The notes under the pieces are model-generated. The model saw nothing but the letters and a program-made list of their open reading frames with translations. It was not told the DNA's origin and made no database searches. Of a DNA stretch of 39,381 nt, positions 1-39,381 are shown in pieces (positions within the stretch are counted from its first letter, which is position 1; the number at the start of each line of letters is the position of its first letter). Source of the stretch: Bacteroidota bacterium. GTDB taxonomy: Bacteria; Bacteroidota; Ignavibacteria; Ignavibacteriales; Ignavibacteriaceae. Both the position numbers and the translations under genes were made by a program. The stretch is from assembly GCA_021824565.1 (NCBI GenBank), contig JAKAKL010000098.1, positions 1 to 39,381 on the forward strand, written 5' to 3'.

Positions 1-144
1 ATTCTTTATTTGCGAGCTTGATTTTGAATAGCCGTATTCAGAACCTAAATTCTTTATTTGCGAGCTTGATTTTGAATAGCCGTATTCAGAACCTAAATTT
101 TTTATTTGCGAGCTTGATTTTGAATAGCCGTATTCAGAACCTAA
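1..144. repeat. 48-bp direct tandem repeat, three copies reaching the edge
   Basis: Three contiguous 48-bp units (1-48, 49-96, 97-144) with a single difference (T versus C at the fourth base of the third unit). 48 bp equals 16 codons, so unit gain or loss keeps the minus-strand reading frame. The array may continue to the left of the window. Confidence 0.95.
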
Positions 145-363
145 ATTCTCAACTTGAGCAGAAGAATTTACCAGCGTTCTAGTTCTAAGATCGTAGTTGG
201 AAGTTCTAGTGCGGGTTACATTATTTGACTGAATTGTGCGGGTGGTTTGAATAACCTGGAAGCGAACTGCTTGCTGAATGTTATTCTTTTTGGCAGGTTC
301 TTTTGCTTGAACGGAAATAACAAAAGCACCTAATAATAAAAGTGTGAAAATAGTCCGGGACAT
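1..363 (-). CDS. Secreted protein with 16-residue tandem repeats, 3' end cut by window edge
   Basis: The frame is open from an ATG at 363 down to base 1 with no stop, so the gene is partial. The start is supported by a strong upstream AGGAGG. Residues 1-20 form a signal peptide (MSRTIFTLLLLGAFVISVQA). A polar, Thr/Arg/Asn-rich stretch follows (residues 21-72), and then three copies of LGSEYGYSKSSSQIKN continue to the edge. The repeats are identical in protein; at DNA level they are 48-bp units at 1-48, 49-96 and 97-144 differing by one silent base. A degenerate half unit (SSAQVEN) precedes the first copy. No enzymatic motif is visible; an exported structural or surface repeat protein is the simplest reading. 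The true length and whether a sorting domain follows cannot be seen. The function is unknown. Confidence 0.75.
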   Translation of the reverse strand, partial: MSRTIFTLLLLGAFVISVQAKEPAKKNNIQQAVRFQVIQTTRTIQSNNVTRTRTSNYDLRTRTLVNSSAQVENLGSEYGYSKSSSQIKNLGSEYGYSKSSSQIKNLGSEYGYSKSSSQIKN

Positions 364-519
364 ATTCCCTCCTCGAAAATATATTTTGAAAATAGTTTTT
401 TTAAGCTTTTTAAGATTTTCAACCATTATGCCACCTATAAAACCAAGGAAATTATAACTATTTATTAGAGTGTAATTTTGGCGGGTAAAATTTACCTTCT
501 TTACGATTGTAATTTTTAA

Positions 520-546
520 ATAATTGTAAAGAAACATTACAATTAT
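520..546. repeat. 10-bp perfect inverted repeat
   Basis: ATAATTGTAA and TTACAATTAT flank a 7-base centre. A second small symmetric site, GGTAAA-A-TTTACC, lies at 484-496. Both are upstream of the secreted repeat protein start at 363 and could be operators or transcript hairpins; role unproven. Confidence 0.5.
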
Positions 547-696
547 ATTCTTACTAAAAGAGCGGAAAAACGATAAATTACCCGGTTAAGGATTAATATT
601 TAGACGGTTTGATAGTGCCGGGAAGGGCGACAATAATGATGTTAAAGATATTGGAATTTATTGGTATTAAATATAAGATCCATCCTAATTAACCGT

Positions 697-721
697 AATT
701 CGATTATAATGAAATCGAATT
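697..721. repeat. 9-bp perfect inverted repeat
   Basis: AATTCGATT and AATCGAATT are separated by 7 bases. There is no T-run on either side, so it is not an obvious terminator. It may be a binding site, or chance in AT-rich DNA. Confidence 0.4.
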
Positions 722-987
722 CCAAACAGATGAATTGGATTTTAGCGCGACGAAACTTTTGAAACAGTTATCAAACGAAGGCTTGATTCTTATTAACCTA
801 CAAACCTGCTTTGCGGGCAAGCAGAATTATCAGCGGGTTAATGGGAAAAACACGCTTATTACAGTCGTTTCAATGGATTATAATATAATTTGCACGATTG
901 GTTTTCCATCTAAGAACGAAATTAATAGACATGAATGCAAAAGGATACTCTTTTCTATCCATCTTAATTTAACTTCTTCCCTTCAGT

Positions 988-1383
988 TTGCTTTTTGATT
1001 TGACAGCTTTTTTCCAAAGTACTATTTTCCATACAATTCTTATAATTATTGATAAAGTACCTTTTGCAGACTGCAGCTCGGCGGCATCAAATATCTTTGA
1101 AACACTGTCCGATTTCAACGAACTTGTGGAAAATATCTTCGAAGTGCTGTCAGACTTCAACGAACTCGTGGCGAACATCTTCGAAGTGCTGTCAGACATC
1201 TTCGAACTCGTGGAAAACATCTTCGAAGTGCTGTCGGACTTCAACGAACTCGTGGAAAACATCTTCGAAGTGCTGTCGGACTTCAACGAACTCGTGGCGA
1301 ACATCTGCGAAAGCCAAAGTGTGATTAATGAACATTTTAAGGAATTCTTAGAAAAAATATTAAAGCATCAACCTGTTGTGTGA
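988..1383 (+). CDS. Possible heptad-repeat protein across minisatellite 1 (doubtful)
   Basis: A 131-codon frame runs through the 42-bp array and stays open about 100 bases before and 80 bases after it. The repeat reads NIFEVLSDFNELVE, two amphipathic heptads with Ile/Phe/Val/Leu in helical spacing. The C-terminal tail (residues about 107-131, including EHFKEFLEKILKH) also looks helical. Against it: the only start is TTG, no ribosome binding site is visible, and the opposite strand (969-1304) and another plus frame (1049-1324) are also open because the repeat unit has no stop in those frames. It could be a real coiled-coil peptide or simply repeat DNA. Confidence 0.3.
   Translation: MLFDLTAFFQSTIFHTILIIIDKVPFADCSSAASNIFETLSDFNELVENIFEVLSDFNELVANIFEVLSDIFELVENIFEVLSDFNELVENIFEVLSDFNELVANICESQSVINEHFKEFLEKILKHQPVV
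1090..1311. repeat. Minisatellite 1: five 42-bp units plus a partial sixth
   Basis: Units at 1090-1131, 1132-1173, 1174-1215, 1216-1257 and 1258-1299, then a 12-base remnant. No indels, so the phase is strictly kept. The first unit is the most diverged; the third has a local change turning DFN into DIF in the plus frame. Each unit is two 21-bp halves. The array is GC-richer than its flanks and is related to the array at 37409-37933 read on the other strand. Confidence 0.92.
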
Positions 1384-1800
1384 ATTAACATGTAAACCGT
1401 TCCGCCGAAGGAAGGACAGGTGAAATGGTTAGTTATTGCTTCTTCTTCTATTAACCAACAAATTAATCCGCGGGTAATAAAAACTCTAATGCTAATTTGA
1501 AACTGTTTAAACAGTTTATACCATGCAATTTCTAATTCACACAACTGGTTAATTAAAAAGATTTGTTTAGAATTTGAGAGATTTTAAGGAAAAGTAAACG
1601 AAACCGGAACCTTTTAGAGTACTAACTATTATAAAATAAAGACAACTGCCCGTCTGCCAGGCAGTTTTAGAAGAAGCTTTGTTTGAAGCAAAAGTGATTT
1701 TTATAGTAAAGCAAAGCGGTCAGATTATTGGAAGATCACATTAACCATTTGATCTTATTTTTCTTATCTGCCTAAAAATTTAGATAGAGAATATTTTACT
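1312..1800. other. Intergenic region between minisatellite 1 and lipoprotein gene
   Basis: No gene seen after the possible frame ends at 1383. It contains a perfect 18-bp palindrome at 1500-1517 and a small hairpin at 1644-1666 (AACTGCC and GGCAGTT around a 9-base loop). The minus-strand lipoprotein ends at 1801, so its transcript terminates somewhere in here; no classic terminator with a T-run was found. Confidence 0.5.
1500..1517. promoter_or_regulatory. Perfect 18-bp palindrome, candidate operator
   Basis: AAACTGTTT followed directly by AAACAGTTT, fully symmetric with no spacer. Such a site fits a dimeric helix-turn-helix repressor, but no start codon lies close by, so the target is unknown. 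Confidence 0.35.
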
Positions 1801-2355
1801 CTATTTTGCCCAGTTATATCTTGAAAAATGAGGAAGCTGCGCATTGAAAATCTGCAATGTACCTGTACTAACGTTGATATAAATTGAATCGCTTTTTACA
1901 AGCTGGGTTGATCCATCCGGGGCAAAATAATAAAAATTAATCGCATTCGGATCTACGCCGGATAAATCAACTCCTGTAAATTTAAGATTTAGGATTACGG
2001 GCGTATTAAAAATCATTGAAGGCGAGAAGTCAATTCCAGCGTCATCGCCAATCTGCATTGTTATGTTTTCAGCTCCGTTATAGGCGCCGACAGGGACAGT
2101 CAGTTCGGCATCCATAGTAACTAAACCCATCCCTGATGCAAAACTATTATGAAGTTCTACCGTCCCTCCTTTATTTCCAACAATTAAATTGCTCGCAGAG
2201 AACACGGCTTCAACTGATGAAGATAATTTTGCAGGAAGCTTGATTGCGACTTTTGAACTTGTCTGTGGTTTTACCGGATTAGTATTTGTAGACAAATCCG
2301 AACATCCAAAATAAAATAAACTTAAAGCAAATAAAGCAAGTAATAATCTTTTCAC
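1801..2355 (-). CDS. Small lipoprotein with ZU5-like beta domain
   Basis: 184 residues starting with a lipoprotein signal: MKRLLLALFALSLFYFGC, with Cys18 in a plausible lipobox, so it is probably anchored to a membrane. A Ser/Thr/Asn/Pro-rich linker (19-36) follows. Residues about 60-135 contain GGTVELH, then VPVGAYNGAENITMQIG, which resembles the G-x-L...V-x-V-P-x-G-A-x...I-T pattern of ZU5-like beta modules in bacterial surface proteins. The C-terminal part contains a YFAPDG strand and ends HFSRYNWAK. It is monocistronic as far as visible, convergent to nothing. The exact role is unknown; the ZU5 assignment is by motif shape only. Confidence 0.75.
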   Translation of the reverse strand: MKRLLLALFALSLFYFGCSDLSTNTNPVKPQTSSKVAIKLPAKLSSSVEAVFSASNLIVGNKGGTVELHNSFASGMGLVTMDAELTVPVGAYNGAENITMQIGDDAGIDFSPSMIFNTPVILNLKFTGVDLSGVDPNAINFYYFAPDGSTQLVKSDSIYINVSTGTLQIFNAQLPHFSRYNWAK

Positions 2356-2564
2356 TTATAACTCCTATATGCTAAATAATAGTTTCTTAAATATACAATC
2401 AATATGCCACAAGACAAATTATTTATTTTTATTTGTTTAAGCCCTAATTGATTTAGCAATCGAGGAATCCTTGTAAATATTTCTTCCAATTATAGTAAAA
2501 ATTACTATTAGCTCAATCAGCAAAGATGCGGTGGAAGCATTATTAATTTGTGAAACTTTATTAA

Positions 2565-3944
2565 TTAACTTAGTAGTCCATCCAGTCTTGGACGTGAAAT
2601 GCCAAGCGCCTTAGCAGTTTTAAATTTATTTCCGTTCATTTTTGCCAAAACTTCCAGAGCATAAGCTTTAGTAACCTTTTTTAGGCTCGTATTCATATAG
2701 TTTATATCAAGATGAATGAACTGCGGCATTAAAGCAGCTTCATTCTGCCGCATATCCAGCTTTGTTGTATCGATGAAAAGAAGGTTGGAAAAATCTTCAA
2801 GCCTTATTGATTTGCTTTCACTGAGCAGGACCGCCCTTTCGATGGCATTGCGGAATTCGCGCACATTGCCGGGCCACGGATACTGCTTCATAAAATCTTC
2901 CGCCGATCTTTCTATCTTATTTATCGATTTGCCGAATAGATTATTAAATTCTTCTATAAAATTTTCCGCAAGAAGTAAAACGTCATCGCCTCTCGAACGC
3001 AGCGGCGGCAGTTCTAACGAAACTACATTCAATCTATGGTACAAATCTCTTCTGAACAAATTATCCTCTATCATCTGATCAAGATTTTTATTTGTCGCTG
3101 AAATAATTCTCGCATATATAGGAATATCGCCTGTACCGCCGAGTCTTCTAATTAATTTTCTTTCAATAGTCCTCAAAAGCTTTGATTGAATGTTTAAAGT
3201 AAGATCGCCTATTTCATCAAGGAACAAGGTACCTTCTTCAGCGACTTCAAACAAACCAAGCTTCCTATTTTTAGCATTTGTAAATGCGCCCGGCTCGTAT
3301 CCGAAGAGCTCAGATTCAAGAAGGCTTTCAGGAATAGCGTTGCAGATGATATCTACAAACGGGAAAAACTTTCTCATGCCGAACCTGTGGATAGCTCTTG
3401 CAAGATGCCCTTTGCCTGTCCCCGTTTCTCCAAGTATTAAAATGTTTGCATCATTTTGAAGAGCAACTTTTTTAGCAAGATTAATTACTTTCATAAAATC
3501 ATGCGATTCACCGATAAGAGAGTTAAAGTCATCATATCTTCCGGCTAAATAATAAGAGCTTCCCTCTTCCGTAATGAATGCGCGCGTATCGATTATTTCA
3601 TACATATAAGCAATGAACTTGTAAAGCTCATGCGGGAAGACAAAAATATTATTAAAGCCAAGCTTGACCAGCGTGCTTATAAGAACAGCGTCGTCACTTT
3701 GAGTTACAAATATGATTTTGTTTTTAAGTATGCTTCTCTCTTCAAGAACTTTATTAAGATATTTTGAGCGGATATTTTGTATTTGAACGATAACTATTTC
3801 GTTCGGGTGAATATCAAAGATCTTCGGAAAGCTTGAGCGGGTGTTTAGTTTTTTCAATTCAAGCTGTTTGACAAACGAGTTTAACGATGAAACATCTTTA
3901 ATGTCGGAAAAAATTTTTATTATTATTTTTTCTTTTGTCGACAA
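2565..3944 (-). CDS. Sigma-54-dependent transcriptional activator with pseudo-receiver
   Basis: 459 residues. Residues 1-120 have the alternating strand/helix look of a receiver domain, but the strand that should carry the phosphorylated Asp reads IVIVQIQN (50-57), so a phosphoacceptor seems absent. Residues 140-375 are the AAA+ domain: Walker A GETGTGKG (172-179), the sigma-54 contact loop as GAFTNA (219-224, canonical GAFTGA), Walker B TLFLDEIG (239-246), arginine region FRRDLYHRLNV (297-307), WPGNVRE (357-363). Residues about 427-459 are a Fis-type helix-turn-helix (ALGISRPRLDGLL). The start must be the TTG at 3944: an in-frame stop lies just upstream. It begins one base after the kinase stop codon, so translation is probably coupled. 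Family knowledge: it opens promoters with RNA polymerase-sigma-54. Confidence 0.92.
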   Translation of the reverse strand: MSTKEKIIIKIFSDIKDVSSLNSFVKQLELKKLNTRSSFPKIFDIHPNEIVIVQIQNIRSKYLNKVLEERSILKNKIIFVTQSDDAVLISTLVKLGFNNIFVFPHELYKFIAYMYEIIDTRAFITEEGSSYYLAGRYDDFNSLIGESHDFMKVINLAKKVALQNDANILILGETGTGKGHLARAIHRFGMRKFFPFVDIICNAIPESLLESELFGYEPGAFTNAKNRKLGLFEVAEEGTLFLDEIGDLTLNIQSKLLRTIERKLIRRLGGTGDIPIYARIISATNKNLDQMIEDNLFRRDLYHRLNVVSLELPPLRSRGDDVLLLAENFIEEFNNLFGKSINKIERSAEDFMKQYPWPGNVREFRNAIERAVLLSESKSIRLEDFSNLLFIDTTKLDMRQNEAALMPQFIHLDINYMNTSLKKVTKAYALEVLAKMNGNKFKTAKALGISRPRLDGLLS

Positions 3945-3945
3945 T

Positions 3946-6900
3946 TCAGATTCCCAGCTTGGTAATTATTTCCAAAGTTCTGCTTCGTTCAGATTCTTTA
4001 AGATATGCTTCATGTAAATGAGAATCTGTTATGTTCTCCGCAAAGTAATTAATTATTTCTTTAGCATAATGAAGATATTCCTTTGCCTTGCTGTAATTGC
4101 CTCGGTGGTAATAGTAATTCCCCATCTCAAACAAAATTTTCCACGTCAGTTCGGTTAGAGAAAAGTCTTCCATAACGCTAAAGGCAGAGATAAAATAATC
4201 AATCGGAGGTTTAAGGTTTGTACCGGGATTTATCATGGCAATTTTTCCAAGCATATACTCGCGCTCTGCAAAGAAGAGGACATTATCTTTAACCATTTCT
4301 TCAATTTCTTTTGAAACAAGAACAGCAGCGGCATCTTCTGTTTTATCAAATGCAATCAGGTTCTTTACAATAAGAATGGTAGCGGCGAAGTAATGTAACT
4401 TATCATTTTGCTTAAGAAATTCAGACTGCAAGGAATACAGTTTTTGAATATCCGTATTAGCAAAGCTTTCGCTTGCTTTTTCTAGTTGAAGTAAGTATTC
4501 AAATTGGGTTTTGTTTTTGTCGTTTATACTCCCCTCTTTTTCTAGCAAAGATAACTGATTAAATAGCTCCGAGAACCATTCATAATCACCAATTACTAAA
4601 AAAAGCTTTGAGAGAAGAAGTTGAGCTCGTAATTTTGTTAGTATATAGTCTAATTGAGAATATATTAATATAGAACGTTCAATTGACACATATGAATTTT
4701 GATACTCACATATATATAAATATAACTCCCCTAAATTTGATAGAGATTGCCCCACTCCAAGTTTATTGCCTAAACTTTGGAAAATTAACATCGCATTTTT
4801 GTAATTTTCAATAGCTTTAGGAATATTTTGTTTCTCATAATTAATGATGCCAAAATTCAAGAGTAGTTTGGCTTCTTCTTCTATACTACCTATATTTTTA
4901 TTTGATTGTAAAGAAATGTTCCACGATTCCTCTGCTTTATCATGATAGCCTTGTAGGTCGTAAATAATTCCTATGTTTTTCTCTAATTGTGCCACTCTGT
5001 TATTCATATTTAGACTCTTGTATATGTCCTTAGCTTTTTGAATATATAATAATGACTCGTTTAATATATCGTTTCGAAATAGTCCAATTAATCCCCAAAT
5101 ATTATAACATTTAGCTATGTCCATTTTTGTTGCATGTGGATTATTAATGACACTCTTGCAAAGGGTTATAACAGAATCAAAATTATTCAGCTCCAATTCA
5201 GCGCTCGCAATTTCTGCGAGGATAGTTTGCTTTCTCGTTTCATCTTCTATACGCGGCAATAATGTTTCAAAAAGATTTTTCCCGGCTTCATTTTCACCCA
5301 AACCAATTAGGCAGCTTCCTTTTACAATTAATATTTCTAATTTAAAATCTTCATCTTCTGCTTCGCTCAGCAACTCTTCTATTAACATAAGAGCCTGCTT
5401 GTTTTCACCGAGCTTATGATAAACATTAATCAGTCTAAACCGTATGTCGATTAAATCTTTATCTTCAAGATTTAGCTGGAGCAGATGCAGCAGAATATTT
5501 TTTTGATACGAGTATGTCGACAGCTTTTCCGATTCTTCGATTTCTTCTTTATAAAGCTCATAGCTTTTATAATGCTGTGAAGCGAGCTCAAAATGCCTTG
5601 CAATCTCAACCTTGTTGAACGAAGAAAATTTTTCTTTCAGCTTGTTCGCTATATCCAGATGATAATCCGGAGCGTTGTCAATTTGCAGATAAGCATATTT
5701 TTTAATTCCGTCCGAAGTAAAAACTATTCCCGCGCTTCTATTGTACTGCTGAATTATATTTTTGTTTTGCAGACTCGATATTATAGATGATATTTTTTCA
5801 GCGGCAAAATCCGTCAGCCGTGCAATCGAAGGCAAATCCAGCGTCGTATCAAAAGCAGAAATTAATTTTGAAATTTTAATTTCTTCCTCGTTTAGATTAC
5901 TAAAGCGCAGCCTGTATATTTCTTCCTGCGAGCCTTTAAGAATTGAAAGCGTTTCGTCTCCGGTATTTATATTAACCCCGTTTGGATCAAAGGTCGCAAT
6001 CTTCAAAAGGATAATATCGCGCAGGAATCCTTCGATGCTTCCCGGCAGCAGATCGGCATACTTGAGTATCAGTTTCTTTAAATCTTCTCTTGGAAAATTT
6101 TTGTAAAAGCTTTTAGTGATAAACTCATCAAGGTGAATTTCCGTAAACGGAATAAGATTTATTTCCCGCAAATTAAAAATAAAGCTTGATAAATAGCTGA
6201 AGTCGGAGTTTTCGGTTAGGATGACTTTAATTTTATTTACTTGAAGAATCGGAATTATGTTTTTAAAAACCTCCACAGCAAACTCATCATAAAAATTAAA
6301 CGCATCTAGAATCAACACAAAATTATTCTGCATCGAAACTGCGGTGAAAATAATTTTTAACTCCGAGATCAGATCCTGCGACGGCGAATTAAATATTGCA
6401 TAAATTTTTTCTTTTACTTCATCCGAAAGCTTTTCAAAAACAAATTGATTAAATACAATTTGTTTTAAAATTAATTTTATAAAATCGAACCCGGCTTTCG
6501 CCTTGTTGTTTTTTATAAGAATAACATTTTCATGACGGTAATATATTTCATCAACAAGCGAAGTCTTGCCCGAACCTTCAAAGCCCTTGATAGTAAAAAC
6601 TTCGTTGCTTGTTTCATCTTCAAAATAAGTTTTTAAAATTGTTAGGACGTCAGTCCGGTCGGAAAATATTTTTGCCGGCATCCAGTCTTTGCTAAGATTT
6701 TCATCGATCGGGATGTTTAGTTCCCCGAGCAGCTGGAGTGCATTCTGATATCTATCGTCGGGATTTTTAGCAAGTAATTTTCTTAAAGTATTAATCAACC
6801 GGCTGGAATATTTTGTTTCGGGAAATTCAAACTCTTTTTCAAGATGGGATTTATAAATCTCAAGCTCATTACCAGCTTCAAATGGAAATTTGCCATAGAT

Positions 6901-7509
6901 GAATTTGTAAAGCATGATTCCGAGCGAATAAAGATCGGCGCGATGATCGTGCGCTTCTCTTCTTAAAATTTCAGGAGCGATATATTCCGCGGTCCCTCTT
7001 ACAACTTCTTCTGTACTATGATAAATATTCTGAGCAAAGCCAAGATCGATCATTTTGATAAGCGGCTTTCCGTCAATCTCGTTTATCAAAATATTTTCCG
7101 GCTTCAAGTCGTAATAAATGTAGTTTGATTGATGCAGATAATATAAGACCGAGCAAAGCTGCTCTATTATCTTGCGCAGGAAATTTTCATCGGAAAGTTT
7201 TTTGCAGCCTGATAAAATCTCTCCTCTGAAATATTCCATCACAAAAAACATTGATCCCGCCTGGATATTTTCTTCTTCATCAAACTTTACTACGGAGCTG
7301 AATTCATTAGCTTTGATGATGTTCGGATGATCAAGCTTCCGCAGTGTGAAAAACTCGCTGCGGAAAATTCTTGTTTCCAATTCTTCGGCATCGGGCGGAA
7401 GGATTTTTACCGCAAGATCCGTTTCGGGAAATTCCACGTCGCTGCAGAGATAAACCTGGCTGCGTCCTTTTCCAATTTTATTTCTTATAATGTAACGTTC
7501 ATTAATCAT
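3946..7509 (-). CDS. Ser/Thr protein kinase fused to P-loop ATPase and TPR repeats
   Basis: 1187 residues, no transmembrane segment, probably cytosolic. Kinase domain about 6-265: glycine loop GKGRSQVY (13-20), Lys35 in LAVK, catalytic loop YYDLKPEN (132-139) where HRD is replaced by YYD, DLG for DFG (155-157), TAEYIAPE (173-180). A second nucleotide-binding domain follows: Walker A GFEGSGKTS (309-317) and Walker B FVLILDAF (397-404), resembling AAA/STAND ATPases. From about 690 to the end the protein is helical TPR repeats. The ATG overlaps the end of the upstream permease gene (bases 7502-7509), and the sigma-54 activator starts one base after its stop. This places it inside the peptide-transporter operon. 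A signal-transducing kinase controlling that operon or the regulator is inferred. Confidence 0.92.
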   Translation of the reverse strand: MINERYIIRNKIGKGRSQVYLCSDVEFPETDLAVKILPPDAEELETRIFRSEFFTLRKLDHPNIIKANEFSSVVKFDEEENIQAGSMFFVMEYFRGEILSGCKKLSDENFLRKIIEQLCSVLYYLHQSNYIYYDLKPENILINEIDGKPLIKMIDLGFAQNIYHSTEEVVRGTAEYIAPEILRREAHDHRADLYSLGIMLYKFIYGKFPFEAGNELEIYKSHLEKEFEFPETKYSSRLINTLRKLLAKNPDDRYQNALQLLGELNIPIDENLSKDWMPAKIFSDRTDVLTILKTYFEDETSNEVFTIKGFEGSGKTSLVDEIYYRHENVILIKNNKAKAGFDFIKLILKQIVFNQFVFEKLSDEVKEKIYAIFNSPSQDLISELKIIFTAVSMQNNFVLILDAFNFYDEFAVEVFKNIIPILQVNKIKVILTENSDFSYLSSFIFNLREINLIPFTEIHLDEFITKSFYKNFPREDLKKLILKYADLLPGSIEGFLRDIILLKIATFDPNGVNINTGDETLSILKGSQEEIYRLRFSNLNEEEIKISKLISAFDTTLDLPSIARLTDFAAEKISSIISSLQNKNIIQQYNRSAGIVFTSDGIKKYAYLQIDNAPDYHLDIANKLKEKFSSFNKVEIARHFELASQHYKSYELYKEEIEESEKLSTYSYQKNILLHLLQLNLEDKDLIDIRFRLINVYHKLGENKQALMLIEELLSEAEDEDFKLEILIVKGSCLIGLGENEAGKNLFETLLPRIEDETRKQTILAEIASAELELNNFDSVITLCKSVINNPHATKMDIAKCYNIWGLIGLFRNDILNESLLYIQKAKDIYKSLNMNNRVAQLEKNIGIIYDLQGYHDKAEESWNISLQSNKNIGSIEEEAKLLLNFGIINYEKQNIPKAIENYKNAMLIFQSLGNKLGVGQSLSNLGELYLYICEYQNSYVSIERSILIYSQLDYILTKLRAQLLLSKLFLVIGDYEWFSELFNQLSLLEKEGSINDKNKTQFEYLLQLEKASESFANTDIQKLYSLQSEFLKQNDKLHYFAATILIVKNLIAFDKTEDAAAVLVSKEIEEMVKDNVLFFAEREYMLGKIAMINPGTNLKPPIDYFISAFSVMEDFSLTELTWKILFEMGNYYYHRGNYSKAKEYLHYAKEIINYFAENITDSHLHEAYLKESERSRTLEIITKLGI

Positions 7510-8791
7510 CTTTTAACCGCGGGTTGAAAAATAAGTTAATATCTTTACCGAGACTGTTTGCCGCGTACAAGGTAAAGAATAAGCACAAGCCCGGAGGAAT
7601 TATCATCCACCAAGCTTGAGTTAAATAATTTTGCCCTGCTTCAATCATCGCGCCCCACGAAGGATAAAAACTTCCGGTACCTAATCCAAGATAGCTTAAC
7701 GCCGCTTCGGCTAATATTACGGCGCCGTATTCGAAAACAAGATTAACAATTACCGGAGCTAAAATAACCGGCAAGACTTCTTTCGTTAAAATTCTATACC
7801 ATGAAAGCCCCGACATCTTTGCCGAGAAAAAATAATCTTTATTTTTCAAAGATATTACTTCGCTTCTCACAATTTTAAATAAACTCATCCAGCCGGAAAA
7901 GCCGAGAACTAATATTACAGTAAATAAAGAATTCCCAAACAAAGCCAGGACAAGAATTACAAAAAATATTGCCGGGAAAGATAAAAACATATCGGTGATT
8001 CGACTGATACTTGTGTCGATCAATCCGCCAGGATAACCGGCTAAGAAGCCCAAAGATAATCCAAGGGCAAAAGACACAATCACCGAACCTAATCCGACAA
8101 ACAAAGATATTCTCGCGCCGTAAACTAATCTTGAAAAAATATCTCTGCCGTATTCATCTGTGCCAAGCAAAAATATTTTTTTTGTAATCACCGGTCTGCC
8201 TGAGGAAATTAAAACTGTATCCTCGGGTAAAATTTTTTCTTCACCAGATTGATATATCACCGCTTTGCCGTTTATTCTAACACTGTCGGCAAAGATAATG
8301 CTTTCATCAAAAGTATTCTTTTTTACCTTCTTTCTTAAATCAATAAATCGGTTGAAAATATTCTGGTCCTTTGCTTTTTGTTCTTTTAGGTGGATCACTT
8401 CAACAGAGCTAAACGGCGGCAGCAAACGCGTCTCGGTAATATTTTGCTGGAAGCCCGGGTTATTATTTGTTATTAAAGGAGCATAAATAAAAAAAATAAT
8501 TAATACAATTAAAATAAATTTTGTCGCCGTTATATTCTCTTTAAGTAAATTAATTTTTCTGCGGTACAGAATTATGAAGAGCGGCATTATTATAACAAGC
8601 AAAGCAGAAGAGAAAACATCGGCGAGCGAAAAGCTGAACTGCGAAAAAGCTTCGGTGAAATTCTTAAAAAATAATTCAGCATAAATTCCAATGAGCAAGT
8701 ATGAATTTATAATCAGAGTAAGCCTAAAGACCAGCATTAAAACAAATACTGATAAAAGGAAATGCCATATTCTAATTTTTACCTTCATCAA
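7502..8791 (-). CDS. oppC: Peptide ABC transporter permease, OppC/DppC family
   Basis: 429 residues, inner membrane. The C-terminal 220 residues are a standard BPD-transp-1 permease: LLGTDEYGRD (208-217) before the first core membrane helix, the EAA-like region around residues 330-350, and the AEAALSYLGLG segment. The protein is about 100-130 residues longer than typical OppC. The extra N-terminal part holds additional hydrophobic segments (about 9-40, 52-77, 90-108) and a hydrophilic stretch (110-205) before the core. It overlaps the upstream OppB gene by 4 bases (ATGA) and the downstream kinase by 8, so it is part of a tightly coupled operon. Substrate (oligopeptide versus dipeptide) cannot be told from sequence. 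Confidence 0.92.
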   Translation of the reverse strand: MMKVKIRIWHFLLSVFVLMLVFRLTLIINSYLLIGIYAELFFKNFTEAFSQFSFSLADVFSSALLVIIMPLFIILYRRKINLLKENITATKFILIVLIIFFIYAPLITNNNPGFQQNITETRLLPPFSSVEVIHLKEQKAKDQNIFNRFIDLRKKVKKNTFDESIIFADSVRINGKAVIYQSGEEKILPEDTVLISSGRPVITKKIFLLGTDEYGRDIFSRLVYGARISLFVGLGSVIVSFALGLSLGFLAGYPGGLIDTSISRITDMFLSFPAIFFVILVLALFGNSLFTVILVLGFSGWMSLFKIVRSEVISLKNKDYFFSAKMSGLSWYRILTKEVLPVILAPVIVNLVFEYGAVILAEAALSYLGLGTGSFYPSWGAMIEAGQNYLTQAWWMIIPPGLCLFFTLYAANSLGKDINLFFNPRLKDD

Positions 8792-9780
8792 TTAAGCATT
8801 CCTTTTATAAGCCGTTTATCAAACTTTACTTTTATAACATCAGCAATAAAATTTGTAATTATGACAAGTACGCCAGAAATAAATGTACACCCGACAACCA
8901 AAGGATAATCGCGGTTCAATATTGCGTTAACCGTTAATCTTCCCATCCCGGGCAATCCGAAAATTACTTCTGTAATAAGCGCTCCGCTGAATAAAAGTCC
9001 AAGCTCTACTCCGGCAACTGAAATCAACGGATTGATTGCGTTTGGTATAACGTGTTTCAAAGTAATTTGTTTTTCAGCAACTCCGTTTGCACGAAGATTC
9101 AGCACAAAAGTTTTGTTGTAAACATCTTCGAGATTTTCACGGAGATATTTATAATAAACCGCAATTCCGCTTAAAGACAGTGTTATCAGCGGCAGGACAA
9201 GATGTTCTAAATAATCCGCCATCTTTTGAACGAGAGAATATGAGCTGTTGTCAAAAGATGAAAGTCCTGACGATGGAAAAATATTTAGCAGCGAAGAAAA
9301 AATTAGAATCAGAATTACTCCGAGGAAAAACGATGGCAGCGCATATGCAATCAAGCTTAATTGAGAAAAAGTTTTATCTAATTTTCCATTAATTTTTTTT
9401 ATAGAAATTAACGCAAGAAAAAAACCGGCGGTTATCTGGATAATAAAACTTAATGTCGAAAATACTAATGTGAACGGAAGGAAATTCATAATGACAGCGA
9501 ATACCGGAGTTCTATATGTGTACGAAATTCCAAAATCTCCGCTTGCCAGATTTATTAAAAAAGTTTTATACTGGTTTAACAGCGGGCTGTCAAGATTGAA
9601 TGATTCTCTTATTTTTCCGGCAAGCTGCGGACTTAGCTCGGGCGAAATAAATTTTAACGACGGATCGCCGGGAGACAATCTAAGTAAAAAGAAAAGGAAG
9701 GTGATTAGTAAAAACAATACGACAATTGAAGAAACAACTCTTTTCAAAAGTATCGACAGAATTTCTTTCTTCATATTCAA
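8788..9780 (-). CDS. oppB: Peptide ABC transporter permease, OppB/DppB family
   Basis: 330 residues, normal length for the family, with about six membrane segments. N-terminal signature LLRLSPGDPS (about 31-40) and C-terminal loop with HVIPNAINPLISVAGVELG and FGLPGMGRL are diagnostic of OppB/DppB. It forms the membrane channel together with the OppC-like protein encoded immediately downstream (4-base overlap), and it overlaps the binding-protein gene upstream by 4 bases. The two ATPases that would energise it are on the other strand starting at 11523. Confidence 0.94.
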   Translation of the reverse strand: MNMKKEILSILLKRVVSSIVVLFLLITFLFFLLRLSPGDPSLKFISPELSPQLAGKIRESFNLDSPLLNQYKTFLINLASGDFGISYTYRTPVFAVIMNFLPFTLVFSTLSFIIQITAGFFLALISIKKINGKLDKTFSQLSLIAYALPSFFLGVILILIFSSLLNIFPSSGLSSFDNSSYSLVQKMADYLEHLVLPLITLSLSGIAVYYKYLRENLEDVYNKTFVLNLRANGVAEKQITLKHVIPNAINPLISVAGVELGLLFSGALITEVIFGLPGMGRLTVNAILNRDYPLVVGCTFISGVLVIITNFIADVIKVKFDKRLIKGMLN

Positions 9781-11441
9781 TTATTACTTACCGACCAGTT
9801 CCAAGGATGATAAACTGCACCAAGCGTTGTAATGTTGATGTCTTTTATTCTGCTGTTGTATGCTATATTATTATTTATCCAGTAAAGAAAAGTAACCGGG
9901 TTGTCGCTATAAATTATATCCTGCACTTCTTTAAAAAGCAGTCTTCTCCTAGCTTGATTTCTTTCATGATCAATTTCAATAAGCAGCTTGTCGACGTTTT
10001 TATTTTGATAGCATGAAAAATTCATAGGCGTATTCTGCAAATCGGAAAACCAGAAAGACTTAAGATCCAAAGGAATTGCGACAGACCACCCAGCCATCCA
10101 GGCGTTGAGCTGATGACTGAATACTTTTTGAAAAAATACTTGCGGTTCTAAAGATTCGATTTTCATATCTACGCCAATCTGCTTTAAATCGTTTTTAATA
10201 ACGGAAGCTGCAAAAACTCTTCGCGGGTTTCCCGATGGAATATAAAATGTAAAAGAAAATTTTTGTCCGTTCTTTTCAAGCACCCCCGAATTATTAACGT
10301 CTTTCCAGCCTTCGCCTGCTAAGATTTTTCTCGCTTGCTCTGGATCGTATGGCAAAGTCTTCAGCAAAGTATCCAGATCATTTTTAAATATCGGCGCTAC
10401 AGGACCGGCTGCAAGTTCTCCATGATCTTTGATAAAATCGTGGAGAATTTCCTGACGGTTAATTGCGTACGTCATAGCCTCTCGAATATTTTTATCGCCG
10501 AAAAATTTATTTGGAAGAATTTTTTTATTTTTTTGGTAAGCATCCGGATCGATGTTGCTCCACGCTGCGTAATCATATTCACGCCCTGTTATCTGGGTTA
10601 GTTTTACGTTTGATAAATTTTCAAGCTGATTTAAATCTTCCGCTTTCACGTCTTCCATAAAATCTATCTCACCGTTTTTCAACTGAGTAATGCGCGACGT
10701 ATAGTCAGGAACAATTTTAAATATCAGTTCAGAAGCACCGCCGGGTTTGTGTAAAAAAGACTTATCATTTTCTTTTAAAATTATCGCCTGGTTTTTATCC
10801 CACTTTGCCAAATAAAAAGGACCATCGGTAACAGGCTTTAATTGCTTTTCAACAGTAATTAAATTTTTCCGGTCAATATTTTTAAAGACGTGCTCCGGTA
10901 CTACCGGAAGGGCAAAATCGATATACGTAGGTAAAATTCCCTTTTTAAGATTGACAACTATCTTAAACGGATTTTCCACAATAAAAGTTTTCTTCAAGTC
11001 AATGCGCAGCGCAGTATCAACAGCAAAGCTTCTGAATATACCGTACCGGCTGCTTTGAATTGCCGGGTCTGAATAAAGGTCATAAGAAAAAATAACGTCG
11101 CTGGCAGTAAACTGTACTCCGTCGGACCAGTAAACATCTTTTCTAAGATCAAACGTAATTGATGTTGAATCTTTATTCCATTGCCAATCCTTAGCAAGCA
11201 TCGGCATTGGAATAAGCTCTCCGTCGCGTTCGTTCCAGTCAAAATCTATAAGACTCAAATAAAGCAAGGACGAAACATTTCCCTCGTCTTCGGTATATGA
11301 AAACAGCGGGTTATATGAATCTATGTCGGATGAAATTCCGATAATAATCGCGCCAGGATGTTCGTTGTTTTTTCTATTGCAGGAAGGGATGAAAATAATT
11401 ATCAAAAGTAAAATTATCAAACCGGACAGTTTAAGCTTCAT
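9777..11441 (-). CDS. oppA: Peptide-binding lipoprotein, OppA/DppA (SBP family 5)
   Basis: 554 residues, the usual size. Lipoprotein signal with lipobox IPSC, Cys21. Residues about 50-480 follow the family 5 solute-binding fold: SYNPLFSYTEDEG near the N-terminus, LAKDWQWNKDSTSITFDLRKDVYWSDGVQFTASDV-type region (typical W-x-DG-x-x-x-T-A-x-D-V), the REAMTYAINRQEIL motif, and PYDPEQARKILAGEGW. It captures peptides outside the inner membrane and delivers them to the two permeases encoded downstream (4-base overlap). First gene of the minus-strand operon; the 81-base gap to the divergent ATPase genes must hold both promoters. The start ATG has no strong ribosome binding site. Confidence 0.93.
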   Translation of the reverse strand: MKLKLSGLIILLLIIIFIPSCNRKNNEHPGAIIIGISSDIDSYNPLFSYTEDEGNVSSLLYLSLIDFDWNERDGELIPMPMLAKDWQWNKDSTSITFDLRKDVYWSDGVQFTASDVIFSYDLYSDPAIQSSRYGIFRSFAVDTALRIDLKKTFIVENPFKIVVNLKKGILPTYIDFALPVVPEHVFKNIDRKNLITVEKQLKPVTDGPFYLAKWDKNQAIILKENDKSFLHKPGGASELIFKIVPDYTSRITQLKNGEIDFMEDVKAEDLNQLENLSNVKLTQITGREYDYAAWSNIDPDAYQKNKKILPNKFFGDKNIREAMTYAINRQEILHDFIKDHGELAAGPVAPIFKNDLDTLLKTLPYDPEQARKILAGEGWKDVNNSGVLEKNGQKFSFTFYIPSGNPRRVFAASVIKNDLKQIGVDMKIESLEPQVFFQKVFSHQLNAWMAGWSVAIPLDLKSFWFSDLQNTPMNFSCYQNKNVDKLLIEIDHERNQARRRLLFKEVQDIIYSDNPVTFLYWINNNIAYNSRIKDINITTLGAVYHPWNWSVSNN

Positions 11442-11522
11442 TATGTTTTACCAAAATATTTTCAGAATTTAAATGATAATTTATTATTTTGTCGGCTAAA
11501 TACAAATAATTGATAAACAAAT
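11442..11522. promoter_or_regulatory. Divergent promoter region between the two halves of the peptide transporter
   Basis: 81 bases separate the ATG of the binding protein (minus) from the ATG of the first ATPase (plus). Both transcription units of one transporter must start here or overlap, so co-regulation from a shared site is likely. By eye I find no GG-N10-GC pair typical of sigma-54 promoters in it. Confidence 0.6.
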
Positions 11523-12257
11523 ATGCTTAACGCTATTATAGATGAAATTTCCGTAAACGAAAGACTTCTGCTCAGCGACATTAAATTCAAAATCGAGCAA
11601 AATAAAATTTACAGCGTGCTTGGCTCAAACGGCTCAGGAAAAACTACATTAATAAAATCTTTATCCGGTCTTCTCGATAAAAGATTTTATTCGGTCAAAG
11701 GAAAAGTCTTCTATAAAGAGCTTGACCTTCTTTCCGCCGGTTATGAGCAGATGCTTTCAATTAGAAGGAAAAAAATCAAATACGTTTTTCAAGACGCCGT
11801 AAACAGTTTCGATCACCTTAAGAAATTTGAATATTATTTTAAACTAACTGCCGGTAAAGATTCCGAACTGGAAAATCTTTTAGACTATTTTTTACTTCCC
11901 GGGGTGGAAAAGTTATTCCGGCTTTATCCTTACGAAGTAAGCGGAGGAATGGCGCAGCGAATAAGCTTTGTGCTGGCTCTTCTGGCTGATCCTGAGATTT
12001 TAATTTTAGATGAACCTACTTCCGGAATTGACTCTGCAATTTCAAATTTATTTTTGCTGAAGCTGAAGGAATTTGCGTCAATACAAAATCATACTGCACT
12101 TCTTGTAACTCACGATATTAAGTTCGCAAAAAAAATAAGCGATGAAATTGCTTTTATTTCAAAAGGCAAATTTTATAATTTTGTTCCGGCTCTAAAATTT
12201 TTTGAAAACGAAAATATCATAATCAATAACTTCTTGACACTGGATATCTCTTTTTAG
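11523..12257 (+). CDS. Peptide ABC transporter ATPase, OppD-like (short form)
   Basis: 244 residues. Walker A GSNGSGKTT (34-42), Q-loop Gln90 in YVFQD, signature SGGMAQR (140-146), Walker B ILILDEP (159-165) and the switch His in VTHD. It is clearly shorter than usual OppD (around 320-350 residues) and lacks the C-terminal extension. It sits 2 bases before the second ATPase and divergent from the binding protein and permeases, so the two ATPases probably form the heterodimer that powers them. Both genes also fit nickel/dipeptide-type importers, which share the fold. Confidence 0.9.
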   Translation: MLNAIIDEISVNERLLLSDIKFKIEQNKIYSVLGSNGSGKTTLIKSLSGLLDKRFYSVKGKVFYKELDLLSAGYEQMLSIRRKKIKYVFQDAVNSFDHLKKFEYYFKLTAGKDSELENLLDYFLLPGVEKLFRLYPYEVSGGMAQRISFVLALLADPEILILDEPTSGIDSAISNLFLLKLKEFASIQNHTALLVTHDIKFAKKISDEIAFISKGKFYNFVPALKFFENENIIINNFLTLDISF

Positions 12258-12259
12258 CA

Positions 12260-13045
12260 ATGAACTTTTTATTAAAGCTTGAAAACATTAGTTATTCTGT
12301 TCGGAATTCTTCAAGCAGAAAAGCTGAAAGCACGAAGGTAATTCTGTCGGATATTAATTTTGAACTTGCAAAAGGAAAAATATTAGGCTTTGCCGGAGAA
12401 TCCGGCAGCGGTAAAACAACTCTCGCTAAAATTATAGCCGGAATAATAAAGCCCACGGAAGGAAATATAATTTCAAACTTTTCTGATGATTGGGAAAAAA
12501 TAAAAACATACCCTGTGCAAATTCTTTTTCAAAACAACGGCGACATTGTAAATCCTTTGAGACAGATTGAAGCTGTAATCGACGAGACTTTGCAAATTAG
12601 AAACAGAAACAAAAATATTTTTCATGAAAAAGAAAAAATATTCGACTCTCTAAATATTTCGAAATCAATAAGGACGAAAAAAGGATATGAGTTAAGCGGC
12701 GGCGAACAGCAGCGCGCGGCGCTTGCAAGAATACTTGCAGCCAGACCCGAATTGATGATCCTTGATGAACCATTTTCGGCACAAGACCCTGAATCGCAAT
12801 GGAATTTTTTGAATCTTTTTAAGAAGATAAATAACGAATATAAAATGACTATGATTTGCATCGCTCATAATCTTTCTCTGCTAAATAAACTCTGCGACGA
12901 AATGATAATTTTATATGATGGGAAAATTGTGGAAAAATCATTATCGAGCGAACTGTTTAGTTCCCCGAACCATCCTTATACAAAATTTCTTCTTAAAGCG
13001 GGAAATTACGATCTGAAATATGATGAACTAAAATTTTCCGAATAG
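12260..13045 (+). CDS. Peptide ABC transporter ATPase, OppF-like
   Basis: 261 residues. Walker A GESGSGKTT (46-54), Q-loop Gln91, signature LSGGEQQR (145-152), Walker B LMILDEP (165-171), switch His in IAHN. The C-terminal SPNHPYTKFLL segment is the start of the oligopeptide-transporter ATPase tail, truncated compared with full-length OppF. Starts 2 bases after the first ATPase stop, so the pair is co-translated. Only 23 bases separate it from ybaK, which is probably read from the same transcript. Confidence 0.9.
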   Translation: MNFLLKLENISYSVRNSSSRKAESTKVILSDINFELAKGKILGFAGESGSGKTTLAKIIAGIIKPTEGNIISNFSDDWEKIKTYPVQILFQNNGDIVNPLRQIEAVIDETLQIRNRNKNIFHEKEKIFDSLNISKSIRTKKGYELSGGEQQRAALARILAARPELMILDEPFSAQDPESQWNFLNLFKKINNEYKMTMICIAHNLSLLNKLCDEMIILYDGKIVEKSLSSELFSSPNHPYTKFLLKAGNYDLKYDELKFSE

Positions 13046-13068
13046 AATATTTTAACTTTTGTTTTCTT

Positions 13069-13536
13069 ATGACTAAAACAAATGCAATCAGGATTTTGGA
13101 GACGAACAAAATCGTGTATTCGGTTCATGAATATGAAGTAGATGAAAATGATCTCAGCGGCGAAACAGTCGCTGGGAAAATTGGCGCAAGCAAAGAAACA
13201 GTTTTTAAAACGCTCGTAACCGGCGGCGACAAAACAGGTATAAATATTTTTTGCATTCCCGTAGCGGCCGATTTAAATTTAAAAAAAGCCGCGCTCGCAT
13301 CGAGAAATAAAAATATTGAAATGATTAAAGTGAAAGATCTTTTTAATTTAACCGGTTATATTCGAGGAGGATGTTCGCCCGTCGGGATGAAGAAAAAATA
13401 TCCCGTTTTTATAGAAGAGACGGCGCAGCTTTTTGAAAATATCTATATAAGCGCCGGAGTGAGAGGAATGCAAGTCTGTCTTTCTCCATTTGATTTGCGA
13501 AAGATAACCGATGCTGTTTTTGCTGATCTTATCTAA
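13069..13536 (+). CDS. ybaK: YbaK/EbsC-type aminoacyl-tRNA deacylase
   Basis: 155 residues, the full length of the family. The opening KTNAIRILETNKIVYSVHEY, the FKTLV segment, the PVAADLNLKKAA segment (with catalytic-pocket Lys) and TGYIRGGCSPVGMKK are characteristic of YbaK/Cys-tRNA(Pro) deacylase. Family knowledge: it hydrolyses cysteine mischarged on tRNA-Pro in the cytosol. The presence of GGCSPVGMK makes YbaK more likely than ProXp-ala relatives. It follows the ABC ATPases by 23 bases on the same strand; no functional link is obvious. A hairpin at 13541-13567 lies right after the stop. Confidence 0.93.
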   Translation: MTKTNAIRILETNKIVYSVHEYEVDENDLSGETVAGKIGASKETVFKTLVTGGDKTGINIFCIPVAADLNLKKAALASRNKNIEMIKVKDLFNLTGYIRGGCSPVGMKKKYPVFIEETAQLFENIYISAGVRGMQVCLSPFDLRKITDAVFADLI

Positions 13537-13540
13537 GAAT

Positions 13541-13567
13541 AATATCTCATCTTACTGATGAAATATT
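13541..13567. terminator. Hairpin between convergent ybaK and GIY-YIG genes
   Basis: AATATCTCATC and GATGAAATATT form an 11-position stem with one mismatch and a 5-base loop. It fills the entire 31-base gap between two convergent stop codons, so it could end both transcripts. T-runs are short. Confidence 0.5.
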
Positions 13568-13912
13568 TTAGTTATATCCTCTATCTCCAAACGGTTGAAG
13601 CTTCTCAATCCAAAGCTGTTCGAGCACGGCAATGTCTTCAGCATAATTATATCCCGGATCGTCTTTAGGCTTTAACTCGTCAATAATTTCAAAAGAAAAA
13701 TTTTCTTCGCCGTATTTATTATAATCGCTTTGAAGCCCGGCTATTCCTTCACTGCCGAATTTTAATTCAAATTTATGACGGTTAATTCTCGCCGGTAAAT
13801 TTTTTGCGCTGCCGATAAAAATTTTGCCGTTGACAAGATTCTTTATTTGATAAACTCCCATCGGAGTTAATGATTCTTTATAATTTCTTTTGATCTCGGA
13901 TTTATTGATCAT
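13568..13912 (-). CDS. GIY-YIG nuclease-domain protein
   Basis: 114 residues. Residues 19-21 (GVY) and 32-34 (FIG) form a variant of the GIY...YIG pair, followed by SAKNLPARINRH, where Arg42 is at the place of the catalytic Arg, then an aromatic NYGEENFSFEII-like segment (here KYGEENFSFEII). A Glu-rich C-terminal part (EQLWIEKLQP) carries the candidate metal-binding Glu. It resembles stand-alone or group-I-intron-like GIY-YIG endonucleases, but no intron or inserted gene is nearby. Divergent from ispH across 160 bases. Activity and target unknown. Confidence 0.8.
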   Translation of the reverse strand: MINKSEIKRNYKESLTPMGVYQIKNLVNGKIFIGSAKNLPARINRHKFELKFGSEGIAGLQSDYNKYGEENFSFEIIDELKPKDDPGYNYAEDIAVLEQLWIEKLQPFGDRGYN

Positions 13913-14072
13913 TTGATTTCATAATTTATTTGCAATGCAAAATTAAGAATAGCGTAGCTAATTTGCAGAAGAATCTTTCTTTTTATTTATAAAACATATC
14001 ACACTTAAATTTGAACGACTGAAGTTTGAAGTAAGAATTGTTAAATTACGTTCAACATTTTAATTTTTATTG

Positions 14073-15293
14073 ATGAAACAATTTGAAGTTCCGCAGTATT
14101 ATAAAAGTTCATTCATTTCAAAGATAAAAGAATCGAGAAAGACTAATGATCCAAGGAAAAAAGATTTTTCTCCTACCATTTTGGATTTTGGTCCCGTAAG
14201 ATTTTTTATTGCCCGTCATTTTGGATTTTGCTACGGCGTAGAAAATGCGATTGAGATCGCCTACAAAACTTTGGAACAAAATCCCGGCAGAAGAATTTTC
14301 CTTCTAAGCGAGATGATCCATAATCCCGGCGTAAACGCTGACCTAACAAGCCGCGGAGTAAAGTTTATCATGGATACTTCGGGCAAACAGCTTATTGAAT
14401 GGAACGAGCTAAAGCACGACGACATTGTAATCATACCAGCTTTCGGGACAACAATGGAGATCGAAAACTTGCTAAAAGAAAAAGGAATTGATCCGTATAG
14501 ATATAATACAACTTGCCCGTTTGTAGAAAAAGTTTGGAATCGCTCAAACCTGCTTGGCAGAGAAAAATATACTATAATAATACATGGTAAACACTACCAT
14601 GAAGAAACACGCGCAACGTTTTCACACGGCGTTCAAAATGCTAAAGCTGTAATCGTAAGAGATATTGAAGAAACTAAAATTCTTGCCTCTATTATTTTAG
14701 GAGAAAGAGAAAAAGAAGATTTGTATAATTATTTTAAAGGAAGACTCTCGGAAAAGTTTGATGCCGGGAGAGATCTTAAAAAAATCGGAGTGGTAAATCA
14801 AACTACGATGCTTGCCAGCGAAACTGAAGCAATTGCAAATCTTTTAAAAGAAACAATGATTAAAAAATACGGCGCCGAAAATTTAAAAAATCATTTTGCC
14901 GATACCCGCGATACTCTATGCTACGCTACCAATGATAATCAGGAAGCAACATATGGTTTACTCAAACAAAAAGCGGATTTTGCTATTGTAGTCGGTGGCT
15001 ATAACAGCAGCAACACGAGCCACATTGTTGAGCTTTGCGAAAATAAATTGAAAACGTATTTCGTCTCTTCTGAAGAAAAAATTGTTTCGAGCAAGCAGAT
15101 ACGTCATTATAACATCCACACGAAAGAAGAAATTACAACATTTAATTTCTTACCTGCCAAGAAACCTGCCGATATTATTTTAACGAGCGGCGCATCATGC
15201 CCGGATGCAGTTGTGGAGAAGGTTCTGCAAAAAATATTGTCATTCTATAATGATGCAAAAAAAATTGAAGATGTTGCCTCCTTACTTCTTTAA
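14073..15293 (+). CDS. ispH: 4-hydroxy-3-methylbut-2-enyl diphosphate reductase
   Basis: 406 residues: the long form of IspH/LytB (about 400 residues, as known in cyanobacteria and plants) rather than the about 315-residue E. coli form. The three [4Fe-4S] ligands are visible: Cys53 in FGFCYGVENA, Cys148 in NTTCPFV, Cys283 in DTLCYATNDNQ. Other family signatures are HGKHYHEE, VNQTTMLASET, GGYNSSNTSH and TSGASCPD. It catalyses the last step of the MEP isoprenoid pathway, giving IPP and DMAPP. The ATG at 14073 is chosen over the TTG directly before it. The 3' end overlaps the convergent DsbD-N-like gene by 12 bases. Confidence 0.96.
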   Translation: MKQFEVPQYYKSSFISKIKESRKTNDPRKKDFSPTILDFGPVRFFIARHFGFCYGVENAIEIAYKTLEQNPGRRIFLLSEMIHNPGVNADLTSRGVKFIMDTSGKQLIEWNELKHDDIVIIPAFGTTMEIENLLKEKGIDPYRYNTTCPFVEKVWNRSNLLGREKYTIIIHGKHYHEETRATFSHGVQNAKAVIVRDIEETKILASIILGEREKEDLYNYFKGRLSEKFDAGRDLKKIGVVNQTTMLASETEAIANLLKETMIKKYGAENLKNHFADTRDTLCYATNDNQEATYGLLKQKADFAIVVGGYNSSNTSHIVELCENKLKTYFVSSEEKIVSSKQIRHYNIHTKEEITTFNFLPAKKPADIILTSGASCPDAVVEKVLQKILSFYNDAKKIEDVASLLL

Positions 15294-15773
15294 CTTTATT
15301 TCAAAGCTGAACGCTTTCTTAACCGGGAATAAGCATGTCTCGTCATTACAAGGCTGATAATCAACTTCTCCTTCAAGTTTAATTTTTTTATTCAAAAATT
15401 TTGCAGCCGGTTTCAGCTCAACTGTTACCTGAGCATTTCCTTCGTACAAGGCTAACTGCGAATCTGAGAAGCTAAGTTTCTTTAATAGGGGCGGTGGAAA
15501 ACTAATTTTTACTGCCTTGAAATTTGGGTTGTCTAAAATCTTTATCGATGTTGGAGATAAATTATTGTCTAACGGCTTGTTTGAATTTATGTGCCAGCCA
15601 TGTAAAATTGAAAGGTCTACAATTGCTTCAACCAAACCGTCTTTGTTCGGTTTTGAGTTTACTTTTACCTTCACTTCAACAACCTTATCCGGTGAGATAT
15701 CTTGAGCAATTACCTCCGCATAAAAAAAAGTTAATAAAAAGCTAAATGCAATAAAAAATATTTTCATCTTCAT
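15282..15773 (-). CDS. DsbD N-terminal-domain-like exported protein
   Basis: 163 residues. Signal peptide to about residue 24 (ending VIAQ), then one immunoglobulin-like domain as in the alpha domain of DsbD/ScsB. The hallmark is YQPCNDETCLFPV near the C-terminus, with Cys142 and Cys147 as the likely redox pair. The membrane and C-terminal thioredoxin parts of full DsbD are absent, so this is a stand-alone alpha domain that would receive electrons or bind partners in the periplasm. It lies 18 bases downstream of the TPR/thioredoxin gene, same strand, with a good AAGGA site, so the pair is likely an operon. The tail overlaps ispH by 12 bases on the other strand. Confidence 0.85.
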   Translation of the reverse strand: MKMKIFFIAFSFLLTFFYAEVIAQDISPDKVVEVKVKVNSKPNKDGLVEAIVDLSILHGWHINSNKPLDNNLSPTSIKILDNPNFKAVKISFPPPLLKKLSFSDSQLALYEGNAQVTVELKPAAKFLNKKIKLEGEVDYQPCNDETCLFPVKKAFSFEIKLKK

Positions 15774-15791
15774 ACTATTTCCTTTTAAAAA

Positions 15792-17774
15792 TTATTTTTC
15801 AATTGCGGGGACATCTACATAAAAAGATTGCATCACTTGCTTTGTATTATTGTCCTGAATCCAGGCAACAACGGCAAGATTATTTCTGTTCATTTTATCA
15901 GTCCGCGCGCGCCATCCGGTAAATTTAACATAAGGTCTCCAGGATGGATCTGTCGTTGGATCATTAAGATACTCCGTAAGACTTTGCTGAAGTTTATTCA
16001 AATTAAATTCTTCATCGTATTTGCCGGACTTATTATTTAATTCCACTCCTTCATTAGAACCAATTAAATCACGCACTACAAAAATGTGTCTGCCTACTCC
16101 ATTGCCGCCGATATAGTTAATTGATTTTTCAACTAAGGCTAAATGCAGAGAAGCATTTTTATTTTTCTCTCCTTCAACTTTTAAATTTATCTTTATTAAG
16201 CTGTCGGACTGAGATGCCTTACCATTAATTTTAATTGAAGATCCTTTATCCATCAACTTAGCGATTATGTATTTATAAATGTTAAACCTGTTTTGAACAA
16301 GTATTCTCGGACCGCCGCCGGTTAGCTTTTCAGTGCCGTCAAAGAAAACAGTTGGGGTTCCAAAATTTCCGCCGTAATATTTATAATGCTGAAACGTCTG
16401 GGGATTAGTCATAGGGTCAGGGGCAGGAATATGAAGATGATATTCTAATATTGCCAAATCTGTTCTCGGAAAATATTCGGAAAGTGCATCAAAGGCGCCG
16501 TCGGCAGCGGCACACGGTCCGCATTCTGCGCCGGTAAATAATTCTGCAAGTACAACATTGCCGGTGCTTTTTTTCTCGTAATGACCTGGCTTGAAAGAAG
16601 TGAGATCATCTTTCTTTTTATTAATCATGGCTTGTAGTTCGCCATCGGAAATTCCTTCCTTCTTCGCAAGCGAATTTAAAGCTGAAGAAATACGTTTGTT
16701 CTCAAATGCAATGATGCCGGATATATAAGAATCAATTGCTTTTTTATTTTGGCCCAAAGTTTCATAGATGCTGCCAAGTGTATACCAAAAATCAAAGTCC
16801 CATGGATTTTCAATTTCTTCAATTGATTTTAGCTCTCTCAAAGCCGTGTCGTATTTTTTTTGTTTAGCAAATACAATCGCAAGGTTCTTTTTAAAAAGTA
16901 TTATCGTTTCGATATCTGAATTATTTTTTAACGAAGCAACCGCTTCCTTCGCCCATTTCTCCGCTTGTGAAAGTTTTACTCCCGTCTCAGCAAGAAAAAC
17001 CGCCGCAGTAGAATGAATTTTTGCTTTGTCTATAAGATCATTATCCTGGAAATACTTTTTTATTACTTCGTCTGCAACTTTTTCTTTAAGTTTGTTTTTC
17101 TCTTCCATACTGGAAGTTTCCTCAGAGACCCATTTATCAAAATTTGTTATCGCTTCGTCATTATCGCCGTTTATAATTGCAGCGGCTGCAGTTTTTATAG
17201 CGTCAATGCGTTTACCCGCAGCATCCTGATAAATGGCAAGACTTACGAGATAAGTTGGATCGGTTTCATGTCCCGTTATTGCAAGTTCCTCCAAAGCCAA
17301 GGCATCATTATATTTTCCCAAGTCATACAATACCAAAGCCCGGGTGTCCTGATACATCGAAAGATTTCTCGGGTTATTTCTCTGTGCTAATTTTATCGAT
17401 AATGCAGAATAAACATCAGCAGAATCAAGTCCAACTTTTTTCTGTGCGAGAGAGTATGCAATATCGTTGTATGGGTTCATCCTCATCTCCGGAGGATACA
17501 AATCTAAATAACGGCTAATGTATGAAAAGGCAGAATCTATTTGGTTAATATTAAGATAAGAAGAAAATATATTTTCATAAGCGTATCCCAAATAGTTACT
17601 CTGAGGATACTCTTTAATGAATTGTTTAAGAGCTTCTATCTTTTTAGGAAGTTCATTTATTGCCGCTGCGCTTTTTATTTCATTAATTTCTTTGGTTTGC
17701 GCATAACTCAAAGGCATAATAAATAATATTGAAAATAAAAATGCTGAGATTATTGAAACCCTTAAACAAGACAT
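15792..17774 (-). CDS. Exported TPR protein with C-terminal thioredoxin-like domain
   Basis: 660 residues from the ATG at 17774, chosen because AAGGAG lies just upstream and a signal peptide (MSCLRVSIIS...PLSYAQ, about 1-26) follows; longer in-frame extension upstream has no such features. Residues 35-360 are helical TPR-like repeats. Residues 405-500 are thioredoxin-like: ECGPCAAAD gives a CGPC pair at 418-421, and GTPTVFF (472-478) carries the cis-Pro at 474. The remaining C-terminus (510-660) is beta-rich, with WRPYVKFTGWRARTDKMNRNN. A periplasmic or outer-membrane thiol oxidoreductase or folding/assembly factor is inferred; the DsbD-alpha-like neighbour suggests electron supply. Confidence 0.82.
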   Translation of the reverse strand: MSCLRVSIISAFLFSILFIMPLSYAQTKEINEIKSAAAINELPKKIEALKQFIKEYPQSNYLGYAYENIFSSYLNINQIDSAFSYISRYLDLYPPEMRMNPYNDIAYSLAQKKVGLDSADVYSALSIKLAQRNNPRNLSMYQDTRALVLYDLGKYNDALALEELAITGHETDPTYLVSLAIYQDAAGKRIDAIKTAAAAIINGDNDEAITNFDKWVSEETSSMEEKNKLKEKVADEVIKKYFQDNDLIDKAKIHSTAAVFLAETGVKLSQAEKWAKEAVASLKNNSDIETIILFKKNLAIVFAKQKKYDTALRELKSIEEIENPWDFDFWYTLGSIYETLGQNKKAIDSYISGIIAFENKRISSALNSLAKKEGISDGELQAMINKKKDDLTSFKPGHYEKKSTGNVVLAELFTGAECGPCAAADGAFDALSEYFPRTDLAILEYHLHIPAPDPMTNPQTFQHYKYYGGNFGTPTVFFDGTEKLTGGGPRILVQNRFNIYKYIIAKLMDKGSSIKINGKASQSDSLIKINLKVEGEKNKNASLHLALVEKSINYIGGNGVGRHIFVVRDLIGSNEGVELNNKSGKYDEEFNLNKLQQSLTEYLNDPTTDPSWRPYVKFTGWRARTDKMNRNNLAVVAWIQDNNTKQVMQSFYVDVPAIEK

Positions 17775-17994
17775 ATTTTTCTCCTTATTGTGAAGAATTA
17801 ATTTTTTTGTGGATAAAACTAATGTTTTTTTTCTAAAGATGTTAGTAAAAATTATCCTTTTATAATATAAAATGTGCAAGTATTTTACACGGCAAATAAC
17901 TCCGAAGAAGTAATTCGCATGATATTGAGCTTTGCATATATACTTGTTATTCTTTAGGGGAATAGGTAATTTTACATTCAAAATTTTACAAGTA

Positions 17995-18981
17995 ATGAAT
18001 AACATAAGAGCAATTATACCGGTTGCAGGAATAGGCAGCAGGCTAAAACCACACACATATTCAACACCAAAAGTTTTGTTAAATGTTGGGGGAAAGCCGA
18101 TAATCGCACATATTCTTGATAGACTCCTTGAAGAAGAAATAACAAAAGCGACTTTTGTCATTGGTCATCTCGGCAGTATGGTAAAAGATTTTGTAAAGAA
18201 AAACTATCCGTCTGTCAAAGCTGATTTTGTTCAGCAAAAAGAAATGGAAGGACTTGGTCACGCTATTTATACTGCTATCCCGACTTTTGATTCGGATGAA
18301 ATTTTTATAATACTTGGCGATACCATTTTTGATGTTAAGCTGAAAGATGTTCTGAGCGGCAGAACGACTTCTCTTGGAGTTAAAGAAGTTGATGACCCCA
18401 GCAGATTTGGCGTTGCAATCATGAAGAATGGATACATTCAGAGACTTGAAGAGAAGCCGCAAACGCTTGTTTCAAAGCTCGCATTAGTCGGTCTATATTA
18501 TATTGCCAATCCGGATTCGCTCGTAAAATGTCTAAATGAATTAGTTGATAAAGATGTCCGAACAAAAGGCGAGCTTCAACTAACAGATGCTCTCCAAATG
18601 ATGATACAATCAGGCGAAAAAATTTCCACCTTCCCTGTTGAAGGCTGGTATGATTGCGGCAAGCCGGAGACTCTTTTATCAACAAACAAATTTTTGCTTG
18701 ATCAAAAAAGTGTTTGCAAAAACTATGAGAACGTAGTTATTAATCACCCGGTTTTTATTGCAGATAATGCGGAGATTTCAAACTCGGTAATCGGTCCTTA
18801 CGCAACAATAGACAAAGGCTGTAAAATTTCCGAGTGCATTATAGTAAATTCTATAATCGGAACTAATGCACAAGTTTCAAGAACTTTACTTGAAAATTCA
18901 ATCATCGGGAATAATTCTCTTATCAAAGGAAATTACAAGAGACTTAATTCCGGGGATTCATCTGAAATAGATTTTTATTAA
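17995..18981 (+). CDS. Sugar-phosphate nucleotidyltransferase with left-handed beta-helix tail
   Basis: 328 residues from the ATG at 17995; the in-frame ATG at 17932 would add 21 unlikely residues. N-terminal Rossmann-like NTP-transferase: PVAGIGSRLKPHTYSTPKVLL (10-29 region) is the nucleotide-binding loop with Arg16 and Lys26; ILGDTIFD (about 102-109) carries the metal-binding Asp. The tail from about 240 contains hexapeptide-like repeats (NAEISNSVIGPYATIDKGCKI region) of a left-handed beta helix. This fits long RmlA-like/archaeal-type glucose-1-phosphate nucleotidyltransferases or related mannose-1-phosphate enzymes; the exact sugar and nucleotide cannot be decided. It is 30 bases upstream of metK. 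Confidence 0.85.
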   Translation: MNNIRAIIPVAGIGSRLKPHTYSTPKVLLNVGGKPIIAHILDRLLEEEITKATFVIGHLGSMVKDFVKKNYPSVKADFVQQKEMEGLGHAIYTAIPTFDSDEIFIILGDTIFDVKLKDVLSGRTTSLGVKEVDDPSRFGVAIMKNGYIQRLEEKPQTLVSKLALVGLYYIANPDSLVKCLNELVDKDVRTKGELQLTDALQMMIQSGEKISTFPVEGWYDCGKPETLLSTNKFLLDQKSVCKNYENVVINHPVFIADNAEISNSVIGPYATIDKGCKISECIIVNSIIGTNAQVSRTLLENSIIGNNSLIKGNYKRLNSGDSSEIDFY

Positions 18982-19011
18982 ATTGAATTAGTCATAAAAT
19001 AGGAATAAAAA

Positions 19012-20154
19012 ATGTCTTACTTTTTCACCTCTGAATCAGTTTCCGAAGGTCATCCTGATAAAGTCAGCGATGCAATTTCTGATGGAATCTTAGATGCTAT
19101 TTATAAAACAGATCCAACCGCAAGAGTTGCTTGTGAAACTTTCGTTACAACTGGATTAGTCCTTGTTGGCGGTGAGGTTACAACCAGCGCATATATTGAA
19201 GTTCCGGATATTGTTAGACAGACAGTTAAAAATATCGGCTACACAAGTGCTGACTACAAATTTGATTCGGAATCATGTTCGGTCTTGAATGCAATTCATT
19301 CACAATCACCCGACATTGCAATGGGGGTTGACAAAGGAGGCGCCGGCGATCAAGGCTTGATGTTCGGATATGCATGCGATCAAACTCCTGAACTTATGCC
19401 TATGCCTATTATGTATGCACATAAGTTAGTAAAAAGATTAGCGGATATTAGAAAAAATAATTTGAAGCTTATGCCCTACCTCCGACCAGATTCCAAATCC
19501 CAGGTTACTATTGAATATGACGACAAAAATAATCCCGTTCGTGTTGATACAGTCGTAATTTCCACCCAGCATGACGCCGATGCTAAACAGAAAAAGATTA
19601 AAGAAGACGTTATCGAATATGTAATTAAAAAAATTATTCCTGAAAAATATTTAGATAAAAAAACAAAGTACTTTGTAAATCCCACTGGAAGATTTGAAAT
19701 AGGTGGACCTCACGGCGACAGCGGCTTGACAGGAAGAAAAATTATTGTCGATACGTACGGCGGCTGGGCGCCTCACGGCGGCGGCGCATTCTCAGGAAAA
19801 GATCCTTCCAAGGTTGATAGAAGCGCTGCTTACGCTGCAAGACACATTGCAAAAAATGTTGTCGGAGCAAAACTTGCGAAAGAATGCCTTGTCCAGGTAG
19901 CTTACGCAATTGGAGTAGCGCAACCTGTATCAATTTTTGTTGATACTAAAGGAACCGGCAAAATTTCAGATAAAGAAATTTCAAGCATGATTTCCAAAGA
20001 AGTAGACCTTACTCCTAAAGGAATTATTGAAAGACTAAATTTAAGAAGACCTATTTATCAGAAGACTTCCGCTTATGGTCACTTCGGAAGAAACGATAAA
20101 GATTTCACATGGGAACTGTTGGACCTTGTACCCGTATTTAAGAAATACGCATAA
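19012..20154 (+). CDS. metK: S-adenosylmethionine synthetase
   Basis: 380 residues, full length. Hallmarks: [13 protein letters not shown] (6-17), [13 protein letters not shown] (109-121), the [26 protein letters not shown] block and the [19 protein letters not shown] block that form the ATP/methionine site. It makes SAM from ATP and methionine in the cytosol. AGGA is 8 bases before the ATG. Gene order nucleotidyltransferase-metK-ahcY puts SAM synthesis directly beside recycling of its by-product, a common arrangement. No SAM riboswitch fits in the 30-base leader between the preceding stop and this start. Confidence 0.98.
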
Positions 20155-20158
20155 ATAC

Positions 20159-20196
20159 AAGTTTAAGTTTAAGAGTAAGTTAAAGTTTAATGATAA
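20159..20196 (+). repeat. Short run of AAGTTTAA-like heptamers between metK and ahcY
   Basis: The 58-base gap between metK and ahcY is mostly imperfect AAGTTTA repeats. No hairpin. A similar TTTAAG-rich run on the other strand lies near 38080-38108. Confidence 0.5.
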
Positions 20197-20212
20197 AGAG
20201 AAGGAAAAATTT

Positions 20213-21541
20213 ATGAGTCAGATAGATATAAAAAATGAAGTTGGGAAATTGAAATATAAAGTAAAGGATATTTCTCTTGCAGAATGGGGACGAAAAGAAA
20301 TTAAGCTTGCTGAAGCAGAAATGCCGGGGCTTATGTCTTTAAGAAAAGAATACGGACAAAGTAAGCCTTTGAAAGACGCTCGAATAGCCGGCTGTCTGCA
20401 CATGACTATTCAAACTGCGGTTTTAATTGAAACCCTGGTAGAACTTGGAGCAGAGGTACAGTGGTCATCATGTAATATTTTTTCAACTCAGGATCATGCT
20501 GCTGCTGCAATTGCTGCTGCGGGAGTTCCTGTGTTTGCATGGAAAGGCATGAACAGTGAAGAATTCGACTGGTGCATTGAGCAAACTCTTTTCTTCGGCG
20601 ACTCAAACAAACCTTTAAATATGATTTTAGACGACGGAGGAGACCTTACAAATATGGTTCTTGATAAATATCCAGAACTCGTCTCAGGAATCCGCGGTAT
20701 TTCTGAAGAAACTACCACCGGCGTTCATCGCTTATATGAAAGAGTTGAAAAAGGCACCTTGCCGATCCCCGCAATTAATGTAAATGACTCTGTTACAAAA
20801 TCTAAATTCGATAATAAATACGGCTGCCGCGAATCTTTAGTAGATGCAATAAGAAGAGCCACCGATTTAATGATGGCAGGCAAAGTAGCAGTAGTTGCAG
20901 GTTATGGTGATGTTGGAAAAGGCTCAGCCCAGTCTTTAAGAAGTGCGGGTGTTAGAGTTATAGTAAGTGAGATCGATCCTATATGCGCTCTTCAAGCTGC
21001 TATGGATGGATATGAAGTAAAGAAAATGTCAAACGCAATTCCAAGAGCGGATATTATAGTAACTGCAACAGGCAATCGCGATATTGTTACCGGCGAGCAT
21101 TTTAAATTGATGAAGAACAATGCCGTCGTCTGCAACATCGGGCATTTTGATACCGAAATTGATATGGCATGGCTGAATAAGAATTACGGCAGCACAAAAG
21201 ACACAATAAAACCCCAAGTAGACAAGTATACAATAGACGGCAATGATATTATTGTCTTAGCCGAAGGAAGATTGGTCAACCTTGGATGCGCAACCGGTCA
21301 TCCTTCTTTTGTAATGTCCAACTCTTTTACAAATCAAACCCTCGCACAAATCGAGCTTTGGAATCATGGTGATAAATATGAAAACAAAGTTTACATGCTA
21401 CCAAAACATCTCGATGAAAAAGTCGCTAGGCTTCATCTTGAAAAAATCGGCGTTGAACTTGATACTTTATCACCGGTGCAGGCTAAATACATCGGTGTAA
21501 CTGTGCAAGGTCCGTTTAAGCCGGATTACTACCGCTATTAA
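20213..21541 (+). CDS. ahcY: Adenosylhomocysteinase
   Basis: 442 residues from the ATG at 20213, which has AAGGA 8 bases upstream. A longer frame from 20075 would overlap metK and adds a lysine-rich stretch encoded by simple repeats, so it is rejected. Family motifs: [17 protein letters not shown] (substrate site), the NAD-binding [27 protein letters not shown], and the C-terminal KPDYYRY tail whose Lys and Tyr complete the NAD site of the neighbouring subunit. It hydrolyses S-adenosylhomocysteine to adenosine and homocysteine in the cytosol. The transcript ends at the hairpin beginning 21 bases after the stop. Confidence 0.98.
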
Positions 21542-21561
21542 TTTGACCTTTGTAAAAAATT

Positions 21562-21592
21562 AAAAGGACTGAATTTCTTCAGTCCTTTTTTT
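21562..21592 (+). terminator. Strong rho-independent terminator, probably bidirectional
   Basis: AAAAGGACTGAA and TTCAGTCCTTTT make a perfect 12-bp stem with a TTTC loop, followed by TTT on the plus strand and by AATTTTTT on the minus strand. It ends ahcY and, on the other strand, the epimerase gene whose stop codon (21579-21581) lies inside the stem. Confidence 0.9.
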
Positions 21593-22502
21593 GTTTAAGT
21601 AAATCACGAAGGGCTTCATCCAAATCTTTAAACTCAAATTTAAAATCCATGTCAATTAATTTTTTAGGATATATCCGCTGGCTTGCCGCTGCTGCACCGG
21701 CTACTTCTCCTAAAAAGATTCTTAACGCAAATTTCGGAATTGAAAATACTGATGGACGGTGTAAGTTCTTTCCTAATATCTTTGCAAAATTTTTCATCGT
21801 AACAGGATTAGGAGAAGCCGCATTAATAGCACCTTTGATTATGTTATTGTCTAAAGCAAATAAGTAGATTCTCACTATATCATTGATATGAATCCATGGA
21901 AACCATTGTTTGCCGTTTCCAATTGATCCGCCAACAAAAAATTCGAACGGTATAAGCATTTGTTTCAACGCGCCTCCTTCATTACTTAAGACAACACCCG
22001 TTCTAATGCTTACCCGCCGAACATTATATTTTTCAACTGCTGATGCCTCTTCCTCAAGTCGTTTGCATAAAGCGGCAAGAAAATCATTCCCAGGCAAAGA
22101 CGTTTCATAAATAATTTCATCCAATTTATCTCCATAATACCCGACGGCAGAGGAAGTAATTAAAATTGCGGGCGGATTAGAGGAATTTTTTATAGCTTCT
22201 GCTAAATTCTTTGTACTTACTATTCTGCTTTCAAGAATATTTTTTTTGTATGAAGAGTTCCATCTTCTGCCGAATAAATTTGCTCCTGCCAGATGGATAA
22301 CGGCATCAGCATTGCTTAATTCATTCTGCCAGGCGGAAGGATTACTGTAATCCCACTCAATATATTTATTTGCATTTGGAATTTTTATTCTAGCAAAAGC
22401 AGAGTTCCTGGAGAACACGATTACTTCATCACCCCTTTTAATCAAGGTTTGACAAAGTTTTTTCCCAATAAGCCCGGTAGCACCGGTAATAATTATTTTC
22501 AC
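21579..22502 (-). CDS. TIGR01777-family NAD(P)-dependent epimerase-like protein
   Basis: 307 residues, the typical size. N-terminal nucleotide-binding GATGLIG (7-13), then VIHLAGANLFGRRW, SRIVSTKNLAEAI, and SSAVGYYGD, with the Tyr at the place of the SDR catalytic Tyr; PWIHINDIVRI is also typical of the family (YfcH/SDR39U1-like). Function in bacteria is largely uncharacterised. The protein end KQKKD is encoded within the ahcY terminator stem. It is convergent to ahcY and divergent from the lamin-tail gene. Confidence 0.9.
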   Translation of the reverse strand: MKIIITGATGLIGKKLCQTLIKRGDEVIVFSRNSAFARIKIPNANKYIEWDYSNPSAWQNELSNADAVIHLAGANLFGRRWNSSYKKNILESRIVSTKNLAEAIKNSSNPPAILITSSAVGYYGDKLDEIIYETSLPGNDFLAALCKRLEEEASAVEKYNVRRVSIRTGVVLSNEGGALKQMLIPFEFFVGGSIGNGKQWFPWIHINDIVRIYLFALDNNIIKGAINAASPNPVTMKNFAKILGKNLHRPSVFSIPKFALRIFLGEVAGAAAASQRIYPKKLIDMDFKFEFKDLDEALRDLLKQKKD

Positions 22503-22822
22503 TATAACATTCTTTTAAATTATTTTTAATTTAAAAAACTTTTCTAACTAAGGAAGATATTTAATGTTTCGTAGAAAAAAAATCAAATATAATTATTTAA
22601 AAAATTTTTAAATAACTCTTGCTATTCTTCAAATAATTTTTGAAATTAAGATATAAATTTTCGAGGGATAATTTGTTGAGGATAGGGGATCCTATTCCAT
22701 GTTCACTTCAATTTAATCTCTTTGTACAACGCTTGCGAGCGGGATAGTTTTATCTTGCTCAACAGGGCGCATCATGTTAAAATAATTATTTTTTATTTTT
22801 AATAATTGTTAGGAGGATTACC
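22503..22822. other. Divergent intergenic region
   Basis: 320 AT-rich bases between the epimerase (minus) and the lamin-tail protein (plus). It must hold both promoters. Small imperfect hairpins near 22686-22700 (ATAGG around GGAT) and 22730-22741 (CGCT-TGCG-AGCG) are visible. No small gene or known RNA was recognised. A strong AGGAGG precedes the plus-strand ATG. Confidence 0.5.
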
Positions 22823-24028
22823 ATGAACAAGTTGTATTTTTTCCTCGTTTCATTTTTTCTTTTAAACATTTCTATTTATTCACAACTTGCCGACCACATT
22901 GTTATTGCCGAAGTATATCCTGGCGGCGGCAACTCCGGTGCATATTATAAATACGATTATATAGTTTTATATAATCCGACATCAAGCTCCGTGGATTTAT
23001 CAACGTGGTCCATTCAATATGCAGGAGCTACTAATGATGGATCGAGGTGGCAGGTTACTAAATTAACTGGCACCATTTATTCGAAAAGTTATTTTGCAAT
23101 TCAGGAAAACGGTGATACTGCCGGAGTTAATTTACCTTTTACGCCAAATGTTGTAGATTCAACTCAGTTAGCAACTGCCGGTGGAAAGGTTGCTCTATTA
23201 AATTCACAAACAAAATTAACGGTCCAAAATCCAATCGGAAGTTCCGACGTTGTAGATTTTATAGGCTATGGCAATGCGAACGCTTATGACACCTCGCCAG
23301 CATTAAAACTCAGTAATAATTCCCAAAGTTTACGGCGCCTTGATAATGCTGGAAATGCTACATATGGCGTAAATGGTAATGGATGGGATAGTGAAAATGA
23401 TTCTTTAGATTTTATTAGGGTAAAATTAGATGGTACTAATCCACCTCTTCCAGTTGAACTTTCTTCTTTCAGCGCATCCACTATTGAAAAGAAAATTGTA
23501 CAGCTTAAATGGAATACTGAAACAGAAATAAATAACTACGGTTTTGAAGTGCAGCGTTCGAAGTATACTAACAAAGACTGGAAAACCTTAGGATTCGTAA
23601 GCGGACACGGCACCTCGAACTCTAAACAATCTTATGTTTTTGTTGACAACAATATTTTATCTTCTGGGATTTATTTTTACAGACTCAAACAAATAGATCA
23701 GGATGGAACTAATACTTATTCCAATGCGATCTTAATTAATTTCGGGTTTCCATCCAAGTATGAAGTCTTTCAAAATTATCCTAACCCGTTTAATCCGTCA
23801 ACTATAATTGAATACAACATTCCCGAAGAATGTTATGTCGATATAGACATTTTTGATTCGCAAGGCACAAAAGTTTCTGACTTAGTCACTAAAAATCATC
23901 CGGCGGGAAATTACAAGGTCTCTTTTAACGGCGGCGGTTTATCATCTGGAGTATATTTCTGCAGAATTCAAGCAAAAGGCAAAACAAAAACTTTTTCATC
24001 AACTAAGAAAATGATTCTGCTAAGATAG
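22823..24028 (+). CDS. Secreted lamin-tail-domain protein with type IX sorting domain
   Basis: 401 residues; AGGAGG 7 bases before the ATG. Signal peptide about 1-20 (ending SIYS). Residues 22-200 are a lamin-tail domain: HIVIAEVYPGGGNSGA, YDYIVLYNPTSSSVDLSTWSI, YFAIQENGD, VVDFIGYGNA. Residues about 208-305 form a fibronectin-like module starting LPVELSSFSA, common before sorting domains. YPNPFNPST at 319-327 opens the C-terminal sorting domain, which ends KMILLR. Family knowledge: such domains direct export across the outer membrane by the type IX system, and lamin-tail domains are often on secreted nucleases or surface proteins. No catalytic domain is seen here, so a binding or structural role is likely. 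Confidence 0.9.
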   Translation: MNKLYFFLVSFFLLNISIYSQLADHIVIAEVYPGGGNSGAYYKYDYIVLYNPTSSSVDLSTWSIQYAGATNDGSRWQVTKLTGTIYSKSYFAIQENGDTAGVNLPFTPNVVDSTQLATAGGKVALLNSQTKLTVQNPIGSSDVVDFIGYGNANAYDTSPALKLSNNSQSLRRLDNAGNATYGVNGNGWDSENDSLDFIRVKLDGTNPPLPVELSSFSASTIEKKIVQLKWNTETEINNYGFEVQRSKYTNKDWKTLGFVSGHGTSNSKQSYVFVDNNILSSGIYFYRLKQIDQDGTNTYSNAILINFGFPSKYEVFQNYPNPFNPSTIIEYNIPEECYVDIDIFDSQGTKVSDLVTKNHPAGNYKVSFNGGGLSSGVYFCRIQAKGKTKTFSSTKKMILLR

Positions 24029-24046
24029 AACTTAATATAAATAATA

Positions 24047-24069
24047 AAGCCTGGTTTTCAGCCAGGCTT
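24047..24069. terminator. Hairpin between lamin-tail gene and tRNA, probably bidirectional
   Basis: AAGCCTGG and CCAGGCTT pair as an 8-bp GC-rich stem. It follows the plus-strand gene by 18 bases and the minus-strand tRNA by 7 bases; on the minus strand it runs into TATTATTTATATT, on the plus strand into ATCTTTG. Confidence 0.65.
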
Positions 24070-24076
24070 ATCTTTG

Positions 24077-24149
<73 letters not shown>

Positions 24150-24226
24150 GTGTTAATTTTTTTGAGATGCAAATATACTCATTCATTTGCCGTTAGTCAA
24201 ACTAACGATTTATTAATCTTTAGTAA

Positions 24227-24496
24227 TTATCCATCAATATTATTGAAACTTGATATCATTCCGTCAATTACCTGTGACCTCGCATGGATCTCATTCAACT
24301 TCTGAATTATCTTCAAAATATTTTTTCTCCTGTCATCAATCGTTTCAGAAATGAAACCCTTTACTTCCGGCAAATTACATTGCTCCAACATACTCTCATA
24401 AAAACGAACTATCGATGCTTCTTTGCGCAGAGCTTCATTCAACATCGCGCAAGTGTTTTTGCAAGCATGCACACATTTTACTTCTGTCTGATTCAC
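24227..24496 (-). CDS. Small Cys/Glu-rich helical protein of unknown function
   Basis: 89 residues starting at a GTG (24496); the nearby ATG triplets are out of frame. Three cysteines spaced every four residues, Cys8, Cys12 and Cys16 (CVHACKNTC), would line one face of a helix; Cys40 is a fourth. Two long helices follow (about 17-40 and 46-72) rich in Glu, with an EASIVRFYESML segment that recalls half-ferritin or rubrerythrin-like bundles. That resemblance is only by eye. It begins 30 bases after the stop of the gamma subunit gene on the same strand, so it is probably the last gene of the oxidoreductase operon. It could bind a metal or cluster. Confidence 0.65.
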   Translation of the reverse strand: MNQTEVKCVHACKNTCAMLNEALRKEASIVRFYESMLEQCNLPEVKGFISETIDDRRKNILKIIQKLNEIHARSQVIDGMISSFNNIDG

Positions 24497-24525
24497 ATTA
24501 TCATCTCTTATTTATAACGCTAAAG

Positions 24526-25083
24526 CTACGCTACAACTTTTTCCTTAATTAATCTTTGACCTAACATCAACGCCTCTTCATTCAAAGGTATTAAATGATG
24601 ATGACGTTCCGGTAAAACTTTTTTTAAGGCAACTAAAATGTTCTCGATCTTAACAATCGGACGCTTAGCAAGAAAAGCCCCAACAATTATCATGTTGGCA
24701 ACTTGTTTCTTACCTAATAATTGTGCTTCTTCATTTGCAGGAATGCCTATAACTTCAATGTCTTTTCTTTTGGGAGTATTTATAATTGTTGATTCCTCGT
24801 AAATTAAAAGACCACCTTCTTTCACTTCATGCTCAAATTTATCAAGAGACGGCTGGTTCAAAACAATTGCCGAATCGAACCTTGAAATTATCGGCGAGCT
24901 TATTCTTGAAGAAGAAACTATTACGATACAATTTGCAGTTCCGCCGCGCATTTCGGGACCGTATGAAGGCATCCAGCTTATCTCTTTATTTTCGATCATT
25001 GCTGCGTAAGAAATAGTCTGTCCCATTGACAAAACTCCCTGGCCACCAAAGCCTGCAAAAATTATTTCATGTGCCTTTTCCAT
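24526..25083 (-). CDS. 2-oxoacid:ferredoxin oxidoreductase, gamma subunit
   Basis: 185 residues, normal for a separate gamma subunit. The opening HEIIFAGFGGQGVLSMGQTISYAAM and the WMPSYGPEMRGGTANCIVIVSS segment are diagnostic of the Kor/Vor/Por gamma family, which closes over the TPP/CoA site. Good AAGGA site before the ATG. It follows the beta gene after 30 bases. Substrate could be 2-oxoglutarate or branched-chain 2-oxoacids. Confidence 0.93.
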   Translation of the reverse strand: MEKAHEIIFAGFGGQGVLSMGQTISYAAMIENKEISWMPSYGPEMRGGTANCIVIVSSSRISSPIISRFDSAIVLNQPSLDKFEHEVKEGGLLIYEESTIINTPKRKDIEVIGIPANEEAQLLGKKQVANMIIVGAFLAKRPIVKIENILVALKKVLPERHHHLIPLNEEALMLGQRLIKEKVVA

Positions 25084-25113
25084 TCTTAATTCCTTTTGCT
25101 ATTATATATACAT

Positions 25114-25881
25114 TTAATCTTTAGGTATCTTTATATCGCCTAAAGGATATTGTGGAAACATGTTTGCCTCAAGCCATTTATTGCTTTCGACCGGCGTCAT
25201 TTTCCAGCCTGAAGGACAGTTTGAAACAACTTCAATAAAACATGTGCCTCTATTTAGTTTTTGATATGCAAAAGATTTTTCAATTGCCTTCTTCAATTTT
25301 CTTACAGCATTAACAGTGTAAACAGCATGTCTTGAAACGTAGTAAGCACCAGGAAGTTGAGCTAAAAGTTCTGTAATTTTTATAGGATAACCCATCGCTT
25401 CTTTATTTCTTCCGTACGGACTAGTAGACGTTACCTGATTTAGTAAGGTGGTAGGAGCCATTTGACCGCCCGTCATTCCATAGATTGCGTTGTTTATAAA
25501 TATCATCAAAATATTTTCACCGCGGTTAACCGCATGAATTGTTTCAGCCGTTCCTATTGCAGCCAGATCTCCATCGCCCTGGTATGAAAAGACAAATTTA
25601 TCAGGCAATATTCTTTTTATACCGGTAGCCACTGCGGTTGCCCTTCCGTGAGCCGCTTCCTGCATGTCAATATCCATATAATCGTAAGCAAATACAGAAC
25701 AGCCTACAGGCGCAACGCCTACAGTTTGTTCCTGAATTCCCATTTCTTCAACAACTTCCATAAGCAGTCTGTGAACAACGCTGTGTCCGCAGCCGGGACA
25801 ATAATGAAACGGTTTTTCGGTAAGTGTTGATGGTTTCTTATAAATAAGTTCATAACCATTTAAAGTAGTCGGTACATCCAT
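25114..25881 (-). CDS. 2-oxoacid:ferredoxin oxidoreductase, beta (TPP-binding) subunit
   Basis: 255 residues from the ATG at 25881, chosen because AAAGG lies just upstream and the conserved protein begins there; a 40-residue longer frame would overlap the alpha gene. FHYCPGCGHS (Cys28, Cys31) provides cluster ligands, and GDGDLAAIG followed by NNAIYGMTGGQ is the TPP/Mg site. The ending SGWKMTPVESNKW is typical of the Kor/Vor beta family. With alpha and gamma it decarboxylates a 2-oxoacid to acyl-CoA and reduces ferredoxin. Starts 11 bases after the alpha stop. Confidence 0.94.
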   Translation of the reverse strand: MDVPTTLNGYELIYKKPSTLTEKPFHYCPGCGHSVVHRLLMEVVEEMGIQEQTVGVAPVGCSVFAYDYMDIDMQEAAHGRATAVATGIKRILPDKFVFSYQGDGDLAAIGTAETIHAVNRGENILMIFINNAIYGMTGGQMAPTTLLNQVTSTSPYGRNKEAMGYPIKITELLAQLPGAYYVSRHAVYTVNAVRKLKKAIEKSFAYQKLNRGTCFIEVVSNCPSGWKMTPVESNKWLEANMFPQYPLGDIKIPKD

Positions 25882-25892
25882 TTGCTTGCCTT

Positions 25893-26987
25893 TCAGTCTT
25901 GAGTTACACTTTGTTTTTCTATTATTGACATCAGTTCGGCAAAAACTTCTTCCGGTGAAGGAATCATGCCTCCCATTCTTCCTTTGAAATAAACAGGACA
26001 TTTTCCGTTTGCTGCCAAAGAAACGTCTTCAACCATTTGACCGGCATTCATTTCAACCACAAGCATAAAGTTTACTTTGTCTGCAATCTTGTTTAGAGCG
26101 GATTTAGGGAATGGGTACAAAGTAATCGGTCTAAGCAAACCAACTTTAATTCCTTTTTCTCTGCCAAGGTCAACTACCTTTTGGCAGATGCGCGCCGAAA
26201 GTCCGAAAGCAACCAGAGCAATGTCGGCATCATCAAGCGCTATTTCCTCATAACGAACTTCAGATTGAATTTGTTTATATTTTTCTTGAAGACCAAGATT
26301 TATCACTTCCATTTTTTCCGGTTCAATAAAAAGTGAAGTAATAATATTTCTTTTTCTAGAGGCTGGTTTCCCAACTGTTGCCCATGGTTTTGAAACTTTT
26401 GGCAGCGAGCCTTCTTGAGGAAGCACAACTTTTTCCATCATCTGTCCTAATGCGCCGTCGGCTAAAATCATAGCAGGGTTCCTATATTTTTCTGCAAGCC
26501 GTATAGCATCAAAAACAAAATCAGCCATTTCCTGTACTGATGAAGGAGCAAGAACTATTAAATGATAATCTCCATGACCGCCTCCTTTAGTAGCCTGGAA
26601 ATAATCTCCTTGTGAAGGCTGGATAGTACCTAGTCCCGGTCCACCCCGGTTTACATTGACAATTAAACAAGGCAATTGCGCTGAGGCGATATAAGAAATC
26701 CCTTCCTGCATCAAACTTATTCCCGGGCTTGAGGAAGAGGTCATCACTCTTCCGCCGGCGCCAGCAGCGCCATAAATCATATTGATTGCTGCAACTTCAC
26801 TTTCTGCTTGAAGAACAATGCCATGCCTTTTGGGCATTTCATTGGTAAAATATTCGAGCACTTCGGATTGAGGCGTAATAGGATATCCGAAATACGCATC
26901 GATATCGGCTCTAATAGCTGCTTCAGCTAAAGCTTCGTTGCCTTTCATCAAGCGAGCTTCATTATTTGTAGTTTTTTCTTGTTCCAT
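25893..26987 (-). CDS. 2-oxoacid:ferredoxin oxidoreductase, alpha subunit
   Basis: 364 residues, without a fused gamma domain. RLMKGNEALAEAAIRAD and AYFGYPITPQSEVLEYF open the pyrimidine-binding domain; ASSSSPGISLM-like (here TSSSSPGISLMQEG) and NRGGPGLGTIQPSQGDYFQATKGGGHGDY are strongly conserved in the VorB/KorA family. A transketolase-C-like domain fills the end (RPITLYPFP). The form most resembles VorB-type (2-oxoisovalerate) alpha subunits, but 2-oxoglutarate enzymes share these motifs, so the substrate is left open. It is 38 bases downstream of the ferredoxin gene. Confidence 0.93.
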   Translation of the reverse strand: MEQEKTTNNEARLMKGNEALAEAAIRADIDAYFGYPITPQSEVLEYFTNEMPKRHGIVLQAESEVAAINMIYGAAGAGGRVMTSSSSPGISLMQEGISYIASAQLPCLIVNVNRGGPGLGTIQPSQGDYFQATKGGGHGDYHLIVLAPSSVQEMADFVFDAIRLAEKYRNPAMILADGALGQMMEKVVLPQEGSLPKVSKPWATVGKPASRKRNIITSLFIEPEKMEVINLGLQEKYKQIQSEVRYEEIALDDADIALVAFGLSARICQKVVDLGREKGIKVGLLRPITLYPFPKSALNKIADKVNFMLVVEMNAGQMVEDVSLAANGKCPVYFKGRMGGMIPSPEEVFAELMSIIEKQSVTQD

Positions 26988-27025
26988 TTTAACAACCTGT
27001 TGTTAGTTTATAAACCGAAGATTAT

Positions 27026-27262
27026 TTAAACGGCTTTTTTTAAAGCTGACTTCGGCTGACGGTAAACAGTTATTGCAACATCCGGACAAACAATAGCGCA
27101 ATTAACACACCCGGTGCAATTGTCCTGAACCAGTTCGGCGAAACGATAGCCGTTAATATTAATTTGCTTGGATAATCCGAGACTTTCTTGCGGACAGGCG
27201 ACAATGCAAAGTTCACATCCTTTACAAATATCGCGGTCGATAATTACGGTTCCCTTAATCAT
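27026..27262 (-). CDS. Ferredoxin-like delta subunit, two [4Fe-4S] clusters
   Basis: 78 residues. Two cluster motifs, CKGCELCIVACP and CTGCVNCAIVCP, carry all eight Cys ligands. It is the electron-transfer (delta) subunit of four-subunit oxoacid oxidoreductases, and being first in the operon (delta-alpha-beta-gamma-small helical protein) supports this over a free ferredoxin. The promoter would lie in the 27263-27669 gap. Confidence 0.93.
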   Translation of the reverse strand: MIKGTVIIDRDICKGCELCIVACPQESLGLSKQININGYRFAELVQDNCTGCVNCAIVCPDVAITVYRQPKSALKKAV

Positions 27263-27669
27263 TTTTTTAATCTTTTTTTTGTGAAAAAAATTAGGTTTTA
27301 AACTTAGCCCCTAAAAATCAACATATATGCCAAGCAAATTATTCAATATTTTCGGTGAATTATTCAAATAAGGTTTTCATAATTAAGAACTTAAGCTAAT
27401 TGGGAACAATTATTTCTTATTAGAGGGAAAGGAACTCTTAGGATATTTATCTATGTTTTTAACTGTTTAACAAATTCATCCGGCTATTTTTAACTTATTG
27501 ATTTGATAAAATCGATTTTATCTTTTTGGTAAAGAATAGATTTATTTATTTAAAAAACCCTTGATTTTTCTGACAGAATCATCTTATCAAAATCATTTAA
27601 ATTGGACTGATTTTTGAGTGTGAGCAAGCAGTAATCGATTATTTGGTACCATTAAACTCAAAATGTATT
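27263..27669. other. Divergent intergenic region between oxidoreductase operon and GH5 gene
   Basis: About 400 AT-rich bases with no gene. It contains the 18-bp palindrome at 27505-27522 followed by TTTTT. Both neighbouring transcripts start from here. No known riboswitch recognised. Confidence 0.5.
27505..27522. promoter_or_regulatory. Perfect 18-bp palindrome GATAAAATC-GATTTTATC
   Basis: Fully symmetric, located about 240 bases upstream of the ferredoxin start and about 150 bases upstream of the GH5 start. A T-run follows on the plus strand, so it could also be a small terminator, but no plus-strand gene precedes it. A shared operator is the favoured reading. Confidence 0.4.
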
Positions 27670-29670
27670 ATGAATAAAAATATCTACAGTTATCTGAAAA
27701 CGGCAAAACATATAAACAAAAACTTAATCACTTTACTTTTTTCTTTTCTAATATTTTTCTTTACAAAAAGTTCTTTTGCTCAGGGTTATCTTCATACGTC
27801 AGGAACTATAATTGTAGACGGTAATAACAATGAAGTTCATCTTAAAGGACTAAACTTAGGCAACTGGCTTGAGCCCGAAGGTTATATGTGGCAAACAAAT
27901 GCAAATTCTCCAACTGCTATTTATAATCTTGTTGTCAACACTCTGGGTCAGCAAAACGGAACACAGTTCTGGAGTACTTACCGGCAAACATATATTACAA
28001 AGACTGACATAGATAGGATTGCCGCGTGGGGATTTAATTCTATCCGCCTCCCTTTTCATTATAATTTATTTACTCCAAAAGCTACACCGTATGTTTACAT
28101 TCAAGACGGATTCAATTATGTTGACAGCGTTTTAAGCTGGTGTACAACAGACCATATTTATTTAATACTTGACATGCATTGCGCTCCCGGCGGGCAGAAT
28201 AGAGATAACATTAGTGATTACCAGGGCGATCCAACTTTGTGGCAGGATACTTCGCTACAGAACAGAACTGTAGCTCTCTGGCAAAAAATTGCGCAGCGTT
28301 ATGCCAACCAGCCCTGGATTGGCGGTTACGATTTATTAAATGAACCTGTTTGGGATTTCAGCTCTAACCCTCAGCAATTTAGAAACATGTACTTAAATAT
28401 TACTAATGCTATCAGGCAAGTAGATCAAAACCATATAGTTTTTATTGAAGGCAATTATTATGCGACAGACTTCTCTTTACTTACTCCCAAGTGGGATAAC
28501 AATATGGTTTACAGTTTCCATAAATATTGGAACGCAACTACACAAGGTACAATACAGTATCTTGTTGATCTAAGAACATCACAGCAAGTTCCATTGTGGA
28601 TGGGAGAATCGGGTGAGAATACCGATACATGGTACACTCAATGCATTCAGTTAATGAACGCTAATGATATCGGCTGGTGCTGGTGGCCACTGAAAAAAAT
28701 GAACTCCATTAACTGCCCATTGTCGGTTAATGAAACTTCAGACTATAAAACATTGTTGAATCAATGGAACAGTAACGTTACTCCCAATGCACAATTTGCG
28801 CAGACTGCATTAAACGGCATGCTGCAAAATATGCAAAGTGTTAAGTGCACATTCAATCCAGATGTAATCGATGCATTAATAAGGCAGCCAACTTCTACTG
28901 CTTCAATCCCTTTTACAAATAATAATATTCCCGGGACAATATTCGCTGCTGATTACGATATGGGACAAAAAGGCTATGCATATCAAGACTCCGACTCCTT
29001 AAACAGCGGAGGACAGTACAGAAATAATGGCGTCGACATAGAAAATTGCAATGATATTTTTTCCAACGGTTATGATGTTGGCTGGATAAATAATGGAGAA
29101 TTTTTAACATATACTGTCTATGCTTTTCAAGCAGGGACCTATGATATTTCTTTAAGAGTAGCTTCAACATCTAATACTGGGAAAATTCTTATCCGGTGGG
29201 ACAATCAAATCATCGGCAGTATTATTAATGTTCCTAACACAAACGGCTGGCAGAGCTGGCAAACAATTGACGCCGGCACTTATAATTTTACTGAAGGCAC
29301 ACACAATCTCCGCCTTGATTTCTTCTCAAGCGGGTTCAATTTAAATTACATTGATATGGAAACCGTAACAGGCGTTAAAGATGCAAAGAATACAATTAAG
29401 AAATTTGATGTCCTGCAGAATTATCCAAACCCATTTAATCCATCAACTAAAATTGATTTCCAAATACCAAAAAGCGGATTTGTAAATGTGAAAGTTTATA
29501 ACGCTCTCGGCAAAGAAGTTGCAACCTTAGCAAATGAAGAAATGAACCAGGGGCAGTACACAATAAACTTTGATGCTTCAAAGTACAATCTTTCTTCCGG
29601 CGTTTATTTTTATCAGGTTACTTTTAACGGAACAAGATCTAAAATGCTAAAAGCAATTCTGCTTAAATAA
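27670..29670 (+). CDS. Secreted GH5 glycoside hydrolase with CBM6 and type IX sorting domain
   Basis: 666 residues from the ATG at 27670 (a TTG at 27643 is less likely). Signal peptide about 15-38 (ending SSFAQ). GH5 catalytic domain about 45-370: NLGNWLEPEG, SIRLPFHY, LDMHCAPGG, acid/base Glu225 in LLNEP, FHKYWN, nucleophile Glu313 in WMGESGE. CBM6 about 422-566 (FAADYDMGQKGYAYQDSD, NGVDIE, GWINNGEFLTYTV, LDFFSSGFNLNYIDM). Sorting domain from YPNPFNPST (585-593) to the end MLKAILLK. It is predicted to cut a beta-linked polysaccharide outside the cell or at its surface; whether cellulose, mannan or another glucan cannot be told. Confidence 0.94.
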   Translation: MNKNIYSYLKTAKHINKNLITLLFSFLIFFFTKSSFAQGYLHTSGTIIVDGNNNEVHLKGLNLGNWLEPEGYMWQTNANSPTAIYNLVVNTLGQQNGTQFWSTYRQTYITKTDIDRIAAWGFNSIRLPFHYNLFTPKATPYVYIQDGFNYVDSVLSWCTTDHIYLILDMHCAPGGQNRDNISDYQGDPTLWQDTSLQNRTVALWQKIAQRYANQPWIGGYDLLNEPVWDFSSNPQQFRNMYLNITNAIRQVDQNHIVFIEGNYYATDFSLLTPKWDNNMVYSFHKYWNATTQGTIQYLVDLRTSQQVPLWMGESGENTDTWYTQCIQLMNANDIGWCWWPLKKMNSINCPLSVNETSDYKTLLNQWNSNVTPNAQFAQTALNGMLQNMQSVKCTFNPDVIDALIRQPTSTASIPFTNNNIPGTIFAADYDMGQKGYAYQDSDSLNSGGQYRNNGVDIENCNDIFSNGYDVGWINNGEFLTYTVYAFQAGTYDISLRVASTSNTGKILIRWDNQIIGSIINVPNTNGWQSWQTIDAGTYNFTEGTHNLRLDFFSSGFNLNYIDMETVTGVKDAKNTIKKFDVLQNYPNPFNPSTKIDFQIPKSGFVNVKVYNALGKEVATLANEEMNQGQYTINFDASKYNLSSGVYFYQVTFNGTRSKMLKAILLK

Positions 29671-29684
29671 CTTTTTTGAAAGAA

Positions 29685-29715
29685 GAGATGACATTCCTTA
29701 AGTGAATGTCATCTC
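29685..29715. terminator. 12-bp hairpin between convergent GH5 and beta-propeller genes
   Basis: GAGATGACATTC and GAATGTCATCTC pair perfectly around a 7-base loop. It sits 14 bases from each stop codon. T-runs are weak on both sides, but the position suggests a bidirectional terminator. Confidence 0.7.
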
Positions 29716-29729
29716 CTTAAAATCAATTT

Positions 29730-30722
29730 TTACTTTGCTAAAATTAAAACTCCAAATTCCTTAGAATTATTTTTTCCTTCCAGCATTGTTGCGGTGTACA
29801 GCTTTCCGGTGGAAACATCACATGCCATTGTCCTTGCGCCTTTCTCTGTCGCAATAGTATCTACCACTTCAAAATTTTTCGGCGAATTTTCTTTAATAAC
29901 AGTCATAGTGCCATCCCAGCAGGAAACAAAAATTAATTTCCGAACCGGATCAAAGAAATCTGCGTCAACGCCCTTGCCAATTGGTAAAGTCTTAATAACT
30001 TTTTTAGACTTTATATCGCTGATCGCAAGCATTTGATTATGGCATCCGGAAAATAAAAGTCCATTCTTTAAATCTAATGATAGTGCAGACGGAGATTCTC
30101 CGGGTTTAAGATCCCACTTTGTAATTGTTTTTAAAGTCTTTGGATTAAATTCTTCAATTTTACTTTTATCTTCTAAGTTAACAAACATTCTGCCATGATT
30201 AGTTGACACGCAAAATTCCGGACTGCCGTCAAGATTAACATTGCCAATTACCTTATCTGTTTTTGCATCAATAGCAGTTGAATTCTGGCTGTCCCCGTTT
30301 AAAGTAAAAATTCTTTTTGTAAAAGGATCATAGACAATTGCGTCCGGTCCTTTAGCCGGCACTTCAATATTGCCAATCTTCTTCAAAGTCTTTAGATCGA
30401 ACACGGTAACAGAGTTACTTTTCCCGTTAGTTATAAAACCTTTGTTATATTCATATGCGAATGCTATACCGTGAACACCGTTAAGACTATCAATTGAGCC
30501 TATTAATTTTTCAGTCCTTAAATCTATCACTTCAACTTTGGACATGTGGGCAATATACAAGCGATGCATTACGGTATCTATTGATAGATAATCCCATCTA
30601 TTTTCGCCGCCAATAACAATTTTACCGACAACTTTATAGCTGGAAGTTTGAGACCATAACTGTGAATTTATAGATGTCAGTACAAAAAATATAAATGTTA
30701 AAACATAATAGAGCTTTTTCAT
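29730..30722 (-). CDS. Exported YVTN-type beta-propeller protein
   Basis: 330 residues from the ATG at 30722 (GAGGT 5 bases upstream); a 15-residue longer frame is less likely. Signal peptide about 1-24 (MKKLYYVLTFIFFVLT...WSQ). The rest is six or seven repeats of a four-strand blade such as KVEVIDLRTEKLIGSID, SVTVFDLKTLKKIGNIEV and STAIDAKTDKVIGNVNL, i.e. a YVTN/cytochrome-D1-like propeller. No heme-ligand or catalytic motif. It starts 31 bases after the RND pump stop, so it is probably the last gene of the efflux operon; a periplasmic binding role is inferred. Confidence 0.85.
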   Translation of the reverse strand: MKKLYYVLTFIFFVLTSINSQLWSQTSSYKVVGKIVIGGENRWDYLSIDTVMHRLYIAHMSKVEVIDLRTEKLIGSIDSLNGVHGIAFAYEYNKGFITNGKSNSVTVFDLKTLKKIGNIEVPAKGPDAIVYDPFTKRIFTLNGDSQNSTAIDAKTDKVIGNVNLDGSPEFCVSTNHGRMFVNLEDKSKIEEFNPKTLKTITKWDLKPGESPSALSLDLKNGLLFSGCHNQMLAISDIKSKKVIKTLPIGKGVDADFFDPVRKLIFVSCWDGTMTVIKENSPKNFEVVDTIATEKGARTMACDVSTGKLYTATMLEGKNNSKEFGVLILAK

Positions 30723-30753
30723 GATTACCTCGTGATTTTTTTTAAAAGTTAGT

Positions 30754-33700
30754 TCATTCTTTTTCAATTATTTTTAAAATCGATGGCAGCACAATAAGAA
30801 GCAGCGGCAGCGCAATAATAAATCCGCCTATGATTGCAATAGCAAGCGGCTGATGCATCTGCGCACCAGTACCGATGCCGAATGCTAAAGGCAACAATGC
30901 GGTAATGGCGCCTAATGCTGTCATTAAGGTTGGACGCATCCTTAATGAAATTGCATTAACAATAGAATCATGCTTATTAACGATCCTTTTCATTGAATCC
31001 GCATATTGAAGATATATGAAAATAGAATTTTCACCTATTATACCGACAATCATAATAATACCGGTATAACTGCCCACATTAAGCGGCGTGCCTGTAATAA
31101 ATAGCGCAAGGAAGCTTCCCGCTATTCCCAAGATAGCCACAAAAATAATTGCTATGGAAACTCTAATCTTTCTAAAAAGAAAAAGTGAAACAGTAAACAC
31201 CAATAGTATAGCTAAGACTAATATATTTATTAAATCGCCGAAAGCTTGCTGCTGCTCTGCATAGGCGCCGCCGTAAACAATTTCATATCCCGGAGGTAAA
31301 TGAATTTCTTTGCTGATTTTCTTTTTTATTGAAGCAATAGTACTTCCGAGGTCGCGGTTATTTAATCTTGCAACCACACCGTAATCTTGTTTAAGATTGT
31401 CCCTGTCAACTTCGGCAACACCTTTAATAAATTTTAGTTTTGTAAATTCACTTACAGGCTTAACAGAGCCGTCGTTGAGAAAGATGAAGCTGTTTTTTAT
31501 ATCATCCAGGGAGTTTAACAGCTTACCGTCGAACATTCTGATATTAAATAACTGGTTCTGACCTAACACGCTTCCTACAACTGTTCCTTTAATTTTAGTA
31601 TTAAGCTGATATTGCAGCTCACTGGGTGTTAAGCCGTACTGAGCCAGTGCCGCATTTTTAGGCTGGAAGATTATATTCGGTCCGGCAATTGTAATTCCGT
31701 CAAACACGTCGGCGGTGCCTTTTGTGTTTTGAACGATATCCGCAATTTGCTTTGCATATTTTTGAAGTAAAGCCTGGTCATCTCCAAATACTCTAATCGA
31801 TATAGGCTGCTTGGTGCCGCTTAAGTCGCCGAGCATATCTTCAATTATCTGTCCGAAGTCCACTTGAAGCGCAGGCAGCTTTGCTTCAATTCTTTTGCGG
31901 ATTTCATCAGATACTTCATCTGTAGTAAGCTTTCTGTTTTTCTTAAGTTGAATTGTATAATCGCCGGTGTTGGGTTCTGTTATAAAAAATCCGTTCTGGT
32001 TTCCTATCTCCCGTGAGAACGATTGTACCTCAGGTGTAGTTTGTAAAATGTGGTCAACAACGTCCAGCATCCTGTTTGTAGATTCAAGCGAGCTGCCGGG
32101 CGGGCTTACAAAATCCAAAACAATAGAGCCTTCATCCATTTGCGGTAAAAATCCAGATGGAAGTTTGGGAATTATATAAATTGAAAATGCAATTAAGAAG
32201 ATTATAAAAGCTGCTGATATCCATGCTTTTCGAATAAAAAAGTAAACCCAGTTCCTTTGTTTTACTGCTTTATGCTTCCCAAGTGAAGATCCTTTTTTTG
32301 TGAGCAGCAGATAAATAACCGGCAGCCCGAGCCATGTAACAAAAAAGGAACACACAAGTATAACAATCATGGCATTTGTCAATACTTTGAAATACGCGCC
32401 GGCTAAACCGCCCATCAAAAAAAACGGAATAAAAATTACTATAGTACTTAAAGATGACCCAACCATTGCGGGGAACAAATATTTTATGGCTTTACTTACC
32501 AGGGTATCGCTGCTTTCTTCCGGGTTCTCTTCGTGCGTTCGGTGAATCTGCTCTACAATTACAATTGCATCATCGATAATAAGACCGACAGCAGCGGCGA
32601 TGGAACCTATCGTCATTATATTAATCGTATAGCCCATGACGTACAAAACGATAAAGGTCAGGCTTAGAGTAATTGGAATAGTTATTAGTATTACCGAGCT
32701 TGCTTTAAATGATTTAAGGAAAAGCACCGTAATTAAAATAGCCAGAAGAAGACCAACCCACACGACATCTCTTATGCTTCTTATAGCATCGGATACAAAT
32801 TCTCCCTGATTATAAAACGGTTCAAGCTTAACTCCCGGAGGCAGAATTTTTTGCAAAGCGGGAATTGCTTTTTGGACGGAACCGGTAACTTCCAAAAGGT
32901 TGGCTTCAGGCTGTTTTAAGATATCAATCTTAGGAACATTTTTCCCGTTTGCCATTATCATTTCATAGCTTCTTTCGGAACCGATTTCAACTTTTGCTAT
33001 ATCCTTTAACCTTATTACTCTTTGAGGAGTATTTATAATAACAAGGTTGGCAAGATCTTCTTTGCTTGTCTGGGTAGCTTCGCTTAAAGTTAAATACAGC
33101 CTGTCGTAATCATTTATAAATCCGGTAGAAGAAATAAAATTTGAAGCTTGTATTTTATCCGCTACCATTTGCGGTGTAATATGCAAAGTAATAAGTCTGG
33201 CGGGGTTTAATATGACATGATATTCTTCAACCTTTCCTCCGCTTACATCAACTTCGGAAACCCCGGCTATACGGGATAAGAAAGGCTTAACAGTATATTC
33301 GGCAATATTTCTTAAATCAATCTGGCTGTAGCCTTTCCCGGAAATTGAATAACCCATCACCGGTATTGTCGAGGGATTCATCCGCTCGATTGCAATAGAA
33401 ATTCCTTGCGGAAGGTCCTGTTTTGCTTCGCTGACTCTTGCTTCAATCCTCTGCTTAGCTAAATTAATATCGGTATTCCAATTGAAGAATGCCGAAATCT
33501 CGCAGCTTCCTCTGCTTGTTATACTTCTTATCAGGGTTACACCGGGAACTCTTTTAATCGCATTCTCCAAAGGTACTGTTACGGTAACAGTCATTTTATC
33601 AACCGGCTGCTCGCCGTTGCCGGCTATTATTTTTATCTTCGGAAATGTTATGTCGGGAAATAAGGCGGACTGAATATGCAGAAACGAGTAAACGCCGCCT

Positions 33701-33762
33701 AACAAAATTATAAATAATATTACGGCAATCGGGCTTTTATATTTTTCAAAGAAATTATTCAT
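30754..33762 (-). CDS. RND-family efflux pump
   Basis: 1002 residues, inner membrane, 12 membrane segments in the usual 1+5 and 1+5 pattern. N-terminal FLHIQSALFPDITFPKI, then SITSRGSCEISAFFNW; proton-relay Asp397-Asp398 in GLIIDDAIVIVEQI (helix 4), and in the second half GIIGENSIFIYLQYAD and MRPTLMTALGAITALLPLAFGIG. It is closest in look to the CusA/HAE1 type; the Met-rich copper path of CusA is not evident, so the substrate is open. The ATG overlaps the adaptor stop (4 bases). With adaptor and TolC-like genes it forms a complete tripartite exporter. Confidence 0.94.
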   Translation of the reverse strand: MNNFFEKYKSPIAVILFIILLGGVYSFLHIQSALFPDITFPKIKIIAGNGEQPVDKMTVTVTVPLENAIKRVPGVTLIRSITSRGSCEISAFFNWNTDINLAKQRIEARVSEAKQDLPQGISIAIERMNPSTIPVMGYSISGKGYSQIDLRNIAEYTVKPFLSRIAGVSEVDVSGGKVEEYHVILNPARLITLHITPQMVADKIQASNFISSTGFINDYDRLYLTLSEATQTSKEDLANLVIINTPQRVIRLKDIAKVEIGSERSYEMIMANGKNVPKIDILKQPEANLLEVTGSVQKAIPALQKILPPGVKLEPFYNQGEFVSDAIRSIRDVVWVGLLLAILITVLFLKSFKASSVILITIPITLSLTFIVLYVMGYTINIMTIGSIAAAVGLIIDDAIVIVEQIHRTHEENPEESSDTLVSKAIKYLFPAMVGSSLSTIVIFIPFFLMGGLAGAYFKVLTNAMIVILVCSFFVTWLGLPVIYLLLTKKGSSLGKHKAVKQRNWVYFFIRKAWISAAFIIFLIAFSIYIIPKLPSGFLPQMDEGSIVLDFVSPPGSSLESTNRMLDVVDHILQTTPEVQSFSREIGNQNGFFITEPNTGDYTIQLKKNRKLTTDEVSDEIRKRIEAKLPALQVDFGQIIEDMLGDLSGTKQPISIRVFGDDQALLQKYAKQIADIVQNTKGTADVFDGITIAGPNIIFQPKNAALAQYGLTPSELQYQLNTKIKGTVVGSVLGQNQLFNIRMFDGKLLNSLDDIKNSFIFLNDGSVKPVSEFTKLKFIKGVAEVDRDNLKQDYGVVARLNNRDLGSTIASIKKKISKEIHLPPGYEIVYGGAYAEQQQAFGDLINILVLAILLVFTVSLFLFRKIRVSIAIIFVAILGIAGSFLALFITGTPLNVGSYTGIIMIVGIIGENSIFIYLQYADSMKRIVNKHDSIVNAISLRMRPTLMTALGAITALLPLAFGIGTGAQMHQPLAIAIIGGFIIALPLLLIVLPSILKIIEKE

Positions 33763-34814
33763 TTGGCAATCTCAACTGCTGCAGTATCTGGTAATCCATA
33801 AGCTCCAGTCAAAATAATTCTATCTGTCGTGTTCAGTATTGGACTTAATATCTGTGCAACACTGTCGTTCTCAATTCCTTTCTTTACATCAACTCTTACT
33901 GCGGTGGTATCGTTTATCAGTTTCATTATCCAGAAATTTGATTCCGTTACGTCGGTGCTTATAGCAGACTTTGGAAGCACGGTTGTACTATTAAAATGTT
34001 CAAAAGGAATTTTAACCATAACGTTCAAACTTTCCGGTACAGTTTTATATTGTAAAAGCTTTATGTAATAAATTTGAGTTTGAGTAACCGGGTCAACTGC
34101 CGGAACGTTCTTCTCAATAATGCCGGGAACATTTACACCGTCTGGAAGATTTACTTCGCACCTATTTCCGATTCTTACTTTTAAAACATCTTCATAAGGA
34201 ACGTTTAATTTTATTCTAAGCGAAGAAGGATTGGAAACAACAGCAATCTGCTCGCCGGTTGTTACATAATCTCCTTCGTGAAAATCAAGCTCTGTTACTA
34301 CTCCGTCTGAACCCGCTTTGATTAATATTATTCCTTTGAAGTATTGTTTGCCTAAATTAAAGTTTATCGAATCGTTTGCCGCAAGCTCTTTGGTCTTTAA
34401 TTGGAATAAAACATCGCCGGGCTTTACACGGTCGCCGATATTTTTATAAACCTTTTCGATAAAGCCGTCAAAGGTTGAGCGGATTATTTCTTTCTTCAGG
34501 AAAATCGTGTTGCCGTTTAGAGTAATGTAATCGCTCATGTTCATAATTACGGGATGGGTTATTTGTACAGGCGTTCCCGCGCTTGAATTTTCCGCATCGC
34601 CGCTGTCTTTGCTTCCGCACGATATTTGAAGTAGGGATATAAACACTAAAGAGAATATTATAACCACTTGTTTATATCCTCTGTGAAACTCTGTGTAATC
34701 TCTGTGTTTCTCTGTGTTACAAAAATCTGTTACACAGAGCGGCACCGAGGACCGCAGAGAACCACTGAGGAGACTTAATCTTTCTTTAAGGTAATCATAT
34801 AATCTTGTAATCAT
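33759..34814 (-). CDS. RND periplasmic adaptor lipoprotein with repeat-derived N-terminus
   Basis: 351 residues from the ATG at 34814. The adaptor core has a barrel-sandwich (SDGVVTELDFHEGDYVTTGEQIAVV) and a beta-barrel part. The lipobox (LLQISC) has Cys66, far too deep for a normal lipoprotein signal. Residues about 14-47 are encoded by a CTCTGTG-type DNA repeat (34678-34771). A GTG at 34667, with AGAGGA about 8 bases upstream, would start the protein just before the hydrophobic stretch (VIIFSLVFISLLQISC) and give 302 residues with a normal-length signal; I consider this start at least as likely. The gene starts 6 bases after the TolC-like stop. It bridges pump and outer-membrane channel. 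Confidence 0.85.
   Translation of the reverse strand: MITRLYDYLKERLSLLSGSLRSSVPLCVTDFCNTEKHRDYTEFHRGYKQVVIIFSLVFISLLQISCGSKDSGDAENSSAGTPVQITHPVIMNMSDYITLNGNTIFLKKEIIRSTFDGFIEKVYKNIGDRVKPGDVLFQLKTKELAANDSINFNLGKQYFKGIILIKAGSDGVVTELDFHEGDYVTTGEQIAVVSNPSSLRIKLNVPYEDVLKVRIGNRCEVNLPDGVNVPGIIEKNVPAVDPVTQTQIYYIKLLQYKTVPESLNVMVKIPFEHFNSTTVLPKSAISTDVTESNFWIMKLINDTTAVRVDVKKGIENDSVAQILSPILNTTDRIILTGAYGLPDTAAVEIAK
34678..34771. repeat. CTCTGTG-type repeat element with hairpin, inside the adaptor gene 5' end
   Basis: Four CTCTGTG motifs at roughly 11-base steps, then an inverted arm: CTCTGTGTTACA (34710-34721) and TGTTACACAGAG (34728-34739) pair with one mismatch around 6 bases. A GC-rich tail with CACCGAGG and CCACTGAGG follows. 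Composition is unlike the surrounding gene. Confidence 0.75.
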
Positions 34815-34820
34815 TTTGGT

Positions 34821-36089
34821 CTACCAATTCCAATAGTTGTAGTTGCTAATTTCAAGCTGATAATTTATTTCCGTCGTAATTTTATTTTTCTGGAGATCGA
34901 TGTAATTCCGGAGCAGAGTTAAATATTCTACCATTGATAAATTCCCGCTTTGAAGCTGGCTTTCGGATAGATCGATAAGTTTTTTATAATCGCCGAGCTG
35001 ATCATTGAGATCCAGGAGATTATTTTTCAAAGATGCGATACGTTCTGCGGAATTATTTCTCTGCGAGGAAATATTTCCGGCTAAAAAATTCTTATAGTCC
35101 GACAATGATTGTTCTGAAATATACGATTGCTGCCTTGTAATGTTCCTTTGCCCTCCATCGAGGATAGGAAGAGAGAAATTAATTCCCGCGCTCATTCCAA
35201 ACCGCCGCTGCATCTGATCAATCTCAACCGCATTTAAGCCTGCGTTGAAGAAAAGACTTATCTGCGGCTGATATTTTGTTTCAAAAATGTTCTGCTGCGC
35301 CGCGGTGTTCAAGCTGTCGAGATGAAACTGAATTAAAAAATTTGAATATTGATTTGACAGCGCCATATTCAGGTCGACCGTATCGATGGCGACAATCTGC
35401 GTGTCCTTAATTCCGCACATTGCGTAAAGCTGCATCAAGCCGCTCTTATAATTCTGCCATGTTTGCTGCATATCTATCGACTGAGTTTTCAATTCGATCT
35501 TTAGCTGAAGATAGTCCGACGCTTTTGCAAATCCTTTTTCTACCAGATCGCCTGTTATATTCAACTGGCTGCTTAAATTCTTTTCCGTATTCTTTGAGAG
35601 ATCATACAGCAGATAATACTGAAGCGTATTTAAATACTGATCAGTTACCTGCTTTTCGAGGTTATGCTTTTCTTCGGCTGATTTATTTTCAAAACTTTTT
35701 CCCTGGATACTGCGCTGACTCTTTAACGCGTCAAGCAGACCGCCGTTGAAAATATTTTTATCAAAATTTATCTGCGCCGAGTATAACCCGCCGTTCGTAA
35801 GCGATGGATCATAGCCGATTGCGTTTGGACCGGGGTTAGGCGTAAACAAAACTCCGTTGTTATTAAAGTAAGGCGAGAACAATAAATTGCTTGTAAGATA
35901 AACCTGCAATGCTGTATTCTGCGCTTCATCCAGTTTAGTTTGGAGATTATTAATCAAATACTGATTAGCATAATCTTTAACCACAGGCGAGCTATTAATC
36001 GCTTTATTTATGAAATAGTTCAGGTTGTACTGCGCTAAAACGGGGCAGCTTAATAAAGCGAGTAAAAAAATTATTTTCCGGATTGTCAT
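34821..36089 (-). CDS. TolC-family outer-membrane efflux protein
   Basis: 422 residues. Signal peptide about 1-19 (MTIRKIIFLLALLSCPVLA), then long amphipathic helices with two OEP repeats; NSSPVVKDYANQYLINN and the second-half counterpart QLQSGNLSMVEYLTLLRNYIDLQKNKI are typical. It forms the outer-membrane/periplasmic duct of the exporter. First gene of the minus-strand operon TolC-adaptor-RND-propeller; the promoter is probably in 36090-36200. Confidence 0.9.
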   Translation of the reverse strand: MTIRKIIFLLALLSCPVLAQYNLNYFINKAINSSPVVKDYANQYLINNLQTKLDEAQNTALQVYLTSNLLFSPYFNNNGVLFTPNPGPNAIGYDPSLTNGGLYSAQINFDKNIFNGGLLDALKSQRSIQGKSFENKSAEEKHNLEKQVTDQYLNTLQYYLLYDLSKNTEKNLSSQLNITGDLVEKGFAKASDYLQLKIELKTQSIDMQQTWQNYKSGLMQLYAMCGIKDTQIVAIDTVDLNMALSNQYSNFLIQFHLDSLNTAAQQNIFETKYQPQISLFFNAGLNAVEIDQMQRRFGMSAGINFSLPILDGGQRNITRQQSYISEQSLSDYKNFLAGNISSQRNNSAERIASLKNNLLDLNDQLGDYKKLIDLSESQLQSGNLSMVEYLTLLRNYIDLQKNKITTEINYQLEISNYNYWNW

Positions 36090-36202
36090 CTCTAATTAAA
36101 ATTCAATAGTATATGATTTAAAATTCTAAAAAAAATAAAATGGATTAAATCAAACTTGTATTAAAATATCAAAAAAAATTCTTAGTAACTATAAACTTAA
36201 AG

Positions 36203-36236
36203 ATAGCCGTGTGGATTATTAGATCCACACAGCTAT
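36203..36236 (-). terminator. Hairpin after the PepSY-like gene
   Basis: ATAGC-C-GTGTGGAT and ATCCACAC-A-GCTAT form a 13-bp stem with one internal mismatch and a 6-base loop, 7 bases after the stop of the PepSY-like gene on the minus strand. Downstream T content is modest. It also separates that gene from the TolC operon. Confidence 0.65.
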
Positions 36237-36243
36237 AACAAGG

Positions 36244-36747
36244 TTAATCGTTATCGTTTTCTTCTTTGGTTACTTTTCTATCGCTTACAATTTTACCGGC
36301 ATTATCAAGAACAACTTCATATTTAGCTTTCATTGACATTACAGACAACTCATAAGTTGTTTTTGTTCCCCTTATGTTTCTTTCGGCGTGTGTAATCTTT
36401 GCGCCTGGAATTTTTTTCTCAATAGCCTGAACAGAACCTTTAGGCAATTCAGACGATGGAATTGTTTCTTCTATTTCTGCCGCCTTGCCGTCGGGCGTAT
36501 AAAGAAGATCGCGCCTGGTTGTGCCGTCCATGCTTTCTATTTCAAAATAAGTTTTACCTTTTTCAGTCTCAGTGCTTAATCCTTTTATCTTAGCTTTAGG
36601 ATATGTTTTGTGAAATGAGTTTAAGACTGCCGGGGGTAATTCCTTCATGCTGATCTTTTTTTCCTGAGCAAACGAGTTTGCGCCTGCTGAAATTAAAATG
36701 ATCGAAAGAGCAAAAGAGAATAAAATAAATAATTTTGTTAGTTTCAT
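36244..36747 (-). CDS. Exported PepSY-like (beta-lactamase-inhibitor-like fold) protein
   Basis: 167 residues. Signal peptide to about residue 27 (ending NSFAQ). Two similar half-repeats: LPPAVLNSFHKTYPKAKIKGLS...YFEIES and LPKGSVQAIEKKIPGAKITHAE...TYELSV, each one helix plus strands, as in the putative beta-lactamase-inhibitor-like PepSY-like family common in Bacteroidota periplasms. Ends with an acidic tail (EENDND). Good purine-rich site (AGGAGG) before the ATG. Located upstream of the efflux operon but separated by a hairpin, so probably its own transcript; the role is unknown. Confidence 0.85.
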   Translation of the reverse strand: MKLTKLFILFSFALSIILISAGANSFAQEKKISMKELPPAVLNSFHKTYPKAKIKGLSTETEKGKTYFEIESMDGTTRRDLLYTPDGKAAEIEETIPSSELPKGSVQAIEKKIPGAKITHAERNIRGTKTTYELSVMSMKAKYEVVLDNAGKIVSDRKVTKEENDND

Positions 36748-37186
36748 TTATGCCTCCTATAAATAATTTATACTAACTACGTTTGTAAAACTAAAGTACG
36801 TTTATGAAATAAAGATGAAAAAGAATTTAATGATTATGTTAAATTATTTTTATTGGAATATTTAATTATTATTTTTAATTTTGTTTGCAGATATAGATAC
36901 GGAAATACTTATATAATCAAGCATAATTTTTTTTCTTTAATTATTAAAGAAAGGGAAAGTGAGGGACTGATTGTTGTTGTTTTCTTGTTCTAACAAAGGT
37001 GAGCTTAAAAATAAAAGTCGCGAGCAGACAATAGGGATAAACAGACTGACACTCTGTTTTATTTTCAAAGGCGATAAAAGAAAGAATCATTTCTCTTCTC
37101 TCTCAAATGTATTGCATAACACGGTAAACTCTTATTCATCTTTTTTAACAGCGAGAACTGCATGTTTCAATGTTAAGATTAATTAT
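36748..37186. other. AT-rich region between PepSY-like gene and minisatellite 2
   Basis: No gene I can support. A TTG-started frame opens at 36971 behind GAGGGAC and runs into the minisatellite, but its first 72 codons have no recognisable character. Confidence 0.5.
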
Positions 37187-38350
37187 ATGACGCCGCAAAT
37201 AAACCGGCACGCCGCTAAAACTAATGCTTTGTATTCTGCGTCTTTTCATACTGATGCAAACACCCAAACTATTCCTCAAGGAAATTTCTATACAGAAGAT
37301 AAAACTTCAGCTTCCGGCGCTCTGTCTTTTTATTCCGCAGAGAAAACCTCCGATACGGCGGCGATAACTTCGTCTGCTTCTGCATTAATTTCTATATCTG
37401 CGGTGAAAACTTCGAGCTGTTCCGCGCTAACTTCGAGCTGTTCCGCGCTAACTTCAAGCTGTTCCGCGCCAACTTCAAGCTGTTCCGCTCCAACTTCGGG
37501 GTGTGCGGTGCTAACTTCGAGCTGTTCCGCGCTAACTTCAAGCTGTTCCGCGCCAACTTCGGGGTGTGCGGTGCTAACTTCGAGCTGTTCCGCACCAACT
37601 TCAAGCTGTTCCGCGCCAACTTCAAGCTGTTCCGCGCCAACTTCAAGCTGTTCCGCGCCAACTTCAAGCTGTTCCGCGCCAACTTCGGGGTGTGCGGTGC
37701 TAACTTCGAGCTGTTCCGCGCTAACTTCAAGCTGTTCCGCGCCAACTTCGAGCTGTTCCGCGCTAACTTCGAGCTGTTCCGCGCCAACTTCGAGCTGTTC
37801 CGCGCCAACTTCGGGGTGTGCGGTGCTAACTTCGAGCTGTTCCGCGCCAACTTCGAGCTGTTCCGCGCCAACTTCGGGGTGTGCGGTGCTAACTTCGAGC
37901 TGTTCCGCGCCAACTTTTGGGTGTGCGGCGGAATTTTTTGTATCTGACGTCATAATTTTTGCTTCCGATGCGTGGATTTTTAATACTTTTCTTACGAAAA
38001 ACCTTTGTTTCTTTCAGTTTTCGAGTTTTTTTCAACCCTGCCGCAAAATCGAATTAAAAATGCCGCTAATAACCATAAGTTTAGGTTTTAATTTAAACTT
38101 CAACTTAAAGAGGCTGTCAGAAAATTCTTTATCAAAGAATAAATATTCCATTATCCATTTCGCTACAGACGGAGTTCCTATTATAATGAGAGATAAATTT
38201 TCCGCAAGCATGTCACTTCTATCCTGGTTCAATTCTTTTTTTAATAACCCTGAGAGATATGCTTATATAACCGGACGCCATAAAACCAGAGCGGTGCATG
38301 CGCTCAATGTAAAAAGTAATTTGCTTTATGAATTTTATGAGTATCAATAA
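37187..38350 (+). CDS. Possible Thr/Ser/Cys heptad-repeat protein across minisatellite 2 (doubtful)
   Basis: 387 codons from the ATG at 37187 (or 459 from TTG 36971). The array reads TSSCSAL, TSSCSAP and TSGCAVL in this frame. Degenerate heptads of the same pattern (KTSASGA, KTSDTAA, ITSSASA) extend back to about 37302, and this frame stays open there, while the opposite-strand frame (37330-37953, heptads AEQLEVG and TAHPEVG) stops at 37330. That favours the plus frame slightly. Against coding: no signal peptide, no clear ribosome binding site, over 50 Cys in the array, and a C-terminal part with no domain. An equally fair reading is non-coding repeat DNA. Confidence 0.3.
   Translation: MTPQINRHAAKTNALYSASFHTDANTQTIPQGNFYTEDKTSASGALSFYSAEKTSDTAAITSSASALISISAVKTSSCSALTSSCSALTSSCSAPTSSCSAPTSGCAVLTSSCSALTSSCSAPTSGCAVLTSSCSAPTSSCSAPTSSCSAPTSSCSAPTSSCSAPTSGCAVLTSSCSALTSSCSAPTSSCSALTSSCSAPTSSCSAPTSGCAVLTSSCSAPTSSCSAPTSGCAVLTSSCSAPTFGCAAEFFVSDVIIFASDAWIFNTFLTKNLCFFQFSSFFQPCRKIELKMPLITISLGFNLNFNLKRLSENSLSKNKYSIIHFATDGVPIIMRDKFSASMSLLSWFNSFFNNPERYAYITGRHKTRAVHALNVKSNLLYEFYEYQ
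37330..37953 (-). CDS. Alternative acidic heptad-repeat frame on the opposite strand (doubtful)
   Basis: 207 codons, ATG at 37953 with GGAAG about 9 bases upstream. The array reads AEQLEVG/AEQLEVS with TAHPEVG at intervals; Ala and Leu in a/d-like spacing could form a helix broken by the Pro units. It ends inside degenerate repeats. Only one of this frame and the plus frame, if either, is likely to be a gene. Confidence 0.25.
   Translation of the reverse strand: MTSDTKNSAAHPKVGAEQLEVSTAHPEVGAEQLEVGAEQLEVSTAHPEVGAEQLEVGAEQLEVSAEQLEVGAEQLEVSAEQLEVSTAHPEVGAEQLEVGAEQLEVGAEQLEVGAEQLEVGAEQLEVSTAHPEVGAEQLEVSAEQLEVSTAHPEVGAEQLEVGAEQLEVSAEQLEVSAEQLEVFTADIEINAEADEVIAAVSEVFSAE
37409..37933. repeat. Minisatellite 2: 25 units of 21 bp, no indels
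   Basis: Exactly 25 contiguous 21-bp units. Type A: ACTTCRAGCTGTTCCGCG plus three bases; type B: ACTTCGGGGTGTGCGGTG plus CTA. Type B occupies units 5, 8, 14, 20 and 23, and a decayed B is unit 25 (37913-37933). Degenerate units precede the array from about 37302. Not a CRISPR: there are no spacers. Confidence 0.95.
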
Positions 38351-38412
38351 ATCGAAAATTAGTTTTAACAGATGCTCTAAAAGTGACGGCTTTAAAAAAA
38401 ATCACAATGAAT

Positions 38413-38437
38413 AAGAATGAGTAATCGCTTCATTCTT
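38413..38437 (+). terminator. Small hairpin upstream of the orphan helical protein gene
   Basis: AAGAATGA and TCATTCTT pair perfectly around 9 bases, followed by TTGG. It would end any transcript crossing the minisatellite before the gene at 38503. Weak T-run. Confidence 0.4.
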
Positions 38438-38502
38438 TTGGATATAGAGATTGGCTCTAAATTAAATAACATTAAATATCAACATTTAAATGAGGTACTC
38501 TT

Positions 38503-39192
38503 ATGAACAAGTTAGTAAATTATCATATCGAGGACGGTAACACTCTTGATGAGACAGTTACTAGAAACATTACGGCGCTTCAGGAGAAGGGTTTTGATCC
38601 GGAGAATCAAACAACGCTTCAGAGCTGCATTGCAGACACAACAGCAAAGGAAAAAGCGCAGATCAAAGCCGAGAAGGATCGGGAAGATAAAACTGCAGAG
38701 CAGAATACTACAGTGTCGGAGACAGTCGATCTTATCAGAAAAGTCCGCGGTGCGGCATTAACCGCATACGATACCGACAAACGGACGCAGGCTCTCTTTA
38801 ATGCGGGCATAAATAAAAAAGTGCCTACCCGGACGAACGGCGTACGCTCGGAGTGCGAGTATTTAAGCACCGTTATTCCCGGCAGAGAGCAGGTGCTTCT
38901 TAAGAACGGACTGGTGCGCGAGGATATAAACAATATAATCAGCGCTTCCGCAAGGATAGTAGCGGTAGATAAGGTTCAGGAAGATGCAAAGAAACTTTTA
39001 AAAAGCGCAACCGAGGACAGGGACCTGTCGGTGAAAGCGCTGAAGGCAATAAAGAAGAAGATAAGGAACTTTGTTAAGACCGCGTATGCGAACAACAGTG
39101 TAATGCTTGTACAATTTGAGCCTATGGCGAGAGGCAGAGGGGGCAGCAGCGGCGATAATACGAACACGCCGCCGGCACCGCCTGCGCAGTAG
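38503..39192 (+). CDS. Orphan helical protein with Pro-rich tail, GC-rich gene
   Basis: 229 residues, not recognised. Start supported by GAGGT upstream of the ATG. No signal peptide or membrane segment. Residues 1-190 are predominantly charged and helical (KEKAQIKAEKDREDKTAEQN; VDKVQEDAKKLLKSATEDRDLSVKALKAIKKKI), suggesting an alpha-helical bundle or coiled coil. Residues about 207-229 are a Gly/Arg/Ser then Pro/Ala tail (ARGRGGSSG...PPAPPAQ). Codons such as GCG, CTG, GGC and CGG are clearly more frequent than in neighbouring genes, by eye. It stands alone downstream of the minisatellite; transfer or high expression could explain the composition. Gene is very likely real, function unknown. 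Confidence 0.8.
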   Translation: MNKLVNYHIEDGNTLDETVTRNITALQEKGFDPENQTTLQSCIADTTAKEKAQIKAEKDREDKTAEQNTTVSETVDLIRKVRGAALTAYDTDKRTQALFNAGINKKVPTRTNGVRSECEYLSTVIPGREQVLLKNGLVREDINNIISASARIVAVDKVQEDAKKLLKSATEDRDLSVKALKAIKKKIRNFVKTAYANNSVMLVQFEPMARGRGGSSGDNTNTPPAPPAQ

Positions 39193-39307
39193 GTGGTGGG
39201 TTTTTTGTTTGTGGTTTGTTGTTAGATGTGAGCGGCATAGAGATGATATCTTTCGGAAAGATGAACTGTGTAAAGAGTCAAGCTCATCGATTAAAATTTA
39301 GAGCATA

Positions 39308-39333
39308 TTTCGGATGTATATAATCATCCGAAA
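39308..39333. terminator. Hairpin near right edge
   Basis: TTTCGGATG and CATCCGAAA pair perfectly (9 bp) around an 8-base loop, about 115 bases after the orphan gene. No gene is visible in 39193-39381. It may end that transcript or one entering from the right. Confidence 0.45.
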
Positions 39334-39381
39334 AAGTTCTGTTGTTTTTAACTATCGCAAAAAGTTGTTTAACTAATTTAT

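Follow-up and report, generated by a model that had tools for sequence, protein, structure and literature searches.

Gene content of the locus

The window, meaning the whole stretch of DNA analyzed here (39,381 nucleotides), is the entire contig C10 of an Ignavibacteriaceae genome of 4.59 Mb. Its cluster encodes an Opp-type transporter, a protein that joins a Ser/Thr kinase to an ATPase and a TPR solenoid, and a sigma-54 activator. Beyond the activator, the same strand runs on into lipoprotein and repeat-protein genes, which are absent from an earlier note on this DNA (Table 1). The gene names given in that note are borne out by Pfam and NCBIfam: SBP_bac_5 for the solute-binding protein, BPD_transp_1 for the two permeases and ABC_tran for the two ATPases, which together make up a complete Opp/Dpp importer set, as well as Pkinase at residues 8-255 with TPR matches for the kinase and Sigma54_activat for the activator. 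The spacings it had claimed proved exact, with overlaps of 4 bases between oppA and oppB, 4 between oppB and oppC, and 8 between oppC and the kinase gene, a 1-base gap between kinase and activator, and, by ORF coordinates, divergence of oppA and oppD across 81 bases.

Table 1. Features of the cluster, with positions in the window
Feature	Position	Strand	Remarks
Repeat-protein gene, 5' part	1..363	minus	Truncated at contig end; other end of array on contig C34
Repeat-protein gene product			Signal-like N-terminal stretch, N-I-x-x-A-x-R-F region, then 16-residue repeats SSSQIKNLGSEYGYSK
-24/-12-like element TGGCATAATGGTTGAA	418..433	minus	54 bases upstream of repeat gene
Lipoprotein gene	1801..2355	minus	C-terminus HFSRYNWAK; single copy in own genome
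-24/-12-like element TGGCATATTGATTGTA	2394..2409	minus	38 bases upstream of lipoprotein gene
Sigma-54 activator	2565..3944	minus	Receiver-like domain without phospho-acceptor Asp
Ser/Thr kinase - STAND-type ATPase - TPR solenoid	3946..7509	minus	Pfam, alignment, predicted structure
oppC	7502..8791	minus	Pfam/NCBIfam; long N-terminal extension
oppB	8788..9780	minus	Pfam/NCBIfam
oppA, solute-binding protein	9777..11441	minus	Pfam/NCBIfam
oppD-type ATPase	11523..12257	plus	Pfam/NCBIfam
oppF-type ATPase	12260..13045	plus	Pfam/NCBIfam

None of the Opp proteins reached an equivalog cut-off in the NCBIfam scan, and the families therefore do not fix the substrate of the transporter. In OppC, about 240 residues precede the permease domain, with several stretches that are hydrophobic by eye. 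Downstream of oppDF lies a ybaK-type deacylase gene (13069-13536), a neighbor that recurs in many f1 relatives. Two tandem repeats were also noted: one of 42 bases (4.9 copies, 1105-1311) between the lipoprotein and repeat-protein genes, and one of 63/21 bases (8.1/24.2 copies, 37408-37916) in which several frames are open.

A predicted kinase-STAND-TPR protein encoded beside Opp

The kinase protein is 1187 residues long. Full or near-full homologues are present in 32/59 close relatives, a hand count that takes in the window's own genome and two homologues in pieces. A profile of the ATPase-TPR part matches 43/245 genomes of the class (E<=1e-30) and 21/395 genomes of a phylum sample (E<=1e-40), none of the latter outside the class. 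A scan with this part yielded 34 loci, from Bacteroidetes bacterium, Ignavibacteria(les), Ignavibacteriaceae, Ignavibacterium, Melioribacteraceae, and bacterium BMS3Abin03.

In an alignment of 30 kinases, the invariant positions include the catalytic Lys34, Asn138, and Asp154, the P-loop Lys314 and Gly, and Asp401; the catalytic-loop Asp133 is retained in 90% or more. The middle region has no Pfam match at E<=0.001; its assignment as an ATPase is supported by a conserved P-loop and by the predicted structure, for which a STAND-TPR protein is the best match in the PDB. The model (mean pLDDT 86.8, pTM 0.52) has, besides the kinase and NTPase, a stretch that resembles a winged helix and an extended helical solenoid, with boundaries drawn by eye. 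The solenoid is predicted beyond residue 600, and TPR matches are found in the protein. The best PDB match of the model is 6mfv (TMq 0.21), and the next 49 among the matches listed are kinases. The predicted architecture is that of a STAND ATPase followed by a TPR sensor. MalT is such a STAND ATPase with a TPR sensor; it answers to an ABC transporter and is controlled by MalK. Kinase-STAND fusions, such as PknK, exist as well. The present protein resembles MalT, STAND-TPR regulators, and PknK in its STAND ATPase with a TPR sensor, but here the kinase would act on a sigma-54 activator encoded as a protein of its own, and the kinase protein itself has no visible DNA-binding domain.

This arrangement is conserved in related genomes. 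Of 57 kinase-bearing genomes inspected for gene order, 47 have oppC immediately upstream of the kinase gene, which upholds the tie to Opp that had been claimed for this protein, and 46 have the activator gene immediately downstream of it (adjacencies counted by hand); both adjacencies exceed what chance would give. An order confined to a single genome, named beforehand as evidence against the earlier note's reading, is therefore ruled out. The sample does not take in G093, G112, G146, and G187, four class genomes that are kinase-positive, nor the contig of G066 on which the kinase lies. In L104, opp is upstream of the kinase gene with lipoprotein and TPR-protein genes in between; five f2 genomes (L052, L063, L065, L066, L067) have opp genes near the kinase that are rearranged or incomplete within the stretch; and four f18 genomes have no opp operon adjoining it. 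In L109 and L110, the activator is placed after the kinase and then a lipoprotein-TPR pair, and the contig of L108 stops before any activator position.

The slot after the activator is filled in relatives by a lipoprotein gene, a repeat gene, or both, the repeat label being a lenient one and the repeat gene of L118 doubtful. In L114 (17032-17760) and L124 (17471-18361), a repeat gene sits at the opposite side of the cluster, in the oppA-oppD or the oppD-oppF interval, and the units of L124 are mostly of 15 residues. Genome G057 carries two kinase copies (L052 4161-7727 and 14039-17605), each followed by a lipoprotein gene and a TPR-protein gene.

The activator has no visible His-Asp relay

The activator has the features of a bEBP, an AAA+ domain with a GAFTGA-like loop and a Fis-type HTH: it matches Sigma54_activat at 1.5e-60, the residue after GAFT in the loop is N, S, D, Q, or G among 25 aligned sequences, and a Fis-type HTH was matched in a relative. 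In a model that is only fair (mean pLDDT 70.0), strands and helices of the N-terminal domain follow one another as in a receiver, and its PDB neighbors are NtrC4, NtrC1, and LuxO (TMq about 0.33-0.36). Aligned with a canonical regulator from its own genome, the activator shows SD, Q, and F in place of DD, D, and K, and the phospho-acceptor position is occupied by Q, K, or Y in aligned relatives. Because the phospho-acceptor Asp and the Lys of the receiver-like domain are replaced, no His-Asp relay is visible, in agreement with the earlier note. The activator thus shares its receiver-like, AAA+, and Fis-type HTH domains with NtrC-type activators (NtrC1, NtrC4, LuxO) but differs from them at both residues, and a role as an NtrC-type two-component response regulator was rejected on account of the missing Asp.

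Elements of the -24/-12 type precede the secreted-protein genes

The loci contain 63 matches to the pattern TGG[CT]A[CT]N5TTG, and 56 of these fall outside any same-strand frame of at least 300 bases; for the pattern read backwards there are 31 matches, with 7 outside such frames. Upstream stretches that agree in their final 120 bases were counted once, and genes with less than 250 bases upstream were excluded. On this basis, an element is present at most 250 bases upstream of 24/46 lipoprotein genes and 15/21 repeat genes (39/67 combined), and of 6/393 other cluster genes. The latter comprise 3/43 TPR-protein genes, 3/48 activator genes, and 0/302 opp, kinase, and ybaK genes, with 0/232 for opp alone, so that sigma-54 control of the opp genes themselves was rejected. 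The backward control pattern lies upstream of two lipoprotein genes and no other genes.

In the window's own genome, the strict consensus TGGCACN5TTGCW has 2 matches, and a close form of the element has 13 against 4 for the backward form. Two of the own-genome matches precede the repeat and lipoprotein genes, and others precede flgB, FliL-like, and Hsp20 frames (by eye). A scan of the window with two mismatches allowed found 12 matches where 15 were expected, not above chance, and the elements therefore rest on place and recurrence. They are plausible sigma-54 promoters. We infer from position which activator serves them; other activators share sigma-54 elements. A -24/-12-like element also stands before a gene for a 440-residue protein near activator-less clusters (L060 11987, L062 17255).

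Repeat arrays and lipoproteins as candidate precursors

The N-terminus of the repeat protein is Sec-type by eye. Its units are near-identical within a genome and different between genomes. Among 25 majority units, 22 have a terminal K or R (by eye), and unit ends read, for example, LGSRYGWVR or LGSRYAFAK. Eighteen of the 19 arrays that reach a stop finish at a unit end, the exception being L040, in a count that omits masked units and the masked stretch of L041; the far end of the window's own array on contig C34 likewise stops at a unit end. The 30 array stretches read, some of them opposite ends of a single array, were compared codon by codon on internal units or, in stretches of up to three units, on every unit. 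Differences are purely synonymous at 159 codon positions and change the residue at 24, whereas about 22% of single-base changes would be expected to be synonymous. The peptide sequence is therefore held by selection, and the repeat unit is under purifying selection.

The lipoprotein has no Pfam or NCBIfam match and looks like a folded domain. As judged by sequence, lipoprotein C-termini resemble the end of a repeat unit: in 49/61 distinct family members the C-terminus lies within two residues of the motif HFS-x-[YF]-x-[FWY], and in 12/61 it does not. K or R is the last residue after an HFS-type end in just 24/61. The count took in lipoproteins whose frame has a Cys among its first 70 residues, and thus leaves out, for example, the one from L116. 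In 40/50 cases, a lipoprotein gene is followed, no more than 1.5 kb away and in the same orientation, by a gene for a Rap-sized TPR protein (about 400 residues), sometimes with another lipoprotein gene in between. Against the PDB, the profile of this TPR protein picks up RapF, RapJ, and Rap3T at 1.3e-14 or weaker, with better scores for designed and eukaryotic TPR proteins.

Secreted repetitive proteins are frequently structural, and the folded appearance of the lipoprotein would suit a surface structure. The repeat protein and lipoprotein would then form an adhesin, a matrix, or an amyloid-like assembly regulated by the kinase and activator, with Opp recycling breakdown products as feedback. 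A curlin-type amyloid was considered, and the curlin-type repeat profile had no match (E<=0.1) in L053, the one repeat protein scanned. The finish of the arrays at unit ends and the terminal K or R of the majority units also speak against a structural role, which leaves the tie to a cytosolic TPR kinase unexplained, and we regard it as improbable. Multi-core precursors exist, and the cluster could in principle make a ribosomally produced peptide, antimicrobial or modified, whose precursor carries several cores, Opp serving uptake or immunity. The Sec-type N-terminus and the lack of a modification enzyme among the scanned genes of the window cluster (relatives' loci are only partly annotated) make this highly improbable.

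The kinase and the secreted proteins occur together

Among class genomes, a lipoprotein was detected in 38 of 43 kinase-positive genomes (E<=1e-8), repeats in 13, and at least one of the two in 42; at first calling, 2 of the 202 kinase-negative genomes had a lipoprotein and none had repeats. Five genomes were searched again. A contig-cut kinase was found in G066, a negative with a lipoprotein, and G157, the single positive with neither lipoprotein nor repeats, gave only generic TPR matches and was rejected as kinase-positive. Lipoprotein and/or repeats are then present in 43/43 positives versus 1/202 negatives (Fisher 2e-47), a statistic in which related genomes are not independent, both profiles stem from kinase-adjacent loci, and the two reclassifications (G066, G157) were made once the lipoprotein result was known. 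In one stretch of G157 (L203), many TPR proteins are encoded in a row, with no relation to the kinase cluster.

These results bear on a MalT-like alternative, in which the STAND-TPR part senses food peptides or resting OppDF and sets envelope proteins, the repeats being no signal. The adjacency of Opp, kinase, and activator fits such nutrient or transporter-state sensing, as do the kinase-STAND-TPR architecture and the STAND-TPR protein found as best structural match. However, it leaves unexplained the homogeneous arrays under purifying selection, the near-exclusive co-occurrence with secreted proteins, and the placing of elements before secreted-protein genes with none before opp. We consider it unlikely, with a modest chance of being correct.

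A proposed peptide autoinduction loop

We propose, with a probability of about 0.58, that the cluster forms a peptide autoinduction loop, in which a secreted precursor is cut and the peptide, re-imported by Opp, is sensed by TPR so that the kinase drives the activator. The earlier note had taken an imported peptide or the transporter state as the signal. Because the elements precede the secreted-protein genes and none of the 232 opp genes, the signal is instead most likely a peptide cut from the cluster's own secreted protein. The repeat protein and/or the lipoprotein would be exported by Sec, and a protease encoded outside the cluster would free a peptide ending about S-[RK]-[YF]-G-[FW]-x-[KR], with the array supplying several copies per precursor. 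The peptide would be taken up by OppABCDF and bound by the TPR solenoid of the kinase-STAND-TPR protein. The kinase, putatively by phosphorylation, would alter the activity of the neighboring sigma-54 activator via its Asp-less receiver-like domain, and control would run from there to the -24/-12 promoters of the repeat, lipoprotein, and often-following TPR-protein genes, which the activator would turn on. The signal may pass between cells or report on the producing cell alone; the peptide might even stay confined to the periplasm, in which case the loop would monitor export and proteolysis in the cell itself.

In an exploratory comparison of unit and protein distances, residues 10-16 of the unit covary with OppA at 0.44 (17 genomes) and with the TPR part at 0.43; values for OppC, OppB, and OppD are 0.38, 0.37, and 0.32, and those for the kinase domain, activator, and STAND part are 0.24, 0.22, and 0.16. 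Partial values for the same residues are 0.22 for TPR and -0.20 for STAND. For residues 1-9, the activator is highest at 0.50, with the TPR part at 0.26, and the whole unit gives 0.57 for OppA, 0.46 for the activator, and 0.44 for both TPR and OppC. The covariation of unit and TPR part is weak; it fits the loop model and proves nothing.

Counting for the loop are the gene order kept across the class, the candidate precursor genes right behind the activator, the selection on the repeat units, the unit-like lipoprotein ends, the co-occurrence, the -24/-12 elements, and the Rap-sized TPR protein; in addition, OppA was found elsewhere in the genome in 6/6 f18 genomes searched whose kinase has no adjoining opp operon. 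Other observations count against it. Among the cluster genes there is no protease; a 16-mer would have to pass the outer membrane, for which the loop offers no explanation; 8/57 genomes (seven f2 genomes and G174) have no activator within the fetched stretch around the kinase; 28/67 lipoprotein and repeat genes are without an element by the strict pattern; and only 13/43 kinase-positive class genomes have repeats. The HFSRY end may be merely the last strand of the lipoprotein fold. Genome G257 has opp and four lipoproteins, with no kinase of this family found. Its four lipoproteins read HFSEYGFVR plus added residues, ends that are suggestive only, coming from one genome.

Relation to known peptide-sensing systems

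In enterococcal pheromone systems, a peptide derived from the signal sequence of a lipoprotein is brought in by Opp-type import and read by a TPR receptor, whereas here we propose the lipoprotein C-terminus as the source. Among the matches listed in open-licence literature, none describes the present system. For Gram-positive bacteria, signaling in which cytosolic TPR receptors read re-imported peptides has been described (PMC12998947, PMC10075063). The RRNPP systems of Bacillota combine a secreted precursor with a re-imported peptide that is sensed inside (PMC10075063, PMC7425212), and several pheromones per precursor are known among them (PMC11343458). AloR-AloP of Paenibacillus polymyxa is similar to our cluster in its many adjacent genes for TPR receptors and secreted peptides but differs in having HTH-TPR receptors and short pro-peptides, with no kinase or sigma-54 part (PMC7425212).

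The cluster resembles RRNPP(A) systems (Rap-Phr, PlcR-PapR, NprR, Rgg, PrgX) in that a putative secreted precursor, Opp, and a candidate cytosolic TPR receptor are encoded together. The C-terminal TPR region of a cytosolic receptor has its counterpart here in the predicted solenoid and the TPR matches, alongside the separate TPR protein, and the secreted proteins that would act as precursors adjoin the activator. By contrast, RRNPP(A) systems have HTH-TPR or Rap proteins where this cluster has a kinase-STAND-TPR protein and a sigma-54 activator; the units here are of 16 residues; and the hosts are Ignavibacteria instead of Bacillota. Membership was rejected for the candidate receptor, which has a kinase and STAND in place of an HTH or Rap-type helical bundle, and we therefore call the system RRNPP-like.

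Collectively, we see an even chance that this is an export-and-reimport pheromone system in Ignavibacteria. It would comprise genus- or species-specific 16-residue arrays together with a lipoprotein C-terminus, a dedicated Opp, a kinase-STAND-TPR receptor, a sigma-54 activator driven without His-Asp chemistry, and extra lipoprotein-TPR channels akin to Rap-Phr. The units offer exact peptide sequences open to synthesis and testing. If the proposal is true, a version found class-wide in Ignavibacteria, with kinase and sigma-54 output, would widen communication by re-imported peptides, and an orphan kinase-STAND-TPR family would gain a ligand.
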